Source of the DNA: Candidatus Binatia bacterium
GTDB taxonomy: Bacteria > Desulfobacterota > Binatia > UBA12015
Reading direction: 5' to 3'
DNA: 64,000 nt
Assembly (NCBI GenBank): GCA_029248525.1
Contig: JAQWJE010000016.1
Location: 62,001-126,000 of the forward strand
Under the pieces are notes generated by a model that was not told where the DNA came from, did no database searches, and saw nothing but the letters and a program-made list of their open reading frames with translations. Every line of letters starts with the position of its first letter. Position 1 is the first letter of the stretch. The position numbers and the translations under genes were made by a program. Below are positions 1-64,000 of the stretch, in pieces.

Positions 1-1
1 T

Positions 2-295
2 CATCGCCACGGAACCCTCGCTCATGAAATGACCGAACTCGGTTGGCGTTGCCTCGACAAGCCCGCGGATGCTGTGCCGGTGCCTGTTCGGGCGGGCTCG
101 ATCGTCGTATTTTCGAGTTTGACGCCGCATCGTACGGGCCCCAATAGCTCGGACGGCGTCCGTAAATCCTACATTTTGCAATACGCCCCGGACGGCGCGC
201 AGGTGATTCAGGACGATACCGAGGTCCCCTGTGATGCTCCGGAGCGTCAGTTTCTGGTGCTGGAAGACGGCGGCTCTCCCGGGTCGAACGCCTAG
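2..295 (+). CDS. Phytanoyl-CoA dioxygenase (PhyH) family protein, C-terminal part
   Basis: The frame is open from the window edge, so only the last 97 residues of what is normally a 250-300 aa protein are present. The visible part carries the distal PhyH motifs: LTPHRTGPN contains the distal iron-binding histidine, and about ten residues later VRKSYILQY contains the arginine that binds 2-oxoglutarate in this family. The expected reaction is Fe(II)/2-oxoglutarate-dependent hydroxylation, but the substrate cannot be read from the sequence. The gene converges on pstA with 53 bp between stop codons and no obvious terminator. The family call is good; the N-terminal HxD iron motif lies outside the window and cannot be checked. 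Confidence 0.8.
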   Translation, partial: HRHGTLAHEMTELGWRCLDKPADAVPVPVRAGSIVVFSSLTPHRTGPNSSDGVRKSYILQYAPDGAQVIQDDTEVPCDAPERQFLVLEDGGSPGSNA

Positions 296-348
296 GGTAC
301 GGGCTGCCGCAGCGCTGCTGTCGCGGGTATCCGTCGGGTTCGATTCGC

Positions 349-1974
349 CTAGACGGCGCTGGTGGCGTAACGGGCGCGGAGCTTGTTGCGGTAGACGATG
401 GCGACCAGATTCATCAGGGTCACGACCGTCACCAGCAGAAGTGCAGTGGCAAAGACCAGCGGCTGGGCGGCCTCGACGTTCGGGCTCTGAAAGCCCACAT
501 CGTAGATGTGGAAGCCCAGGTGCATGAATTTTCTCTCCAGGTGGATGAAGGGTGCATGGTGGTCGATCGGGAGCGTCGGGGCCAGCTTGACCATCCCGAC
601 AATCATCAAGGGTGCGACTTCGCCGGCCGCGCGAGCCATTGCGAGAATCATTCCCGTCAGAATTCCGGGCGCGGCGGCGGGAACGACCACCTTCCATGTC
701 GTTTCGAATTTGGTGGCACCCAGCGCCAGCGAGCCCTCGCGGACCGCTCGTGGGACGGCCGCCAGGCCTTCTTCGGTGGCGACAATCACCACCGGGACCG
801 TAAGGAGGGCCAGCGTCAGGCTGCCCCAGAAGATGCCACCCGTCCCGAATGTCGGGGTCGGTAGAGACTCGGGATAAAAGATTTGATCGAGACTGCCGCC
901 GATCCCGTAGACAAAAAATCCGAGGCCGAAAACGCCAAAGACGATGGAGGGGACGCCGGCAAGGTTGTTGACGGCGATACGAACGGCACGAACGGCCGGA
1001 CCCTCAGTCGCATATTCGCGCAAATAGAGGGCGGCGAGCACGCCGAAGGGAGCCACCAGGAAAGCGAGGATGAAGACCATCATGACGGTTCCGAAAATCG
1101 CCGGAAAAATGCCGCCTTCTGTATTGGATTCGCGGGGGTCGTCACTGATGAACTCCCAGATTTTTGCGAAATAGAGGCGCACGGCGTCGGCGGTACTCAG
1201 GGCATTGGGGTGCACGGCACGAACGACTTCGCCGATCGGCATTTCCATCGATCGCCCGTTGCTGCTTTTCATGACCAGCGTCCCGAGCGCCAGCGCATCG
1301 CGTCGAGCGAATAGTTCCGTCGCGGCAATTTCGTATGCGGCTTGCGCGCGAGTTTCGGCCTTGTCGATCGTGGCGAATTCCGCTGCGGCCCGGTCGGGCG
1401 CGAGGTCCTGCAGGGCGACTCGCTTGCGCTCCAGGCGCAGTTGTTCGATCTCGTGGTTCAGGTCGCCGATGGGGCCCTTCTCAAGGTGCTCGGCTGCTTC
1501 GCGCTGGGCGGTTTTTTCGGCGTGCAGGGCCGGGAAGGCTGCGGCTACAGCTTCAGGACCCTGTGCGAGCACGATCCCGTCCCGCCGAATCTCGTGCATG
1601 GTGCCGTAGAAGTTGCCCCACTCGAGTCGTTCGAGGACGGTTGCATCGGCTGGCGTGGTTTTAGAGGCGATATCGGCATCGTCGATCCAGAGGAAGTCCA
1701 TGCCGTAAAGATCCCGGTTGCCGACCTTGATCCGCGTGCGGGTGGCCCCCTCTTTATCGGGGATCTCTTCGTTTCCCCAGACTTCTCCGAGATGTGTGGT
1801 CCCGTCCTGCATGGAGAAGAGCACGACTTGCTTCTGCCAGAAATAAGCCAACCCATTGACGGCGATCAGATATACCAGTCCGATTGTCAGGAGAAGGTTG
1901 AGGGCCAGCGCTCCCCCGCAGAACCACGTGAAGATTTGCCCGAAGCGATCTGTGCCATTGCCAGTTTTTTTCAT
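349..1974 (-). CDS. pstA: Phosphate ABC transporter permease PstA (long form)
   Basis: 541 aa, much longer than the about 290 aa E. coli PstA. TM1 lies at roughly residues 15-40, then a soluble region of about 240 residues containing Glu/Ala/Arg-rich helices, then the permease domain from about residue 290. The EAA loop reads EGSLALGATKFETTWKVVVP, which couples to the PstB ATPase in the family. The long periplasmic insertion resembles the large PstA proteins of some gammaproteobacteria. The start overlaps the pstC stop by one base (TGATG), so the two permeases are translationally coupled. Function: half of the inner-membrane channel for high-affinity phosphate import. No pstB follows; the next gene is a convergent PhyH gene. 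Confidence 0.93.
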   Translation of the reverse strand: MKKTGNGTDRFGQIFTWFCGGALALNLLLTIGLVYLIAVNGLAYFWQKQVVLFSMQDGTTHLGEVWGNEEIPDKEGATRTRIKVGNRDLYGMDFLWIDDADIASKTTPADATVLERLEWGNFYGTMHEIRRDGIVLAQGPEAVAAAFPALHAEKTAQREAAEHLEKGPIGDLNHEIEQLRLERKRVALQDLAPDRAAAEFATIDKAETRAQAAYEIAATELFARRDALALGTLVMKSSNGRSMEMPIGEVVRAVHPNALSTADAVRLYFAKIWEFISDDPRESNTEGGIFPAIFGTVMMVFILAFLVAPFGVLAALYLREYATEGPAVRAVRIAVNNLAGVPSIVFGVFGLGFFVYGIGGSLDQIFYPESLPTPTFGTGGIFWGSLTLALLTVPVVIVATEEGLAAVPRAVREGSLALGATKFETTWKVVVPAAAPGILTGMILAMARAAGEVAPLMIVGMVKLAPTLPIDHHAPFIHLERKFMHLGFHIYDVGFQSPNVEAAQPLVFATALLLVTVVTLMNLVAIVYRNKLRARYATSAV

Positions 1975-4181
1975 CAGAGTTTGCCGTAGCGCTCGCGAAG
2001 GCGATGCCGAACGATTTCGGCTGCCGTGTTGACGATAAAGGTCAGAATAAACAGCAGGAGTGCTGCCAGAAACAGCGTTCGGTAGAGAGTGCTGAATTGC
2101 GGAGCTTCGGGGATCTCGACGGCGATATTTGCCGACAGAGTTCGGAAGCCGTTAAACGGATTCCAATCCATGATCGGGGTATTCCCCGTGGCCATCAATA
2201 CGATCATGGTCTCGCCGACAGCGCGGCCGAACCCGACCATGATCGCCGAGAAAATGCCCGGACTGGCTGTCGGCACCACGACGCGCGTGACCGTCTGCCA
2301 GAGGGTTGCGCCCAGCGCCAGAGATCCCGAGACCAGTTGCTTGGGGACGTTCGAGAAAGCATCCTCGGAAATTGCAAAGATGATCGGGATCACCGCAAAG
2401 CCCATCGCCATGCCGACGACGATCGCGTTGCGCTGATCGAAGGGCAGACCTGAGGAGTTGCGTAGCCATTTGGCAAAATCACCTTCGAAAACCAGATTTT
2501 CAAAGGGAATGCTCATTTCGATGCAGCCATAAATCCCCGCACCGAGGACCAGCATGAAAGGAAGAACTTCGATGCCCGCAGGAAGTCGATTTCGCGAACC
2601 GGCGGGAATTTTCGACCAGGCAAATCCTGTCAGGACCAACAGTAGCGGCAAGGCGACGGCCATGAGGAAGACGGACGCGAAAACCTCTTCGAGCCGCGGT
2701 GCCAGCCACAAGCCCGCCAGGAACCCCAGGACCACGCTTGGCATTGCCGCCATGATCTCGATCATCGGCTTGACGATTGCCTTCAGCGTCGGTGACATGA
2801 AGTGCGAAACGAACATCGCTCCGAGAACTGCCAACGGGACCGCCAGCAACAAGGAGTAGAAGGTGCCTTTCAGGGTGCCGACGAGCAGGGGGACGAGGCT
2901 GAATTTAGGCTCGAAGTCGTCGGTGCCACTGCTGGATTGCCAGATCATATCTGGTTTGGGGTAGGATTCGTACCAGACGTCACCGAAGAGGGTCTGCAGG
3001 CTGGTTTCGGGGTGGGGGTTGATGATGTCGAGCGTGGCGATCTCGCCGGCGCCCGCGATATAGGCGGCGTCGGCCTTGGGCCCGAAGTCGATCGCGGTGA
3101 CGTTCTCGAGCGGGCTTTTCCCGCGCCAAAGTCTGCGGTTGGACGTGGAATAGTAGAGGCCGAGTTCGCCCGCCTCGGTGGCGGCGAGAAACCCCTTGTT
3201 GCGTCGCGACGGGGAGAATTTCGTGATGGCACTCTCCAGAGGCGCCATCTCGCGAATTCGTGTCAGAGTTGGCTGGTTGTTCTTGTCCTTGACGAGAAAC
3301 CAGACGCTGATGCCGCCATCGGCCTGGCCGACGATCAGCGAGCGTCCTCCGATCAGCAGAGTCAGAGCTGTGATGTCGGCGCCCGCGGCAATTTTGCTGG
3401 GTTCGCGCAGGCGCCCCCCGCGGGAGTCCCACCACAGCAGCGTGCCACCGGCCGCGGCCGCGTAGATATTACGGCCCGTATCGTCGATGACGATTTGCCG
3501 GAGTTCGGTGAGCGGCGCGGACTCGCTGCGACTCTCCGACGTCGTGACTTCGCCGGTAAACAGATTCTCTTCGTTTTCCTCGAAGACCGCCACGACTCGG
3601 CCGTCCTTTTTCTGCGCAACGGTAACGCGACCGCCTTCCGCAAGCGGTCGCATGGCAAAAGCGCCGGGCATTTCGCCCTCGGGTGCGACGCGGACGGTCG
3701 GAAGAACGTCAACGATCGGTTCGACGCGGCGTTTGCTGTCCGGGAAGGTGATCTTCCAGCTGACGCGAGCGGAATGGAGCTGTCCGTCATCGCTGGCCGC
3801 GACCAGAAGATCCGACCCGGGTGGATTGAGCCCATCCCGATTTTTCCGACTCGCGGGGATCATTTCCTGGGTGGCAACGACCTCGCCGCTGGAAAGGTCG
3901 AGGGCCCGGATCTGCCCGTCGCTACCGAGCCCGACGATATGCGTGCGGTAGGGGTCGGCTACGAGCGCCTGGGGCTCGACCAGGTTGGCCTGCACCTGAG
4001 CCACTTCTCGGACCTGGGCGTCTTCGAGAAGTGGGAGCACCTCCCAGATCAGGAATACGACAATCGCCACGATACTCGCGATGATCGCGACTCCACCTCC
4101 ACGAACCGTAAAGGTAGCTAGTTTGTCGGCCATCAGTCGCCTTCGCGTGCGACGGTTGCCGGCACGATTGCTCGTCTTCAA
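1974..4181 (-). CDS. pstC: Phosphate ABC transporter permease PstC with propeller-like periplasmic domain
   Basis: 735 aa. An Arg-rich cytoplasmic start and TM1 (about residues 25-47) are followed by a long periplasmic region (about 55-400) with short repeating beta-rich units, for example HIVGLGSDGQIRALDLSSG and NIYAAAAGGTLLWWDSRGG, that look like WD40-type propeller blades. The permease domain begins near SLVPLLVGTLKGTFYSLLLA and contains the EAA loop SGSLALGATLWQTVTRVVVP. It pairs with PstA to form the phosphate channel. E. coli PstC is about 320 aa, so more than half of this protein is the extra domain, whose role is unknown. It lies 96 bp downstream of pstS, with a hairpin in the gap. 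Confidence 0.93.
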   Translation of the reverse strand: MKTSNRAGNRRTRRRLMADKLATFTVRGGGVAIIASIVAIVVFLIWEVLPLLEDAQVREVAQVQANLVEPQALVADPYRTHIVGLGSDGQIRALDLSSGEVVATQEMIPASRKNRDGLNPPGSDLLVAASDDGQLHSARVSWKITFPDSKRRVEPIVDVLPTVRVAPEGEMPGAFAMRPLAEGGRVTVAQKKDGRVVAVFEENEENLFTGEVTTSESRSESAPLTELRQIVIDDTGRNIYAAAAGGTLLWWDSRGGRLREPSKIAAGADITALTLLIGGRSLIVGQADGGISVWFLVKDKNNQPTLTRIREMAPLESAITKFSPSRRNKGFLAATEAGELGLYYSTSNRRLWRGKSPLENVTAIDFGPKADAAYIAGAGEIATLDIINPHPETSLQTLFGDVWYESYPKPDMIWQSSSGTDDFEPKFSLVPLLVGTLKGTFYSLLLAVPLAVLGAMFVSHFMSPTLKAIVKPMIEIMAAMPSVVLGFLAGLWLAPRLEEVFASVFLMAVALPLLLVLTGFAWSKIPAGSRNRLPAGIEVLPFMLVLGAGIYGCIEMSIPFENLVFEGDFAKWLRNSSGLPFDQRNAIVVGMAMGFAVIPIIFAISEDAFSNVPKQLVSGSLALGATLWQTVTRVVVPTASPGIFSAIMVGFGRAVGETMIVLMATGNTPIMDWNPFNGFRTLSANIAVEIPEAPQFSTLYRTLFLAALLLFILTFIVNTAAEIVRHRLRERYGKL

Positions 4182-4227
4182 GCCCGGTTCCTCCCTCTTT
4201 GCTTTAAACGTGAACGACGCGCTGGCG

Positions 4228-4267
4228 CCACCGATCGACTCGATAATTTTACCGGGTCGATCGGTGG
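4228..4267 (-). promoter_or_regulatory. Stem-loop between pstS and pstC
   Basis: Two 15-base arms (4228-4242 and 4253-4267) pair with one mismatch or G-U position around a 10-base AT-rich loop. No T-run follows on the minus strand, so it does not look like an intrinsic terminator. Stem-loops after binding-protein genes often stabilise the upstream message or attenuate the downstream genes, which would allow more PstS than PstC/PstA. That role is inferred from position only. Confidence 0.6.
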
Positions 4268-4277
4268 CCTCGCGGGC

Positions 4278-5258
4278 CTACTGCAATTGCCGGGTCTGCT
4301 TTGCGCTCACCGCCGCCGAAAGGGGGAGGTAGCCATCCTTGACGACGATCTCCTGACCTTCCTTGCTGAGCACATAGGTCAGAAATTGAGCGGTCAGTGG
4401 ATCCAGAGGCTTGCCCGGTGTCTTGTTCACATAGACGACCAGGTAGCGTGCGAGCGGATATTTGCCCGAGAGCACATCTTCCGGCTCCACGGATCCGTAG
4501 GGGCTGCCTTCCTTTTTGGCGATTTTCAGGGCTTTCACGCCCGAAGTCCGGTAGCCAATCCCGCTGTAGCCCACAGCGTAGATATCCTCGGCGATTCCCT
4601 GGACCACAGAGGCCGAACCTGGCTGTTCCTTGACGGTATCCCGGTAATCGCCTTTGCAGAGCGCGACTTTCTTGAAAAAGCCGTAGGTCCCCGAGGCCGA
4701 ATTACGCCCGTAGAGGCTGATGGGCTGGGATTTCCAGGCGGCTGCCTCGTCGCCCGCTTCGCCCCAGGTCGTGATGCCCTCGGGGGCGCCACACGCCATG
4801 TTTGAGGAGAAGATCGCATCGACCTGCGGCAGGGTAAGCTTTTCGATCGGGTTGTCCTTGTTGACGTAGACGGCCAGAGCATCGACCGCGACAAAAACCT
4901 CCGTCGGCTCATAGCCGAACCGTTTCTCGAACTCGTCTCGTTCCGTAGGCTTCATGGAGCGACTCATCGGCCCGATCTGGGCTGTGCCCGAGATCAGGGC
5001 GGGCGGTGCCGTGGAGGAACCCTTGCCTTCGATCTGGATCCGGACGTTCGGGTATTGCTTCTGGAACCCCTCGGCCCACAGCGTCATGAGATTATTGAGA
5101 GTGTCCGAGCCGATGCTGTCGAGATTCCCGGCAATGCCACCCACCTTGGTGTAAGCCGGCAGCTTTTCGTCGACCTCGACCGGGGCGGCTTGCACGGCAG
5201 GGCTCCACAGCATCAGGAGACTGCAGGCGGTAATAGCTCTGATAAATGAATTGATCAT
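4278..5258 (-). CDS. pstS: Phosphate-binding periplasmic protein PstS
   Basis: 326 aa from the ATG at 5258, chosen because AGAGGA lies just upstream and because it starts a normal signal peptide (basic start, hydrophobic core, cleavage after PAVQA). A longer frame runs up to 5333 but would overlap the porin gene. The mature protein has the PBP-like features of phosphate binders: GSDTLNNLMTLWAEGF, QIEGKGSSTAPPALISG, MSRSMK and GRNSASGTYGFFKKVALC. It captures phosphate in the periplasm for PstCA. The gene is second in the operon, 44 bp after the porin. The length fits the family (about 320-350 aa). Confidence 0.93.
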   Translation of the reverse strand: MINSFIRAITACSLLMLWSPAVQAAPVEVDEKLPAYTKVGGIAGNLDSIGSDTLNNLMTLWAEGFQKQYPNVRIQIEGKGSSTAPPALISGTAQIGPMSRSMKPTERDEFEKRFGYEPTEVFVAVDALAVYVNKDNPIEKLTLPQVDAIFSSNMACGAPEGITTWGEAGDEAAAWKSQPISLYGRNSASGTYGFFKKVALCKGDYRDTVKEQPGSASVVQGIAEDIYAVGYSGIGYRTSGVKALKIAKKEGSPYGSVEPEDVLSGKYPLARYLVVYVNKTPGKPLDPLTAQFLTYVLSKEGQEIVVKDGYLPLSAAVSAKQTRQLQ

Positions 5259-5302
5259 GATTTTCCTCTGTCGTTGGGGTCGATTGCCGACCATTGGATG
5301 AC

Positions 5303-6640
5303 CTAGAAGACAACCTGGAAACGGGTTTGCCACACGTTTTCGCTGCCGATGGGTTCCCGCTCCGAGTAGATATAGTTGATCGTCCAGCGGAAGGCCGGGT
5401 TGAGATACCAGTTGATGCCCAGAGAGGTGTCGCGCAGTTCGCCCCCCTGAACCGACCCCGAATTCAGGTCGAGTCCGCTGTAGCGGGCCGCGATCTGAAA
5501 GGCGCCCCAGCCCGAGTTTTTGCCAAGAGTGACAGGCGATTTGGGTTGGATGCCGCTGAAGGCTCCCTTGCTGCGGTTAAATGGACGATGTTCTCCGGTA
5601 AGAATCCAGCTCGCCTCGACAAACCAGCTGTAAAAGTCCAGATCGGGTCCGGTGGTCGCATTCATAAAGCTGTGGCTGTACTCGGCCTGGCCGGTAAAGG
5701 GACCGATGACGTTTGCCAGACTGATATTGATGAGGTTGTTGCCGTTGGTGGAGATGTCGCCCGTACCGATCAGGCGTGGGCCAAAGCTGGTATTCGGGCG
5801 GCCGGAGTAGGAGGTCGTGCCGGCGTTGCGGAACTGATGGGTTGCGGCGACACCTGCATAGAACATCTTGCGGCCGTCTTCTTCCCACCAGGGCAATCCG
5901 TAGACACGAGTCGCTACGTTATACTCGGAATCGAAGTCGAAAGCGCTCGCCGTTTCATTGGAGTCGATATACGCGCCCAGGTCCCAGCCCAGGCGGCTAT
6001 CGAAGAATCGGGGGTACATCGTGATACCCGTGTTTCGTGCGGCATCCAGTGTGGCTCCGGCACCGCGCTCCATGAAAGTGTTGTTGTTGCTGCTGGTCAT
6101 TTGATCCAGCGAGGAAGGCTCTTTCATATGGCCGATCAGAACGGATCCAAAGAACGGAAGGTTACGGGCGCCCAGATAGAGATCCTTGATCCCGGCTTTT
6201 GCGCCCGCAAAATCATATTGAGCCTTGAAGAGAAAGTTCTGGAAGAGCGACCCGCTTACGTAGAGGCGCGCGCGTCGGATTTTTCCTCCTGATTCAGTTG
6301 AACCTTCATCGAACTCTGTCTGAATTGCCGAACTGGGCTTCAGAATGGCCCAGTCGTTCTGAATCCGCCCGCCGATCTTCAGCTTGAAGGCCTTGTCGGG
6401 GGATTCCAGGCGCAGGCCGCTCTTCCAGTAGACCTTGTAGTTTGTGGAAGCCTTCTGGAGGGTTTTCTCCTCGGCCGCAGCTTTTTCTTTCAGTTCTTCA
6501 TATTTTGATTCGGATACCTTGCCGGTCTCGCGTAGGATTTCGAGAATCTCGGCGGTGACGCCTTGCTCTGCCCTTACGAATTCGGCGGATAGCAAGACGG
6601 TGCTCAGAATCATCTGGCAAACCAAAAACCTTGAAAACAT
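5303..6640 (-). CDS. Phosphate-selective porin (OprO/OprP family)
   Basis: 445 aa with a signal peptide ending near FVRA, a short Lys/Glu-rich helical stretch (about 35-65), then a beta-barrel beginning KLKIGGRIQNDWAIL and ending in an aromatic residue (RFQVVF), as expected for outer-membrane insertion. Motifs such as KIRRARLYVSGSLFQNFLFK, IGHMKEPSSLDQ and LGINWYLNPAFRWTINYIY are typical of OprO/OprP-type porins. It is the first gene of the operon, ahead of pstS, which supports anion/phosphate uptake across the outer membrane. GAGG sits about 9 bases before the ATG. The divergent gap to the next gene (6641-6819) should hold the operon promoter; I found no convincing Pho box in it. Confidence 0.88.
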   Translation of the reverse strand: MFSRFLVCQMILSTVLLSAEFVRAEQGVTAEILEILRETGKVSESKYEELKEKAAAEEKTLQKASTNYKVYWKSGLRLESPDKAFKLKIGGRIQNDWAILKPSSAIQTEFDEGSTESGGKIRRARLYVSGSLFQNFLFKAQYDFAGAKAGIKDLYLGARNLPFFGSVLIGHMKEPSSLDQMTSSNNNTFMERGAGATLDAARNTGITMYPRFFDSRLGWDLGAYIDSNETASAFDFDSEYNVATRVYGLPWWEEDGRKMFYAGVAATHQFRNAGTTSYSGRPNTSFGPRLIGTGDISTNGNNLINISLANVIGPFTGQAEYSHSFMNATTGPDLDFYSWFVEASWILTGEHRPFNRSKGAFSGIQPKSPVTLGKNSGWGAFQIAARYSGLDLNSGSVQGGELRDTSLGINWYLNPAFRWTINYIYSEREPIGSENVWQTRFQVVF

Positions 6641-6819
6641 TATACTTTATCCTCGGAATGGCTGGTGGGACGATCTCGCGAGTCCCAATTGCAAAACATC
6701 ATTTTCGCGTTTCCTGCGGTGGAATCTAACAGCGGAATGTTTCCATCTGGTTACGGAGCAGTGTCGATCCAGTGAAAGATCCGGCGGGACCGACGATTTG
6801 CTTCTGTTAAGGTGCACGC

Positions 6820-7611
6820 ATGTCTTATCCGGAGCCGAATTCCTCGATCCCGCTCGAGATCGTGCGGGAGGATGAGGAGATCCTCGTTGTGGCCAAGCCA
6901 AGCGGTCGGGTGAGTCTCCCGGGTGCGGGCCATACCTCGGATTCGGTTCAGAATGCTGCGATGGCGCATGCCGGGACGGTTTTGGGGGGGCTCGGGGCGG
7001 CACGGGATTACGGGTTGCTGCACCGACTCGACCGCGCGAGCAGCGGGCTTCTCCTGTTCGCAAAAAGCCCGAGAGCCTATGATCGCCTGCGTGAGGATTT
7101 TGCCCGGCGTCGCATTCGTAAGGATTACCTCGCGATTACCGCCGCGACGCCAATTCGAGGCGAGGGGGTCCTTCGCCAGCCATTGGCGGAACTGCGACTG
7201 CAGGACCGCAAGGTTTCGCGGCCGGATCCGCAGGGCAGCCCGGCGGTGACTCACTATCGTTTGCGCGCCCGCGGGCGCTCGGGTGTCGCGTTGCTGGAAT
7301 GCCGAATCGAGACTGGCCGGCTCCATCAGATTCGCGCGCACCTTTCCTCGATCGGGGCCCCGCTCCTGGGCGATCTTGTCTATGCGAAGCGCGAGCCGGA
7401 CGGTCGCGCCTCGATCGGCCGTAAGGCGGATCGAGAGATTCTGCTGCACGCCTGGCGTCTCGGATTCAAGCACCCGGGCACCGGCGAAAGCCTCCTCGTG
7501 GAGTTGTTGCCGCCGAGCCGTTTTTTGAGCGCATGCCGCCAGCATGGACTTCCCTTTTCCGGCGGAGGGCGGAAGCCTTCCCTGCAAAAACCTCGTAAGC
7601 CGCGGTCCTAG
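6820..7611 (+). CDS. RluA-family RNA pseudouridine synthase
   Basis: 263 aa. The catalytic motif LLHRLDRASSGLLLFAK is intact with the nucleophilic aspartate at residue 71, and GRLHQIRAHLSSIGAPLLGD is the usual second conserved block. No S4 RNA-binding domain precedes the catalytic domain, which puts it with the short RluA/TruC-like members. It isomerises uridine to pseudouridine in rRNA or tRNA; the target site cannot be assigned from sequence. The gene stands alone and its TAG stop shares bases with the stop of the convergent malonyl-CoA decarboxylase gene (CTAG at 7608-7611). Confidence 0.9.
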   Translation: MSYPEPNSSIPLEIVREDEEILVVAKPSGRVSLPGAGHTSDSVQNAAMAHAGTVLGGLGAARDYGLLHRLDRASSGLLLFAKSPRAYDRLREDFARRRIRKDYLAITAATPIRGEGVLRQPLAELRLQDRKVSRPDPQGSPAVTHYRLRARGRSGVALLECRIETGRLHQIRAHLSSIGAPLLGDLVYAKREPDGRASIGRKADREILLHAWRLGFKHPGTGESLLVELLPPSRFLSACRQHGLPFSGGGRKPSLQKPRKPRS

Positions 7612-8870
7612 TCGAGCAGCGCCCGGACCGCTGCGGCGGCGTGGATTTTCTGCTCGGTCTCATAGGTCGCCTGATTCGATTCCAGGGTCTCCGCCGCATA
7701 GCGATAATTGACCATCAATCCGAGGGATTGTCGGAGTCCTTTGGGCGAGATGTCGGCGTTGGCGTGGATGGCTTCGATGCGAGCGCCATTGCGCAGGTGG
7801 AATCGGGCTACAGGGTCGATCGGTGTTCCGTCGGCTCGAGTTGCATGGAAGTAGCGGGCGCAAAGCTTTTGCAGGTCCGGGGATAGTTGGGCCGCGGTCT
7901 CTGGTTCGAGCAGACTTTCGCGATTCTCGAGGACGGTCGTCAGGCTTGCTCGCAGCGGGTCATCCGGGTCCAGGAATTCTGCGTTCTCGCGCGCGAGTCG
8001 GCTCTCCAGCCATACCCGAAAGCCGGGGATGGGCGAGAGGGTCGCGAAGGTCCCAAGCTGTGGGAGGTCCTGCCGCAGAAGGCGGGCGGCCCCGCGCAGG
8101 AGATACTCGCCGAAGCTGATGCCGCGCAGCCCTTTCTGGGGGCTGGAAATCGAATAGAAGATTGCGGTATCGGCCGCGTGGGGGTCGCCGACCGGGGCTT
8201 TCTCGTCCAGCAGTTTCTGAATCGAACTCGAAAGGCCGGCGACCAGCGCTACCTCGACAAAGGCCAGTGGTTCTCCGGGCATGGACGGGTGAAAGAGGGC
8301 GTAGCAGCGGCGGTCGGAATCGAGTCGGTTGCGTAGATCTTCCAGCGAGCGGATGGCGTGAACCGCCTCGTAGGCGACAAGTTTTTCCAGAAGTGCCGCA
8401 GACGAATTCCACGTGATCCGTTCGAGTTTGAGAAAGCCGAAATCGAAAAAGGACCGCAGGACGAAAACCAGGGCATCGTCGAGAGCTTGCAGTTGGGGAC
8501 TCCGGGACACGATGGTGAGCAGGTCGGCGCGGAGATCGACAAGGAATTTTGCCCTGTCGGGTACGGCATGGAATTGCGTGAACAGGCGTCTGTACGGGGG
8601 GCGAAGAGCGCGGCGCAATTGGCGTTGGGCGTCGATCCTCGGGCCGACCTCGGTGGCCTCCTGCCAGGCTCGGGTGGCTGCGGCGATGGCCTCGGGCGAC
8701 GGTCCGAACTCCTCGGCCAGGAGGATCAGGAAATTCTGTCGGCCCTCGCTGTCGAGGTTCTGGTAGCGGGCGGCAAGCTCGATCGCGTGGAGGCGACCGA
8801 CAACCTCGCTGCCAGCAGCATCGAGGCACGCGGCGATCGCCTGCCTCCAGGTTTCGACCGGCTCCTGCAT
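7608..8870 (-). CDS. Malonyl-CoA decarboxylase
   Basis: 420 aa, full length for the bacterial enzyme. It has the N-terminal helical domain and a C-terminal GNAT-like catalytic domain. Diagnostic stretches are HPSMPGEPLAFVEVALV, FYSISSPQKGLRGISFGEYL, ATLSPIPGFRVWL (with the catalytic-region serine) and RFHLRNGARIEAIHANADIS (with the catalytic-region histidine). It decarboxylates malonyl-CoA to acetyl-CoA, either to dispose of malonate or to lower malonyl-CoA and so limit fatty-acid synthesis. It lies 10 bp downstream of a PfkB kinase gene on the same strand, so the two are probably co-transcribed, although no biochemical link is evident. Confidence 0.93.
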   Translation of the reverse strand: MQEPVETWRQAIAACLDAAGSEVVGRLHAIELAARYQNLDSEGRQNFLILLAEEFGPSPEAIAAATRAWQEATEVGPRIDAQRQLRRALRPPYRRLFTQFHAVPDRAKFLVDLRADLLTIVSRSPQLQALDDALVFVLRSFFDFGFLKLERITWNSSAALLEKLVAYEAVHAIRSLEDLRNRLDSDRRCYALFHPSMPGEPLAFVEVALVAGLSSSIQKLLDEKAPVGDPHAADTAIFYSISSPQKGLRGISFGEYLLRGAARLLRQDLPQLGTFATLSPIPGFRVWLESRLARENAEFLDPDDPLRASLTTVLENRESLLEPETAAQLSPDLQKLCARYFHATRADGTPIDPVARFHLRNGARIEAIHANADISPKGLRQSLGLMVNYRYAAETLESNQATYETEQKIHAAAAVRALLD

Positions 8871-8880
8871 CCTTCGAATC

Positions 8881-9879
8881 CTAGAGCCCCTTCTCCTGCG
8901 CTAGTTGGGCGAGAGATGTTTCCGGTCGAGCTCCGTAATGGGAGATGATTTCGGCCGCAGCGAGACTGCCGAGCCGACCGCAGGTGGGGAGGTCCCGTCC
9001 CTGCGTCAACCCATGCAGGAAGCCTGCCGCAAATTGATCCCCGGCCCCGGTCGTGTCCACGACTTTCGCTACAGGATCGCAGGCGATTTCGTGGACTTCG
9101 CTGCCCGTAACCACCACGCTGCCGCGTTCGCCACGGGTCAGGGCGGCCAGCGTTCCGCTGGCCTTTACCTGCTGCAGGGCCTCGTCGAAGCTCGTGGCCT
9201 TGTAAAGCGAAATGATCTCGGCCTCGTTGGCGAAAAGAATATCGGCTTCGGCATCGACCAGATTGCAGAATTCTTCGCGGTATCGATCGACGCAGAAGGC
9301 GTCCGAGAGGGTAAGCGCGACCTTGCGATTGGCGCCGTGCGCGATTCCCATGGCCTTGCGAAAGGCCTGTTTCGCCTCGGGTGGGTCCCAGAGGTAGCCC
9401 TCGAGATACGTGATGGCCGAGGCCTCCACCAATTCCTCATCCACGTCACTCTCGGTCAGAGTCACACACGCCCCCAAATGGGTGTTCATGGTCCGTTGGG
9501 CATCGGGTGTGACGAGAATCAGACAACGAGCTGTGGGAGGGCCGCTGGTGGCCATTTTTGTCTCGAAATGAACGCCCAGCTCGCGGATATCGTGAGCAAA
9601 GGTCTCGCCGAGTTGGTCCTGGCGGACTTTGCCGACGAAAGCACCGCGGCTACCGAGGGAGGCAACGCCGGCAATCGTATTACCCGCTGATCCGCCCGAG
9701 GCCTCCTTGCCGGCGCCCATCTCGGAATAAAGCGTTTCCGCCTCTTCGGAGTCGATGATGCGCATGGAGCCCTTGTCGAGCTTGCGCTCGGTCAGGAATT
9801 CTTCGCTGGCGTTGGTGAGGACGTCGACAATGGCATTCCCGATGCCGAGAATATCGAAACGGGTTTCGGACATATTCAT
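8881..9879 (-). CDS. PfkB-family kinase, adenosine-kinase-like
   Basis: 332 aa ribokinase-fold kinase. The N-terminal substrate-side region has GIGNAIVDVLTNA and the glycine pair GGSAGNTIAGVASLG. The catalytic/anion-hole motif near the C terminus is DTTGAGDQFAAGFLHGL, with the catalytic aspartate intact. Family resemblance (GNAIVDV, EASGGSAGNT, FANEAE) is to bacterial adenosine or nucleoside kinases rather than fructokinases, so phosphorylation of adenosine is the best guess; another sugar or nucleoside is possible. It is the first gene of a pair with malonyl-CoA decarboxylase and diverges from the thioesterase gene with 47 bp between starts. Confidence 0.88.
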   Translation of the reverse strand: MNMSETRFDILGIGNAIVDVLTNASEEFLTERKLDKGSMRIIDSEEAETLYSEMGAGKEASGGSAGNTIAGVASLGSRGAFVGKVRQDQLGETFAHDIRELGVHFETKMATSGPPTARCLILVTPDAQRTMNTHLGACVTLTESDVDEELVEASAITYLEGYLWDPPEAKQAFRKAMGIAHGANRKVALTLSDAFCVDRYREEFCNLVDAEADILFANEAEIISLYKATSFDEALQQVKASGTLAALTRGERGSVVVTGSEVHEIACDPVAKVVDTTGAGDQFAAGFLHGLTQGRDLPTCGRLGSLAAAEIISHYGARPETSLAQLAQEKGL

Positions 9880-9926
9880 GTTGCTCCTTCGTTCTTACGC
9901 TCAACCACGCCCCGGGGTGGATCACA

Positions 9927-10424
9927 ATGCGTTCGCGTACTACGTCCAGAGGTATGGTGGAAGGCGAAATCAAGATTCCCGAGGGTTTTCCCTCGAATTG
10001 GGACAAGCAGATGGGTTTTCGAATCCTCGAAATGTCCGGAGAAAAGGTCGTTGGCGAGTACGTGGTCGATGAGCGACATCACCAGCCCTATGGCATTGTC
10101 CATGGCGGTGTTCATTGCAGCGCTGTGGAGACGGTTTGCTCGATTGGTGCCGGCCTGTCGTCGCGAGAGCGAGGAAATGCGCACGGTGTGGTTGGGCTGG
10201 AGAATCACACGAGTTTTATTCGAGCTGTGCGTTCCGGCAAGGTGACGGTGACGGCGACTCCGGTGACGCGCGGCCGACAATCACAACTGTGGGAAGCCGA
10301 GTCGCGGGATGAAGAGGGCCGATTGGTCGCACAGGGCAAGGTGCGGCTTCTCTGCTTGCAGGCAGACGCCGTTCTCGGCGGAAGAACATTGGACGGAAGG
10401 CAGGAAGACAATGACGGAGCGTGA
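9927..10424 (+). CDS. PaaI-type hotdog-fold thioesterase
   Basis: 165 aa. The hotdog core contains HHQPYGIVHGGVHCSAVETV, where HGG and the following acidic residue are the active-site region of PaaI/4-hydroxybenzoyl-CoA thioesterases, followed by GLENHTSFIRAVRSGKVTVTATPVTRGR. It should hydrolyse an acyl-CoA or aryl-CoA thioester. The ATG at 9927 has GGGGTGG at good distance; an alternative ATG at 9954 has AGAGG too close. The gene overlaps the next gene (CysQ-like) by 14 bp, so the two are coupled. Confidence 0.85.
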   Translation: MRSRTTSRGMVEGEIKIPEGFPSNWDKQMGFRILEMSGEKVVGEYVVDERHHQPYGIVHGGVHCSAVETVCSIGAGLSSRERGNAHGVVGLENHTSFIRAVRSGKVTVTATPVTRGRQSQLWEAESRDEEGRLVAQGKVRLLCLQADAVLGGRTLDGRQEDNDGA

Positions 10425-11397
10425 AAAAGATCTGGCGGCAGCAATTGACGCCGTGCGGGCGGCGTCCAGTATTTGCCGAGCCGTGCAGCAGCGGTTGGTG
10501 ACCGCCGACACCCTCGAGAAAAAGGACAAGAGCCCCGTGACGGTGGCCGACTTCGCCTCGCAGGCGATTGTCTGTGAGCAACTGCAGCAATGCTTTCCGG
10601 ATGATCTGGTGGTGGGCGAGGAAGGTTCGGCCGATCTTCGTGGAGACGAAGTCGCGGAATTACGCCAGGCGGTGGTCGAGGCTGCAGCCGACGAGATGGG
10701 GTACGAACCCGAAGAGGAAGAAGTTCTCGGATGGATTGACCGCGGTAGCGCCAAGGCGGATACGGAGCGCTATTGGACCATTGATCCCATCGACGGCACC
10801 AAGGGGTTTCTGCGTGGGGAACAATACGCTGTGGCATTGGGCCTGATCGAGAACGGCGAGGTGGTACTCGGCGTTTTGGGTTGTCCGAACCTGCCTGGTC
10901 CCCGTGGAACCGGATCGCTTTTCAGTGGGGTGCGCGGCGGCGGTGCCATGGTTCACGAACTCGATGGCGAGGGGATCGCGGGGGAAGCGATCCGCGTGGC
11001 TGCACCGGCAACGGTCGCCGAGGCCCGCTTCTGTGAATCCGTCGAATCCGGGCATTCCGATCACTCGGCCTCGGCACAGATCGCGGCAGCTTTGGGGATC
11101 ACGGCCGAGCCTTACCGCATTGACAGCCAGTGCAAATATGCAGCTGTGTCTCGTGGCGATGCTTCGATCTACCTCCGGTTGCCGACTCGCGCCGATTACG
11201 AAGAAAAGATTTGGGACCATGCCGCAGGATTGGCCGTTGTGGAGGCCGCCGGCGGGCGGGTCAGCGATACAACCGGTGCCCCTCTGGATTTCGGTCAGGG
11301 GCGAACTCTGCGCGCCAACAAGGGTGTGATCGCGACCAGCGGCGGGATTCATCAGGACGTTGTTGCTGCGGTACAAAAGGTTCTCGCAGCGGGGTGA
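10411..11397 (+). CDS. cysQ: 3'(2'),5'-bisphosphate nucleotidase / CysQ-like phosphatase
   Basis: 328 aa member of the inositol-monophosphatase superfamily. Metal-binding motifs are present: VVGEEGS, then TIDPIDGTKGFLRGEQYAVA, and the C-terminal IWDHAAGLAVVEAAGG. The spacing and TKGFLRG are those of the PAP phosphatase branch (HAL2/CysQ), which removes the 3'-phosphate of PAP or PAPS and supports sulfate assimilation. ATG 10411 was chosen over a frame open back to 10309 because AGGAAG lies just upstream and the family N terminus begins here. Its stop overlaps the GTG start of the downstream glycosylase gene (GTGA). Confidence 0.88.
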   Translation: MTEREKDLAAAIDAVRAASSICRAVQQRLVTADTLEKKDKSPVTVADFASQAIVCEQLQQCFPDDLVVGEEGSADLRGDEVAELRQAVVEAAADEMGYEPEEEEVLGWIDRGSAKADTERYWTIDPIDGTKGFLRGEQYAVALGLIENGEVVLGVLGCPNLPGPRGTGSLFSGVRGGGAMVHELDGEGIAGEAIRVAAPATVAEARFCESVESGHSDHSASAQIAAALGITAEPYRIDSQCKYAAVSRGDASIYLRLPTRADYEEKIWDHAAGLAVVEAAGGRVSDTTGAPLDFGQGRTLRANKGVIATSGGIHQDVVAAVQKVLAAG

Positions 11398-12128
11398 GTA
11401 CCGACTCGCCGATTGCGCGGCAGGTGTGGAATGCTGGCCGCGCCTTGTCCCGGTCGATGCGCGGATTGACATTCGCTGCACCGGTGGCGTTTGTCTATAA
11501 TCCGCTCGACTATGCGAGTGCCGCCCACCGGGTCTACGTCGACAGGTTTGCTGGTTCCAGGAAAAAGACGATCTTTCTCGGCATGAATCCGGGGCCATTC
11601 GGGATGGCCCAGACAGGTGTGCCGTTTGGTGAGGTCGCGATGGTTCGGGATTGGATGGGCATCGAGGCCAAAATCAAACGCCCCCCGGCCGAACACCCAA
11701 AGCGGCCGATCACTGGTTTTGACTGCACACGCTCCGAGGTCAGCGGGGCCCGACTCTGGGGGGCTGTGGCCGAGCATTGGGGCGACCCCGAGAACTTTTT
11801 TGCCGATAATTTCGTAGTCAATTACTGCCCGCTGCTTTTTGTCGAGGAGTCGGGTCGCAACCGGACCCCTGATAAATTGCCTGCGGCCGAGAGGGAGCCG
11901 ATCTACGCCGCTTGTGACCGCCACCTGCGCAAGCTCGTCGATATATTGGCCCCCGACCTCCTCGTTGGGGTCGGCGCATTTGCTGCGGATCGTGCCCGCC
12001 GCACGCTGGGGACCGACGCCCTTCGGATCGAGACGGTTTTGCACCCGAGTCCCGCGAGCCCTCGGGCAAATCGAGGCTGGAAGGAACAGGCGGCGCAGGA
12101 ATTGATGGCAATCGGATTGTGTCGTTAG
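11394..12128 (+). CDS. SMUG1-type single-strand-selective uracil-DNA glycosylase
   Basis: 244 aa from a GTG that overlaps the previous stop (GTGA at 11394-11397); upstream sequence in this frame belongs to the previous gene in another frame. The protein has the SMUG1 signature almost intact: VYNPLDYA, FLGMNPGPFGMAQTGVPFGE, EHPKRPITGFDCTRSEVSG and the C-terminal HPSPASPRANRGW loop with the catalytic-site histidine. It removes uracil and oxidised uracil from DNA in base-excision repair. SMUG1 is common in animals and patchy in bacteria. Coupling to a nucleotide phosphatase gene is notable but may only reflect compact organisation. Confidence 0.92.
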   Translation: MSTDSPIARQVWNAGRALSRSMRGLTFAAPVAFVYNPLDYASAAHRVYVDRFAGSRKKTIFLGMNPGPFGMAQTGVPFGEVAMVRDWMGIEAKIKRPPAEHPKRPITGFDCTRSEVSGARLWGAVAEHWGDPENFFADNFVVNYCPLLFVEESGRNRTPDKLPAAEREPIYAACDRHLRKLVDILAPDLLVGVGAFAADRARRTLGTDALRIETVLHPSPASPRANRGWKEQAAQELMAIGLCR

Positions 12129-12129
12129 C

Positions 12130-13080
12130 TCAGGCGAACTGAACGTCGCAGGCGGACTCGGAGAGTTCCCATAGTGCCTCGGCGGTTTGGCTATCGATGG
12201 CGTAGGCGGCGACCCCTTCGCTCGCTTCGTCGCTGAGCGAAGCGACGCGACAGTCCAACAGGTAGCTCCCGCCCCGCCCCTCGAGTTCCGGAGCGCTGGC
12301 GCCCCAGCAGGTTGTTGCTGCGCCCGCATCGACGGTTTTGAATTCGAGTGGTTTACCGTCCTTGCCTCCCATCAGAAGCTCGATGTCGGCGGAATCCAGG
12401 TGGCGCCCCAGATCGGTCGCGATGGCGCCGGGGTGCACGGCAAAAGAGTGAATTCCCTCGCGGCCGAATCGCGCCTCGAGTCCGACGGAAAAGAGAATAT
12501 TGGCGGTTTTTGCCTGACCGTATGCAGCCCATTTATCATAGGGCTTTGCGTGGAAGTCCGGATCCTCGAGATCCATGCCGCCAAGGAAATGGCCGGCAGA
12601 ACTGAGATTGATCACCCGAGCCGCGGGTGCGCGGCGCAGCGCCGGGATCAATTTCGCGGTCAGCAGGAAGTGCCCCAAATGGCAGGTGCCAAACTGCATC
12701 TCATGCCCCTCGCTCGTCCGCATCAGGGGGCAACCCATGATCCCGGCGTTATTGATCAGCAAATCCAGCGAAGGTGTCCCGGCCAGAATGGCATCGGCAC
12801 TGCGTCGGACGCTGGCAAAGGAGTCCAGCTCGAGTTCCTGAAGTTCGACCTGCACGTTCGGACTTTCGCCGCGGATGCTTTCGGCGACAGATTGCCCCCG
12901 GATGAGATCGCGTGCGGTGAGAATGACGTTGGCGCCGGCGGCAGCCAGAGCGCGGGCCGTTTCCGCCCCCAATCCTCCTGATGCGCCCGTGATCAAGGCC
13001 GTTTTTCCCTGCAGGTCGATGCCGGACAGGACCTCCCGGGTGGTGCTGTTGGGTCCGAAACTTCGCTCGATTGTCGCCAT
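12130..13080 (-). CDS. Short-chain dehydrogenase/reductase, retinol-dehydrogenase-like
   Basis: 316 aa SDR. The Rossmann glycine motif TGASGGLGAETA begins near residue 30, followed by LLINNAGIMGCPL, the catalytic serine in VINLSSAGHFLGG and the catalytic YGQAK (YxxxK). Overall length and the LLTAKLIPALRRAPAARVINLSS context match the WWOX/retinol-dehydrogenase-like group seen in bacterial lipid and steroid catabolism. The substrate is not predictable. It ends one base from the stop of the convergent SMUG1 gene and starts about 100 bp from the divergent thiolase gene. Confidence 0.88.
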   Translation of the reverse strand: MATIERSFGPNSTTREVLSGIDLQGKTALITGASGGLGAETARALAAAGANVILTARDLIRGQSVAESIRGESPNVQVELQELELDSFASVRRSADAILAGTPSLDLLINNAGIMGCPLMRTSEGHEMQFGTCHLGHFLLTAKLIPALRRAPAARVINLSSAGHFLGGMDLEDPDFHAKPYDKWAAYGQAKTANILFSVGLEARFGREGIHSFAVHPGAIATDLGRHLDSADIELLMGGKDGKPLEFKTVDAGAATTCWGASAPELEGRGGSYLLDCRVASLSDEASEGVAAYAIDSQTAEALWELSESACDVQFA

Positions 13081-13183
13081 GCTGATCTCCTGTCTTGCCG
13101 ATCATCCACACGGACGGACGGTTTCGCAAATGATGGGCGATTCAGCTTTCGGCCCGCGCCTTCGAACTGGTATGAAAACCGGG

Positions 13184-14341
13184 ATGGCATCAGGGATTCG
13201 CGACCAGACCGCAATCGTGGGGATTGGGCAGACGGCGTTCGGCAAGGGCCTCGAGGATTCCGAACTATCGCTTGCCTGCCAGGCGATTCGTGCGGCATTG
13301 GACGATGCGGGTATGGCGGCCGCCGAAGTCGACGGGCTCTCGCTTTTCTCGATGGAGGACGGTCGCGAGGTTGAAGTGGCTCGGAATCTCGGGTTCGGCG
13401 ATATCCACTATTTCGGACAGGTCGGTTACGGTGGCGGAGCGGGTTGCGGCGTGATCGCGCATGCGGCCATGGCCGTTGCCACGGGGCAGTGCAACACGGC
13501 GGTGGCCTGGCGGGCCCGCAAGCGCGCGGATGCGGGCAGTCGTCCATGGGCGCAGGTCTCGCAACGCATCAGCGGGTTTCAGTCGTGGAGTCGACCCTTC
13601 GGGTTGCTGCGGCCCGTCGACGAGATTGCCATGCTGGCGCGGCGCTATATGCACGAGACTGGCGCGACCCGCGACCATTTCGCCAATGTCGCACTGGCCT
13701 TTCGCGGCCATGCCAACCGGAATCCGAACGCGATGATGCAGGCGAAAGAACTGACGCGCGAGGCCTATATGAAGTCCCGATGGATCTCCGAACCGCTTTG
13801 TTTGTTCGATAATTGTCTGGAGACCGACGGGGCATTGGCGGTGGTGATCACCGGTGCGGACCGCGCCAGAGACCTACGTTCGTCGCCGGTCTGGATTCAT
13901 GCGGCGGCGCAGGGCTTGCCACCACAACACCAGGTCATGACCAACTTTTTCTGTGAGGATCCGCTTCAGGGCCCGGCGTGGGCGACCGCTCGCAAGCTCT
14001 GGGCCGCATCTGATTTCACACCGGCCGACGTCAAGGTGGCGCAAATCTACGACGCTTTCAGCCCCCTGATTCCGCTCTCGCTCGAGGGCTACGGGTTTTG
14101 CGGCCGCGGGGAGGGCGCCGCTTTCACCGAGGACGGCGCGCTGGAATGGCCGCATGGGCGGCTGCCGACCAATACTTCCGGGGGCGGGATGTCCGAAGCC
14201 TATGTGCACGGATTCAACCTCATTCTCGAGGGCGTCCGGCAAATGCGCGGGACATCGACGGCACAGGTCGAGAACGCGGATGTCTGCTTGGTGACCAGCG
14301 GGGAGGGCGTTCCCACGAGCGCTCTGCTCCTGAGGAATTAG
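13184..14341 (+). CDS. Lipid-transfer-protein-type thiolase (SCP-x/acetyl-CoA acetyltransferase-like)
   Basis: 385 aa from ATG 13184, the point where homologues begin (MASGIRDQTAIVGIG); ATG 13172 is an alternative and neither has a strong ribosome-binding site. The thiolase fold is recognised from IRAALDDAGMAAAEVDGLSL, GYGGGAGCGVIAHAAMAVAT, ETDGALAVVITGADRARD and the C-terminal GGMSEAYVHGFNLILEGVRQ. This subgroup works with a DUF35 partner, which follows 3 bp downstream; in actinobacterial steroid degradation such pairs act as side-chain aldolases or thiolases (for example Ltp2 with a DUF35 protein). A retro-aldol or thiolytic role on an acyl-CoA is inferred from that pairing. Confidence 0.87.
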   Translation: MASGIRDQTAIVGIGQTAFGKGLEDSELSLACQAIRAALDDAGMAAAEVDGLSLFSMEDGREVEVARNLGFGDIHYFGQVGYGGGAGCGVIAHAAMAVATGQCNTAVAWRARKRADAGSRPWAQVSQRISGFQSWSRPFGLLRPVDEIAMLARRYMHETGATRDHFANVALAFRGHANRNPNAMMQAKELTREAYMKSRWISEPLCLFDNCLETDGALAVVITGADRARDLRSSPVWIHAAAQGLPPQHQVMTNFFCEDPLQGPAWATARKLWAASDFTPADVKVAQIYDAFSPLIPLSLEGYGFCGRGEGAAFTEDGALEWPHGRLPTNTSGGGMSEAYVHGFNLILEGVRQMRGTSTAQVENADVCLVTSGEGVPTSALLLRN

Positions 14342-14344
14342 CCC

Positions 14345-14782
14345 ATGGAATCATCGTTTCTTTTGCCCGACACCGAAGATCCCGTGAGCGCACCCTTCTG
14401 GGAGGGCACAGCGGTCGGCGAACTTCGGGTGCAGGCCTGCGGTGAATGCGGCCGGTGGCGAATGCCACCGCGCCCGATGTGTCCTGTCTGTCAGTCTCTG
14501 GAAACTGTTTGGCGACGGACCTCGGGCGAGGGTCATATCTGGTCCTATGTGCGGCCCCACCCACCATTGCTGCCGGCCTATGCGGAGGTCGCCCCCTATA
14601 ACGTGGCGGTAGTTTCCCTCGCCGAAGATCCTGGGATCCGCTTTGTCGGCAATCTCGTCACCGAGGCCTCGGCCCCGCTGAACTCGCTCTCGGAGGGGCA
14701 TGTGGCCATCGGGATGGAGGTCCGCGTGGTCTTCCCGGCGCCGCAGGAAGGGGTGGTTCTGCCCCGCTGGTCGCCGGCTTGA
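14345..14782 (+). CDS. DUF35 zinc-ribbon/OB-fold protein, thiolase partner
   Basis: 145 aa. An N-terminal rubredoxin-like zinc ribbon has four cysteines (CGECGRWRMPPRPMCPVC), followed by a small OB-fold beginning near GEGHIWSYVRPHPPLLPAY and ending GMEVRVVFPAP. This is the classic Zn-ribbon plus DUF35 arrangement of acyl-CoA-binding subunits. It starts 3 bp after the thiolase gene, and such proteins form stable complexes with lipid-transfer thiolases and supply the acyl-CoA channel. The pair is therefore best read as one enzyme. Confidence 0.9.
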   Translation: MESSFLLPDTEDPVSAPFWEGTAVGELRVQACGECGRWRMPPRPMCPVCQSLETVWRRTSGEGHIWSYVRPHPPLLPAYAEVAPYNVAVVSLAEDPGIRFVGNLVTEASAPLNSLSEGHVAIGMEVRVVFPAPQEGVVLPRWSPA

Positions 14783-14876
14783 CCTGAGCGGCTTCTGATA
14801 GCAGCGTAGGGGAGTCCGGCCCGCGACCGTGGACCGGAGAGGAAGAACCTAAAAAAGACTTCAGGAGTGTCGTTCC

Positions 14877-15281
14877 ATGAGCAAGAATCCATTTTTAAGT
14901 GAAGCCTGGCTGGATGCCATCATCGCCCTTCAGGAAGAATACGATGGGCAGTTGCCGCCACCTGCGGTGAAAATGAAGATGAACCAAATCGTCAAGGGCA
15001 TGCCTTTTGGCGACGAGGTCCTTCATTTTCATCTCGATTCCAGCGAGGGAGCCGGCAAGCTCGGCAAGGGCCACGTCGACGGAGCCGATGTGACCGTCAC
15101 GACCGATTACGATACGGCACGCGCTCTGGTCGTGGACCAGAATCAGGCCGCCGCGATGCAGGCCTTCATGTCCGGTCGGATCAAGGTGGATGGCGATATG
15201 ACGAAAATCATGACGCCCCAGCCGCCCAAGAATGACGCCCAAAAGGAACTCGACCAGAAGATCATGGAAATGACCTCGTGA
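14877..15281 (+). CDS. SCP2 sterol-carrier domain protein
   Basis: 134 aa. The single SCP2-like fold is recognised from LHFHLDSSEGAGKLGKGHVDGADVTVTTDYDTA and AMQAFMSGRIKVDGDMTKIM, the latter being the most conserved block of the family. It probably binds acyl chains or sterols in the cytoplasm. It follows the thiolase/DUF35 pair after 94 bp and its TGA overlaps the GTG start of the next gene (GTGA), so it is translationally coupled to a secreted LolA-like protein. That pairing suggests a lipid-handling unit spanning the inner membrane and periplasm. Confidence 0.85.
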   Translation: MSKNPFLSEAWLDAIIALQEEYDGQLPPPAVKMKMNQIVKGMPFGDEVLHFHLDSSEGAGKLGKGHVDGADVTVTTDYDTARALVVDQNQAAAMQAFMSGRIKVDGDMTKIMTPQPPKNDAQKELDQKIMEMTS

Positions 15282-16027
15282 GGTTTTCGCGCAAGTCGCG
15301 GTTCCTGTGTGGCGTTTCGATCGCCATCGCTTTGTGCCTGAGCACATCGGGTGCGGCGATGGGCGCAGCTCCAGCGGCGGCCGTCGACGGCCCGGCTTTG
15401 GTCGAGAAGATTGCCAAGCGAGTTGGGGCGATCGAGGACGAGTTCCCCGGGAACTACAGTCGGCGGCAGATTGTCCGAAAAATTCTCGACCCGGATGACG
15501 GGTCCCTGCGCAAGACCTGGGAGATCGAAGCAGACGTCTGGGACTTTCAGGGCCAGCAACAGCAAATGAAGATTCTTGGCTGTCGACTCGACGGGAAAAA
15601 GACAGATCTGGGCGACTGCGAACCGGATCTGCAGGGCGACCCGATGCTGCGAGTATTCGGCCCCGACCGCAAGAAGAACTACAAGGTCACCTACGCGGGG
15701 GACACCGTAATCGGCGGGGTACCGGCGCACCGAGTCGAGATTGCCGCGCGCGAGAAGACCGCGCGCCATTTCGAAGGCCAAATGTATTTTGCCGTGGATT
15801 CACTTCAGGTGGTTCGTGTGGTCGGCGGTTTGGCGAAATATCCGTTTGGACTCAAGAAGTTGGCCCTCGAGTTGGATTTCGGAAAGGTGGGCGATGCCTC
15901 GATGATCCAGAAAGGGACTTCGGATCTTACGATCTACGTGCCGCTGCTCTACAATGAGCGTCTGGTCACCAGCTTTACGGCCACGGACCAGAAGCGATTG
16001 ACCGCAGCCCAGCGGCCCAAGGACTGA
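15278..16027 (+). CDS. Secreted outer-membrane lipoprotein-sorting-like (LolA-fold) protein
   Basis: 249 aa, starting at a GTG that overlaps the SCP2 stop. A basic start followed by a hydrophobic segment and AAMGAAPA indicates a signal peptide. The remainder is beta-rich: RRQIVRKILDPDDGSLRKTW, VIGGVPAHRVEIAAREK, HFEGQMYFAVDSLQVVRV. This pattern matches proteins annotated as outer-membrane lipoprotein-sorting proteins or LolA/LolB-like lipid-binding shells. A periplasmic lipid-binding or carrier role is likely, but no residue identifies the ligand. The stop converges on the next thiolase gene with about 60 bp between. Confidence 0.65.
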   Translation: MRFSRKSRFLCGVSIAIALCLSTSGAAMGAAPAAAVDGPALVEKIAKRVGAIEDEFPGNYSRRQIVRKILDPDDGSLRKTWEIEADVWDFQGQQQQMKILGCRLDGKKTDLGDCEPDLQGDPMLRVFGPDRKKNYKVTYAGDTVIGGVPAHRVEIAAREKTARHFEGQMYFAVDSLQVVRVVGGLAKYPFGLKKLALELDFGKVGDASMIQKGTSDLTIYVPLLYNERLVTSFTATDQKRLTAAQRPKD

Positions 16028-16088
16028 GCGCTGCGCGTCGCGAGGTTCGGAAGCCAGGCAGCGTCTCGGGCCCGCCCCTTCGTTGCGT

Positions 16089-17258
16089 CTAGGCCTGCCG
16101 CTCGAGGATGCTCACGTAATTGGCGACTGCGGCACCACCCATATTGAATACTCCTGCCAGTCGGGGGTTTTGCACCTGAAGCGCGCCGGCGTTCTCGCAG
16201 AGCTGTTGGGCGGCGAGCACATGCATGGAGACCCCCGTCGCGCCGATCGGGTGACCTTTGGCTTTCAGCCCGCCCGAGGGATTCACCGGGAGGCGGCCGC
16301 CGATTTCGGTCTGTCCTTCTGCAATCAGGGCACCCGCTTGACCAACCGGGGCGAGGCCCATCGCTTCCATCTCGATGAGTTCGGCAATCGTGAAGCAATC
16401 ATGGGTTTCCACCAAAGAGAGGTCGCCAACCGAAGTGCCGGCGATTTGGTGGGCTCGTTGCCATGCCTCGCGGCAACCTTCAAAAAGGACGATGTCACGC
16501 CGGCTCATGGGAAGGAAATCCTGCACATGGACAGCGGCACGAAAACCGATACGACGAGTTTTTCCGGCGGCCGCTTCCGGTGTTTGCAAAATCAAGGCGG
16601 CGGCCCCGTCGGATACAGGTGAACAGTCGGTGCGCTTGAGCGGACCGGCTACGCGCGGGTTCTTGTCCGAAGGCTCCAGGCAGAATTCGAGTGAGAGTTC
16701 CTTTTGCAGGTGGGCGAGTGGGTTTTGCGCTCCGTTGCGATGCCCTTTGCAGGCAATCCGCGCAAGAGCTTCGGTTTGGTCGCCGAACCGCGAGAAGTAT
16801 TGCTCGGCAATTTTGCCGAAGACCCCGGCAAAACCGCCCGGGATCTCCGCCTCTTCCTTGACGTAGCTCGCGCGCAGAAGGATGTCGCCGACTTCCCGAC
16901 CGGACACGCCCGACATCTTCTCGAAGCCTACAACCAGAACAGTCCGGGCCGAGCCGGCCTCGATGGCCTGCAAACCTTGATGTACCGCAGCCGAGCCCGT
17001 CGCACAGGCATTCTCTACGCGGGTCGCCGGCGTAAAGCGGAGGTCCTCATGGGCCTGCAGAGCGAGGGAGGCCGGGAAGCCCTGCGGGCTGAACCCTTCA
17101 TTGAACTGTCCCGCATAGATCGCATCCACTTCATCTGCGGCAATCCCGGCATGCTCGAGGGCTCCCCGAACAGCCTGGACGGCGAGTTCTTCGACGTCTT
17201 GCGGGTGTTTGCCAAAGGGAAGGTGGTGCCATCCAACGATTTGTCCCGTGTATTGCAT
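16089..17258 (-). CDS. Thiolase family acetyl-CoA acetyltransferase
   Basis: 389 aa. The nucleophilic cysteine lies in TRVENACATGSAAVHQGLQA, the HDCFTIAE block carries the second catalytic region, and the C-terminal GGLKAKGHPIGATGVSMHVL and NMGGAAVANYVSIL are typical of the thiolase II/SCP-x-like group. Unlike the lipid-transfer thiolase upstream, all catalytic elements for beta-ketoacyl-CoA thiolysis look intact. It sits 45 bp downstream of a PlsC-type acyltransferase on the same strand, suggesting co-transcription, and has no DUF35 partner next to it. Confidence 0.9.
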   Translation of the reverse strand: MQYTGQIVGWHHLPFGKHPQDVEELAVQAVRGALEHAGIAADEVDAIYAGQFNEGFSPQGFPASLALQAHEDLRFTPATRVENACATGSAAVHQGLQAIEAGSARTVLVVGFEKMSGVSGREVGDILLRASYVKEEAEIPGGFAGVFGKIAEQYFSRFGDQTEALARIACKGHRNGAQNPLAHLQKELSLEFCLEPSDKNPRVAGPLKRTDCSPVSDGAAALILQTPEAAAGKTRRIGFRAAVHVQDFLPMSRRDIVLFEGCREAWQRAHQIAGTSVGDLSLVETHDCFTIAELIEMEAMGLAPVGQAGALIAEGQTEIGGRLPVNPSGGLKAKGHPIGATGVSMHVLAAQQLCENAGALQVQNPRLAGVFNMGGAAVANYVSILERQA

Positions 17259-17303
17259 CCTGCCAGCCTACGAATTGGCGCCCGAAAGTGCACCCGCTGG
17301 CTT

Positions 17304-18173
17304 TCAGCCGGCAGCCGTGGCTTGTCGCGCGGTCTCTCCACAATCGTGGGCACGCGCCTCTTCGGCTAGATTGAAAATTTCTTCGTGGAGAAGGTAGTCG
17401 GCGATCGCCTGGGCGTCGCCTTTTTCGCACAGGTCGCCCGCCCGGAGAGGTGCGCCGAAAACCCAACGGATGGTTGTCGCTTCCTTGCGCCGACTCGGCA
17501 GGACTCGCATCCACACCTGATCGAGAAAGTCGTTGTTCAGGCCGCTGATGAAAACCGGGACGATCAGGGTATCCGGGTGGGTCTCCCGCACCATATGGCC
17601 CACACCGGCCTTGGCCGCGAGCAGTGAGTATGGGTCTGCGTCGACGTTCCGCCGGCCCTCGGGGTGCAGGCCGATACAGGAACCCGGCTGGGCGAGGACC
17701 TCGAGAAGTTGTCGTACACCGATCGGATTCAGCATGGATTTGCGTTCATCGCGAAAGACCGGCGGCCACATCGAGAAGCCCGAGAAGAACCCCGATACGA
17801 TCGGGCCAAGCGGGTTGGTATAAAAAAATTTGGTGCGCACGGGAAAAAATAAATTCCGGAACATGCCGTGCTCGACAAACAGCACCGACAGGGTCACGAA
17901 CATATCAAAAAAAGAGCGGTGGTTGGACACCAGAATCGTTCCGCGGGTTGGCTGCAGGGACTGCACGCGCTCGAGACCATGCGGCTCCCATCGGGCTTGT
18001 GTCAGCCATCGGACGACGCGCCCGGCACCATGTTTCTGCCAGAAGGCGATCCCACGCTGGCCGCTCGGGCTCTGGTTGAGCCATTCGTGAAAGCGCACGA
18101 GAGGCTTTTCCAGGCCTCTCAGGGATTCCTGTGGCATCTTTGTATGGGAAGTTCCTGTTGGATCGCTGCGCAT
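17304..18173 (-). CDS. plsC: PlsC-type 1-acylglycerol-3-phosphate acyltransferase
   Basis: 289 aa. The acyltransferase catalytic motif is ILVSNHRSFFDMFVTLSVLF (HX4D), followed by the substrate-binding block CIGLHPEGRRN (EGxR-like). A hydrophobic stretch in between could associate with the inner membrane. It transfers an acyl chain to lysophosphatidate or a related glycerolipid. As bacterial genomes often carry several paralogues, this could be an accessory acyltransferase rather than the housekeeping PlsC. It is upstream of, and probably co-transcribed with, the thiolase gene. Confidence 0.82.
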   Translation of the reverse strand: MRSDPTGTSHTKMPQESLRGLEKPLVRFHEWLNQSPSGQRGIAFWQKHGAGRVVRWLTQARWEPHGLERVQSLQPTRGTILVSNHRSFFDMFVTLSVLFVEHGMFRNLFFPVRTKFFYTNPLGPIVSGFFSGFSMWPPVFRDERKSMLNPIGVRQLLEVLAQPGSCIGLHPEGRRNVDADPYSLLAAKAGVGHMVRETHPDTLIVPVFISGLNNDFLDQVWMRVLPSRRKEATTIRWVFGAPLRAGDLCEKGDAQAIADYLLHEEIFNLAEEARAHDCGETARQATAAG

Positions 18174-18283
18174 GGTCGTATCTCAAGTTTCGAGTGGGAG
18201 GTTAATATGAATCAGCGGCCGGGCCAAGTTCCGCGCGGGCTGGCGGGAGTGGATTTTTTCAGGCGCAGGACTTATGGCGAGGT

Positions 18284-19168
18284 ATGGCCGTTTCCCCCGA
18301 ATTCCAGAAATTATTGCCGGCTCTGCCTATGGGCTTTGCCGATCCGGAAGATTCCGTAGCCGAGGTCCGCGAAAAAATGGCTCAGGTCCATGGGCACCCC
18401 TTCGGCGACGATATGATTGTGGAGGGGATGGATTTGCTGGGCGTTCCGGCCGCGAAAATTGGCACACCCGAAGCGATGGCGCGTGATGCAGTGGTTCTGC
18501 AATTCCACGGCGGTGCCTTTATCTCCTGCGATCTGTCCGACTATCTATTTTACGGTGCGCGGATCAGTCGCAATACCGGGCTGGCCGTACTGGAAATCGG
18601 CTACCGGCTCGCACCGGAGTATCCCTGCCCTGCGGGTGTCACGGATTGTGCGCAAGCCTATCGTGGCCTCCTCGATCACGGGGTGGATCCAGGCCGGATC
18701 GCCCTGATCGGCGACTCCTGCGGGGGCGGCATGGTTTTGGCGGCTCTTGCGCTGCTTCGAGATGCGGGCGATCCCATGCCAGCCTGCGCGGCGACTCTGT
18801 CGGGATGGTTTGATCTCGAGGCGCGCGGTACTGCCGCACAGGGCCCCGATGAGCCGTTTCTGACGACGGACTGGCTGCGGGCCCGAGGGCGCGACTATGT
18901 GGGTGCCGCAGGGGATTTGCGCTCGCCATTGGCCTCCCCGATTGAAGCGGATCTGACCGGATTCCCGCCGCTTTTGCTGCAGGCAGGTGGTGCCGATCTG
19001 GTTCGCGACGACTCGCGACAGCTTGCGGAAAAAGCCACCCGGGCGGGCGTGGATACGACGCTGCAGATCGTGCCGGAAATGATCCACGGCTGGCATGGGT
19101 TGCCGGTGCCGGAGGCCGACGAGGCGCTGGCTGCCGTCGGGGCTTTTTTCGCGTCTCATCTGGATTGA
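18284..19168 (+). CDS. Alpha/beta hydrolase, hormone-sensitive-lipase-like esterase
   Basis: 294 aa. The oxyanion motif HGGAF (in VLQFHGGAFISCDLS) and the nucleophile elbow GDSCGGGMVLAALALL identify the HSL/GDSAG family; GYRLAPEYPCPAG is the conserved block between them. PPLLLQAGGADLVRDDS holds the acid and MIHGWHG the catalytic histidine. It should hydrolyse short to medium carboxylic esters. No signal peptide is seen, so it is cytoplasmic. It diverges from plsC and is followed 31 bp later by a dienelactone-hydrolase gene on the same strand. Confidence 0.88.
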   Translation: MAVSPEFQKLLPALPMGFADPEDSVAEVREKMAQVHGHPFGDDMIVEGMDLLGVPAAKIGTPEAMARDAVVLQFHGGAFISCDLSDYLFYGARISRNTGLAVLEIGYRLAPEYPCPAGVTDCAQAYRGLLDHGVDPGRIALIGDSCGGGMVLAALALLRDAGDPMPACAATLSGWFDLEARGTAAQGPDEPFLTTDWLRARGRDYVGAAGDLRSPLASPIEADLTGFPPLLLQAGGADLVRDDSRQLAEKATRAGVDTTLQIVPEMIHGWHGLPVPEADEALAAVGAFFASHLD

Positions 19169-19199
19169 AGCGACGGCACGCCTTGCGTAAGGAGACGGT

Positions 19200-19928
19200 A
19201 TGGCGATTCGAGAAGAGGAGATCACGTACGCGGCAGCGGGTATGACCTGCCGCAGTTTTTTGGCCTTGCCCGAAGGCGATACGCCGCGACCGGCGGTGAT
19301 CGTGGTTCATGAATGGTGGGGCTTGAACGAATATATTCGAGGGCGGGCGCGTCAGTTGGCCGAATCGGGCTACGTGGCACTCGCGGTCGATATGTACGGA
19401 GACGGGCGGGTCGGTGACGACCCCGCGGCGGCGACAGAACTGATGGGCACGGTCCTGAGCGATATTCAGGTTGGTGAACAACGGTTTCAAGCCGCCATGG
19501 ATTTTCTCAGTGCACGTCCGGAAGTCGCGTCGGACAAGATCGCGGCAATGGGCTATTGTTTCGGCGGTGCCATCGTTTTGCATGAGGCACGCATCGGCGC
19601 TCCCTTGCGAGCTGTGGTGAGCTTTCACGGATCGCTGGGTTCTTTCCACAAGCCGGCCAAGGGTGAAGTCAAGGCACGTGTTCTGGTTTGCCACGGTGCG
19701 GCCGATGCGCTGGTGCCCGAAGAGGATATCGAGAACCTTGCCCGGGAGATGCAGGATGCGGAGGCGGACTATCGCTTCGAGGCCTACCCCGGGGCGCTGC
19801 ACGGATTTTCCAATCCGGGGGCTGACGCCAAGGCGTCAACCTACGGAATGCCGCTTGGGTATGATGCGGCCGCGGACGAGAAATCCTTCGCCTCCATGCA
19901 GGCACTCTTCGCCGAAGTCTTTGCCTAG
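19200..19928 (+). CDS. Dienelactone hydrolase family protein
   Basis: 242 aa. Family markers are HEWWGLNEYIRGRARQLAESG, MGYCFGGAIVLHEA with the cysteine nucleophile, the acid in VCHGAADALVPEED and the histidine in GALHGFSNPGAD. All three triad positions are present. It may hydrolyse a dienelactone or act on another ester or lactone; the family is broad. An ATG with GGAGAC upstream marks the start. It lies between the HSL-type esterase and a Ddn-like reductase, each separated by a few tens of bases or less, so the three are probably one operon. Confidence 0.88.
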   Translation: MAIREEEITYAAAGMTCRSFLALPEGDTPRPAVIVVHEWWGLNEYIRGRARQLAESGYVALAVDMYGDGRVGDDPAAATELMGTVLSDIQVGEQRFQAAMDFLSARPEVASDKIAAMGYCFGGAIVLHEARIGAPLRAVVSFHGSLGSFHKPAKGEVKARVLVCHGAADALVPEEDIENLAREMQDAEADYRFEAYPGALHGFSNPGADAKASTYGMPLGYDAAADEKSFASMQALFAEVFA

Positions 19929-19939
19929 GAGACTCGTTC

Positions 19940-20374
19940 GTGGAATTACCACCGTTTGTTGAATCGCTGGCAGGGTCGCTGCTGACATTTCACCAATGGC
20001 TCTACGAGGTCAGCGACGGTCGGATCGGAGCCAACCTGATGGGGCGCCCGATGCTTCTCCTGCGCACAACCGGCAGGCGCACCGGGCTGCCGCGCACCGC
20101 AGCGCTGCTTTATGTCCGCGATGGGGATGCCTTCGTGGTTATTGCTTCCAAGGGCGGCGCACCGCAGCATCCGGGTTGGTTCCACAATCTGCAGTCGACT
20201 CCGGATGTCGAGATTCAAGTCGGGCGGGAGCGCATGTCCGTCCAGGCCTCGATCGCGCAAGGCGAAGAGCGTGCGCGACTTTGGAAAGCGGCCGACCTCG
20301 TCAATCAAGGCCAGTACGATATCTACCAGTCGCGCACCAGCCGCGAGATTCCCGTCATTGTTTTGCGGCCATAG
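19940..20374 (+). CDS. Ddn-like deazaflavin (F420)-dependent nitroreductase/quinone reductase family protein
   Basis: 144 aa from a GTG start 11 bp after the dienelactone-hydrolase gene. The split-barrel motifs of the Ddn/DUF385 family are clear: MGRPMLLLRTTGRRTGLPRT, DAFVVIASKGGAPQHPGWFH and NLQSTPDVEIQVG. Characterised members in actinobacteria use reduced F420 to reduce quinones or nitroaromatics; others bind fatty acids or haem. Whether this organism makes F420 cannot be judged here, as no F420 biosynthesis gene is in the window. Confidence 0.82.
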   Translation: MELPPFVESLAGSLLTFHQWLYEVSDGRIGANLMGRPMLLLRTTGRRTGLPRTAALLYVRDGDAFVVIASKGGAPQHPGWFHNLQSTPDVEIQVGRERMSVQASIAQGEERARLWKAADLVNQGQYDIYQSRTSREIPVIVLRP

Positions 20375-20400
20375 TCCCGCATCACTCAGCAACACAACTT

Positions 20401-20435
20401 GGAAGCCTCTGCTCCCTCGCGGAGAGGGGCTTTCG
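20401..20435 (+). terminator. Possible terminator after the esterase/DLH/Ddn operon
   Basis: An imperfect stem (arms about 20402-20415 and 20421-20434, two bulges, loop CTCGC) lies 27 bp after the Ddn-like stop. The right arm carries only a short T-run, then GTGTT, so termination strength is uncertain. It could also serve the convergent FkbM gene in the opposite direction. Confidence 0.35.
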
Positions 20436-20638
20436 TGTTCTGGAGTCGTCGGGCGGGCGGCTGGAGTTTGGTACAGAGAAGCACAGTCGCAGGATAGGGC
20501 CGCTATAATTAATTGATTTTACTCGGTTTTAATTTCCAACCGGAAGATTCCCCTATCGTTCCACAGCCTCGTTCGTCGGCGTCGAACCGCTCCGTGGGGT
20601 AGGCGATCGCGGCAGTCGGCGCGCCGGGCCCGCCGAGC

Positions 20639-21457
20639 TTATCGGGAAAGCGGCTCGGGGTGCCGACTGACCAGGATATCGAAGAAGGTCTCCTCGGCGG
20701 CCAGCGTCGGAACCGCCGCCAGTCGTTCGAACTCTTCGGCAATGGGAACGAGAGGCCAAAGGGGTTGGTCGTCCAGCAGTAACCGTGCGTGGCTGAATTC
20801 TGATGCGAGCAGTGTCTCGAGTTCGTCGAGCTTTCGCCCGACACGAGCGAGCCCCGACGGCCATACTTCGACGATGGCTGCATCGATCCGGGAGAGGAGG
20901 GCGCCCGCGCCTTGCAAAACATCGACCTCGGCGCCCTGCGTATCAATTTTGGCGACGACTGGCGATTCGAGTGCATCGGCTTCGACCAGAGTATCGAGCC
21001 TCGCCAGCGGAACCGTGACCGAAGGGATTCCAGTAGTTGGTGCGTGGACAAGCCGTTGGTCCCCGTGGTTCTCGCGATCTCTCTGCAGGGTCATTTCTCC
21101 GCTACGGGACCAGAGAGCACTTTCGTGTACGGAGATTCGGTTCTCCAGATCGTGCAGGGCGACGTTTCGTCGCAGTAATTCGGCGTTGCGCGGGTCTGGT
21201 TCAAAGGCAAAGGTCCGGACCGACGAATCCTCGGTCACGGGAATCGCGACCAGTCCGATATTGGCGCCGATATCGATCAGGGTGCCGCCCTTGCCGAGCA
21301 GGTCCTCAAGCAGCAGCCGCAATAGTTCCGGCGCCCATGTCCCGGAGTCCCGGTAGGTTCCATGGACAACGGTATCGCCCGTAGCACCTACGAATTTACC
21401 GAGAGTGCCGGTGGCCAGAACGACCTCTTCGCCATCGATGCTCGCGCAGGGATTCAT
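20639..21457 (-). CDS. FkbM-family SAM-dependent methyltransferase
   Basis: 272 aa from ATG 21457; the frame is open back to 21541, but that longer form would overlap the divergent nuclease gene. The SAM-binding motif is LIDIGANIGLVAIPVTE, followed by FAFEPDPRNAELLRRNVALH and the FkbM-typical VAKIDTQGAEVDVLQGAGAL. Members O-methylate sugars, polyketides or other small molecules. The neighbourhood offers no polysaccharide or polyketide genes, so the substrate is unknown. The C-terminal extension after EVWPSG is of normal length. Confidence 0.85.
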   Translation of the reverse strand: MNPCASIDGEEVVLATGTLGKFVGATGDTVVHGTYRDSGTWAPELLRLLLEDLLGKGGTLIDIGANIGLVAIPVTEDSSVRTFAFEPDPRNAELLRRNVALHDLENRISVHESALWSRSGEMTLQRDRENHGDQRLVHAPTTGIPSVTVPLARLDTLVEADALESPVVAKIDTQGAEVDVLQGAGALLSRIDAAIVEVWPSGLARVGRKLDELETLLASEFSHARLLLDDQPLWPLVPIAEEFERLAAVPTLAAEETFFDILVSRHPEPLSR

Positions 21458-21534
21458 CTTCCTATTGAAAGCCTTCGCTCTTCCCGAATGCCAGCGGTCG
21501 ATTCCCGAAGCTGGTTTCGATAGGCAGGAACCAT

Positions 21535-22458
21535 ATGGCACCGCTCAAGGAATCCGAAATCCCCCGTCTCCCCAATCCCGATGCCGATCATTACCGACTG
21601 CCGGGCTCGGACCGGCCGATGCCGAGAACGACATCGGTCATCGACCGGGGGATCGGCAAGCCGTTTTTGACCAAATGGGCGGGTAATTTGGAGCGCCAGC
21701 GGGTGATGGCCGAGCTCGAGGCCCTCATGGCCGAGGAGCTGGACCCCCAGCAGGCGACCGCCCTCGTTGCCCGACTTCAGGCACGTCTGGCTCGCGAGCC
21801 GTATTGCGAGGTGGAGAAAAACGCAGCGGGCGCCTTCGGGACTGCCGCCCACGGTTTGGTGGAAGCCCATTTGCGTGAGCGGCTCGGACTGCCGCCCGAG
21901 ACTGAATCGCCCGGCCCGGATCGCCCCGGATTCGATCCTGAACTTGTGGCGCGAGCCGGCCAGTTGGCGATCGATTGGCTCGATGCTGTCGGTTTCGAGC
22001 CCGATCCCGAAGGCGTGGAGGAACGACTCTGGAGCGTGGACGAACATCTCTGGTCTGCGGGAACGGCGGACGCTTTTGGCACGGCGAATCTGGCCGGGCT
22101 GATCGCGCACAGCAGCTGGAACCGTCCGCCAAAGGAAGTGGATGTGGCTCCCGACCTCCGCGTTCCGGTTTTGATCGACCTGAAGACATCCAAGTCCATC
22201 GGCGTGGCGCACAAGGTGCAGACGGCAGCCTATGTGACCTATCTTCTCGAACGAAAACGGATCGAGGCGCCGTGCCATACGTGTATCCTGCGGGTTGCGA
22301 AAACAGCGGACGACCGCCGCCCGACCGAGGCCATTCTGATTCACCCCGATGAGTTCATTCGTTACGGCAGTGCATTTCGCTTTATCCGCAGGATCTATAA
22401 TTTCCTCTCGCAAGAAGAAGTTCTGGAGCGAAAATACTGGCGGCAATCAAAATCGTGA
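21535..22458 (+). CDS. PD-(D/E)XK nuclease-superfamily protein (RecB/Cas4-like exonuclease fold)
   Basis: 307 aa. The predicted active site is spread over GTAAHGLVEAHLRE (helix with H/E), GTADAFG and PVLIDLKTSKSIGVAHKVQTAAYVTYLL; the last block matches the D-(x)n-E/DxK plus QxxxY pattern of RecB-like and phage lambda-type exonucleases. It has no helicase or Cas domain and no phage neighbours, so it is a solitary nuclease of unknown role, perhaps in DNA repair or processing. It diverges from the FkbM gene. The N-terminal about 80 residues are helical and unassigned. Confidence 0.7.
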   Translation: MAPLKESEIPRLPNPDADHYRLPGSDRPMPRTTSVIDRGIGKPFLTKWAGNLERQRVMAELEALMAEELDPQQATALVARLQARLAREPYCEVEKNAAGAFGTAAHGLVEAHLRERLGLPPETESPGPDRPGFDPELVARAGQLAIDWLDAVGFEPDPEGVEERLWSVDEHLWSAGTADAFGTANLAGLIAHSSWNRPPKEVDVAPDLRVPVLIDLKTSKSIGVAHKVQTAAYVTYLLERKRIEAPCHTCILRVAKTADDRRPTEAILIHPDEFIRYGSAFRFIRRIYNFLSQEEVLERKYWRQSKS

Positions 22459-22489
22459 TGAATCGCTCGCGTTCGTCCGCGGGGCCGCA

Positions 22490-23041
22490 TCAAGAGTTGT
22501 CAAGAAGTCGGTAGCTCGCCGGGTTGGCCGGACAGATGCCCGGACCACATTCGGCAAAGGTGGCCAGAGCGTTTCCCGCAGCGATCACGAGGACCAGAAA
22601 AAAAGCCAGTTTGTGCAGACTGGAGAGCGGCCGAGGTCTTGGAGGTTCGCGAAATTGGGAGGCCGGCAGCAGCATCGCTGACCCCAGAAGCAGGGTGATC
22701 AGAAAGACCACCAACGCCCACGTATAGAGCTGCATCCCGAAAACGGGAACGCCGTAGCCGGGGTCGCCCGGCAGGATATGCAGAAGGATCTGGCGGGCCG
22801 ACACGCAGGCGCCGAACAACGCGCTCAGCAAGGATACGCCGTAGCCTCCGGTGGAGGGGCCGAATCGTACGTTGATCAGAGCACCAGTCGCGACGCCGAG
22901 CATGGCGATGCGCTGCAGGAGACAGAGAGGGCAGGGCATCTCCTGCCCGATAAATTGCGCAGCGAATGCGCCGCCAAGCACGCCGCAGAGCAGGATTGCC
23001 GCGATGGCATTCAGGTTGCGCGCGAAGGAAATCGACATCAT
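22490..23041 (-). CDS. DsbB-like disulfide bond formation protein
   Basis: 183 aa from the ATG pair at 23041/23038; the frame is open further upstream but that part overlaps the preceding small gene. Four hydrophobic segments are visible. The first periplasmic loop has MPCPLCLLQRIAM (CxxC) and the second, near the C terminus, has ECGPGICP, so both redox cysteine pairs of DsbB are present. It should reoxidise a DsbA-type thiol oxidase with quinone as acceptor. It starts one base after the stop of a 51-aa DUF5993-like membrane protein, and the two are surely coupled. Confidence 0.82.
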   Translation of the reverse strand: MMSISFARNLNAIAAILLCGVLGGAFAAQFIGQEMPCPLCLLQRIAMLGVATGALINVRFGPSTGGYGVSLLSALFGACVSARQILLHILPGDPGYGVPVFGMQLYTWALVVFLITLLLGSAMLLPASQFREPPRPRPLSSLHKLAFFLVLVIAAGNALATFAECGPGICPANPASYRLLDNS

Positions 23042-23042
23042 T

Positions 23043-23198
23043 TCAGAAGGAGAGGCCGAGTTCGCTGCTGGCGTGGTGCGAAAATAAAAGGACGGCGAGG
23101 ACGATACTGCCCAGCCCAAGGCCGGCGGCGGTGGTCCGGTCGCCACGCCAGGCGAGTCCGATCGCGATCGCCTGCAAAAGAAAAATTCCTGCCATCAT
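23043..23198 (-). CDS. Small DUF5993-like membrane protein
   Basis: 51 aa, starting at tandem ATGs (23198 and 23195) with GGAGA about 11 bases upstream. Two hydrophobic segments (GIFLLQAIAIGLAW and LGLGSIVLAVLLFSHHA) flank a basic RGDRTT turn, and the end HHASSELGLSF resembles the HHATDxLxLSF ending of DUF5993 proteins, which recur beside DsbB genes. It lies one base upstream of the DsbB-like gene. A helper or regulatory role in disulfide formation is inferred from this repeated neighbourhood. A longer open frame to 23363 has no matching start signal. Confidence 0.65.
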   Translation of the reverse strand: MMAGIFLLQAIAIGLAWRGDRTTAAGLGLGSIVLAVLLFSHHASSELGLSF

Positions 23199-23361
23199 GG
23201 GTTCAATTCTCCTGCTTTCCTCTCTGCTCTGTGAAGCAGAAATATTCACCAGCACGCAAATCGGGCAAATAGAGCAGCCGGGCGAGGTATTGCAGAGAAT
23301 TTCAGGCAGAGCGACGCTTCTCGTTTGAACTTGCGGGCTGGTTGCTGAAGGATCGCTGTCC

Positions 23362-24666
23362 ATGGCAGACGAACCAACGAATGAGCGCGAAGGCGAGTTT
23401 TCGAAGGCTTATACCCAATATGCACTCGCGCTCCTGCTGATCGTCTACATCTTCAATTTCATCGATCGGCAAATCGTGGCGATCCTCCTCCAGTCGATCA
23501 AGGAAGATCTGAACCTCAGTGATACCCAGTTGGGGTTTTTCTCCGGCACGTCTTTCGCCATCTTCTACTCGACCCTCGGGATCCCGATCGCCCGCTGGTC
23601 GGACCGGGGTTCGCGACGGAATCTGATTGCGATCGCGCTCTTTTTCTGGAGCGCAATGACCGCATTGCAGGGCTTTGCTCGCTCTTTCACGATGCTGGCG
23701 CTGGCCCGGGTCGGGGTCGGCATTGGCGAGGCTGGTTGCAGTCCACCGGCGCACTCGATGCTGGCGGATTTCTTTCCCGTTTCCAAGCGCGCGACGGCGC
23801 TGGCGATCTATGCCCTCGGTATCCCGATCGGTAGTGCCATCGGATATGCGACCGGAGGATGGGTCGCCGAGAATATGAGTTGGCGGGCGGCTTTTTTTGT
23901 CGTCGGGTTTCCGGGCATATTCTTGGCCGCGATCGTGCGGCTCACTCTCAAGAATCCGACCCGAGGCTACTGGGAGTCACAACCGGAACCGGTGCGGCGC
24001 GAGCCCATTGGTGATGTTGCGCGATTCTTGATGGCACGGCGGTCTTTTTTACATCTGGCTTTTGCCGGGGCGCTTCATGCCTTCATCGGCTACGGTGCGG
24101 GTTCCTTCAATCCGGCGTTTCTCGAGCGTGTCCATGGATTCTCTCGCTCCGAACTTGGTTATGTTCTGGCTGCTGTGGCTCTGACGGCCGGCGTCGCAGG
24201 AACCTATCTGGGTGGCGCGATCACGGATCGTCTCTCGAAGCGGGACGTGCGCTGGTACACCTGGTTTCCCGCTCTGACCACCGGGTTGAGCGTGCCCTTC
24301 ATGTACCTCTTCTATATGTCGGACGGAGCCTGGACCGCGATCGGCTGGAGCCTTCTGCCGGCGCTGCTGGGTAGCACGTACCTCGGCCCTACCTTCGCCC
24401 TGACCCAGACGATGGTGCCGGCACGTTGGCGATCGCAAGCCTCGGCCGTCCTGCTGCTGGTTCTGAACCTGATTGGTCTAGGCTTGGGTCCGCAGTTTGT
24501 CGGCTGGCTTTCGGATACATTTTCTCCGGAATACGGCGTGGAAAGTGTCCGGTATGCTCTGGTCTGGACGACCAGCATCGGGGCGCTGTGGTCCACGGTT
24601 CATTATATGCTTTCGGCGCGCACCCTGAAAAAGGATTTGAGCGCTCAGGAACAACTGGACGGCTGA
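23362..24666 (+). CDS. MFS transporter (spinster-like)
   Basis: 434 aa with about 12 hydrophobic segments. The loop 2-3 motif GIPIARWSDRGSRRNLIAIAL and the TM4-5 block RVGVGIGEAGCSPPAHSML are characteristic of the spinster/GudP-like MFS branch, as is NFIDRQIVAILLQSIKEDL in TM1. In catabolic bacteria these proteins usually sit near lipid or aromatic degradation genes. The substrate is not predictable. It is followed 18 bp later by a prenyltransferase gene on the same strand. Confidence 0.9.
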   Translation: MADEPTNEREGEFSKAYTQYALALLLIVYIFNFIDRQIVAILLQSIKEDLNLSDTQLGFFSGTSFAIFYSTLGIPIARWSDRGSRRNLIAIALFFWSAMTALQGFARSFTMLALARVGVGIGEAGCSPPAHSMLADFFPVSKRATALAIYALGIPIGSAIGYATGGWVAENMSWRAAFFVVGFPGIFLAAIVRLTLKNPTRGYWESQPEPVRREPIGDVARFLMARRSFLHLAFAGALHAFIGYGAGSFNPAFLERVHGFSRSELGYVLAAVALTAGVAGTYLGGAITDRLSKRDVRWYTWFPALTTGLSVPFMYLFYMSDGAWTAIGWSLLPALLGSTYLGPTFALTQTMVPARWRSQASAVLLLVLNLIGLGLGPQFVGWLSDTFSPEYGVESVRYALVWTTSIGALWSTVHYMLSARTLKKDLSAQEQLDG

Positions 24667-24684
24667 GGCCGGGAAGAGCGATTG

Positions 24685-25683
24685 ATGCCAAACTTCAAGA
24701 TGTGGGGGCAGGCCCTGAGCGTCATGCCCCGAATCGACAAGGCTGAATGGGATGATCTCGATCTCGTCTCTCGTTGGTTGATCGCGTCCCGCGCCGCTGT
24801 TCTGGTGATGACCTTCGTCTCGGCGGCGTTCGGTGGACTGCTGGCGGCCAAGGCGGGACTTTTTTCCTGGGAGCCCTTCCTGCTGTGTGTTCTCGGCCTG
24901 TGCCTCGCCCACGCAACCAATAATCTCATCAACGACCTGACCGACTATTGGAAGGGCGTCGACGAGGGGAATTATTTCCGGACCCAATACGGGCCGCAGA
25001 CGGTTCAGGCCGGATTCCTCTCGGTGCGGGGACTGATGGGCTATGCCGCCATTACCGGTGCTGCCGCGTTGCTGATCGGCGTGTGGCTGGTGATGACCCG
25101 GGGGGAAGGCGTTCTCTGGCTGTTGGCCGCGGGCGCTTTTTTTGTCCTTTTCTACACCTGGCCTCTGAAATATATCGGCCTCGGCGAGCCTGCTGTCCTG
25201 GCGGTATGGGGGCCGCTGATGGTGGGCGGGACTTATTATGTGGTGACGGGGCAATGGAGTGCGGAAGTGGCGTGGGCGAGCGTCGCGTACGGGCTGGGCC
25301 CGACGGCTGTGCTGTTCGGTAAGCATATCGACAAGCTCGATCTGGATGCCGCCAAGGGGATTCGGACCTTGCCGGTCCTTCTGGGCGAGAGGCAATCCCG
25401 TCGTGCCGTGGTGGCCATGCTGGTATTGCAATTCGTGATCGTTGGCGCCCTGGTCCTGAGCGGCTATTTTCAATGGCCGATGCTTCTCTGTTTTCTCGCA
25501 GCACCATCGATTCAGCGGGTTCGTCAGATCTACGCGCATCCGCGGCCTGCTGAAGAGCCGGAAGATCTGCCCCCCGGGATCTGGCCGCTTTATTTTGTCG
25601 CCGTGGTGTTCTGGTTCAACCGTCGTTTCGGGTTGCTGTTTGTGGCAGGTCTTCTCGGTGATCTATTTCTGAGCCTCGGGTGA
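24685..25683 (+). CDS. UbiA-family prenyltransferase (MenA-like)
   Basis: 332 aa integral membrane protein, starting at ATG 24685 (a TTG precedes it directly). The first Asp-rich motif is NNLINDLTDYWKGVDEG and the second is GKHIDKLDLDAAKGIRTLP, both needed to bind Mg-prenyl diphosphate. The arrangement is closest to MenA-like 1,4-dihydroxy-2-naphthoate polyprenyltransferases, which would make it a quinone-biosynthesis enzyme, but other UbiA members (for example for tocopherol-like or haem side chains) cannot be excluded. Its last 21 bp overlap the convergent Lgt-paralogue gene. Confidence 0.82.
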   Translation: MPNFKMWGQALSVMPRIDKAEWDDLDLVSRWLIASRAAVLVMTFVSAAFGGLLAAKAGLFSWEPFLLCVLGLCLAHATNNLINDLTDYWKGVDEGNYFRTQYGPQTVQAGFLSVRGLMGYAAITGAAALLIGVWLVMTRGEGVLWLLAAGAFFVLFYTWPLKYIGLGEPAVLAVWGPLMVGGTYYVVTGQWSAEVAWASVAYGLGPTAVLFGKHIDKLDLDAAKGIRTLPVLLGERQSRRAVVAMLVLQFVIVGALVLSGYFQWPMLLCFLAAPSIQRVRQIYAHPRPAEEPEDLPPGIWPLYFVAVVFWFNRRFGLLFVAGLLGDLFLSLG

Positions 25684-26547
25684 ATTCAATCCGGCCGGGC
25701 CGGGGGGCGGATCCCTGCGGTCCCCGAGGTGGTCGTTGCTTTCGTCGAGCGCCGAGCAATTCAGTCGAAAACCGAGGATCCCGGCCGCCACGGTCATGGC
25801 GAGGCTGACCCAAAAGAGCTGGGGGAGCGGGCCCCAATAGATGCGGTAGGCGTGCTCGGCGCGCCAGAATTCCAGAATCGTGCTCGAGGCGGAGAAGAGA
25901 AAGAGCAGAATCACGCCAAGCTCGCCCTCGTAGCGCCGGTGGGGACGCCTCCAGAGAAGAATCGCCGAGATCAGCAGGCCGACTCCGGCAAAGTAAAGCG
26001 GCAGCGGGTGGACGGGATGAGAGTGCGGGGCGCCCCGGTCCAGCACGCCGGCTTCGATCTGCGAATGGTAGGTATAGCTGTCCGAGGGCAGAGAGATGCC
26101 CCAAGGGAGGTCGCAGATCTCGCCGTAGCAGCATCCATTGAGGAAGCAGCCAAAGCGGGCCAGGGCGATACCGATACCGACGGTTGGTGCGAGACCATCA
26201 ACAAAGCGGCCGATCGGCAGGCGCAAGGCCCGCAGGACGAACCAGCCGCCGATCGTGAGGCAGGCGATCGCACCCGGTGCATGGAGGCCGCCGCTGCTCA
26301 GGCGAAAGAGCTTTGTGGGGTCGGCCGCAAAGAAGTGCCATTTGGTGATGGCGAAATGCAGGCGCCCACCGGCGAGCACAATGACCATCATCAAAAAGAT
26401 GGCGATCAGGACTCGTCCCGGGGGGAGTTGCTCGCGGACGATGGTCCAGCGCAGGCCGAGGCCGACGCAAATCACGATGGCCAGTCCTACGAGCAGGTCG
26501 TGGCTGGCGATCGTGCCGAGAAAAGGAAGCTCAAAGCGCGTGAGCAC
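25663..26547 (-). CDS. Lgt-family prolipoprotein diacylglyceryl transferase paralogue
   Basis: 294 aa with about seven membrane segments. The signature region ARFGCFLNGCCYGEICDLPW corresponds to the Lgt block GRxGNFxNxExxG but carries the GCC variant seen in Lgt paralogues of several former deltaproteobacteria. HPVHPLPLYFAGVGLL matches the conserved histidine-rich QLYE-like region (HP.P.YE in Lgt), though the glutamate is replaced. It may transfer diacylglycerol to a subset of lipoproteins, or act on another phosphatidylglycerol-derived substrate. Whether a canonical Lgt exists elsewhere is unknown. It converges on and overlaps the UbiA gene. Confidence 0.72.
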   Translation of the reverse strand: MLTRFELPFLGTIASHDLLVGLAIVICVGLGLRWTIVREQLPPGRVLIAIFLMMVIVLAGGRLHFAITKWHFFAADPTKLFRLSSGGLHAPGAIACLTIGGWFVLRALRLPIGRFVDGLAPTVGIGIALARFGCFLNGCCYGEICDLPWGISLPSDSYTYHSQIEAGVLDRGAPHSHPVHPLPLYFAGVGLLISAILLWRRPHRRYEGELGVILLFLFSASSTILEFWRAEHAYRIYWGPLPQLFWVSLAMTVAAGILGFRLNCSALDESNDHLGDRRDPPPGPAGLNSPEAQK

Positions 26548-26584
26548 GTTCTATGTCCGATCGGGCTGGAGGTATCTCACAACC

Positions 26585-29500
26585 TCAGAAGGCGCACTCA
26601 CATGAGCCCCCCGCCGTCGAACAAGTACCGCCGCATACCCCGCAGGCGTCGCCGGTCTGACAACCGTCCGTTGAGCATTCACCCGCGGTGCAGGTGTCGA
26701 TCGTGCAGGTGTTCCCATCGCAGCTGGCCGGGCCGTCGGGCTTGAACTGACAGTCACTCTGACAGCAGGTGTTGCCGTTTTCCGAGCCATCATCGCATTG
26801 CTCGCCGGTCTCGACCGCGCCGTTGCCGCATACCGGCTCCGGGGTGGGTTCCGCTGTTGGCGTCGGTGTCGGCGTCGGGACAGGCGTCGGCGTCGCCGGG
26901 GGCGCCTCGGTAGGTTGCAGACACCAGAGGTCGAGAGTGCCGGTATCGCCAGCAGCAGCATCGCTCACTGCCAGAGTCCACTCGCCGCCCAGGTTTTGCC
27001 CATCAAATGCGGACAAGGGGTTGTTGGGGACGAAGGTGCCCGCGATGGTGGGCGTTCCATTGCTGCATTCATCCTCGACGGCCGCGGAGGCTTCGTCGTC
27101 GAGGAGCGCCTCGATATCATTTCCCGCACAGCCCCAATCGCTCGCACCCGGGTTGCCGGGTCGATCTACGAGGACCACGCTGGTGCCCGACTCCTCATGG
27201 GTGAGGGTCACCTGAAGGTCGCCGACCCAGCTATGGGTAATCGAAACCGACAGGTTCAGATCGGCAATTGTGCCCGAGGGCGGCAGATTGATGCTGTCGG
27301 ACAAGCTGCCGCCAGCGTCCGGAATGGCCGCTTCCGGCTGGCTGCAGAGTCCTGCAGGGGTTGGTGCCGGTGTCTCTGTGGGTTTCGGACTTGGCTCCGG
27401 GGTTTCGGTCGGCCCGGGCGTTTCGGTCGGTGCCGGTGTTTCGGTGGGCTCGGGCGTCTCTGTGGGTGCTGGTGTTTCGGTCGGCTGTGGCGTCGGTGTG
27501 GGGGCAACGCCCCCTTCGCAGGCAAACACCCGCAGATCGTCGACATACCAACCGATGATGCCGTTACAGCCGTCGGTGCCAAGCTCAAAGCGCAAGGCGA
27601 TGGTGTCGCCCGGATTGGCGAGGCTCGCCAGGCTGATCTGGGATTGGCCCCAGCTGCCCCCATTGGACCCGCCATCGGTGCCCGAGAAGGCTGGCTCGCC
27701 GGTATTCGGGTTGTCACTCGTCTTCAGCGTCGCGTTGTAGGAGTTGAAGCTGAAGGCGGAGCCGGGAATCAGGCTCCAGGTGCCTCCGTTGACCGAAATC
27801 TTCACGTTTGAGCCATCCCACTCAGTCTCGGTCGCGACCCAATGGTCAAAGGCGATGCGGGCTGTCGTGATATCTGCGGGCAGGGAGATCGACGGGGACT
27901 CGAGGACGAGTACGCCCGCTTCGGTGTCCGCCCCGCAATTGCCGACCACGACATTGGGAACAAACATGGCCGAGCCGGATCGACTCCCCGGCAGGCTCGA
28001 TTGGATCGACCAATCCGGTGCATCAAATGTGGATGGATTTGCGACGGCTCGCGTGGTTGCTGTCCAGCCCGAGGATCCGCTTTCCCAATCCTGCAGCAAA
28101 ATCGTATTGGGTGCGTTGCCGCTGCACAGCGCCGGGGCATCCGCGTCGAGAAGGGCAGCAAAGGAGCAAGGGGTCTCGTCGCGCAGTTCGGTCGCCTCGA
28201 TCGCGTTTGTTACCGCCTGGCAATCCGCAGAAGTGATGGCGGGACCGGTGCTGCCCCAGGGGCCGGCACCCGTCGTGAGTTCGAAAAGTGGCGTCCCGAT
28301 CAGATCGGTACACGAGGTTTCCAGCGCCGTGGCGAGATCATGAAAGTCGCTGGCCGCCTGCAGGTAGGTAACCGCTGCGCGCCAGAAGATATGGGAGGCT
28401 TTGGGGATGCCCAGCGCAGCGATCGTTTTGCCATTGTACTGGCCACCATCCACAAGCAGCGCAAAGGCATGATTGGGGACGCCCGAATTGATATGAACGC
28501 CGCCCGCATCGCCAGTTTGGCACCAGTAGTCTGCCGATCCGACCCGTCCGGGATCGCCGTAGCATTCCGGCCGCCACATATCGCGAATCGCGCCGCCAAA
28601 TGCCCAATCGTCCTCGCCGGAAAGCCAGCGGATCGTATTATCGCCCTTGGGGGAGCCGTTGCCGAAATCGGAACAGAGGTTGCCGGCGACCGCCCGCAGG
28701 GCGTTGGGCGTATCGGTGCCGCGACCATTGAGCATATCCACGACTTCGCCCCAGATGTCCGAGTAGGCTTCGTTCATCGCGCCCGATTGCCACTGGTAGA
28801 TGAGGTTGTTTGTTTTCTGCGTGTAGCCGTGGGCCCACTCGTGCGCGACGGTGTCGTCGGCGGTGACACCATCGCAATAATTGGTCGATACGCCATTCCA
28901 GGTCGCGTTGGGACAGCTGATATTCGGGTCATTGTTGACCGTGAGCATCGTGGCATCCAGACCGTCGAAGGACAGATAGGCTCCGTTGGTCATGCTCGCG
29001 AACAGATTGTAGGACTCCTTGGCCCCGTCGATCTCGTCCTGCCAGGCCGAGACCTGGGCTGTGGTCCCTCCGGCCCAGCTATCGGTGATCGGATCGGGGT
29101 CCCCGTCTTTCCAGACGCGATTGGCGACACTGGATTCTCCGACTTCGCGTTTGAGGGCTTCGTGAATTCCCGAGATCTGAGCTACCCGCTCGCCACTCTG
29201 CGCATCGAGAAAGAGGAACTCGCGAATGTTGGCGTCGGTTGCCTGAACTTCGATTTCGAACACCAATCGGAGTTCGGGTGTTTTTCCGCTGAGCAGGCCG
29301 CGTGGGAAAACACGCAGGCCGTGGTTGGTTGCGTTGAACAGCGCGGGGTCGGCGGCACGCTGCCGTGCGATTTCCTGCAGGGCGAGTTGCGAAGCGGTGT
29401 CGGGCGCGAGGGCCGCTGTCGTTCCCAGATCTGCGGGAACGGGCACGAAGGTGCCATTGACCATCGTCAACCGCCCGCTGGCGTCGAGGTGCGCCCGCAG

Positions 29501-29866
29501 ACTGCTGCCATAGACCGGGACTCCGCGATGCACCTGCCGGTAGGCGACAGTCTCATGCCCGAGGAAGTCGGTCTTCGACGAGATTTCTTCGAGCTCCTCG
29601 TCCGCGTTTCGAATACCAAAGAGGTTGCCGTAGCCCGCGAAAAAGGCGTTCGCCTTGCTCGTGGCGGAGGCGTTCCGTGCCTGCATCGGGGCCAGATCAA
29701 TGCCTTGATCGACTTGCACAAATCGAGCTGTTCCTGTGGCGGGGCGCGGTTCGCTCCGGACGTTCGCTCCAACGGCGCTGCGGAGTTGCGGAAGGTCACT
29801 TCCCCAGGCGAGCAAGGGCAGGGCGGGTATCGCCAACAGCGCGGCTAGCAGCAGACGTTTTGTCAT
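26585..29866 (-). CDS. Secreted thermolysin-family (M4) metallopeptidase with P domain and Cys-rich C terminus
   Basis: 1093 aa. In order: signal peptide (residues 1-22), FTP/PepSY propeptide (about 30-240), M4 catalytic domain (about 250-570) with zinc site HEWAH at 342-346 and third ligand Glu366 in MNEAYSD, and [11 protein letters not shown] further on; a jelly-roll/MAM-like domain (about 590-784); a Pro/Thr/Glu linker of PTETPAP/PTETPEP repeats; a proprotein-convertase P domain (about 845-985, [19 protein letters not shown]); a second PTPTP linker; and an 82-residue module with 15 cysteines. All catalytic residues are present, so it should be an active secreted endopeptidase. The terminal module is nearly identical to that of the next gene upstream. 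Confidence 0.9.
26588..26833 (-). repeat. Shared Cys-rich C-terminal module, copy 1 (protease)
   Basis: Encodes the last 82 residues of the protease, from [16 protein letters not shown] to the stop. It has 15 cysteines at the same positions as the copy at 29961-30206; by hand alignment 62 of 82 residues are identical with no gaps. The GEQCDDG start resembles the Cys-rich repeats (DUF4215-like) of myxobacterial surface proteins. Confidence 0.85.
27351..27510 (-). repeat. Pro/Thr/Glu linker repeat in the protease gene
   Basis: Encodes a run of PTETPAP, PTETPEP and PTETPGP units between the jelly-roll and P domains. At the DNA level it is a degenerate 21-base tandem repeat, so the copy number may vary between strains or be mis-assembled. 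Such linkers usually act as extended, protease-resistant or glycosylated spacers. Confidence 0.75.
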
Positions 29867-29912
29867 CAGAGGACCTCTTTCCAGACCCTTTCCGGCCCCA
29901 ATTATCAGTATC

Positions 29913-29938
29913 GCGGCGAAGCCTCCCGGCTTCGCCGC
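29913..29938 (-). promoter_or_regulatory. Perfect 11-bp stem-loop between the dihaem protein and protease genes
   Basis: Arms 29913-29923 and 29928-29938 are perfectly complementary around a four-base loop. No T-run follows on the minus strand, so it is more likely an RNA-stability or processing element, or a weak attenuator, between the two co-directional genes (91 bp gap) than a full terminator. Confidence 0.6.
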
Positions 29939-29957
29939 TCATGATGGGCCGTTTTTC

Positions 29958-32900
29958 TTAAAGGACGCAATCGCAGCCGCCGCCAGCGGTCGAGCAGATT
30001 CCGCCGCAAGGGCCGCAGGCTTCTCCGTCGCGGCAGCCACCCGCGCTGCACTCACCTGCGGTGCAGGTGTCGATGGTGCATTCATTACCGTCACAGCTGG
30101 CCGGCCCGTCCGCCTTGAACTGGCAGTCTGCTTGACAGCAGGTGGCCCCGTTTTGTTCTCCATCGTCACATTGCTCGCCGGTCTGCACGATGCCATCGCC
30201 GCAAACGCCGGCCGGGGTCGGCTGAGGCGTGGGGGCAGGCGTCGGCGTCGGGCCACCCGGGAAGCTGAGCGGATTGGCCGGGTCGGTGCCGGCGTCTCGT
30301 TCGTCCATGTCGAGGAAGGAATCCAGATCCCTGTCGATGCCCATACGGGTGCCCGATCCGGGAGGAACACAGGTGTAGGTGACCGAAACGTTGAAGGTCT
30401 CAGGCAATCCGAGAATGACACTCGCGGGGAAGGTTGCGCCCCGGTCGGTGAGGAAAGAGTTGCTGCCGGGCTGATACACGGTGCCGCGGTGTTCTTCGGT
30501 TGTGGCTCCGTTGCCCTGAATCACGCCTTTGGAAATCACTTCACAATCGCCGGCCGCAGCTCTGGTCAGCATCAGATTCACACGGTCGAGATCTGCGGTG
30601 GGAGCACCCGGTCGCAGTGTGATCTGCTGTCCGACGATGGGCGCCATGTTGGAGTCAAAGGCCAGAGACATGGCTTCCAGATTCCGCTTTTCCTGATCGC
30701 TCAACCCAAAGACAGGGGCACTGAAAAACGTGAAGAGGGTGTCGATTGCGCCATCGTGGAGATAGCCGCTGCCGCGGACCTGATCGCCGGGTTGATTGAA
30801 CATCCCGACCTTCTGATACATATTTCGTAGGTGGGGGATCTTGAACTCTTGCGTTTCCCCTTCCTGCGAGGAGTCGCCGTCGGTCCCAAAAAAGCCGGCT
30901 GATCTGTCCGAAGTATGACAGGTGTTGCAGTTGCCGACGCCATCGGTGTTGCGGCCGAAGTAGAGGGCCTCACCCTGGGCCGCGATGCCGGTATGCACCC
31001 GGTTGAACGACATCTCGGGATTGGGTGGATAGATGATGCCCATCGCGAAGGTGGCAAACTGCTCCATTTCTGTCGGTGTGAGTTGGCTGCTGCGTCCGAG
31101 GAGTCCGACGAAAGCAGGGTTGAACTCCTGAAATCCGCCGAATTCGTTAAAGGCTCCCGTGCCATTTGCCCGGCTATTCGGTTCCTCTTCGGCGCGACTT
31201 TTGTCGCCGCGCCAATGCAGAGGGCCGTGGCCCTCCATGCCGCGCAAGGATTGTGTGGTCATTGCCCCCTTGAGAGCACTGAAAGGCGACGGGTTGCCGA
31301 TCTGAAAAGGATTCAAGTTCAACATCTCATGCTCGTCCGGATTGCCGAGGTTCCACGTCAGGCTGTCGAAGTCGCCAGAGATATGGCACGAGCCGCAGGA
31401 TTGCGTGCCGTTGTTCGAGCTATTGGTTGCGTCGTAGAGGAATTTCCGGCCATCGGTGATGCTTGAGGGCTCGGGGTTGTGAATCGGAATATGGAAGGTC
31501 TCGGTCTCCGAGACGATGTCCACCACCGAGATTCCATTGTCGAATCGAGTCTGGACGTAGAGCTGGTTGCGCGTTTCGTCGAGAACCAAACCACCGGGGC
31601 CGCCGCCAGTGATGGTGATCTGATGATTCTCATCGGGAACGAAGGTTCCCGCTTCGAGCTCGGCGGTGTCGTAAACCCCCACCTTCCCCGATCCGAAAGC
31701 GGCGACGTAGAGAGTCGTGCCGTCAGCAGAGACCACCATTTCGAGCGGCGTGGCCAGACTGCGCGATTTGAGCGCCGGATCAGCCGGGATCTGCGAGAAA
31801 TCAACGTGGGTATTCAAGGCCCAGGGCGTGACCGCACCGTTGGTCGGATCGATGACGGTGATTCTGTTCTCATGGAGGTGCCCCTGCACCGTAGTGCCGC
31901 GGGTGCCGGATCCTTCGAAGCGGACTTCATTGAAGGCCTCGGTGTTCGAAACATAGATGTTGCCCGACTGCGGGTTGGTCACCATGTTGAAAAGGATGGT
32001 GCCCACGCCGGCAAAATCGTCGACGAGTTGTATGCTGGCGAGCGAGTTTCCCGACACGTCGAGGGCAAACACATCAAGATCCGGGAGGCGGAACTGGATG
32101 GCGTCGTTCCAGCTGCGGCCCAGTTCGTCTTCCCAGGCGCCTGTCTGAATGTTGAATTTGACGATGAGCCCGACCTCGGGGCCGGGGTTGCCATCGGCGT
32201 CGGTGTTGGGGGCGGGAACTCCACCCGGCAGGTTCAGGCCATTGATCTGGCAGGGACCAGCGGCGGCGCCACCGTCACAAACCAGTGGCTCGGTTACGAC
32301 CGTGGTCTGGTTGCCAGAGTGAAAGGCCGCCGAGTAGACGGTCATCCCGTCGGGGGATACCGCGAGGGCACGGGGAGTGTCGCTGAATAATTGAAGGATG
32401 CGTGCCCGGTTCGCCGCGAACGTATTGGGCGTCTGCTGCGTGTCGAATACCCAGACATCGTGTCGTCCAATGCCGGGAACCGAGTAGTCGGCATCAATCA
32501 GGCTGTTCTGTCCGCGGTGTGCCGTGGTCACAAAGGCAAAGCGGCCGTCGGTCCCGGCAAAGACGATATCCCTTGGCTCGTCACCGACCAGCAGAGTTCT
32601 TGCGACCTCGATTTGGGCACATCCGGTGGCCGTTGGATTTGCGTCAAAGGAGACCACGCTGACCGAGTCCGAGAGTTGATTGACAACCCAGGCATCGCCG
32701 CTTTGGGGCTGGACGGCCACTGCGACGGGATCGAGGCCGACCGGGATGCTGCACTCGTGGACCGGAAACCCTGCAGAAAGATCGAAAACCTCGAGGTGGG
32801 CATCGGGGATATTGGTCACCAACAACCGGTTGCCATCGAGGGTCAGGGCCATCGGCCGCACGGCTATGGATTCGAAGTTCGTGTAAGTCTGCGCTCCGGC

Positions 32901-32963
32901 GGGCGCGGTCGTCCAGGTCGCTCCAATAAAAGCTATAAAAAACAGTAGTTTGTTGAGTTTCAT
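29958..32963 (-). CDS. Secreted beta-propeller/dihaem cytochrome c peroxidase-like protein with Cys-rich C terminus
   Basis: 1001 aa. A signal peptide (cleavage near PAGA) precedes a YncE-like propeller (about residues 28-480) with blades such as RPMALTLDGNRLLVTNIPDAH and ALAVSPDGMTVYSAAFHSG. A MauG/CcpA-type dihaem region follows, with CGSCH at 523-527 and CNTCH at 679-683; LRGMEGHGPLHWRGDKS lies between them. Then come a short PTPAPTPQ linker and the 82-residue, 15-Cys module shared with the protease. The architecture suggests an extracytoplasmic haem enzyme that oxidises or peroxidises a substrate at the cell surface; the substrate is not apparent. AGGAGG lies about 9 bases before the ATG. 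Confidence 0.85.
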   Translation of the reverse strand: MKLNKLLFFIAFIGATWTTAPAGAQTYTNFESIAVRPMALTLDGNRLLVTNIPDAHLEVFDLSAGFPVHECSIPVGLDPVAVAVQPQSGDAWVVNQLSDSVSVVSFDANPTATGCAQIEVARTLLVGDEPRDIVFAGTDGRFAFVTTAHRGQNSLIDADYSVPGIGRHDVWVFDTQQTPNTFAANRARILQLFSDTPRALAVSPDGMTVYSAAFHSGNQTTVVTEPLVCDGGAAAGPCQINGLNLPGGVPAPNTDADGNPGPEVGLIVKFNIQTGAWEDELGRSWNDAIQFRLPDLDVFALDVSGNSLASIQLVDDFAGVGTILFNMVTNPQSGNIYVSNTEAFNEVRFEGSGTRGTTVQGHLHENRITVIDPTNGAVTPWALNTHVDFSQIPADPALKSRSLATPLEMVVSADGTTLYVAAFGSGKVGVYDTAELEAGTFVPDENHQITITGGGPGGLVLDETRNQLYVQTRFDNGISVVDIVSETETFHIPIHNPEPSSITDGRKFLYDATNSSNNGTQSCGSCHISGDFDSLTWNLGNPDEHEMLNLNPFQIGNPSPFSALKGAMTTQSLRGMEGHGPLHWRGDKSRAEEEPNSRANGTGAFNEFGGFQEFNPAFVGLLGRSSQLTPTEMEQFATFAMGIIYPPNPEMSFNRVHTGIAAQGEALYFGRNTDGVGNCNTCHTSDRSAGFFGTDGDSSQEGETQEFKIPHLRNMYQKVGMFNQPGDQVRGSGYLHDGAIDTLFTFFSAPVFGLSDQEKRNLEAMSLAFDSNMAPIVGQQITLRPGAPTADLDRVNLMLTRAAAGDCEVISKGVIQGNGATTEEHRGTVYQPGSNSFLTDRGATFPASVILGLPETFNVSVTYTCVPPGSGTRMGIDRDLDSFLDMDERDAGTDPANPLSFPGGPTPTPAPTPQPTPAGVCGDGIVQTGEQCDDGEQNGATCCQADCQFKADGPASCDGNECTIDTCTAGECSAGGCRDGEACGPCGGICSTAGGGCDCVL
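29961..30206 (-). repeat. Shared Cys-rich C-terminal module, copy 2 (dihaem protein)
   Basis: Encodes the last 82 residues of the dihaem protein, from [16 protein letters not shown] to the stop. Cysteine spacing is identical to the copy at 26588-26833, and the segment between ([20 protein letters not shown]) is nearly unchanged. The two copies are more alike than any other part of the two proteins, pointing to duplication or conversion of a C-terminal cassette. Confidence 0.85.
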
Positions 32964-33303
32964 TGGATGGCCCTCCTAGGCTTTTTTACTGACACGGGGC
33001 CCAGAGGCCCTGAACTTTATGGCTTCACTACTATACGGGTGCCGACTGCGTCCCGTCCAGTTTTTTCTCTATACGTTTCTCTATGTCAGATGAAGATCCA
33101 TGCGCGATCCGCGGGTTTTTCCTCACCTGAGTCCGCATCCACTATCCAGTCACGGGGCGAGTCGGACTATGTTCAGGCGGACCAAAGGTTTGTCTTTTCT
33201 TTCGGACGGACGCCTCGGCTCCCCGCCTTTCCGGATCGGTGGTCCGGCCGGGGAACTTGAGCGCATCGCGTGCCCCGGCGAGGGGTTTCCCGCCGGCTGA
33301 TTT
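32964..33303 (-). other. 340-bp intergenic region upstream of the dihaem protein gene
   Basis: No supportable gene. It should contain the promoter of the dihaem-protein/protease unit. A small GC hairpin, GGGCC-CAGA-GGCCC, lies near 32997-33010, and pyrimidine-rich, T-rich stretches at 33055-33075 may belong to the promoter or an untranslated leader. I see no confident -35/-10 pair. Confidence 0.5.
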
Positions 33304-33762
33304 TCAGGCGGGCATCTGCAGCAATTCGACCAGGGCACTGCCTTGGTCGGCGGGGCCCTCGAGATAGGCCCAGGCCACGCCGATCTCGGGCATCTCATGC
33401 TCCCAGATCGGATGGAACCCGAGGCCGCGGAGGCGCTCCATGGGTGCCTCGATCGAGTCGACGCGGAACCGAATATGGTGGATCCCCTCGCCGCGCGTCT
33501 CGAGCACTTCGCGATGCGGACCTTCCCCGCTTTTGACAGCGATCAGCTCGATTTCCAGATCCCCGGACTTGCCGAACGCAATATCAAGCGTCAGATCGAC
33601 TCTGCGGCCTCGATAGAGGGTATCTTTGAGCGCAGATTCCATCCGCTGAAAGGGTCCGAAAAGTGGTTCGAAGGTCTGCAAGGCCTTCTCCATATCGTGA
33701 ACGAGATATGCGACCTGGTCGATCGGCGGGAGGCCCAGAGTTTTGGCAATCGTGTCGGACAT
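33304..33762 (-). CDS. VOC-family (glyoxalase/bleomycin-resistance fold) protein
   Basis: 152 aa from ATG 33762 (GGAGACC upstream); the longer frame to 33801 lacks a start signal. It contains the paired beta-alpha-beta-beta-beta units: IDQVAYLVHDMEKALQTFEPLFG in the first and GIHHIRFRVDSIEAPMERLRGLG in the second, with the histidine and glutamate positions (HHIRF, ALVELLQ) used for metal binding in the superfamily. It could be a lyase, epimerase or dioxygenase. It lies downstream of the GST gene on the same strand. Confidence 0.82.
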   Translation of the reverse strand: MSDTIAKTLGLPPIDQVAYLVHDMEKALQTFEPLFGPFQRMESALKDTLYRGRRVDLTLDIAFGKSGDLEIELIAVKSGEGPHREVLETRGEGIHHIRFRVDSIEAPMERLRGLGFHPIWEHEMPEIGVAWAYLEGPADQGSALVELLQMPA

Positions 33763-33828
33763 CTTAGTCGGTCTCCATGGGCGGTCTGCCCTTTTGCGCA
33801 AAGCTTGTTCTGTCCGCGACGATAGATT

Positions 33829-34689
33829 TCAGAAGCCGACGACTTCCGGCAAAGTCGCGCCGCGCATTTTTTGCACCAAATGGAATCCTTTTCGGAACCA
33901 CACCAGCGGAGCCGGCTCCCGGACTTCCTTGCTGAACTCGGGCTTGCGGTGCAGGGCTTGGTACCACGTTTCCACTTTCGGATGTAACCGAGCCATCGGA
34001 TAACCTCCCGCGAGCAGGCGGTGCACGTAGATATACCAGGCGATATCGACCACGCTCAGCGTATCGCCGAGGAGGAATCGATGCTCGGCCAGCGTCGCTT
34101 CGAGTCCCTGCAGGTGGCGTCGAAAATTCCCGGCGGCCTCGGTCGCTTGCGCATCCGTGATTCCATGTTCCGCCATTTCCCTCCAGAAGCGTATTTCGAC
34201 CTCCTTGTGCGGATCGCGTCGGCCGTCGATTTCCCCCTCATCTTCGGCAAATATCTTCAGCGACGAAGGTTTTTTTCGGACCACGAATTGCGGGAATAAA
34301 AACCGCATGGTCAGGGTCCGGATGTCGAGGTGCAGATCATCCTCTTCACGCAGCAGGGCGGTCGCCTGGGCCATTTTCCCATCGGGGATCAGCGGTGGTT
34401 CCGGGAAAATTTCCTCCAGATAGGCGAGAATATCGTTGCTCTCGATGATCACCCGCCCGTCGTGCACCAAAACGGGCACCAGTCCGCGCGGATTGATCCC
34501 CAAAAACCATGGCGAGTAGTTTTTCTGGGCGGGAAGATTGACCGGATGCGATTCCCAGGGAATTCCCTTCAGGTTGAGGAAGATCCGGGTTTTCTGCGAG
34601 CAGGAGGACCCGCTGAAGTGCAGCAGGTGAAGGCCTTTCCAATCGAGAACTTCCCGGGTGCGGATTTCTTTTTCATCGAGTTGTGGCAT
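33829..34689 (-). CDS. Glutathione S-transferase family protein
   Basis: 286 aa from ATG 34689 with AAGGAAA upstream; a frame open to 35118 runs antisense through the divergent gene and is not used. The N-terminal thioredoxin fold has HFSGSSCSQKTRIFLNLKGI (Ser/Cys near the glutathione thiol) and IESNDILAYLEEIFPEPPLI; the C-terminal helical domain has LLGDTLSVVDIAWYIYVHRL. It is longer than typical GSTs (about 210-230 aa) through an inserted segment near residues 115-160. The role is probably conjugation or reductive dehalogenation/isomerisation of an electrophile. Neighbouring VOC and DUF7064-like genes suggest a small catabolic or detoxification unit. Confidence 0.83.
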   Translation of the reverse strand: MPQLDEKEIRTREVLDWKGLHLLHFSGSSCSQKTRIFLNLKGIPWESHPVNLPAQKNYSPWFLGINPRGLVPVLVHDGRVIIESNDILAYLEEIFPEPPLIPDGKMAQATALLREEDDLHLDIRTLTMRFLFPQFVVRKKPSSLKIFAEDEGEIDGRRDPHKEVEIRFWREMAEHGITDAQATEAAGNFRRHLQGLEATLAEHRFLLGDTLSVVDIAWYIYVHRLLAGGYPMARLHPKVETWYQALHRKPEFSKEVREPAPLVWFRKGFHLVQKMRGATLPEVVGF

Positions 34690-34761
34690 GGCAAATTTCC
34701 TTGATCCTTGACAATTCGAGCTACGGTCACGAGGGTCCAAGGGCATCGAAAGGATAACCTC

Positions 34762-35895
34762 ATGAGCAAGGAATTGAAGACCCTCGATAATGGACTTTCG
34801 TCTTGGGACGACTTCCCGGTACACCAGACAGCCGAACCGATCAGAAACGTAGCGACCAGCGATCGTAATTTCTACGATCGGTACTATTTCAACCTGCACG
34901 GTTCCTCCGACGAACTCTTCATGGTCATGGGGTTGGGGCAATATCCAAATCTGGGCGTTCAGGACGCGTTTGCTGTAGTGGGCCGAAAGGGCACCCATCG
35001 CGTGGTGCGTGCCTCGCGTACTCTCGGCGATCGCATGGATATGAGTGTCGGGCCTTTCCGGATCGAGATCATCAAGCCGCTTGAAGAGTTGCGCTTCATT
35101 CTCGAAGACAACGAGCACGGCCTGGCCTGCGATCTACGTTGGCGGGGCGCGATTCAGGCCTTTCTCGAGCCACGCCAGTTTGTGCGGAAACACGGCCGCG
35201 TCCTGTTCGACACCGAGCGATTTGCCCAGACCGGTTTCTGGGAAGGGACTCTGCAATGCGGTGACGAGACGATTGCGATTACGCCGGATCGTTGGAAGGG
35301 CACGCGGGATCGTTCCTGGGGGGTGCGGCCCATCGGAGAGCCCGAAGCGCCGGGTATCCGCGGCTCGGAGGGCCAGCTCACCGGCATCTGGAATTATTAT
35401 CCGATGCAATTTGATGATTACACGATCCTCTACATGCTCAACGAGCAGGAAGACGGCGTTCGGACAATCGAGGAGGCCACCAAGATCTGGAACGATCCGT
35501 CGCGGCCGCCCGAGTGGCTGGGCCGACCGGAATACGAGCACACCATGAAATCCGGCACCCGCATGGTCGAGCACTCCGTGATTCGCTTTGTCGCCGAGGA
35601 TGGCAAGGTGACCGAGATTCAGTGCGAGCCTCTGACTTGTTGTTATATCGCTGTCGGCACCGGCTACGGTATGGAAGAGGATTGGCGCCACGGGATGTAC
35701 CAGGGCGATCTGGTTGTGCAGGGCCTGGTGCAGTCCGAGGAAGAAATCGCTCCGATCGGCCAATACGCGATCGTGGACCATGCGGCTCGATTTACGACAG
35801 CCGATGGCGAGGTCGGCTACGGACTTCTGGAGCACGGTTTCTTCGGCTCCTTCAAGAAGTACGGCATGATGGATGCCGGTTCGGGGGCGGCCTGA
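34762..35895 (+). CDS. DUF7064/DUF7065-like protein of unknown function
   Basis: 377 aa from ATG 34762 (AAGGA seven bases upstream). It resembles uncharacterised beta-rich proteins common in mycobacteria and former deltaproteobacteria: YYFNLHGSSDELFMVMGLGQ, GPFRIEIIKPLEELRFILED, RDRSWGVRPIGEPEAPG and a C-terminal GYGLLEHGFFGSFKKYG. The pattern of HG, RDRSWG and EHG motifs suggests a lipocalin-like or hydroxysteroid-handling fold. Homologues often lie near lipid and steroid catabolism genes. No catalytic residue set is established, so I give no function. It diverges from the GST gene with 72 bp between starts. Confidence 0.6.
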   Translation: MSKELKTLDNGLSSWDDFPVHQTAEPIRNVATSDRNFYDRYYFNLHGSSDELFMVMGLGQYPNLGVQDAFAVVGRKGTHRVVRASRTLGDRMDMSVGPFRIEIIKPLEELRFILEDNEHGLACDLRWRGAIQAFLEPRQFVRKHGRVLFDTERFAQTGFWEGTLQCGDETIAITPDRWKGTRDRSWGVRPIGEPEAPGIRGSEGQLTGIWNYYPMQFDDYTILYMLNEQEDGVRTIEEATKIWNDPSRPPEWLGRPEYEHTMKSGTRMVEHSVIRFVAEDGKVTEIQCEPLTCCYIAVGTGYGMEEDWRHGMYQGDLVVQGLVQSEEEIAPIGQYAIVDHAARFTTADGEVGYGLLEHGFFGSFKKYGMMDAGSGAA

Positions 35896-36448
35896 TTCAG
35901 GCTTCGGCGTAGCGGTGGGCGTTTCGCGCAGTACGGGCAGGACGGTCTGGGGTTATCTGGTCTCGCTCGCGCATGGATACACGGGCCATCGGTGGGTTTC
36001 GGCCCACGAGTTGCGCGATATCTACAATTATCGCCAGATCGATGAGCGCATCAGCACCTCCGGTCAGCCCACCGTCGCGCAATTCGATTCGATCCGCGAT
36101 GCGGGGTTCACTTCCGTGGTGAACCTGGCACCTGCGGGCGCCGAGAACGCCTTGCCGGACGAGGCCGGCGTCCTGCGCGGGTTGGGACTGCACTACGTGC
36201 ATCTTCCCGTGGACTTCGCGCGACCGACGCAGGCGGATTTTCAGGGATTCGTCGAGGCCTTGGGCGCATTGGAATCGGAGAAGGTCTGGATCCATTGCGC
36301 CGCCAATATGCGGGTATCGGCCTTTGTCTTTCGCTACCGCACCGAGATTCTCGATCAGGATCCGGGGCCCGCGCGAGCGGATCTCGAGGCGATCTGGGAG
36401 CCGTTTGGTGCGTGGAAGCCTTTCCTTGCCGGCCAGCCTGACGCCTGA
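35873..36448 (+). CDS. Degenerate dual-specificity/tyrosine phosphatase-like protein
   Basis: 191 aa. The fold is recognised from IYNYRQIDERISTSGQPTVAQFDSIRDAGFTSVVNLAP and the P-loop region KVWIHCAANMRVSAFVFRYR. The phosphatase signature is normally HCX5R; here Cys142 is followed by only four residues before Arg147 (HCAANMR), so the loop is one residue short. That variant recurs in a family annotated as protein tyrosine phosphatase or beta-lactamase-hydrolase-like. Activity is uncertain. The ATG at 35873 overlaps the previous gene by 23 bp; a GTG near 35912 is an alternative start. Confidence 0.68.
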   Translation: MPVRGRPDSGFGVAVGVSRSTGRTVWGYLVSLAHGYTGHRWVSAHELRDIYNYRQIDERISTSGQPTVAQFDSIRDAGFTSVVNLAPAGAENALPDEAGVLRGLGLHYVHLPVDFARPTQADFQGFVEALGALESEKVWIHCAANMRVSAFVFRYRTEILDQDPGPARADLEAIWEPFGAWKPFLAGQPDA

Positions 36449-36483
36449 GCTTTCTGTGGGCCTGCTTCGGTCAGGGCCAGCCC

Positions 36484-37305
36484 TCAGCCTTTGGGGAACA
36501 ATAACTGGACCTGAACCCGCAGGGATCCCTCCGGGCCGGAGTCGTCGGGTGTCACCACGTTTCCGAAGCCTTGGATCTGGAAGTTGATCGGCGGGAACCC
36601 CTGAAACACGGTCAGCTTGCCGATGCCCCCGCCCAGCGGCACGCTCCAGCGGTTGTCGGCATTTGCCTTCCAGTCCGCGGTAAAGACCGGAGAGGTGGTC
36701 AGGTACCAGCCGTCGGGAAGGTTGAAGTTCACAAACGGTTGCACGAGCATCTTGCTCCCGTCGGGGCGTTTGCCGTCCCCACCGAAGGTCCAGATGTTGT
36801 TGATCAGAAATCCGGCCAACCAGGGGCCATTGGTGTAGACGCCAACAACGCTGGGCCCCGCACCCCATTTGCCCGAGCCGGTTTTTTTCGAGGTGGCGGT
36901 CGGCAGCGTGAATGTTGGCCCGAAGCCCCAGACCATGTCTCCGGTGTCGGGGGAGAAGAAAAAGCTCGGATTGATATCGCCCAGACCGAAGGTCGAGCCG
37001 CTCTCCTGCTGGATATCGGGCTGCGAGACCAGCGGGATGATCCAGCGAGTGATCAGATTCAGATCCTTGGACAGCTTGAAGGGAATGACGGGCTGCACGT
37101 TGAGGATATTCTGCGTGCGGTCATTGTCGCTGATGCCGAAGTTGGTGTTGTTCTGAAAGGGCAGGCTGATCAGGTTCGCGATCGGATTCTGCGCCTGTTT
37201 GGCGAGATCTTCCTCGCGCTCCGCAATATCCTCCTGCGCGGCGGCAGCCATCGGTGAGATCGCGAGAATCAGGATGATGCAGATCGTTTTCAGAATCAGT
37301 TTCAT
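36484..37305 (-). CDS. Outer-membrane beta-barrel protein (so-called neuromedin U-like)
   Basis: 273 aa. A signal peptide ending at AAAAQ is followed by a Glu/Asp-rich segment, then regularly spaced amphipathic strands: LISLPFQNNTNFGIS, NLITRWIIPLVSQPDIQQES, GDINPSFFFSPD, VWGFGPTFTLPTAT, and a final LRVQVQLLFPKG. This is the pattern of the transporter-like outer-membrane proteins loosely annotated neuromedin U. It is coupled to the TauD gene by a four-base overlap (ATGA), suggesting it helps import or export the dioxygenase substrate. Confidence 0.72.
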   Translation of the reverse strand: MKLILKTICIILILAISPMAAAAQEDIAEREEDLAKQAQNPIANLISLPFQNNTNFGISDNDRTQNILNVQPVIPFKLSKDLNLITRWIIPLVSQPDIQQESGSTFGLGDINPSFFFSPDTGDMVWGFGPTFTLPTATSKKTGSGKWGAGPSVVGVYTNGPWLAGFLINNIWTFGGDGKRPDGSKMLVQPFVNFNLPDGWYLTTSPVFTADWKANADNRWSVPLGGGIGKLTVFQGFPPINFQIQGFGNVVTPDDSGPEGSLRVQVQLLFPKG

Positions 37306-38192
37306 GCTTCAGACGTTTCCTTGCGCGCCTGATGGTTTTTCAAGGCTCGGATCAGCGGGATGTCGAAACGGCTGGTGGCGCCATTTTGCTGGGGGCGCGC
37401 ATAGGGCTGCCAGCGCGGTTCGGGTTCGGCACCACGCGGTTGGTCGCCCATGATGGTGACGCGCTGAATGATGCGTTCTTCGCTGAAGTCATTGATCACG
37501 AAATGCTGGGTGCAGCGATTGTCCCACATCGCGATGGTGCCCTCGGTCCAATGGTAGCGCACGGTGAACCTGGGGTTGCTGACCCAGTTCGTCAGGTAAG
37601 TCAGCAGGACCTGGCTTTCCTCGTGGCTCAGTTCGACAATCCGCCGGGTGAAATGCTCGTTGACAAAAAGAGATTTGCCGCCCGTCACCGGATGCGTCCG
37701 CACGACCGGATGGATCGCTGTCTGCTCGGGCTGCATATGCGGTGCGGCATCGTGAACAGCGGTAAGGCCCGCGCACAGGTCGCGCAGGGGCTCGGAGAGC
37801 TCATCAAAGGCCCGGTACATATTCGACCACATCGTATCGCCACCGGCAGCCGGGCATTTGACCATGTTGAGGATCGCCATCACCGAAGGTTCGCGCTGGA
37901 AGGTGATGTCGCTATGCCATTCGTCGGCGATCCCCATGCGGCTGGCCGCAAGCTCGAAAACCTGATCGTGCTCCAGGTAGGCATTTTTCAGATTCGGATG
38001 TGACTCGAGTTCGCCAAAATGCTGGCCGAAAGCCACATGCTGTTCTTGCGTGAGGTTTTGGCGGGGAAAGAACAGGACGAGATGCTCATGCAGAAGGTCG
38101 CGGATCTCCTCGGCACCCGACGACGATAGCTCGGGGAGGCGCAGGTCGGTGATTTCGGCTCCCAGAGAGGCTGATAGTCTGCGGATTTCCAT
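37302..38192 (-). CDS. TauD/TfdA-family 2-oxoglutarate dioxygenase
   Basis: 296 aa. The facial triad is H93-x-D95 (EWHSDITF) and the distal histidine in TIAMWDNRCTQHFVINDF, followed by the 2-oxoglutarate-binding arginine in ERIIQRVTIMG. PAAGGDTMWSNMYRAFDELS is the usual substrate-side loop. Characterised relatives hydroxylate taurine, 2,4-D or alkyl sulfates. The substrate here is unknown. It is first in a two-gene unit with a barrel protein and diverges from an EstB-like gene. Confidence 0.88.
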   Translation of the reverse strand: MEIRRLSASLGAEITDLRLPELSSSGAEEIRDLLHEHLVLFFPRQNLTQEQHVAFGQHFGELESHPNLKNAYLEHDQVFELAASRMGIADEWHSDITFQREPSVMAILNMVKCPAAGGDTMWSNMYRAFDELSEPLRDLCAGLTAVHDAAPHMQPEQTAIHPVVRTHPVTGGKSLFVNEHFTRRIVELSHEESQVLLTYLTNWVSNPRFTVRYHWTEGTIAMWDNRCTQHFVINDFSEERIIQRVTIMGDQPRGAEPEPRWQPYARPQQNGATSRFDIPLIRALKNHQARKETSEA

Positions 38193-38268
38193 AGAGGGAA
38201 TCTTTATCGATTCAGAGCTTTTTCGCCAACCAGCTTGCAGCCCGGTGGCCGATCGTTAGGGACACGGG

Positions 38269-39474
38269 ATGCTCGAAGGAACGATTCATCCTGATTTCGC
38301 CGATGTCGCCGCGATCTTTCGCAAGATTCTTCCGCAACGAGGCGAGGGCGGCGCGGCCGTGGCCGTCTATCACCGTGGCGAGAAGGTCGTGGACCTCTGG
38401 GCGGGTACCCGCAACGATGCCGGTACCCCTTGGGAGGAAGATACTCTCAGCCTTTCGTTTTCCACGACCAAGGGCGTGGCATCCACGCTGCTTCATATTT
38501 ATGCCTCGCGGGGCTTGATCGATTATGATGCGCCGGTCGCGACTTACTGGCCTGAGTTCGCTGCGCAGGGCAAGGACAGCATCACGGTGCGTCAGTTGAT
38601 GTGCCACGAGGGAGGCCTCTACGCGATTGCCGACATGCTGGAGAACGGCACCGAGATGCTGGATTGGGATCAGATGGTGCGACGCCTCGCTGAGGCGACA
38701 CCGCGCCACGCGCCGGGAGTCGCTCACGGCTATCACGCCTTGACCTACGGTTGGTTGGTAGGGGAGTTGGCGCGTCGAGTTTCCGGTGGAGGCACCTTCG
38801 CGGATCTGATTCGCGCCGAGATCGCCGAACCTCTCGGCCTCGAAGGGCTTTATTGCGGCGTTCCGGAATCCGAACTCGGGCGCTGCGCGCAGCTCAAGGC
38901 TCGCGGGTTTGAAGGGCCTATCGAGAAGCGACGCGCGGCGGGCGCCAAGGTGCGGGCTCAGGCGGAGAAGGGCAAGCGTATTCTCGCGACCCTGCGGGTG
39001 CCCTGGGATCCGACCGAATTGGTCGATGCGATGATCGCGCCGAAGATGGAGGAGGTCGATTTTAATTCTCCGGAATTTCGCCAGGCTTCGGTTCCGGCGG
39101 CCAACGGCATGTTTACCGCTCGCTCGCTGGCGCGGATGTACGCCTGTCTCGCCCATGGTGGCGAACTCGATGGCGTACGTTTGCTTCCGGAAGCAGCGAT
39201 TCTTCGGGCGACCCAAATCCAGAATCGCACCATTGGGCGCGTGATGCCCATCCCGATGCACTGGCGTCTGGGGTATCACCGCGTGTTTGCGGTCCGGGCC
39301 AAAGCCCCGGCAGCCTTTGGTCATTTCGGTTTCGGTGGTTCGGGTGCCTGGGCTGACCCGGAGCGCGACCTCTCGGCCGCCCTGACGGTCAATAGCGGCG
39401 TCGGGACGCCTTTCGGGGATACCCGCATCGCTCGTGTGAGCGGCGCGGTGATGCGCAGCGCAGACCGTCGCTGA
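38269..39474 (+). CDS. Class C beta-lactamase-fold serine hydrolase (EstB-like)
   Basis: 401 aa. The SxxK motif lies in LSFSTTKGVASTLLHIYA, the tyrosine motif in HGYHALTYGWLVGELARR, and GHFGFGGSGAWADPERDLS replaces the KTG strand (HxG/GGS variant) typical of EstB-type esterases rather than resistance enzymes. No signal peptide is visible, so a cytoplasmic esterase or amidase is more likely than a periplasmic beta-lactamase. It is followed by a peroxiredoxin gene on the same strand. Confidence 0.85.
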   Translation: MLEGTIHPDFADVAAIFRKILPQRGEGGAAVAVYHRGEKVVDLWAGTRNDAGTPWEEDTLSLSFSTTKGVASTLLHIYASRGLIDYDAPVATYWPEFAAQGKDSITVRQLMCHEGGLYAIADMLENGTEMLDWDQMVRRLAEATPRHAPGVAHGYHALTYGWLVGELARRVSGGGTFADLIRAEIAEPLGLEGLYCGVPESELGRCAQLKARGFEGPIEKRRAAGAKVRAQAEKGKRILATLRVPWDPTELVDAMIAPKMEEVDFNSPEFRQASVPAANGMFTARSLARMYACLAHGGELDGVRLLPEAAILRATQIQNRTIGRVMPIPMHWRLGYHRVFAVRAKAPAAFGHFGFGGSGAWADPERDLSAALTVNSGVGTPFGDTRIARVSGAVMRSADRR

Positions 39475-39527
39475 GCGGCTTGGCCGGATTGTCTTGCGTC
39501 GGCGGTGGTTTCCGACAGAATCAGGCC

Positions 39528-40058
39528 ATGATCAATCGTATGAAGCAGGTCGCCATTATCCTTTCACTTTTGGCCGGAAGTCTCGCGGGCGGGGCATTGA
39601 CCGCCGAGGCCGCAATGATCGCGGTCGGCGATGCTTTCCCGGCGTGGGAAATGAAGGATCAATCCGGCAAGGAGGTCACCTCCAAGCAGCTTGCCGGGAA
39701 GAGCTATCTCCTCTGGTACTATCCGAAAGCCATGACCTCAGGATGCACCGCCGAGGGGCAGGCCTTGCGCGACGCCCATCCCCAATTCGTGGCGCGTGGA
39801 GTCGAGATCCTCGGTGTCTCCTTTGACAAGCCGGCGGCGAATGCTGCCTTCGCCAAAGCAGAAAACTTCCCCTACCGGCTGCTGAGCGACGACGGAGCGC
39901 TTGCCGTTCAGGTCGGCGCGGCCACATCTCGCGACCAGGGATATGCCCGCCGGATCTCCTACCTGGTCGGTCCGGACGGCAAAGTTCTGAAAGCATACGG
40001 CTCGGTCAGCCCCTCGCGCCACGCTAGCGAAGTTCTGGCTGATCTGCCCCCCAGCTGA
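39528..40058 (+). CDS. Periplasmic peroxiredoxin, BCP/PrxQ-like
   Basis: 176 aa from ATG 39528, which starts a signal peptide (VAIILSLLAGSLAGGALTAEA); upstream in-frame sequence to 39480 is not needed. The peroxidatic cysteine is Cys73 in MTSGCTAEGQALRDAH, with serine instead of the usual proline of TPGCT. GVEILGVSFDKPAANAAFA and YRLLSDDGALAVQVGAA follow as in BCP/PrxQ. A resolving cysteine at C+5 is absent, so it is probably 1-Cys. It should reduce hydroperoxides in the periplasm. Confidence 0.85.
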   Translation: MINRMKQVAIILSLLAGSLAGGALTAEAAMIAVGDAFPAWEMKDQSGKEVTSKQLAGKSYLLWYYPKAMTSGCTAEGQALRDAHPQFVARGVEILGVSFDKPAANAAFAKAENFPYRLLSDDGALAVQVGAATSRDQGYARRISYLVGPDGKVLKAYGSVSPSRHASEVLADLPPS

Positions 40059-40099
40059 GGCTGGGTGGCGCCGGGCTCTCCGGTTCGTAAAACTGGAGC

Positions 40100-40627
40100 A
40101 TGTCCGAGCCCGAGGAAGAAATCGACGCAGGCCTTGATCTGGATGGAATCGCCGAGGCACGCAAGGCATGGGATCGGGCTCCGGAAGGACGGTTGATCGA
40201 TCGCGGGCATCGCATTGGGGATTTGCTCGATGCCCCGTCCTGGAACGTGACGGAAGCTGGAGCCCGGCGTCTAGTTGTCGAGGCGACACTTCCGGTTCTT
40301 CTCCAGAACTACCGAGGACAACTCTTCGGTGGTTTCACCGGAACCTATGTGGATTTTATCGCACTGGCGATGGTGCGCCAGACCATGGGAGCGGGCGAGA
40401 AGCAGTCGATGGGCCTCACGACACTGAATATGCGGATCGACTATTTCGAACCCGTGCGAGCGCCCCGATTCTTGCTCGAAGCCGAACTCCTCAAAAGTCG
40501 GGGAGCGAACTGTTTTGTGGAGGTTCGCTTTCGCGCTCCGGACGGCTTGCTGCTGGTGGCGGCTTCGGTGGCCTTGCGGCGGTTGAATCTGTCTCCGGGG
40601 GCGGGTGTTCCATCTGCCTCCTCCTGA
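40100..40627 (+). CDS. PaaI-type hotdog thioesterase
   Basis: 175 aa. An acidic N-terminal extension precedes the hotdog core NYRGQLFGGFTGTYVDFIALAM, where GG-x-TGTYVD replaces the usual HGG-x-xxxxxD, then MGLTTLNMRIDYFEPVRAPRFLLEAELLKSRGA. The missing HGG histidine means the catalytic mechanism may differ, although the acidic residue (D) on the hotdog helix remains. It probably acts on an acyl-CoA. It precedes the diiron-protein gene by about 130 bp. Confidence 0.75.
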   Translation: MSEPEEEIDAGLDLDGIAEARKAWDRAPEGRLIDRGHRIGDLLDAPSWNVTEAGARRLVVEATLPVLLQNYRGQLFGGFTGTYVDFIALAMVRQTMGAGEKQSMGLTTLNMRIDYFEPVRAPRFLLEAELLKSRGANCFVEVRFRAPDGLLLVAASVALRRLNLSPGAGVPSASS

Positions 40628-40757
40628 ATCTGGGAATGGCACGTGGGCGTTCCTTCGCCCGGACTCGGCCAAAGCAGGTTGCCGATCGCGGGACGACGGT
40701 GATAGCCACAGCATCAGGTCCATAGGTCAATCGATTGCCCGGACAGGAAAGGTTCCC

Positions 40758-41540
40758 ATGAGCGAGCGTGAATTCGCCGATGTGCGACAAGGAAACCATG
40801 AGAGCGGAGAAGCTCTGACGGTCGAGAATTTTCTGGCGGAACTCGAGGTCTTGCAGAACGAGATCGCGGTGGAAAAAAACCGCGTCTGGCCATGCGTGGC
40901 GGATGGGACTCTGGCCCCGCATCTATTGGTCAGGCTCTGCAAGGAGTATTATTTCCTCGGGAAATGGTACACCGCCGAGTTCGGCTCTCTGGTCGCGAAT
41001 GCTCCTGACGTAGACGCATTGCGTCTCGATACGAGTTCTCATTATGCCCACTGGGCCCAGAACCTGGCGGATGAGATGGGCTACGCGGGAGATCCCAACC
41101 ACGTCGATATGAAGGTGGATTGGGCCCGCCAGCTCGGAATCTCGGACGACGAACTGATGAACTATCGAGCCATGCCTGAAACCGTAGGCTCCGTATTTAC
41201 CTCGCTTTATTATATGCGACGTTCCTACGAGGAGGGGCTGGCGGCTTTTGGTTGGGCAGGTGAGCGGTTTGCGGCCTCCACGAATTATGCCCGCATGATG
41301 TTCGAGGGCATGCGCGACCATTACGGGATGGAAGTCGAGAATTTTCGGGTGCACGCCTATGCGGAAGAAGATCATGGCCGCATGGCGGAGTATTTATTGG
41401 GTCAGGTGGCCGGGACGGCCGGCCAGCAGCGGCGGATTCGGCGCGCGATCGAACATGTCCTGCAGTGCCGAAATGCACGCACGGTGGCTTTGAATCTTTG
41501 GCTGGACGAACCGCAGGCATTGCGCAAAGCTCCGGACTGA
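40758..41540 (+). CDS. Haem-oxygenase-like diiron-type (HDO/TenA-fold) protein
   Basis: 260 aa, all-helical. ATG 40758 has GGAAAGG just upstream. Candidate metal ligands are glutamates in ELEVLQNEIAVE, the H...E pair in HYAHWAQNLADEMG, and the C-terminal VHAYAEEDHGRMAEYLL, which fits HxxxExxH with His199, Glu203 and His206. This resembles the haem-oxygenase-like diiron oxidase superfamily and the iron-containing redox enzyme family; a TenA-like non-redox role is the alternative. It lies 15 bp upstream of an amidohydrolase gene on the same strand, so a shared small-molecule pathway is plausible. Confidence 0.65.
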   Translation: MSEREFADVRQGNHESGEALTVENFLAELEVLQNEIAVEKNRVWPCVADGTLAPHLLVRLCKEYYFLGKWYTAEFGSLVANAPDVDALRLDTSSHYAHWAQNLADEMGYAGDPNHVDMKVDWARQLGISDDELMNYRAMPETVGSVFTSLYYMRRSYEEGLAAFGWAGERFAASTNYARMMFEGMRDHYGMEVENFRVHAYAEEDHGRMAEYLLGQVAGTAGQQRRIRRAIEHVLQCRNARTVALNLWLDEPQALRKAPD

Positions 41541-41555
41541 GCCACTCATAAGGGT

Positions 41556-42737
41556 ATGGATGATCTCGCCTACCCCGCCTTCGACGCGGACAATCATTAT
41601 TACGAAGCTCTCGACGCTTTTACCCGTCATCTCGATCCCCGAGTGGGACCACGCACCGTGCAGTGGGCGGAAGTCGACGGACGTAAATATCATGTCGTCG
41701 GTGGCCGGGTTTCTTATGCCGTGAGTAACCCGACATTCGATCCGATCGCGAAGCCCGGAGCGATGCGCGATTATTTCTGCGGCAATCCGACGGGTCGAAG
41801 CCCCCTCGAGATGTTGCGTGACCGCGAACCCATTCGGCCGGAATATCGCAATCGCGATGCGCGGGTGGAGGTGCTCCAGCAACAAAACCTCGAGGCGTGT
41901 TGGCTCTTTCCGACTCTCGGCGTTCTCTATGAAGAACTGCTCAAGGAGGACCCGGAAGCGGTTCAGATTCTTTTTCGCTCCTTCAACCAATGGCTCGAAG
42001 AAGATTGGGGCATGGACTACCAGAACCGCATTTTTGCAGCGCCCTATATTTCGATGTCGCGGGTGGACGATGCTTGTGCCGAGCTCGAACGGGTACTGGA
42101 AAAAGGGGCTCGCCTGATCTGCATGCGACCGGCCGCCGTCTGGACCGAGGACGGGCCGAAGTCGCCGGCCGATCCGATGTTTGATCCCTTCTGGGCTCGG
42201 GTGAACGAGGCGGGGATTACGGTTGTCGTCCATGCCGGGGATAGCGGCTATACAACGCACGGTTATGCGCCTGATGGTTTTTCCGCGACCTTCGGAGGTG
42301 GTTGGTCGCCTTCGATCAAGGCGTTCAATATCGAGCGGGCGGCCTATGATTATTTGATCACTCTGGTCTTCGAGAAGCTCTTCGTGCGTTTCCCGAACCT
42401 GCGCGTGGCATCGGTCGAGAATGGCAGTGACTTTCTCCCCGATCTGCAACGGAAACTCGGTCAGCATCACCTGCGGCGCGCTGACTGGTTCGGGGAAGAT
42501 CCGATGGAAACCTTCCGACGCCACGTCTGGATCAATCCCTTCTGGGAAGATGATGTCAACGAAGTCGCGGAGATCATGGGAACCGATCGGGTAATCTTCG
42601 GTTCGGATTGGCCCCATATCGAAGGGATGCCGCAGCCATTGGAATATTTATCCGAGCTCACTGCATTCTCGGATGGCGATCGGCAGAAAATCCTCCGCGA
42701 TAATGTACGTGTTCTCAATACGCCCCAGCCATCGTGA
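41556..42737 (+). CDS. Metal-dependent amidohydrolase family protein
   Basis: 393 aa TIM-barrel of the amidohydrolase-2 (ACMSD-like) group. It begins YPAFDADNHYYE (DxDxHxxE-like first ligand block), with VVHAGDSGY, the ENGSDFLPDLQRKLGQH block and the terminal IFGSDWPHIEGM carrying the metal-binding or catalytic aspartate. Members decarboxylate or hydrolyse aromatic and heterocyclic acids. Large families of such proteins occur in steroid- and aromatic-degrading actinobacteria and Binatota. It follows the diiron-protein gene by 15 bp and precedes an alpha/beta hydrolase by 53 bp. Confidence 0.88.
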   Translation: MDDLAYPAFDADNHYYEALDAFTRHLDPRVGPRTVQWAEVDGRKYHVVGGRVSYAVSNPTFDPIAKPGAMRDYFCGNPTGRSPLEMLRDREPIRPEYRNRDARVEVLQQQNLEACWLFPTLGVLYEELLKEDPEAVQILFRSFNQWLEEDWGMDYQNRIFAAPYISMSRVDDACAELERVLEKGARLICMRPAAVWTEDGPKSPADPMFDPFWARVNEAGITVVVHAGDSGYTTHGYAPDGFSATFGGGWSPSIKAFNIERAAYDYLITLVFEKLFVRFPNLRVASVENGSDFLPDLQRKLGQHHLRRADWFGEDPMETFRRHVWINPFWEDDVNEVAEIMGTDRVIFGSDWPHIEGMPQPLEYLSELTAFSDGDRQKILRDNVRVLNTPQPS

Positions 42738-42790
42738 GAACGCTCGGCTGGGGCTGGGTATGTTGCGGCCCGAGGGATGAGGTCTGAGTA

Positions 42791-43753
42791 ATGAGGCCCC
42801 CCTGGGATGGACACCGGCTCTGGGAGGCCGCCGAGACTGTTCGGTCGGCAGGGTTGGGGATGGAGCGTCGTTTTTTCGGAGCGACGATGGCGGCCGTGGA
42901 TATCGGTTCGCTGGCTGTCCTCGAAACCCGCGGATTCGGGAGCCGTATGGTGCCGACATCCGTCGGTGATCTGCATGTTCTGGAAGTTCCGGGGACCGGG
43001 AAGCTTCCTCCGGTAGTTGTTCTGCACGGGCTGGGATCTTGCGCGGCCGATTATGCGGGGTTGATGGAGGCGCTGCGCCGGCATGTCCGCGGGATCATTG
43101 CGCCCGACCTGTTCGGTCACGGTTTGAGTCCGGTGCCCGCGGCTGGAATGCATGCCGAATTATTGGCTACCGGGCTTGAGGAAGGATTGCGCGCGGTCTT
43201 GCAGGAGCCGTCCGTGCTGCTCGGGAATTCGATGGGAGGGCTTGAGGCGGTGCGATTGGCGACGCGCATGCCGGAGCTGACGCGAGGCCTTTTCCTTGCG
43301 TCTCCCGGCGGTGCCCCGGCTGCGGGCGCAGAGCTGGACTCGCTGCTGTCGACGTTCGCCATCGGCACGCGGCGCGAGGCTCTGGATTTTGTCGATCATT
43401 TTCTCGGCCGCGAGCACGCTCTTCGGCCGGTTCTGGCTTTTGGGGTCGCGGCCCGGATGGCATCGCCCGCCCTGCGGGAGCTCCTCGAGAATGTCCGCGC
43501 GGACGATATGCTGTCGGCCGAGGAGGTGCGCTCGGTCGCTTGCCCGACTTTCCTGTTCTGGGGCGCACAGGATCGCGTGCTTCCCCGCTATCAGCGGGAT
43601 TTCTTTCTGCGCAACCTTCCCGCCGACATGAAGTTTGCCTCCCCGGCAGGCTATGGGCACGCTCCGCATATGGATGATCTGGGCGGATTTGCGAAGACGG
43701 TGCTGCGTTTTCTGCACACTTTGCCGCGAGAGCCGGCAAGAACTTCCGGGTAG
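42791..43753 (+). CDS. Alpha/beta hydrolase
   Basis: 320 aa if started at 42791; an ATG at 42860 is equally possible and family similarity begins only near VVVLHGLGSCAADYAGLMEAL. The nucleophile elbow is LLGNSMGGLEAVRLATRM, the acid is in FWGAQDRVLPRYQRDF and the histidine in GYGHAPHMDDLGGF. It resembles MhpC-type C-C hydrolases and epoxide hydrolases. It is the last of the co-directional thioesterase/diiron/amidohydrolase group and converges on the acyl-CoA synthetase gene. Confidence 0.85.
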   Translation: MRPPWDGHRLWEAAETVRSAGLGMERRFFGATMAAVDIGSLAVLETRGFGSRMVPTSVGDLHVLEVPGTGKLPPVVVLHGLGSCAADYAGLMEALRRHVRGIIAPDLFGHGLSPVPAAGMHAELLATGLEEGLRAVLQEPSVLLGNSMGGLEAVRLATRMPELTRGLFLASPGGAPAAGAELDSLLSTFAIGTRREALDFVDHFLGREHALRPVLAFGVAARMASPALRELLENVRADDMLSAEEVRSVACPTFLFWGAQDRVLPRYQRDFFLRNLPADMKFASPAGYGHAPHMDDLGGFAKTVLRFLHTLPREPARTSG

Positions 43754-43793
43754 CCCGGCGTCGCGGGTTTCAGGCCGAGCGCGAACGCACGGC

Positions 43794-45410
43794 TCAGCCC
43801 GCAGTTTCCTCGAGGACGGTTCGGGCCCATTTATAATCGGCCTTCCCGTTGGGAGCCCGTCGCACCTGATCCACAATCACAATCTGCTTGGGCATCTTGT
43901 AGGCGGCCAGTTTGTCGCGGAGGAACTCGCGCAGGTCCGGCCCCGACAGGGCAATCCCCGCCTTGATCGAGGCCACCGCAGTGACCCGTTGGCCAAACTT
44001 TTCATCGTCGATTCCCACCACGAGACAGTCGACAACGTCGTCGTGTCGTTTGATCGATTCCTCGACCTCTTCCGGGTAGACTTTCTCGCCGGCGGTATTG
44101 ATGCAGTTGGAGCCTCGGCCGAGAAGAGTGAGGCTGCCGTCGGCCTCCACGATCGCCCAATCTCCGGGGAAGGAGTACCGCACGCCGTCGATTGTTTTGA
44201 ACGTGGCCGCCGATTTTTCCTCGTCCTTGAAGTAGCCGAGCGGGACGCTTCCGCCGGCGGCGACCATGCCGGTTTCACCCGAGCCGGGCTTCACTTCACG
44301 CCCATCTTCGGTGAAGACTTTCGTTGTCGGGTTCATGGCAAATTTCGCGGTCTGACCGATATTGCCACGCGCCGTCAGCTGCGTGCCCATGCTGCCTTCC
44401 GTCGAGCCCATGGCGTCGATGAGCAACATATCATGCCACTCCAGAAGCTGTTCTTTCACCTCGGATGTCCACATCACGCCGGAGGACATCATGAAGCGAA
44501 GGTGCGAGAGGTCATATGGCTTCCCTTCGTCGCGGGCTTCGCCAAGAGCTTTCAGGATCGGTTTGGCGAAGGCATCGCCGACGATCGTGATCTGACCCGC
44601 CTTCTCGCGCACGGCGGTCGCGAGAAGTTCGTGGGCATCCAGAGAGCGGCTTTCCAGCGTGATCACCGGTGCCCCGGCCAGGTGCGGAATCAGAGCGCCC
44701 AACCACATTCCCGTTCCGTGCATGAGAGGGCAGGCCGGGATCGAAGCGAAGGCACCGCCGTCGGCGTGCAGCTTCTCGACCAAGGCGGGGACTTCCTCGA
44801 TCTCGGGGAGACCGAGTCCCAGAATCGGGAAGGCCGACTTCATCAGTCCCTGCAGCATCCCTCCGATGTCGTACATCACGCCTTTGGGCATGCCGGTCGT
44901 GCCACCGGTGTAGAGCATATAGATATCGTCCGAACTGCGCTCGATTCTCGGCGCTGGTTCGTGACTGGCGATCAGGTCTTCGTAGTGCGCGGCACCAGGG
45001 AGGCTCTCGCCGCCATCGTCGACTTCCACCCAGAGTTTTACCTTGGTGGCTCGCGCCTGAACCCGCGCTACGCGGTCGCTGAGACTGGAGTGAAAGACCA
45101 GAGCCTCGGCGTCGGAATTGTCGAGCAGATAGAGAAGTTCGTCGTCGAGGTAGCGGTAGTTCACATTGATCGGAACGCCGCGAAGTTTCATCCCTGCAAA
45201 TTGGGTCTCCATATACTCGTTGCCGTTGAAGAGGTACATGCCGATCTTCGAGTCAGGTCCGAGGCCAGCCGCTGCGAAGGCGGATGTCAGGCGCGCCGCG
45301 CGATCTTCATAGACAGCCCAGGTGCGGCGGGTCTGACCATGGATTACGGCATCGCGATCGGCGAGCAGGTCGGCAAACGTTTCCCAGAGAGTGGCGTAAT
45401 GGATTTCCAT
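43794..45410 (-). CDS. AMP-dependent acyl-CoA synthetase
   Basis: 538 aa. The ATP-binding P-loop is IYMLYTGGTTGMPKGVMYD; the adenylate-forming core continues with GEKVYPEEVEESIKRHDDVVDC (hinge region) and ends with VRRAPNGKADYKWAR carrying the catalytic lysine at 523. It should activate a fatty, bile-acid or aromatic acid to its CoA thioester in two steps. Length and motifs are normal for the FadD/FadD13-like class. It stands alone on the minus strand, converging with the alpha/beta hydrolase; functional linkage to that cluster is inferred only from proximity. Confidence 0.92.
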   Translation of the reverse strand: MEIHYATLWETFADLLADRDAVIHGQTRRTWAVYEDRAARLTSAFAAAGLGPDSKIGMYLFNGNEYMETQFAGMKLRGVPINVNYRYLDDELLYLLDNSDAEALVFHSSLSDRVARVQARATKVKLWVEVDDGGESLPGAAHYEDLIASHEPAPRIERSSDDIYMLYTGGTTGMPKGVMYDIGGMLQGLMKSAFPILGLGLPEIEEVPALVEKLHADGGAFASIPACPLMHGTGMWLGALIPHLAGAPVITLESRSLDAHELLATAVREKAGQITIVGDAFAKPILKALGEARDEGKPYDLSHLRFMMSSGVMWTSEVKEQLLEWHDMLLIDAMGSTEGSMGTQLTARGNIGQTAKFAMNPTTKVFTEDGREVKPGSGETGMVAAGGSVPLGYFKDEEKSAATFKTIDGVRYSFPGDWAIVEADGSLTLLGRGSNCINTAGEKVYPEEVEESIKRHDDVVDCLVVGIDDEKFGQRVTAVASIKAGIALSGPDLREFLRDKLAAYKMPKQIVIVDQVRRAPNGKADYKWARTVLEETAG

Positions 45411-45591
45411 AAGACTCTTGCCTCTAGGATAGTTTGCTCGGTTTGCCTAGTCTGTGGCACGAGTTTCCGAAGAAGTTGGCAAAAAAATCATCGACGAACC
45501 TCGGCTGCTGGTTGGCCCGGCCGGATAGGATCGACGCCGCCGGGGCCTCCGGCCCATCTGTGTCGGCGGGCCGTCCCTCTGCAGGAGAGCG

Positions 45592-47292
45592 TCAGAGTCC
45601 GGGAATCGACTCGAGAATCAGCGTATCGACAGCAGGATTGCTGCCGGTCCAATTGATCGGATCTGCGATGGCCGCGAGGCAGGAAGCAGCGGTCGAGCAG
45701 AAGAAACCGGGAGTGGGGTCGAAGTAGGCGTTGTCGAATTCGTCTTCGTCGTCAGGGCCCGCCCCGACGGCGACGGCATTTACGCCAGCCGTCAGTCCAC
45801 AGGGCACCGCCGATTGGTTGGAGTCGTCGGCGCCGGTTTGCCACTGCGAGCTATTGGATTGGACGGCAAAGAGGAATTCAGGTTGCGAACTGGAGCCCTG
45901 ATAGAGAAGGACCTGATCGCCCGCGGTCGAGAGGTTGAATCCACCGTCGAAGGTGTCGAAGTCCTCGGCGGAGTTGTCGAACCGAATGACGGTCCCTTGC
46001 GGGAGAACGGTCGGGGCAATGTACTGCAGAATTCCCTCGCCCGGGCGCATCGTGCAATTATCCAGAACGCCATTGTCGGTTACGAAAATTTCCGTGCCGG
46101 CCGAGATTCCTCCAGCGCGCAGCACGACCATCGAGAAGCCCGAAGGCGAGTCGCTATGAATGCCGATGATGGCCATATCGCCAGCGACCAGATCACTGCT
46201 CGGCGGGGGCGGGGAGGTGATCGTTCCGATATCGGTGGGACTCCGCGCGGCGAGGCCGAAGCCGTTCTCGTCGATTGTCACGATACCGCATACCTGATCG
46301 ACGGTGTCGCCGGGGCTCCAACTGGGGGCATAGAGCGAGGTGTCGACGCGCAAGCTGGCACCGAAAGCATCGCGAATCGTATCCGCTCCGGTAGTCGTGC
46401 CGACACCGATGCGCAGGTTCTCGAGGCATACGGACTGGCTTTCGTATGCATCGGATGCCGCCGCAGCACCGGACAGGAAATTGTCGGGGATCGCGTAGCC
46501 GCTCGCGACCGTCGATACCGAGCCATCGTTGGGGACCTCGATTTGCGCCTGCGTTTCCGGGTGGTCCCAGTCCTCGTACTCATCAAAAATCCCGCTCACG
46601 TCGACGAGATCCCCGGGGCTGATGCCCAGTTCGTCGATTTGTCCACCGCTTACGACCACGCGGATCCCGGCGAGCGTCCCGCCTGCTGTGTCCTGCGCAT
46701 AAAAGCCATCGTCGGTAATGGCGGTCACCAGCACGTTCTCGACGCAGGCGGCCTCAGTCGGTATTCCGTTCGCGCGAATATTCGCAATCGTGGTGCAGCC
46801 GACCTGCGGCGAGCCAATCGCGACGCATTCGCCGTCCTGAATCGCGACGCCGTCGCCTTCGCAGAGTACCGATGAAGGAACGCAGTTGCCGTTATCCACC
46901 AAAACATTCGAACCGGTACAAAGTGTGGTCGCGATCAGTGGTGCCGCATCGCCGGCGGCAGAGGCCAGGGCGAGCGAAGTGGTATCGGCGAGCGCGAGGA
47001 CGTCCGGGGCTGTGAGTCCCTCCGTGAGTGCGGCCTCGCCGCAAGGTCTTTCCAGCCTCGACCAGGCGCGTGCCAGGGCGACTTCGCAGCGAAGGTATTC
47101 GGCGTTTGTGTCTTTTTTCAGCGCCTTTACTTCGAATTTCATGATGCAGGAGGCGTAGTTCCGCGCGGCGTTCATCTTGCCGGAGGCGCAGAGCTTCGCG
47201 TCCGGCGCACCTGCGGCCGGGCTCGGTAAGACGATGCTCAGCCCGAGGACGAGCGAAAACGCAAAAATACAACGAAGTGAATCTGAAAACAT
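45592..47292 (-). CDS. Large secreted protein with OB-fold-like domains, unknown function
   Basis: 566 aa from ATG 47292 (AAGGGGA upstream); upstream frame to 47427 lies in the divergent promoter region. A signal peptide (cleavage near PAAGA) precedes a Cys-containing N-terminal region (SGKMNAARNYASCIMKFEV) seen in other secreted proteins of this lineage. Two OB-fold-like units follow: VENVLVTAITDDGFYAQDTA...DLVDVSGIFDEYE and VCLENLRIGVGTTTGADTIR...VCGIVTIDENGFGL. The last third (GDMAIIGIHSDSPSGFSMVV, AGTEIFVTDNGVLDNC) matches a beta-rich surface-protein domain. Some similar OB proteins are nucleases, but no nuclease motif is visible here. Confidence 0.7.
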   Translation of the reverse strand: MFSDSLRCIFAFSLVLGLSIVLPSPAAGAPDAKLCASGKMNAARNYASCIMKFEVKALKKDTNAEYLRCEVALARAWSRLERPCGEAALTEGLTAPDVLALADTTSLALASAAGDAAPLIATTLCTGSNVLVDNGNCVPSSVLCEGDGVAIQDGECVAIGSPQVGCTTIANIRANGIPTEAACVENVLVTAITDDGFYAQDTAGGTLAGIRVVVSGGQIDELGISPGDLVDVSGIFDEYEDWDHPETQAQIEVPNDGSVSTVASGYAIPDNFLSGAAAASDAYESQSVCLENLRIGVGTTTGADTIRDAFGASLRVDTSLYAPSWSPGDTVDQVCGIVTIDENGFGLAARSPTDIGTITSPPPPSSDLVAGDMAIIGIHSDSPSGFSMVVLRAGGISAGTEIFVTDNGVLDNCTMRPGEGILQYIAPTVLPQGTVIRFDNSAEDFDTFDGGFNLSTAGDQVLLYQGSSSQPEFLFAVQSNSSQWQTGADDSNQSAVPCGLTAGVNAVAVGAGPDDEDEFDNAYFDPTPGFFCSTAASCLAAIADPINWTGSNPAVDTLILESIPGL

Positions 47293-47379
47293 GTGGTGAA
47301 TCCCCTTGAGTGCTCTGGAAATACTGTAGGGTGTGGTCATGACCGTCAACAGGTTTCCTTCCGGGGGAGGGGCAGAAAA

Positions 47380-48027
47380 ATGATCTCTGGATGGGCATCT
47401 GCGCATCGGTCGCGGCTTTGGTGGCATCTGGTCGTCCAGCTGCGGATCGTTCTGGGGTTCGCCTTTGTTCCCTCAGGATTGAAAAAAATTATCGGTCAAC
47501 CGTTTACCGATCCGGCGAATCTGGGAATTTTCCACGACTTTTTGCACGCATTCCATGCGACCGGTCTGCTCTATCGCTTCGTCGGCGTCGTCCAGCTCGT
47601 CGCGGCCTTGCTGTTGATGACCCAATTTTTCGGGGCGCTGGGAGCGATGGTCTTTCTGCCTGTTTGCTGCGGGATTCTGGTCCTGTGTTGGGGCACCGGA
47701 GCGATTCCGACAGCGATTGTCGTGACGGCGATGACGCTGGCTGCCTTGCTCCTTCTGCTTTGGGATTTTCCCTTATGGGCCGGTTTATTGCGCTTGCGCT
47801 CCGACAGGATGTCGAGCGAGCCGCCTGCCGGTATCCGCCTCGGGATCTGGTCGGTGTGCGGCGCGGCGATCTTTTTCGGCTATGCCGGCAGCTGTCTCTG
47901 GGCCGGGGAGATCTACCGGCCGCGAGGAATGGATTGGGGGGCTCCCGGCTTTTATATCTTGCCCGTTCTCCTCTCGTTCCTGGGTGTCGCTTTTCTGGTC
48001 GAGCGGAGCCGATTGCCTAAATCTTGA
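47380..48027 (+). CDS. DoxX-family membrane protein
   Basis: 215 aa from ATG 47380 with GGGGGAGGGG upstream. Several hydrophobic segments are seen: WWHLVVQLRIVLGFAFVPSGLKKI (the DoxX-like first helix with Lys pair), VGVVQLVAALLLMTQFF and AMVFLPVCCGILVLC. DoxX-like proteins act as small quinone- or redox-associated membrane proteins, and in most cases their role is unknown. It diverges from the secreted OB-fold protein gene and precedes the glutamine synthetase regulatory region. Confidence 0.72.
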   Translation: MISGWASAHRSRLWWHLVVQLRIVLGFAFVPSGLKKIIGQPFTDPANLGIFHDFLHAFHATGLLYRFVGVVQLVAALLLMTQFFGALGAMVFLPVCCGILVLCWGTGAIPTAIVVTAMTLAALLLLLWDFPLWAGLLRLRSDRMSSEPPAGIRLGIWSVCGAAIFFGYAGSCLWAGEIYRPRGMDWGAPGFYILPVLLSFLGVAFLVERSRLPKS

Positions 48028-48122
48028 GCTTGCAATGCCTTAAAAATAAGCACGCATCTCGCTTCGCTTTGCATTCGAGATTGAAAATTCCACACCAACC
48101 CCTATATTTCCGATCACCCGGC

Positions 48123-48138
48123 TGGCGCAGATGTTGCT
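48123..48138 (+). promoter_or_regulatory. Sigma-54 (-24/-12) promoter for glutamine synthetase
   Basis: TGGCGCAGATGTTGCT matches the sigma-54 consensus TGGCACG-N4-TTGCW at 10 of 12 defined positions, with the invariant GG and GC correctly 10 bases apart. The transcription start would fall near 48149, giving an about 130-nt leader. Nitrogen-regulated RpoN/NtrC control is the established mode for many glutamine synthetase genes. I could not find a clear pair of NtrC boxes upstream, so the activator is unproven. Confidence 0.75.
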
Positions 48139-48192
48139 GCTCCAAAGGGACAATCAAAATCATTGGTCGGAACTGCACACAGAAAAGGCAGG

Positions 48193-48224
48193 GCGAGGAT
48201 ACAAACGGCAAGTTTTGTCCTCGC
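48193..48224 (+). promoter_or_regulatory. Hairpin in the glutamine synthetase leader
   Basis: Arms 48193-48205 and 48213-48224 pair over about 12 positions with one bulged T and a short loop. It lies inside the predicted leader, 57 bases before the ATG and downstream of the sigma-54 site. It may stabilise the message or modulate translation. It does not resemble the cyanobacterial glutamine riboswitch core that I know. Confidence 0.5.
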
Positions 48225-48280
48225 GGATCCTTTCCCTGGTGGCGTGTTCAACCAACTCTAGTTGAGGAGCAAACGGAGCG

Positions 48281-49291
48281 ATGAAGACAAAGTTGGAGTA
48301 CATCTGGCTGGACGGCTACAAGCCGACCCAAAGCCTGCGCAGCAAGACGCAGGTCCGGGAAAATTTTGGTGGCACACTCGAAGAATGCCCGATGTGGTCC
48401 TTCGATGGCAGCTCGACCTTGCAGGCCGACGGCAGCTCTTCGGATTGCCTGCTCAAGCCGGTCGCCATCTTCCCGGATCCGGGCCGCAAGAATTCCTATC
48501 TCGTGATGACCGAAGTTCTGAACGCGGATGGCTCGCCCCATGAGTCCAACGGCCGCGCGACGATCGAAGACGGCGACGCCGACTTCTGGTTCGGTTTCGA
48601 GCAGGAATATTTCCTTTGGGATCCCGACACGGATCTGCCTCCGGGCTTCCCGGCGGGCGGCTATCCCGCCCCTCAGGGCCCTTACTATTGCTCCGTTGGC
48701 GCTAAAAATGCCTTCGGTCGCGAAGTCGTCGAGGAGCATCTCGATCTCTGCCTCGAAGCCGGCATCAATGTCGAAGGCATCAACGGCGAAGTGGCCGCAG
48801 GCCAGTGGGAATTTCAGGTATTTGCCAAGGGCGCCCAGCGTGCCGGCGACGAGACTTGGGTCGCTCGCTATCTGATCGAACGTGTTGCCGAGCGTTATGG
48901 CTATGCGATCAACTGGCGTCCGAAACCTCTGGGCGACACGGATTGGAATGGTTCGGGCATGCACGCGAACTTCTCCAATGGTGCGATGCGTGATCTGGGT
49001 GATGAAGGAGTCTTCACCAAGATTTGTGACGAGTTCGGCAAGAACATCGAGCGTCATATCTCGGTGTACGGCGCCGAGAATGACCAGCGCCTCACGGGTG
49101 CTCACGAGACGCAGTCCATCGACCAGTTCAGCTATGGCGTGTCGGACCGTGGTGCCTCGATCCGTATTCCGATCGGTACGGTCGAAGACGGATGGAAGGG
49201 TCGGTTGGAAGACCGTCGTCCGGCGTCCAACGCGGATCCCTACAAGGTGGCTGCAGCCATCGTGAAGACGACGAAAGAAGGCCTCGCCTGA
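48281..49291 (+). CDS. glnII: Glutamine synthetase, eukaryotic-type (GSII)
   Basis: 336 aa, far shorter than GlnA (GSI about 470 aa) and typical of GSII. Characteristic blocks: MWSFDGSSTLQADGSSSDCL, FWFGFEQEYFLWDPD, GINVEGINGEVAAGQWEFQV, DTDWNGSGMHANFSN, RLTGAHETQSIDQFSYGVSD, DRGASIRIP and LEDRRPASNADPY. Glutamate and metal ligands within these blocks look intact. It makes glutamine from glutamate, ammonia and ATP. GSII lacks the adenylylation tyrosine loop of GSI, so control is likely transcriptional through the sigma-54 promoter upstream. A strong terminator follows. No glnB or GSI is in the window. Confidence 0.95.
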   Translation: MKTKLEYIWLDGYKPTQSLRSKTQVRENFGGTLEECPMWSFDGSSTLQADGSSSDCLLKPVAIFPDPGRKNSYLVMTEVLNADGSPHESNGRATIEDGDADFWFGFEQEYFLWDPDTDLPPGFPAGGYPAPQGPYYCSVGAKNAFGREVVEEHLDLCLEAGINVEGINGEVAAGQWEFQVFAKGAQRAGDETWVARYLIERVAERYGYAINWRPKPLGDTDWNGSGMHANFSNGAMRDLGDEGVFTKICDEFGKNIERHISVYGAENDQRLTGAHETQSIDQFSYGVSDRGASIRIPIGTVEDGWKGRLEDRRPASNADPYKVAAAIVKTTKEGLA

Positions 49292-49323
49292 ACCGTTCGT
49301 TGTCTGGATCGTGAAACGAGAGA

Positions 49324-49353
49324 ACGGGGTCGCGCAAGCGGCTCCGTTTTTTT
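49324..49353 (+). terminator. Intrinsic terminator of the glutamine synthetase gene
   Basis: A 10-bp stem (49324-49333 with 49338-49347, two wobble pairs) around a GCAA loop is followed directly by seven Ts. This is a textbook rho-independent terminator 33 bp after the stop codon. Confidence 0.88.
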
Positions 49354-49469
49354 GTGCCGGGCGTCGCATTCCGGCACCAGACCCCCGCCAGAGTCTTTTG
49401 CGTCCCGCTACGAGCCGTGCAGGAGTCCCATCCCCTGAGCGCGGTCCCTGACTGTGTCCGAATGCTTGG

Positions 49470-50423
49470 TCAGGCAGTCCAGCCGCCCTGGAGCAGGCGC
49501 ACCAAATCAGCCATGCTGCGGTGGCGATCCGCGGGGTTCTTTTGCAAGCAGGTCATGCAGATGGCTTCGAGTTGTTTCGGGATGTTGCGACTGGACCGCT
49601 CGGACGGGGGCGTTACCTCGACTTCGCCGACACTCCGGATCACCTCTCCGACCGTATCGCCGGGCGACGGGAGTTCCCCCGAGATCAGCTCATAGAGCAC
49701 CGCGCCCAGGCTGTAGACGTCCGTCCGGGCATCGATTCCACGGTCCCGGCGAATCTGCTCCGGGGACATATAAGCAACCGTGCCCTGCAGAGCGCCCTGT
49801 CCGGTCAGCGAGCTATCGGGTGGGTCCATCAGGCTCTCGGGTTCGTCGGGCGGCTCCTCGGAGATATCCTCGCGCCCCCAGACCTTCGCGAGGCCCCAGT
49901 CCAGCAGCAGGACTTCCCCGAAAGGTCCGACCAGAATATTCTCCGGCTTGATGTCGCGATGAACAACGCCATGATTGTGGGCGTAGTCCAGAGCTTGTCC
50001 GACCTGAATGAGAACCTCGACGAGTTGGACCAGGTCATAGCGATCACGGTAGGCAAAAACTTCGCGCAGGGTGTAGCCGTGCACCAGCTTCATGGTGAAG
50101 TAGATCCCGCCGCGATTGTCCCGGCCCAGTTCGTAGACGGGGATGGTATTGGGGTGCTGCAGCGTCGCCGTGACGCGCGCTTCGCGGAGCAGCCGTTGTT
50201 GCTCGATCTGGTCGTCCCACAATTCCTTCCGCAGCGATTTATGACAGATCACGCGCCCGAGGTGCAGATCCCGACAGGACTGAATAATCGATTTCCCCCC
50301 ACGGGCGACCGTCGAGAAAAATGCATAGCGCGTCTGCGGGTTGAGCTTCTCCGGCAGGGGCTTGTCGGTCTCTTCGCGATAGACCGTCTGCACATCGTCC
50401 TTTGTCGGCTGCGGGAATTTCAT
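49470..50423 (-). CDS. Ser/Thr protein kinase, soluble, single-domain
   Basis: 317 aa. The catalytic loop VVHRDIKPENILVGPFGEVL has the catalytic Asp157; the DFG position reads DWG (LLDWGLAKVWG), a common substitution in bacterial Hanks-type kinases; APE is PEQ (AYMSPEQIRRD), and TDVYSLGAVLYELISGELP follows. The Gly-rich loop is poor, but RVICHKSLRKEL offers the ATP-binding lysine. There is no membrane segment, PASTA or sensor domain, only an about 50-residue N-terminal extension. The partner phosphatase and substrates are unknown. A Glu-rich activation loop insertion (EEPPDEPES) is unusual. Confidence 0.88.
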   Translation of the reverse strand: MKFPQPTKDDVQTVYREETDKPLPEKLNPQTRYAFFSTVARGGKSIIQSCRDLHLGRVICHKSLRKELWDDQIEQQRLLREARVTATLQHPNTIPVYELGRDNRGGIYFTMKLVHGYTLREVFAYRDRYDLVQLVEVLIQVGQALDYAHNHGVVHRDIKPENILVGPFGEVLLLDWGLAKVWGREDISEEPPDEPESLMDPPDSSLTGQGALQGTVAYMSPEQIRRDRGIDARTDVYSLGAVLYELISGELPSPGDTVGEVIRSVGEVEVTPPSERSSRNIPKQLEAICMTCLQKNPADRHRSMADLVRLLQGGWTA

Positions 50424-50556
50424 CGGCTCTGCTTTCCTGACGTTCGTTCTGACAGGAGAGCGCCGTTATGGCAATAAAGCAGGGCGGAGAAATACCGGCG
50501 ATCATCCGGCGCAAGCCGAACCAGGCCGGGGGTCTGTGACCCACGGCCCACCCGAT

Positions 50557-51690
50557 CTAGAGCGATGGATTGATCAGGTATTTATGACCGGTCTTCTGCA
50601 TGCCGTAGTCGGCAATAGCCTCGGGCGAGAGCGCCTGCGCCAGAGAAACCTCGGCACTATAGTGGCTGGCGAAAGTCGTGTCGATTTCGGCGGCGACGCG
50701 TTGCTGGAGTTTCTGCATCGCTTCGATGCCGATTTTTCCGAGGAACGGTGTCAGGAGCCAGCCGCCGAGGCCCCAGGCCATGCCGAAGTTGCGGTTGAGT
50801 GTGGTGGGCGATCGGTCCAGGCCGCCGTAGATATAGACCTGCTTGTGTACGGTGGATCCGTAGCCGCTGAATTCGGTTGCGTTCTGGTTGGCGGCGGCTT
50901 CCATGGCGCCGAGAATGTCGCCGGCGAGTTCGCCTCCGCCGGTGGCATCGAAGGCCAGAGTGGCGTTTGTCGTTGCGAGTGCCTCGACCAGATTTTTTCG
51001 AAAATTCTCGTCGGATGAATTGCAGATATATTTCGCACCGATTTCGCGCAGGATATCTTCCTGCTCGGTTTTGCGCACAATATTCACAAGCTCCACGCCG
51101 TCGGCCAGACAAATCTTGTTGAGCATCTGGCCCAAATTGGAGGCCGCTGCCGTATGGACCAACGCGCTATGGCCCTCGTCTTTCATCGTCTCGACCATGC
51201 CGAGCGCGGTCAGAGGGTTCACAAAACACGAGGCACCCTGTCGCGGGGTGGTCCCTTCGTTGAGCAGCAGGCACATGAATGCGGGCACCACCCGGTATTG
51301 CGAGTACATCTCCCCGCCGACGACGCTGACGGTCTTGCCCATCAGGGCCTGTGCCGCGTCCGAGCTTGCTGCAGCGACCACAACGCCCGCACCTTCGTTG
51401 CCCACCGGCAGGGACTGACCCAGTCGTGCCTTTTGCATGGCCATCGCGCCGCGGCCCACGGGGGCGGTCACAACCGGTGCGTCGGCCGTGCCGCCATACT
51501 CGGCTTGCGTCATATCGGCCATGCCGAAGAGCAGACCGAGATCGGATGGATTGATAGGTGTTGCTTCCATGCGCACCAGAACGTGATCCGCATCGGGTTC
51601 CGGCACGGGTGCCATCTGGAGCGACAGTTCTAGTTGGGCATCCTCGCGCAGGAGGGAACGTAATTGCAGGGCTTCAGCGGGAATCGACAT
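50557..51690 (-). CDS. MDR-superfamily zinc-binding dehydrogenase/reductase
   Basis: 377 aa from ATG 51690 (AAGGAG seven bases upstream). The N-terminal GroES-like fold has VRMEATPINPSDLGLLFG and GNEGAGVVVAAASS; the Rossmann part has ALVHTAAASNLGQMLNKICL and AFDATGGGELAGDILGAME. The usual catalytic-zinc cysteines are not evident, so it is more likely a quinone-oxidoreductase- or enoyl-reductase-like MDR than a zinc alcohol dehydrogenase. Its long middle and C-terminal region (SPTTLNRNFGMAWGLGGWLL) fits the putative NADPH:quinone or 2-enoyl reductase clade. It stands alone. Confidence 0.8.
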   Translation of the reverse strand: MSIPAEALQLRSLLREDAQLELSLQMAPVPEPDADHVLVRMEATPINPSDLGLLFGMADMTQAEYGGTADAPVVTAPVGRGAMAMQKARLGQSLPVGNEGAGVVVAAASSDAAQALMGKTVSVVGGEMYSQYRVVPAFMCLLLNEGTTPRQGASCFVNPLTALGMVETMKDEGHSALVHTAAASNLGQMLNKICLADGVELVNIVRKTEQEDILREIGAKYICNSSDENFRKNLVEALATTNATLAFDATGGGELAGDILGAMEAAANQNATEFSGYGSTVHKQVYIYGGLDRSPTTLNRNFGMAWGLGGWLLTPFLGKIGIEAMQKLQQRVAAEIDTTFASHYSAEVSLAQALSPEAIADYGMQKTGHKYLINPSL

Positions 51691-51776
51691 TTTGTACTCC
51701 TTGTTCGGCTTCCCTCGGCTAACCCCACCGCTCAAAGGCCGTCAACCCCGTGGGACACCGGTCGCGGTCCCTCAGG

Positions 51777-52121
51777 TCAGGCGGGACCCCAGCGGCCATC
51801 GCCAAGGCGTTCGTCGGGTGTCGTCTTTCCCCGGAACAAATAGGCGAGCGCCTGACCCTGATCGAGCAGGCCGATAGCTTCGCGGGAAAAGAGGGTCGGA
51901 TAGTCTTCGTAAGCGTCGAGTGCCGGTAGGAGTTCCGCCGGGATCTCGTAGATTTCGCCGTACACCGTACCTTGCGCGGCCCTCTGCATGCCCGGAAATT
52001 CTCCCAGATCGAAAAGGGCAAAGCCGTCGACAGTTCGGGCCGGCCCGATTCGTCGGGCCTCGGCCAAACGCCAGGCCGCTGATTGTCCCTGCATCAAGGA
52101 TCCGTAAACGAAAAGGCGCAT
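51777..52121 (-). CDS. Gamma-glutamylcyclotransferase-like (AIG2/GGCT) protein
   Basis: 114 aa. The family start LFVYGSLMQGQS gives the substrate-binding YGSL, and LLPALDAYEDYP contains the glutamate that acts as general acid/base. GTVYGEIYEIPAE is the other conserved block. It may cleave gamma-glutamylamines or be a distant relative of unknown substrate. It lies 25 bp downstream of the thiolase-like gene on the same strand, and is possibly the last gene of a P450/thiolase/GGCT unit. Confidence 0.85.
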   Translation of the reverse strand: MRLFVYGSLMQGQSAAWRLAEARRIGPARTVDGFALFDLGEFPGMQRAAQGTVYGEIYEIPAELLPALDAYEDYPTLFSREAIGLLDQGQALAYLFRGKTTPDERLGDGRWGPA

Positions 52122-52146
52122 CGCGGGTACCGAGTCCTTGCCCGAC

Positions 52147-53628
52147 CTACAGTAGCGTCAGCCGGCCCTCGGCGATGCTTGCCGGGAGGCCGCAGAATTC
52201 TTCGTCGCGCAGAATGGCGGCGAGCAGGTCCGGGTCCTCGCTCGACGCCCAGACGCGCTCGCCGGCATCGGTCAGGCAGGCAAATGTCGCCCGGGTCGGT
52301 CCGCTGGCTTCGGCGTGGACGGTGTAGCTCTCGGTGACGGCCTGACCCTGGTAGTTCTCATGCCACGCGCGCTCGGGCAGGCGGGCAAAGTCCTCGCTGA
52401 CGTTCTCGATCCGCGGGGTCGTCGTGGCCCCCGGTTCGGTGCTGTAGGTGGCATAGGCGAATTTCTGGAAGGTGCCCCCGACCGAACCCACCAGGCCGAC
52501 CTCGCCGGGGGTCGTGCGCAGCAATTCGACCATCCTTGCCATCGCGTGCACGACATAACTGCCGAAGGGGCCACCAGAGAAGGTCAACCCGCCGGTGACG
52601 GTCAGCGGGCGTGTCTCGTCGATGCCGAGGGCTGCAGCACTGGCCTGCACGGCAAACGGGAAGCAGGAGTAGAGTTCGATCTGGCTCAGGTTGCCTGCGT
52701 CGACCTCGGAGATCTCGAGCAGTCGTTGCGCGGCCATGGTCATGCCGGGGTGATCATGCAACTTCTCGCGTGCCGAGAGGTAGGCGACATGGTTCATTTC
52801 GACCGCTTCGCGCAGATAGACGCGCTTGTCGTCGGGAATGCCGAAGCGTTGGGCAGCTTGCGTGGAACAAAGAATCAGGGCCGCGCTTTGGTCGACCGCA
52901 ATGTTGGAGGTCATCAGCTTGGTGTAGGGATAGTTCACCATCCGATTTTGTGCGGTCTCGACGCGGATTTCTTCGGCATCGACCGGGCGTTGGATCCAGG
53001 CCGACGGGTTGCCGGTGGCCACGCGGCTCAATCGGGCGGAGATTTCCGCGATGCGACGACGGTGCTCCCCGGGGGCTTCGCCGCGGGCATGGCGCAGCGA
53101 GGTTTCGCACAGGGCAAAGGTGGCTGACGGGATCAACGCGCCGGCGTTCCTCTCGCTTGTCAAAATCGGCTGTGAGCCGTAACTGCCGAGGTTCTCGTGG
53201 GGTTCTCCGGCATCGGATTCTTCCCAGAGCGCGCCGGGATCGAGTTTACGCAGCTTGCGCTTGCTGTACTCGCTTTCGCCGCCGACGATTGCGATCACAT
53301 CGTGCTTGCCGTCGGCGATCTCCTGGCAGGCGCGGTCGATCATGATCTGCACGATATGGCCGCTGATAATGCCGATCGAGGTGCGCGGGTTGTCGGCACC
53401 AATACGGTCGGCCAATACTTTACCCGGATCACCATAGCGCCAGGTGCCGCGTGGCAGATAGATTTTATCGATCGCTGCGAGAAGGTCGGGGGCGCCGGCG
53501 TCGTCGGCTGCGGCGCGCAGGGCTCTTTCCATCATGCCGAGTGGGTCGAGGGCATCGTGCGGGTCGTCGAGGCGCTGGACGTATTGGGCTGCGCCGGCGA
53601 TGACCGGGTGTCGGGGATCAAGGGGCAT
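52147..53628 (-). CDS. Thiolase-like acetyl-CoA acetyltransferase, active-site cysteine not evident
   Basis: 493 aa. The thiolase fold is recognisable (PVIAGAAQYVQR, HDVIAIVGGESEYSKRKLRK, ELYSCFPFAVQASAAAL, GGLTFSGGPFGSYVVHAMAR), but the nucleophile region reads IISGHIVQIMIDRACQE and lacks the usual N-terminal cysteine; an extra C-terminal domain (about 400-493) replaces the normal ending. This subfamily is widespread in lipid- and steroid-degrading bacteria and is annotated acetyl-CoA acetyltransferase. It may act as a lyase or be non-catalytic. It is 21 bp downstream of a P450 gene. Confidence 0.78.
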   Translation of the reverse strand: MPLDPRHPVIAGAAQYVQRLDDPHDALDPLGMMERALRAAADDAGAPDLLAAIDKIYLPRGTWRYGDPGKVLADRIGADNPRTSIGIISGHIVQIMIDRACQEIADGKHDVIAIVGGESEYSKRKLRKLDPGALWEESDAGEPHENLGSYGSQPILTSERNAGALIPSATFALCETSLRHARGEAPGEHRRRIAEISARLSRVATGNPSAWIQRPVDAEEIRVETAQNRMVNYPYTKLMTSNIAVDQSAALILCSTQAAQRFGIPDDKRVYLREAVEMNHVAYLSAREKLHDHPGMTMAAQRLLEISEVDAGNLSQIELYSCFPFAVQASAAALGIDETRPLTVTGGLTFSGGPFGSYVVHAMARMVELLRTTPGEVGLVGSVGGTFQKFAYATYSTEPGATTTPRIENVSEDFARLPERAWHENYQGQAVTESYTVHAEASGPTRATFACLTDAGERVWASSEDPDLLAAILRDEEFCGLPASIAEGRLTLL

Positions 53629-53649
53629 GGTGCTCTCCGGTAAAATGGA

Positions 53650-54918
53650 TCAGTGGGTACGGGCCGCGTTCAGGGCCACGGGCATCCGCTTGATGCCGTT
53701 GATGAAGTTCGAGCGCAGGCGCTCGACCGGACCCGCAAGCTGCAGACTCGGGTAACGGGTCAGCAGTTCTTCGAGGGCAACACGCATCTCGAGTCGTGCC
53801 ATATGACTGCCGGCGCAGAAATGCGTGCCGGTACCGAAGGCCAGATGCTGGCTGTCGCGGGTGATGTCGAAACGGTCGGGGTCGGGGAAGATCTCGGGAT
53901 CGCGGTTGGCCGCGCCGTAGTACATCACGACCTTGTCGCCGCGGCGGATTTCCTGATCGCCGATCTTGGTGTCCTGCATCGCGGTGCGCCGGAACTGCAT
54001 GACGGGGGTCGAGAAGCGCAGCATCTCCTCGATTGCGCCGGGCAGGAGCGAGAGGTCGTTTTGCAGCAGTTCGCGTTGTTCGGGGTGCTCGCAGAGGGCC
54101 TGCATGCCGCCGCTGAGGGCATTGCGGGTGGTCTCGTTGCCGGCGATCAACAGCAGGAAGAAGTTCATGCCCAGCTTGAGTCGGCTGAGCGGCTGGTCGC
54201 GCAGGTTACCGTTGACCAGACTCGACCAGATATCGTCGGTCGGGTGGCGACGTTTTTTGCGGGCGAGGCGGGCAGCATAGAAAAAAAGCTCCAGCACCGA
54301 GAATCGCGCCCAGAAGTTATTGCTCACGCCGGGGTCGGAAGATCCGATCAGGTTGTTGGTCCAGCGATAGAATTTACCCGAGTCCTTGTCGGGGACGCCC
54401 AGAAAGGCCGTCAGGGCTCGTAGCGAGATCGGCGCTGAGAAACCGTCCACGAAATCGATTTCGGTTTCTCCGACCAACTTGCCGAGCGTGTCGTGGACGA
54501 TCTTACGGGTATGTTCCTCGGTTTGGGCGACCGTGCGCGGCTTGAAATGCGGGCTCATCAACTTGCGCAATTCGGTATGCGAGGGCGGGTCCATATTGAT
54601 CATCTGCTGCTGCATATTGGCCCGGTCGCGCGGGTGCATATCCGACATGATGCTGGTGCCGGTCTCGGACGAGAAGATATCGGCGTTTTTGGAAACAAAC
54701 GCGACGTCTTCGTAGCGGGTCAACGTCCAGTAGCCCGCACCCTGCGGCACTCCGGGGAGAGGGCATTCCGGTTGCCAATGCACGGGGTCATTTTCGCGCA
54801 ATTGGCGGAAGTGTTCGTGCGGGACGCCGGCGACAAAGGCCTCCGGGTTCGAGAGATCAACAGCAGACACGGGGAGAACGATAGCTTGTCGGTGGTTGTG
54901 CCCGCAATAGATGGGCAT
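53650..54918 (-). CDS. Cytochrome P450
   Basis: 422 aa if started at 54918; 54933 is an alternative, and longer starts would run into the DUF309 gene. The I-helix has LLLIAGNETTRNALSGG (AGxET), the K-helix EEMLRFSTPVMQFRR (ExxR) and the haem loop AFGTGTHFCAGSHMARLEM with the cysteinyl ligand Cys368 (numbered from 54918). Soluble bacterial CYP class; the closest motif context is with CYP125/CYP142-like or terpene/steroid hydroxylases, but assignment to a CYP family needs alignment. It is upstream of a thiolase-like gene, suggesting side-chain oxidation. Confidence 0.93.
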   Translation of the reverse strand: MPIYCGHNHRQAIVLPVSAVDLSNPEAFVAGVPHEHFRQLRENDPVHWQPECPLPGVPQGAGYWTLTRYEDVAFVSKNADIFSSETGTSIMSDMHPRDRANMQQQMINMDPPSHTELRKLMSPHFKPRTVAQTEEHTRKIVHDTLGKLVGETEIDFVDGFSAPISLRALTAFLGVPDKDSGKFYRWTNNLIGSSDPGVSNNFWARFSVLELFFYAARLARKKRRHPTDDIWSSLVNGNLRDQPLSRLKLGMNFFLLLIAGNETTRNALSGGMQALCEHPEQRELLQNDLSLLPGAIEEMLRFSTPVMQFRRTAMQDTKIGDQEIRRGDKVVMYYGAANRDPEIFPDPDRFDITRDSQHLAFGTGTHFCAGSHMARLEMRVALEELLTRYPSLQLAGPVERLRSNFINGIKRMPVALNAARTH

Positions 54919-54967
54919 TCGGTATGGACCCATTGGAACCACCGATCGGCCCGCTGAGCGGGAATTC

Positions 54968-55372
54968 TCAGGAGCCGGAGGATTTTCGCTGCCGGGGCAT
55001 GGGTTGGAGCCGTGGCGGGGATTTCGCCAGGTCGACCTCACCGCCCCGGCCCTTCTCCAGCAGAGCGATGTCGCGGATCGCGCGCGCCCGCAGGGGCGTG
55101 AGGTGAATGCCGCCGGCCACCTCGGGATAGGCCTCCATGGTCTCGAGCCCGCGCCGCAGCATACGAGCCGCCCCGGAATCGAGACGTTGCGAGGTCTTAT
55201 GATAGCCGACAGCGACGCGGATCAGGCCGAGGTGGAGGTCCCAGAGCTCATCGGGCGTATCGTCGAGAACCTCCTCGATTTCCTCGTGGGCTTCAAAGTA
55301 GTTGCCGGCATTGAACTCGCGCGCGGCTCGCAGAACCGCTGCTCGTACCGGATCTGATTCGGATGCGCTCAC
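54968..55372 (-). CDS. DUF309 family protein
   Basis: 134 aa. The family signature NAGNYFEAHEEIEEVLDDTPDELWDLHLGLIRVAVGYHK lies at residues about 20-60; ARMLRRGLETMEAYPEVAGGI follows. It is an all-helical cytoplasmic protein of unknown function. It is 49 bp upstream of the P450 start on the same strand and could be co-transcribed. Confidence 0.82.
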   Translation of the reverse strand: MSASESDPVRAAVLRAAREFNAGNYFEAHEEIEEVLDDTPDELWDLHLGLIRVAVGYHKTSQRLDSGAARMLRRGLETMEAYPEVAGGIHLTPLRARAIRDIALLEKGRGGEVDLAKSPPRLQPMPRQRKSSGS

Positions 55373-55508
55373 CCGGCGACCTTATCACCGGTGCCGAATT
55401 TGTCTCAACTCAGCACCCGCGCCGCGGGCCAGAAGGTTTCCGCGGGTCACCTGCTCCCGCGGATCCCGCACGCACACCTCCCTGCGGTGCGCGACGATAT
55501 CAGGCGGT

Positions 55509-56768
55509 TTACGCGGTACAGGTCTGCAGGAAGTCCCGCAGGCGTGTGTAGAAGTCGATACGATTGGGCTGGTGGATGAACCCATGCCAATCCTCGTAGA
55601 GGACGATCTCGCTCTTTTTTTCAGCATCCTCCAACGCGTCCTGCATGCGGACGCTATGCTTGTGGGGAACGATGCCATCGTGGCGGCCATGAGCCAGAAG
55701 GACCGGATCTTCGATCTTCGCGACCAGATTGATCGGTGAATTTTGCCGCAGGCGTTCCGCTTCGCCCTCGACCCGCAGATCTCCCCAAGCGAGCTTGTTG
55801 GCGGCGCCATAGATGAGCCAGCGCTGGCGGTTTACCATGTCGTACATGTCGGTGACTGGTGCCAAAGGGGCACCGCACCGGTAAAGTTCAGGATGTTTTG
55901 CGAGACCCATCAGGGACGCGTATCCACCGTGGCTCGCGCCATAGATTGCGACTCTTTCGGGATCGGCGATTCCCTGCTCGATGATCCAGCGTGTGCCGTC
56001 GGTGATGTCGTCCTGAATCCGGTCGCCGACCTGACGATAGCCTGCCTTCATATGTTCTTCTCCGAGGCCCTCCGAGCCTCGGAAATTGATCTGCAACACG
56101 GCAAAGCCATTGTCCGCAAGAAATTGAGTTGTCCGATCGAAATGTTGCGAGTCGCGGGCCCAAGGGCCGCCATGAGGGTAGATGATGGTCGGGAGGTTCT
56201 TGGCCGGCCCATTTTTGGGCAGGGTCAGATAACCTTCGAGCGGGTAGCCATCGCGCGTCTTGAAATTGATCTTGCGGACCCTGGCGATAGAACCATCTCG
56301 GATCATCGGCAGCTTGCTGTAAAGCTCCCGAATATTTTTCGTGGGTCGGTCGTAGAGATAGATCCGCGGGGTCTGCTCGGGACCGTCGACGTAGTAAAGC
56401 TTACGTTTTTCGTCGAGGCTTCGGCTGGTCTCGAAGATATTACCTCCGCCCAATGCCTTGCGAATCGCATCGAATTCCCTTTGGGACTGCTTGTCCAGGA
56501 AATGAATATTGTAGGTGTCGCCCAGCCAATAGACTCCCTCCAGCACTTTTCGCTTTTTATCGAAGATCAAGCTGTGGACGTCATATTTGGGGTGCGAATA
56601 GACCAGTTTCCCCAACTTCTTGGCCGAAATATCGAACTCATATACCCCGGCGGTGCCGGACGGACTTCGCTTGCTGACGTAGACGATATTCTTGTCGAAG
56701 CTGAAGCCCAAGGGGGTGATTGTTCGGGCGTCCTTACCAGTTTTTGCCGAAGAGGCGCTGGTTGTCAC
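55509..56768 (-). CDS. S9-family prolyl oligopeptidase-like peptidase, C-terminal part (frameshifted)
   Basis: This frame carries about 410 residues of the propeller tail and the whole alpha/beta-hydrolase domain: IIYPHGGPWARDSQHFDR, VAIYGASHGGYASLMGLAKH (nucleophile elbow, GxSxGG), acid in AHGRHDGIVPHKH and histidine in EDWHGFIHQPNRIDFY. The triad is intact. It has no proper start and joins the N-terminal piece (56734-57153) through one frame change at a run of five T/A (56741-56745); removing one base gives a continuous protein of about 547 aa, somewhat short for this family (about 640-680 aa). It may be a pseudogene or a sequencing error. Confidence 0.75.
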   Translation of the reverse strand: MTTSASSAKTGKDARTITPLGFSFDKNIVYVSKRSPSGTAGVYEFDISAKKLGKLVYSHPKYDVHSLIFDKKRKVLEGVYWLGDTYNIHFLDKQSQREFDAIRKALGGGNIFETSRSLDEKRKLYYVDGPEQTPRIYLYDRPTKNIRELYSKLPMIRDGSIARVRKINFKTRDGYPLEGYLTLPKNGPAKNLPTIIYPHGGPWARDSQHFDRTTQFLADNGFAVLQINFRGSEGLGEEHMKAGYRQVGDRIQDDITDGTRWIIEQGIADPERVAIYGASHGGYASLMGLAKHPELYRCGAPLAPVTDMYDMVNRQRWLIYGAANKLAWGDLRVEGEAERLRQNSPINLVAKIEDPVLLAHGRHDGIVPHKHSVRMQDALEDAEKKSEIVLYEDWHGFIHQPNRIDFYTRLRDFLQTCTA

Positions 56769-57153
56769 CGTTGCGGTCCATCCCGATCATCCAATTCCTG
56801 CGGCCAACGCTGCCATCGATGTAGGTGTAGTTGTTGGGCCAACTGACAGTCGCAAGGATTCTGTCTTCATTCGCCCACTGCACTCCATGAAGGTATTGCT
56901 TGGTCGAATCGAGTCGTGCGATCGGTGCTCGCTTGTCAGTTTCCAGATCCCAGACCAGCACCAGATTCTGTCCCTCATGATGGACCACGCCGGCGATATA
57001 GCGGCCGCTGGGCGAAAGCGCCGGGCCGCGCAGATAGCCGTCCTGCGCATAGGCCTCTACCGGAAGCGATTTACCGGGAGCGGCGGCAGCCCGTGGTGCT
57101 GAGGCCACGATGGCGCCAAGAACCAATAACGAGATCCAGATCCGATTTTTCAT
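56734..57153 (-). CDS. S9-family peptidase, N-terminal part (frameshifted)
   Basis: 139 codons with a signal peptide (MKNRIWISLLVLGAIVASAPRAAAA) and CAGGAG eight bases upstream, so this is the true start of the gene. It encodes the first propeller blades (YLRGPALSPSGRYIAGVVHH, RNWMIGMDRNGDNQRLF) and stops at 56734 directly after the homopolymer where the frame changes. The rest of the gene continues in the frame 55509-56768. Secretion to the periplasm is implied. Confidence 0.72.
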   Translation of the reverse strand: MKNRIWISLLVLGAIVASAPRAAAAPGKSLPVEAYAQDGYLRGPALSPSGRYIAGVVHHEGQNLVLVWDLETDKRAPIARLDSTKQYLHGVQWANEDRILATVSWPNNYTYIDGSVGRRNWMIGMDRNGDNQRLFGKNW

Positions 57154-57530
57154 CCGACAACTCCTGAAATTTTCTGCAAGGCAGGTTTGGGTTCCTTGTC
57201 CACGGAGGAGGCGTCGGTGCAAGCAGAAGCAAGGTCCGTGCTGCGGCCAAGCGTCTCACTGGTTCCATCTGGTTGCGAGAAGAATTTCTGCCGGCCCGGA
57301 ATTCAAGGGCTTTTTTGGGGTCTCGTGGTGCCTATTTGCCCCAGATCGCTGCAGGTAGCTCTTTCTGGCCTCAGGTGGTTCCGGGTGGTGTCCGCTGGAC
57401 TCAGGTGGTCGGGCGTGGACTTGGGTGGCATCGCGCGGTCGCGCGCGACACGGCGTGGCCTCGCGCGACTCCGCGGGATGAGTCGAGAGCGGCGATTGCC
57501 GTCGTGACGGATAGCGCTCCAGCGAGGCTC
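57154..57530 (-). other. 377-bp gap with G-rich imperfect repeats
   Basis: I see no gene here. On the plus strand 57365-57475 is unusual: imperfect tandem units of the form CTCAGGTGGT/GGGTGG followed by alternating CGCGC-rich sequence. It could form G-quadruplex-like or slipped structures. The promoter of the S9 gene must lie in the first part, near 57160-57250. Confidence 0.45.
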
Positions 57531-58232
57531 TCAGGAAGTTTTGGATCCCATTGGAGTATAACGGATCAGGACACGCGAACCGTCCGGCAGTCCCTCGCGG
57601 AATCCTTTTTCAAAGCGCGGCCAACTTTTGGGATATTTGGCTGCCAGACCGTCGCAGAATCGCTGGTAGAGGGCAGGGTCCTCCACAAAAGCGCCGGTGG
57701 CGCGCAGGGACGGTCCGTCGCGTTTGCCAATCCAGATCTTGGCGCCATCGCGTCCCCATCCCAAACGCTTCGCCCGCCACGAGTCGGGGCGGGTGCCGAC
57801 GTAGATCGCGCCATCGATGACCTCAAACCAGATCTCGGCCGGTTTGCTCAGCGAACCATCCTTCCGGGTGCTCGATAGATAGATATAGGTCGCCTCGGCA
57901 AGCTCGCGGCTCTCGGCGGCGGTCAATGCGCGTGGGGTTGTCGCGGTGGTTTCCGTCGTTGTTCCCGTGGATGTGGCTGTCGTCGGCTTTGCGGTGGTCA
58001 CGGCCTGCGGCGCCGAAGCAGCCACGGCAAGGTCGCCGGCTGCACCCACGGGCGAATTTGTCTCCTCCGAACTGCCGGCAAACGCGTGGGTGGCCAACCC
58101 CAGCAGCGCGGTGGTCAGGGCGATGACCAGCAGGCACGAATCCTTCCCGCGCGCGACCTCCGGTGGTGGTGAGAGGACGGGGATCGATTCATCCCAGGCT
58201 TCGCCCGAGGGGTCTTCGTTTGGGTCAAACAT
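57531..58232 (-). CDS. Membrane-anchored DUF2255/PNPOx-like split-barrel protein
   Basis: 233 aa from ATG 58232 (AGGAAAAG upstream; the longer frame to 58268 lacks this). A hydrophobic stretch (CLLVIALTTALLGLATHAFA) acts as an anchor or signal, then a low-complexity Thr/Ala region (residues about 80-110), then the domain EATYIYLSSTRKDGSLSKPA, VGTRPDSWRAKRLGWGRDGAKIWIG and FVEDPALYQRFCDGLAAKY. This matches the pyridoxamine-phosphate-oxidase-like/DUF2255 fold used by flavin or F420 proteins. Cofactor and role are unknown. Confidence 0.68.
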   Translation of the reverse strand: MFDPNEDPSGEAWDESIPVLSPPPEVARGKDSCLLVIALTTALLGLATHAFAGSSEETNSPVGAAGDLAVAASAPQAVTTAKPTTATSTGTTTETTATTPRALTAAESRELAEATYIYLSSTRKDGSLSKPAEIWFEVIDGAIYVGTRPDSWRAKRLGWGRDGAKIWIGKRDGPSLRATGAFVEDPALYQRFCDGLAAKYPKSWPRFEKGFREGLPDGSRVLIRYTPMGSKTS

Positions 58233-58376
58233 ATCTCTTTTCCTGCGCTGGTTCGCGATCAGATGCAAGAGCCGGTGGCGAAGTCTATGAGCTTCGCGCC
58301 TGCGGTGCCGGTATGCGGGCGTTTTGCGGGGCGGGCGGGTTGACCCAACCGGGCAGTCGCGATTCCATGAGGAGCG

Positions 58377-58979
58377 ATGAGGCGGCGTTGGTGGAGACCG
58401 GGACGACGGCCCCCGATGGTGGTTTTACGGTCGGTTCTCTCGGGGTTTTTGCTGGCGATTGCCCTTGGCGGGCTCGCGCTGGCGGTGTTTTTTTCCGAAA
58501 ACTCGCCAGGATTCTTCCTGCTGGTGCTCGGCGCCTTGTTGGTCCTATGCCTGTACCGATCGCACCGGTATCGCCGCCGGTTTCTGCGCCTGCAGTTGAG
58601 GGATCTCGACCGGTTGAGCGGCGCGGACTTCGAGCGATGGATTCAGGTTCTGCTGGCCCAGGCAGGCTTTCATATTGAGGACCGGCCCGTCGCGGAAGAC
58701 TTCGGCGTCGACGTTCTGGCGACCTACCGCGGCGTTCGGATCGGGATTCAAGCCAAGCGATACGAGCGCAATGTGGGCAATGCCGCCGTGCAGGAAGTGC
58801 ACGCAGGAGCCGATTACCACAGCTGTGATCTTGCCGCGGTCGTCACCCAATCGGGTTATACGAAAGCGGCCCGAGCACAGGCGGAACGGTTACCGCGGCG
58901 TTGTGTCCTGATCGGTCGGGATGAATTGCCCGGCCTGATCGAGATCCTGCAGGATGAGGCTCGAGGCCACCGCGCCTGA
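58377..58979 (+). CDS. Membrane-anchored Mrr-like restriction endonuclease-fold protein
   Basis: 200 aa. Two hydrophobic segments at the start (VLSGFLLAIALGGLALAVFF, LLVLGALLVLCLY) are followed by a basic stretch and an Mrr_cat domain: GADFERWIQVLLAQAGFHIE, the catalytic core DFGVDVLATYRGVRIGIQAKRY (D...QxK) and AVVTQSGYTKAARAQAERL. Such membrane-tethered Mrr-like nucleases are often placed near defence or genome-maintenance genes. Here they are not, so function is open. GGAG is only a few bases before the ATG. Confidence 0.75.
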   Translation: MRRRWWRPGRRPPMVVLRSVLSGFLLAIALGGLALAVFFSENSPGFFLLVLGALLVLCLYRSHRYRRRFLRLQLRDLDRLSGADFERWIQVLLAQAGFHIEDRPVAEDFGVDVLATYRGVRIGIQAKRYERNVGNAAVQEVHAGADYHSCDLAAVVTQSGYTKAARAQAERLPRRCVLIGRDELPGLIEILQDEARGHRA

Positions 58980-58983
58980 CCGC

Positions 58984-59106
58984 CTAGCTGCACGCCCAAA
59001 GCAGGGCCCCGACCAATGCTGTCGCGCTGAAGACAAGGTCGATCGCGAGACCGGCTGGATCGGTCCAACGCCTGCGCGCAATTTTGAAATGAGATGCCTT
59101 CAACAT
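58984..59106 (-). CDS. Small 40-aa membrane protein
   Basis: 40 aa with a perfect AGGAGG eight bases before the ATG at 59106, a stronger start signal than most genes here. Sequence: a basic, positively charged N terminus (LKASHFKIARRRW) then one hydrophobic helix (GLAIDLVFSATALVGALLWA) and a terminal Cys-Ser. It faces the Mrr-like gene tail to tail, with 4 bp between stops. No family is recognised. It may be a single-span membrane peptide or regulator. Confidence 0.6.
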   Translation of the reverse strand: MLKASHFKIARRRWTDPAGLAIDLVFSATALVGALLWACS

Positions 59107-59499
59107 TATCGAGCCTCCTGGCTTCGGAATCGAACCGCGCTCTCCATGGTCCGCTCTGTGGAGCATGCAAGGGCTGTGCCTTTTGCTGTCTTTTTGGGGC
59201 CGCTTGGCGTGAAGGGGGATTCTTCGAGAGTTCAGCGTGGGTTTTTCCAAGAGAATGCGCATGCCGATCTATGAGAGCTCGGAGAGCCTGACCGTTGTTT
59301 GCGCAAGTTTCTGCGCAGCCTGAACGGATGTCCTTCGCGCCACTGGGTGCGGACGCTGCCGGGAATCCCGGCCGGGAGGAAGGCCCGACTGCAGGCGGTG
59401 GTCCGGCCTCGGGCGTCCCGGTGGTGGACCATGGGATTTATGGTCGGTTCAGTTCGGTTCGGCTGGCGCAGTTGCCAGCAGGCCCGCTAAGAGAAGGCC
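59107..59499 (+). other. 393-bp intergenic region upstream of the GH3 gene
   Basis: No supportable gene. Frames present here lack start signals and recognisable domains. It must hold the divergent promoters of the 40-aa gene and the GH3 gene. Direct GGTTCGG/GGTTCAG-type repeats occur near 59450. I see no clear regulatory site. Confidence 0.4.
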
Positions 59500-61872
59500 A
59501 TGGATGTTTCTCTGCGTGAGGCCCCTTATCGAGATGCGACTTTGCCACGAGAGGCCCGGGTGGCCGATCTTCTCGGGCGGATGACCTTGGCCGAGAAAGT
59601 AGCCCAGATCGGTTGTACGTGGTCGGTTTTCCTTGTCGAGGACGAGGCGTTCTCGGAGGAGCGTGCACGCACCATGATGGCCGATGGTGCCGGGCAGGTC
59701 ACGCGCATTGCGGCCGCCACCGGGCTGCGTCCGCGGGAGAACGCAGCCTTCATGAACCGGATCCAGCGGTTTCTGCTCGACGAAACGCGCCTGGGCATTC
59801 CGGCGATCGTTCATGAAGAGAGCGTCGGTGGGTTTACCGCAAGAGATGCCGACCAGTTGCCCCAGGGGATCGGTTTGGCCGCAACCTGGAATCCGGATCT
59901 GGTCGGGCAGGGCGCCGACTTGATCCGCCAGCAAATGGTGGCCGTTGGCGCCCGACTCAGCCTGTCGCCGGTGCTGGACGTTGCCCGCGACCCGCGCTGG
60001 GGGCGGGTGGAGGAAACCTATGGCGAGGATCCCTATCTGGCCGCTCGCATGGGAGTGGCGTATGTGCGCGGTCTGCAGGGCGACGATCTGTGCCATGGGG
60101 TCGCGGCCACCGGCAAGCATTTTATCGGTTACGGCATCTCGGAGGGGGGGCATAATCACAAGCCGGCACATGTCGGCTCGCGCGATCTGCGCGAAGTCTA
60201 TGCGCGCCCGTTTCTCGCCGCGATTCAGGAAGCGGATCTGCGCTGCATGATGAATGCGTACAACGAAGTTGACGGTCTGCCTTGCGGCGGGTCTGCCGAG
60301 ATTCTGGATGATCTATTGCGCCGCGAATTGGGCTTCGGGGGCTTGGTGGTTGCGGACTATTTCACGACCAATCAGTTGATCACGGCCCACCGGGTGGCAG
60401 GGACCAAATCGGACGCGGCCTTGATGGCGCTCGAGGCGGGGCTCGATTGCGAGCTGCCGTCGACCGATTGCTACGCGGAAGTCGAGCAACTTGTGGAGAC
60501 GGGTGCGCTGGCTGAATCGGTGGTGGACCGTTCGGTCGCGCGCGTTCTGGATCTGAAGTTTGCTCTGGGCCTTTTCGAGAACCCTTTTGTCGAGGAGGAA
60601 ATCGCTGCGGCTTCCTACCAGACGCCGCAGGCGCGCGGTCTGTCCCGCAAGCTTGCGGCACAATCCGTGGTTTTGCTGGAAAACGACGGCACCTTGCCGC
60701 TACGCGCGGATCTCAAGCGGATTGCCGTGATCGGCCCTGCCGCCGATGATGAGCGATTGCTGGAGGGCGACTATCATTACCCGGCACATCTCGAGATTAT
60801 CTATCGCCCCAGCGAAGAGGATGCGGGCGCGATCCTGCCGCGGCCGGACGAGCAGGCTTTTGCCGCGGGGCCGTTTTTCCCACCGATCGTGACGCCGCTG
60901 GCCGGTTTGCGGGAGGCCTTCCCCGACGCGACCCTGACCCACATCCGCGGTTGTGGCGTATCAAACCCGGATGAGCGCGAGATCCCCGCCGCCGTGGAGG
61001 CCGCGGCCGCAGCCGAGGTGGCCGTGGTCTTTGTCGGGGGCCGCTCGGGTCTGGTGCCGGGGTGCACCAGCGGCGAGTTCCGTGACGCCGCCCATCTCGA
61101 ACTGACGGGCGCCCAGCAGGAATTGGTCGCCGCGGTACTGGCAACGGGGACGCCGACGGTGGTCGTGCTCGTCGGCGGTCGCATTTTTGCGGTCCCCGAG
61201 ATTGCCGGCCGCGCCGGCGCCCTGGTCGCAGCCTTTCTCCCGGGCGAGGAGGGCGGCCACGGGATCGCGGACGTGCTGAGCGGCGTGGTCGATGCCAGCG
61301 GTCGCTTGCCGGTGAGCATGCTGCATCACGCAGGCCAGATTCCCCTGCATAGTGGACTGAAATGGGACGCGGGCTCGGCGATGGGCAACTTTGAGCCCGA
61401 CTATATCGATGCGCCATCCGAGGCGCTCTATCCCTTTGGTCATGGGCTGAGCTACACGCAGTTCCGTTGCACGGACGCCGAGGTGTGCGCGGGGACGACG
61501 GCGGATGACTGTATTCTCGCGATCGATTGCACGTTGCAGAACGTGGGCGACCGCGACGGCGTCGAGGTGCTGCGCCTGGAGATTCAGGACCTCGTTGCGT
61601 CTGTCACGCGACCGGTTTGTCAGCTCGCGGGCTTTGCCCGCATCGCGCTCGCCGCGGGCGCCTCGGTTCGGGTCCGCTTTCAACTCGATCGCTCACAGCT
61701 CGGTCTCTACGATCGCCAGATGCAATTTGTCGTCGAGCCGGGCGACGTGCGCTACCGAATCACTGGCGGTGCGGTCGAGACGCCGATCGATGGGGTCGCC
61801 AGCATCGGTGGGGATATCGTTGCTCTGGATGCGCAGCAGATCATTCCCACCGAGGTGGTTGTCGAGGGCTGA
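59500..61872 (+). CDS. Glycoside hydrolase family 3 beta-glucosidase-like enzyme
   Basis: 790 aa. The GH3 N-terminal barrel has RLGIPAIVHEESVGGFTA, ARDPRWGRVEETYGEDPYL and KHFIGYG; the nucleophile is Asp286 in GLVVADYFTTNQLI. The GH3 C-terminal sandwich has SVVLLENDGTLPL and VVFVGGRSGLVPGCTSGEFRD, and a fibronectin-III-like domain ends the protein (ADDCILAIDCTLQNVGDRDG). There is no signal peptide, so it is probably cytoplasmic, cleaving beta-glucosides or xylosides. AGAAGG precedes the ATG. A strong terminator follows, and no neighbouring sugar transporter is present. Confidence 0.93.
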   Translation: MDVSLREAPYRDATLPREARVADLLGRMTLAEKVAQIGCTWSVFLVEDEAFSEERARTMMADGAGQVTRIAAATGLRPRENAAFMNRIQRFLLDETRLGIPAIVHEESVGGFTARDADQLPQGIGLAATWNPDLVGQGADLIRQQMVAVGARLSLSPVLDVARDPRWGRVEETYGEDPYLAARMGVAYVRGLQGDDLCHGVAATGKHFIGYGISEGGHNHKPAHVGSRDLREVYARPFLAAIQEADLRCMMNAYNEVDGLPCGGSAEILDDLLRRELGFGGLVVADYFTTNQLITAHRVAGTKSDAALMALEAGLDCELPSTDCYAEVEQLVETGALAESVVDRSVARVLDLKFALGLFENPFVEEEIAAASYQTPQARGLSRKLAAQSVVLLENDGTLPLRADLKRIAVIGPAADDERLLEGDYHYPAHLEIIYRPSEEDAGAILPRPDEQAFAAGPFFPPIVTPLAGLREAFPDATLTHIRGCGVSNPDEREIPAAVEAAAAAEVAVVFVGGRSGLVPGCTSGEFRDAAHLELTGAQQELVAAVLATGTPTVVVLVGGRIFAVPEIAGRAGALVAAFLPGEEGGHGIADVLSGVVDASGRLPVSMLHHAGQIPLHSGLKWDAGSAMGNFEPDYIDAPSEALYPFGHGLSYTQFRCTDAEVCAGTTADDCILAIDCTLQNVGDRDGVEVLRLEIQDLVASVTRPVCQLAGFARIALAAGASVRVRFQLDRSQLGLYDRQMQFVVEPGDVRYRITGGAVETPIDGVASIGGDIVALDAQQIIPTEVVVEG

Positions 61873-61890
61873 GGCTCCGGGCGCAAACGC

Positions 61891-61927
61891 AAAGAGGAGA
61901 CTGTCGTGAGACAGTCTCCTCTTTTTT
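61891..61927 (+). terminator. Strong intrinsic terminator after the GH3 gene
   Basis: A perfect 15-bp stem (61891-61905 with 61910-61924) around a GTGA loop is followed by six Ts. It is the clearest terminator in the window. As the next gene converges, it may also stop transcription from the opposite strand, although the A-run on that side is shorter. Confidence 0.93.
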
Positions 61928-61996
61928 CGCATGAATCGTCGTTGTCCCGAGCACCATTCGCGCTCGGGGTCGGACGATCGAGTCGCGTCTCGCGGC

Positions 61997-62608
61997 TCAG
62001 GAGCCGGTGTTGAACATCACGGCAACGTTGGCAAGCCAATGGCTCCCATGGCCGTCGGCTCCATCGTCAAAATCCAAGTCGGTGTTCCACACGTGGCGGT
62101 AACGGTATTGGTAGCCAGCAGTGAAGGCAACCGTCAGGCTCTCGCTGGTAGCGAGGTTTACACCGATCTGCGGGCCGCCGCCGATGCTGAAAGTGTAGAT
62201 GTCGGGACCAGGGCCTGAATCGGCGAGCGCATCGAAACCGAGGCCGACCGCGGGGCCGATCCAGACACGGGTGCTGCTATCCTGGAACACGCGGAACCCG
62301 AAGGCATTGTTCATGGAAAAGCCGTTCCAGTTGTTGGTCCCCGACGCACCGACCTCATCCCATGTATGAGCGTAACCTGCATCGAGGCGGTAGTTGAAGA
62401 GATGATCGCCCTGCGGGTTGGTCGAGTAGGTCACGCCAACGCCGATGCTATTGCCGTTTTGGTCCAGCTTCCCCGCGCCAGCAAAGTCGACGGTGTCCGC
62501 GTAGCCCGAGTATTCGATATAGCCACCGATGCCATCGGCGTGTGCTGTGGTGGCCGGCATCAGGAATGCGGCCAGCGCTGCGATTGCCATGGTTCCAAAC
62601 GTTTTCAT
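61997..62608 (-). CDS. Small outer-membrane beta-barrel protein
   Basis: 203 aa from ATG 62608 (GGAGGA seven bases upstream; a TTG two codons earlier is an alternative). A signal peptide (cleavage after TAHA) precedes alternating amphipathic strands: GIGGYIEYSGYADTVDF, SIGVGVTYSTNPQGDHLFNY, VWIGPAVGLGFDAL, IYTFSIGGGPQIGVNL, LTVAFTAGYQYRYRHV. This is an eight-stranded OmpA/OmpW-like barrel of unknown ligand. The last residues (ANVAVMFNTGS) do not end in an aromatic residue, unlike typical barrels. Confidence 0.72.
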   Translation of the reverse strand: MKTFGTMAIAALAAFLMPATTAHADGIGGYIEYSGYADTVDFAGAGKLDQNGNSIGVGVTYSTNPQGDHLFNYRLDAGYAHTWDEVGASGTNNWNGFSMNNAFGFRVFQDSSTRVWIGPAVGLGFDALADSGPGPDIYTFSIGGGPQIGVNLATSESLTVAFTAGYQYRYRHVWNTDLDFDDGADGHGSHWLANVAVMFNTGS

Positions 62609-62998
62609 CCTCAATCCTCCCCATCAGTGCGGCGATTCTTGGTTTCTTTGCCGCGACATCATTGCCCCGTGGCAAGGTGCCTGGGGCGGCCGTAGTGCGC
62701 CGCCCCGCGACGGAAGTAGCAAGAATCGATGAGGGATGGAACTTGGGGATGCTTTTGTTTGCTCGTAAAGACAAGGACTTTCGGCACCCGGGGGGCTTCG
62801 CAGTCCTGTGCGTCAGGGGCTTTTCTCCCGCGGTGCGGGCCTCGAGAAGGATCGAGGCCCGCAGGCGAGGATGGCGCCCTCGGAAGGATTTCGGCGTGGG
62901 TCGGGTTTGGTTGTTCAGGTCGAGGAAGTTCGAAGAGGGCGTGTGCTTTGTGGGTGGAACGTGTCAGCGGACGCAGCCATGGCTGCCTCCGCCCGGGA
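62609..62998 (-). other. 390-bp intergenic region with a perfect hairpin
   Basis: No supportable gene. At 62835-62862 a perfect 11-bp stem (arms 62835-62845 and 62852-62862, loop GAAGGA) stands about 140 bp beyond the stop of the ARPP-1-like gene on the minus strand. It lacks a T-run, so it may be a processing site or operator rather than a terminator. The promoter of the barrel gene should lie near 62615-62720. Confidence 0.45.
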
Positions 62999-64000
62999 CT
63001 AGCTCAGGGCCGGAAAGAGGGCCGCATGGACAAGTTCGCCTTCGAGGAGAACGAGACCGCCGGCCACGCCCGGGCCCTGCAGACTGAAATGCTCACCGGC
63101 TCCGGCGAGCTCGCGCGGTGCGAGCTCGATTCCGGTCTTGAGAAACGAGGTCCAGGCCTCGACCTGTTCGCGCGAGACGGTGGCCTCTGACGAATCGGCC
63201 TCGGTAGAATCGGGTTCCGAGGCATTGTCGGCTTGCTGCTTTTGCTCGGGGCTCCGGTCTTGTGCCTCACTTTGTTGCCGGCTCCGTGCCTGACTCCGGG
63301 CATGACTCCGCGCATCGAGCGCGTAGCCATCGGCCACGCTTTTCCAGAAACCGCCAAAGGTCGCGCTGTCGGCAAAGAGGTCGAGACCGATGATCCGGTT
63401 GCCCAGTGCCACGATCGCCCCGCTGGCCTCCATTTCCTGAAGGCGGACTTCGACCTTTTCCTGTGCGGCTGCTCGTGCCGTGGCACGCTCTCCGGCACGC
63501 TCGCCGGACCGCTTGCCGGCATCGGCGTCCTCTCGGGCCACCGACTCGTAAACATCATCCAGTGCGGAGGTTGCCGATTGGGCACCATGGCTCTGGATGT
63601 ATTGGTCGACTTCATTCCAGACCGCCGCCTGGTTGGTTCGGGCGCGCCCAGGTTCCTGATGCATGAATTCCCGCGGAGACCCGGTGCGCCTGTGCCGCGC
63701 ACGACGGTCGTAATGTCGAGTCAGGCGCTCGGCCTCGGTTTGCTCGCGCGAAGCCTGTTCGGATGCGGCCGTCCCGCCCGGCACATCCGAGCGGTGTTCG
63801 GTTGTGAAGCCGTCGGGGCCATCGGCCAAGTCGGGCGCGTCGCGCAATTCGGGTTCGCTCGGGGCGGCATGCACCATATGGGCCTTGCGATTGCGCAGCG
63901 TGGCACCCACGGTGCGACCGCTATGAGAGAACGTCTCTCCCTGATGCTGCCAGCGCCCGGCCTCCACGCAGCTGACGTCGACGGTGGTCTTTTCGCCGGC
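62999..64000 (-). CDS. ARPP-1-domain (DUF6569-like) protein, N-terminally cut by the window edge
   Basis: The frame is open to the window end, so the protein continues beyond 64000; the part here ends VDVSCVEAGRW at the edge, a block that precedes the conserved centre of ARPP-1-type proteins. A central NQAAVWNEVDQYIQSHGAQS and a later GAIVALGNRIIGLDLFADSA are typical of that family. Between them is a low-complexity Arg/Glu/Gln/Ala region (residues about 150-260). The function is unknown. A GTG at 63967 could be a start only if the upstream match is fortuitous. The C-terminal domain (AAALFPALS) is not recognised. Confidence 0.7.
   Translation of the reverse strand, partial: AGEKTTVDVSCVEAGRWQHQGETFSHSGRTVGATLRNRKAHMVHAAPSEPELRDAPDLADGPDGFTTEHRSDVPGGTAASEQASREQTEAERLTRHYDRRARHRRTGSPREFMHQEPGRARTNQAAVWNEVDQYIQSHGAQSATSALDDVYESVAREDADAGKRSGERAGERATARAAAQEKVEVRLQEMEASGAIVALGNRIIGLDLFADSATFGGFWKSVADGYALDARSHARSQARSRQQSEAQDRSPEQKQQADNASEPDSTEADSSEATVSREQVEAWTSFLKTGIELAPRELAGAGEHFSLQGPGVAGGLVLLEGELVHAALFPALS

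Follow-up and report, generated by a model that had tools for sequence, protein, structure and literature searches.

A cysteine-rich C-terminal tag linked to an Lgt-family paralog in Binatia suggests a new way of fixing secreted proteins to the cell

In eukaryotes, Rab-type proteins are prenylated in the cytosol at a C-terminal CXC motif. For bacterial C-terminal sorting tags, we know of no enzyme established as the one that lipidates their cysteine. The closest described tag, MYXO-CTERM (TIGR03901), which is processed by a CPBP-type myxosortase, is presented in PMC11980579 as a generic GCGC motif with an invariant cysteine that is carried by many exported proteins, and that account proposes that a predicted acyltransferase resembling Lgt, Lgt itself being the leading candidate, lipidates the cysteine. 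E. coli Lgt itself is reported to be intolerant to change at R239 and H103, according to PMC4728403. MNIO enzymes of other phyla act on C-terminal cysteine motifs of proteins over 30 kDa, as described in PMC12636315. Among the papers listed in a literature search, none dealt with the tag described here or with an Lgt paralog that would modify a terminal C-x-C.

The window, a stretch of 64,000 nucleotides, comes from Candidatus Binatia bacterium GCA_029248525.1 (contig JAQWJE010000016.1, positions 62,001–126,000 of the forward strand; genome G000 below). Two adjacent genes on its reverse strand encode secreted proteins. The first (26585..29866) is an M4 metalloprotease in which translation and Pfam place an FTP propeptide, the M4 domain, a MAM-like region and a P-proprotein domain before the tag; the second (29958..32963) is a β-propeller/MauG-like di-haem protein whose body consists of a lactonase-type propeller and a CCP_MauG match slightly below cut-off (24.4 versus 25.6 bits). 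The two bodies have no Pfam family in common, in agreement with the sequence-only reading that the proteins are unrelated outside the module. Alignment also confirmed the gapless match claimed for their last 82 residues, of which 62 are identical and in which all 15 cysteines align. The modules lie at 26588..26833 and 29961..30206, both on the reverse strand (profile matches G000:C16:88588-88833 and G000:C16:91961-92206), so that positions 26588 and 30206 given earlier are their outer ends. Both end in C-x-C-x-x, as CECAF in the M4 protein (26588..26602) and CDCVL in the propeller protein (29961..29975). Pro/Thr linkers do precede the two modules, at 26834..26911 and 30207..30257 in the translations of the reverse strand, but this is no rule, as linkers are found in only 6 of the 14 copies for which the flank was read.

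Adjacent genes with tags that are 75% identical, the third-closest pair among 15 copies, could in principle reflect a recent duplication or gene conversion of neighbours with no function of its own. The DNA of the two tags is 72% identical, with 67, 69 and 41 of 82 identical sites at codon positions 1, 2 and 3, respectively, and the same codon is used at 35 of the 62 identical residues. With half of the third positions different, this comparison excludes a recent event, and six more copies are spread over six contigs apart from that of the window, with another eight in a different family; we regard such an origin as extremely improbable. The likeness also exceeds chance, since a profile built from the window pair recovered five further full-length copies in the same genome with E values from 2e-26 to 5e-20.

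The genome encodes eight tagged proteins, the last of which (G000:C58) was recovered by a profile built without it, and in all eight the module sits at the extreme C-terminus and ends in C-x-C plus two residues. Two genomes from another family of the class, G416 and G447, hold four intact copies each, all eight terminal, and a genome of the same species, G007, holds two, both terminal. Every one of the 15 cysteines is kept in the 15 aligned intact copies, which have 28 invariant columns. Each bears the terminal C-x-C, with the last cysteine one or two residues from the C-terminus (C-x-C-x(1,2)) and never an Arg beyond it. Pairwise identity ranges from 51 to 81%, averaging 62% for tags of the same lineage and 58% across the two families, which indicates an old module maintained by selection. 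Among the copies examined in this genome and in related genomes, no full module was internal to its protein. Their placement is strictly terminal, on bodies that differ widely: M4, propeller, S8 (subtilase), Exo_endo_phos, GSDH, laminin-G/NHL and a weak ThuA match. Of 148 genomes searched in the class, four, from only two genera, were found to hold the full tag, and a sample of 395 genomes of the phylum, with 13 candidates scored per genome, yielded it in G000 only. The description of the cassette as specific to this lineage was therefore nearly right, save that it spans two families. The idea of a co-localised set is not supported at the gene level, as the eight tag genes of G000 are spread over seven contigs, with the window pair as the only neighbours among them.

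A disulfide-rich domain of this kind might instead bind or stabilise, as a relative of DUF4215 and of the cysteine-rich acidic repeats that is terminal by habit, keeping enzymes attached to one another or to a polysaccharide of the surface with no covalent lipid involved. Its first third does match these families weakly: among seven scanned copies from G000, three match DUF4215, all below cut-off, and three match TIGR02232, one of them above it (22.4 versus 20.8). Moreover, repeats related to it abound at internal positions in these genomes. Yet the full module was met only at protein ends, the last cysteine lies one or two residues from the C-terminus in every aligned copy, and a binding domain leaves the link to an Lgt-family gene described below unexplained, so we consider this reading doubtful, if a serious competitor. 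No solved structure matched the tag at E ≤ 0.1, and an AlphaFold model reached a pLDDT of 47 and was left unused. We think it likely that the module serves in C-terminal sorting or anchoring in one form or another.

Directly downstream of the M4 gene, and starting 37 bp past its stop, lies a gene for an Lgt-family (prolipoprotein diacylglyceryl transferase family) membrane protein (25663..26547, reverse strand; Pfam LGT, 111.4 bits against a cut-off of 24.9). It is one of three Lgt-family genes of G000, among which the presumed housekeeping Lgt is at G000:C39, and belongs to a clade with support of 100/99 that is present in all four tag genomes. In E. coli Lgt numbering, the paralog keeps Arg143, Gly154, His196, Glu243 and Arg246 and is altered at Arg239, Glu202, His103 and Gly142; its own residue Arg131 stands at the place of Arg143. 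The Arg239 site is Ser or Ala in 8/8 clade members; Arg is present in 9/9 presumed housekeeping Lgt that were picked from the class by their signature and in 17/17 aligned Lgt from other genomes of the phylum. All eight clade members have Phe at the Glu202 site and Pro, Ala or Gly at the His103 site, but the latter is a weak mark because most of the presumed housekeeping Lgt aligned have Tyr or Ser there. A candidate paralog signature, R-x-GC....CC-x-G, was rejected, as it also occurs in Lgt beside what we take, from their N-terminal sequences, to be lspA-, def- and fmt-like ORFs in other families of the phylum.

The clade is repeatedly found next to genes for proteins with a C-x-C tail. The paralog adjoins the tagged M4 gene in G007 as in G000, and in G416 it is divergent from the tagged propeller ortholog at about 125 bp. 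In three more genomes, clade paralogs neighbour partners that end in divergent C-x-C tails: the two genes are convergent in G009, 423 bp apart, and co-directional in G105 and G422, at distances of about 35 and about 67 bp, respectively; the tails in G009 and G105 surfaced through the module profile rather than the Lgt search, and that in G422 through the Lgt gene. The clade occurs in three orientations with at least four kinds of partner, all bearing C-x-C near the C-terminus, although the G009 partner and the M4 protein are not fully unrelated since they share a MAM-like stretch (39% over 103 residues). In G447 some 2 kb separate the clade member from the propeller ortholog, which has a dockerin-like tail (TPCGG), the tagged genes being elsewhere, and neither of the members G432:C10 and G452:C1144 has a neighbour with a C-x-C tail, although the flank in G432 is partly unreadable.

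With the window gene left out, 43 Lgt-family genes had 85 genes within 600 bp, of which 6 encode a C-x-C in the last 12 residues, versus 1/208 for genes more than 1500 bp away (p = 0.003); the counts were 3/28 versus 0/42 when only ORFs with a signal peptide were counted (p = 0.06). The wider neighbour tests ran on the same data that gave the idea and weaken under other settings, with home-made, crude ORF and signal-peptide calls and a background raised by Cys-ending dockerin-like domains: near versus far, a Cys stood in the last 3 residues in 12/80 versus 11/208 (p = 0.013), in the last 4 in 13/80 versus 14/208 (p = 0.022) and in the last 5 in 13/80 versus 18/208 (p = 0.087). Terminal-Cys tests on signal-peptide ORFs alone gave p = 0.11 to 0.14 (last 5: 8/27 versus 6/42, p = 0.14). 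Upstream same-strand genes gave 8/34 versus 20/215 (p = 0.035), and the canonical Lgt control for upstream genes comprised only six cases, one with a Cys. Paralogs without Arg239 had a neighbour within 600 bp bearing a Cys in the last 4 residues in 13/23 cases versus 3/21 for Arg239 bearers (p = 0.005), a split chosen after the data were seen, with the partners of G416:C123 and of the window added by hand and with L202, L190 and L215, from both groups, looking like chance ORFs. Outside the class, the link between Lgt and C-x-C neighbours did not replicate. The broad claim that any Lgt paralog adjoins a protein with a C-terminal Cys is only suggestive.

No lipobox-like stretch is present in the first 90 residues of 11 of the 15 tagged proteins of G000, G416 and G447, including all seven from G000 in this set, and the M4 and propeller proteins have no lipobox-like Cys there; for two of the four exceptions the frame was taken from stop to stop with no start codon set, and the tagged propeller of G416 has a lipobox-like LAGC within its signal peptide. 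Together, eight secreted proteins with the same tail, two of them beside an Lgt relative, suggest a new way of fixing proteins to the cell by the C-terminus. We propose, with a probability of roughly 45%, that the module is a disulfide-folded anchoring tag whose terminal C-x-C is lipidated by the Lgt paralog. The proteins would be exported by the ordinary N-terminal signal peptide read from their sequences, and the Cys-rich tag would then fold with disulfides outside the cytoplasm. As 15 is an odd number of cysteines, one Cys of the terminal C-x-C is put forward as the residue modified by the neighbouring Lgt-family protein, and the resulting lipid may anchor the protein at its C-terminus. The paralog's own part is tentative, somewhat short of an even chance; Arg239, which E. 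coli Lgt requires, is absent from it. The absence of residues required in E. coli Lgt would also fit a different machine reading the tag, such as type II secretion, an unknown sortase or an enzyme that modifies Cys in the cytosol, for instance an MNIO, with the Lgt paralog serving otherwise, and MNIO enzymes elsewhere are indeed described as acting on C-terminal Cys motifs of proteins >30 kDa (PMC12636315); we nevertheless consider this unlikely, as the Lgt link recurs with different partners. The earlier proposal of a sorting or anchoring tag is supported in part by strictly terminal placement on unrelated secreted carriers in two families and by a linked membrane protein of a lipid-modifying family, and the function remains putative.

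More speculatively, and in our view rather improbably, the locus may belong to an undescribed prokaryotic C-terminal lipoprotein pathway that uses a helix-free, disulfide-rich tag, a C-x-C already terminal as encoded, a dedicated Lgt paralog whose catalytic site is altered, and no cleavage. On this reading, related paralogs of the class are paired with secreted proteins that bear C-x-C immediately behind the signal peptide, and a terminal C-x-C together with an Lgt-like enzyme would amount to a general lipidation code that does not depend on a lipobox. If the proposed anchoring is true, C-terminal lipoproteins would be an added way to hold proteases, nuclease-like and cytochrome-like proteins on the cell, and the motif would serve to find others. 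The compact tag and single Lgt paralog lie side by side, so two-gene co-expression can test the idea.

The tag resembles MYXO-CTERM, as described in the account cited above, in its short motif with an invariant Cys near the C-terminus, C-x-C being present in 15/15 copies. It differs in having no transmembrane helix after the motif, only one or two residues past C-x-C and no Arg-rich cytoplasmic end, in its length of about 82 residues with 15 Cys, and in its genomically linked Lgt paralog; with C-x-C already so close to the C-terminus, no cutting would be needed. DUF4215 (PF13948) and TIGR02232 weakly resemble roughly the first 30 residues of the module, whereas its C-terminal 45 residues have no family match and it is terminal rather than a repeat. 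The paralog is like Lgt (PF01790) in its score and in keeping Arg143, but lacks Arg239 of the catalytic pair, and most of its partners have no N-terminal lipobox Cys. Finally, a lipid on an extreme C-terminal C-x-C with no membrane helix would be the same layout as in Rab CXC proteins, in which the lipid is a prenyl group, the setting is cytosolic and eukaryotic, and the enzymes are unrelated.

The M4 protease (26585-29866, minus strand) and the propeller/di-haem protein (29958-32963, minus strand), with no Pfam family shared between their bodies, end in modules of 82 residues and 15 cysteines that are near-identical, as the sequence-only reading had proposed, with 62 of 82 residues matching without gaps and every cysteine aligned. 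Recent duplication or gene conversion, which that reading had named as the alternative source of this likeness, is contradicted by the DNA: identity over the module is 72% and third codon positions are the same in only 41 of 82 codons, so the likeness does not stem from recent copying. Between the propeller and M4 genes, at 29867-29957, lies a GC-rich hairpin (GCGGCGAAGCC..GGCTTCGCCGC) with no T run, which is absent from the terminators listed by a terminator scan and may attenuate the gene unit.

A profile of the two window modules was searched against the 4.27-Mb, 59-contig genome (G000) and gave seven full-length copies at E <1e-19, the next matches appearing only at E ~4e-6. Those of the weaker matches that were read in frame are internal, the majority cover the first third of the module only, and they appear to be related to the DUF4215/TIGR02232 repeat. 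One further copy (E 8e-8) was obtained on contig C58 with A5, a profile covering roughly the final 45 tag residues in which this copy is absent; it also lies at the protein end (..GCGCLF). The genome search thus lists eight tagged proteins, and the proposed C-terminal position holds for 8/8, each ending in C-x-C plus two residues, the final one Phe, Tyr or Leu. Besides the window pair, the carriers are a subtilase (C14), an Exo_endo_phos protein (C49), a 1738-residue protein whose propeller match is barely above cut-off (C35), a protein for which the family scan found no named body (C53), one with a weak DUF4215 match in the tag only and an HExxH stretch (C22), and the C58 protein, whose body has no name. 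The suggested co-localised set is not supported at gene level, the eight genes being spread over seven contigs with no adjacent pair but that in the window.

Among the 14 genomes of the same family, full-length matches at E <1e-30 are confined to the species itself (G000 and G007, the latter with both copies terminal too). Across 148 genomes of the class the tag is present at E <=1e-13 in four: G000 and G007, and, from a different family, G416 and G447. In 395 phylum genomes, with 13 candidates scored in each, the full module was found in G000 only and one additional genome gave a partial match (7e-9). Fifteen intact copies were aligned (seven of the eight from G000 and four each from G416 and G447), revealing 28 invariant columns that include all 15 cysteines, and every tag ends in C-x-C plus one or two residues. 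Tags are 51-81% identical to one another, on average 62% inside a family and 58% across the two families; for the propeller proteins, G000 and G416 show 49% identity in the bodies and 62% in the tags. A fifth G447 copy (L099, G447:C116:17500-22500, ~2161-2640) is a broken tag in a short frame continuing past CECAY. The G447 propeller/di-haem ortholog (L144, 8965-11880) lacks the Cys tag and has a dockerin-like end (TPCGG) there instead, and the same body carries different terminal modules in G000 and G416 versus G447. We consider it likely, at roughly 80%, that the module is a C-terminal sorting or anchoring tag.

Directly downstream of the M4 gene, on the same strand and starting 37 bp past its stop, is a gene (25663-26547, minus strand) matching the prolipoprotein diacylglyceryl transferase (Lgt) family, PF01790. 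It is one of three such genes in G000; the protein encoded on contig C39 is the best family match of the three, keeps Arg239 (E. coli numbering throughout) and was taken as the housekeeping copy. A tree of 59 Lgt-family proteins places the window protein in an eight-member clade (support 100/99) with proteins from G009, G416, G447, G105, G422, G432 and G452, and a gene with a C-x-C tail adjoins five of the eight. The G416 member is divergent from the tagged propeller ortholog, the G009 member is convergent with a gene for a 1532-residue protein that ends CGGTCSDAGGACSCSF and has a MAM-like stretch in common with the window M4 protein, and the G105 and G422 members lie behind genes for a 991-residue protein ending CGGMGGCVCQ and a 383-residue protein ending SCGCGAGTGG. 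The G422 tail is the loosest, with eight residues after the second Cys of C-x-C, or six leaving aside the last G-C pair. The G447 member is ~2 kb from the propeller ortholog ending in TPCGG and away from the four intact tagged genes of that genome, and inspection of the neighbours in G432 and G452 found none with a C-x-C tail.

The G009 and G105 tails are matches of the module profile found independently of the Lgt search and, among the matches listed outside the four tag genomes, are the only ones whose alignment extends to position 84 or 85 of the 85-position model; we located the G422 tail via its Lgt gene. All three ranked first within their genomes in a later A5 search, by construction, because A5 contains them. 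A profile built from six clade proteins (A4, clade call at E <1e-120) marks 7 of 148 class genomes, including all four tag genomes; the chance of this is 1.8e-6, or 6.6e-6 using the nine tree-clade genomes (G007 added), both values assuming independent genomes. Because genomes are not independent, we counted by genus: two tag genera fall among five carrier genera of 72 (chance ~0.004).

No lipobox-like Cys is present near the start in 11 of the 15 tagged proteins, and therefore the ordinary lipoprotein route would not anchor those. The invariant odd count of 15 cysteines would leave one unpaired in the module unless modified or linked elsewhere. Lipidation of the putative tag by the window Lgt paralog is a tentative proposal, to which we give somewhat less than even odds. 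The paralog keeps Arg143, Gly154, His196, Glu243 and Arg246 and is changed at Arg239, Glu202 and His103. For E. coli Lgt, passages of PMC4728403 describe a catalytic pair, R143 and R239, and an essential H103; since Arg239 and His103 are changed, the paralog may carry out an altered reaction, or none. In phylum genomes (loci L286-L309), Lgt proteins encoded next to lspA-, def- and fmt-like genes carry Cys where the E. coli enzyme has Asn146 and Glu151 (GRIGCFxAGCCYG); the same passages report that Glu151 changes inactivate the E. coli enzyme.

Neighbours of 43 class Lgt-family genes with an R-x-GC....CC-x-G signature were scored for C-x-C in their last 12 residues, leaving out the window gene and the G416 propeller, which is truncated in its locus. 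Such endings occur in 6 of 85 genes <600 bp from the Lgt-family genes versus 1 of 208 at >1500 bp (p=0.003), and for signal-peptide ORFs alone in 3/28 near versus 0/42 far (p=0.06); the association is weak under looser criteria. A second Lgt clade (11 loci) keeps Arg239, and its genes directly follow those for a family of secreted proteins whose tails resemble VDVDID..FFSLF. These partners carry C-x-C (CGC or CSC) directly after the signal peptide in all nine with a readable start (of the other two loci, one has a truncated partner and in the other the search found none), against a background of 3/105 signal-peptide ORFs in other loci; being homologs, the nine count as one event. An example is L146 (G000:C49:623000-636000; Lgt 6007-6864, partner 6867-8450), with relatives at L191, L198, L204, L206, L208, L211, L212 and L213. 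Considered jointly, the two clades suggest an association between the Lgt paralogs of the class and a terminal C-x-C. Other Lgt-family genes of family f111 adjoin varied proteins ending CGCE, CGCG, GGCQ, CTCN, CGCP, GGCL, SCE, VCR, TCG or SCP (L147, G416:C86; L203, G416:C20; L149, G437:C1; L145, G416:C91; L195, L150, L153 and L210).

A short Cys-containing protein of G447 (L332, contig C143) has a C-terminal hydrophobic helix with YARRTAR after it, an end that we take to resemble a classical CTERM sorting signal. MYXO-CTERM, as outlined in sections of PMC11980579, is a tag cut by myxosortase in which a helix and an Arg-rich end come after a Cys-bearing motif; its lipidation by an Lgt-like enzyme is presented there as proposed and unproven. 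Two of these defining features are missing from the present tag, and we therefore do not class it as MYXO-CTERM; it looks like the product of a myxosortase cut, but one that is encoded directly.
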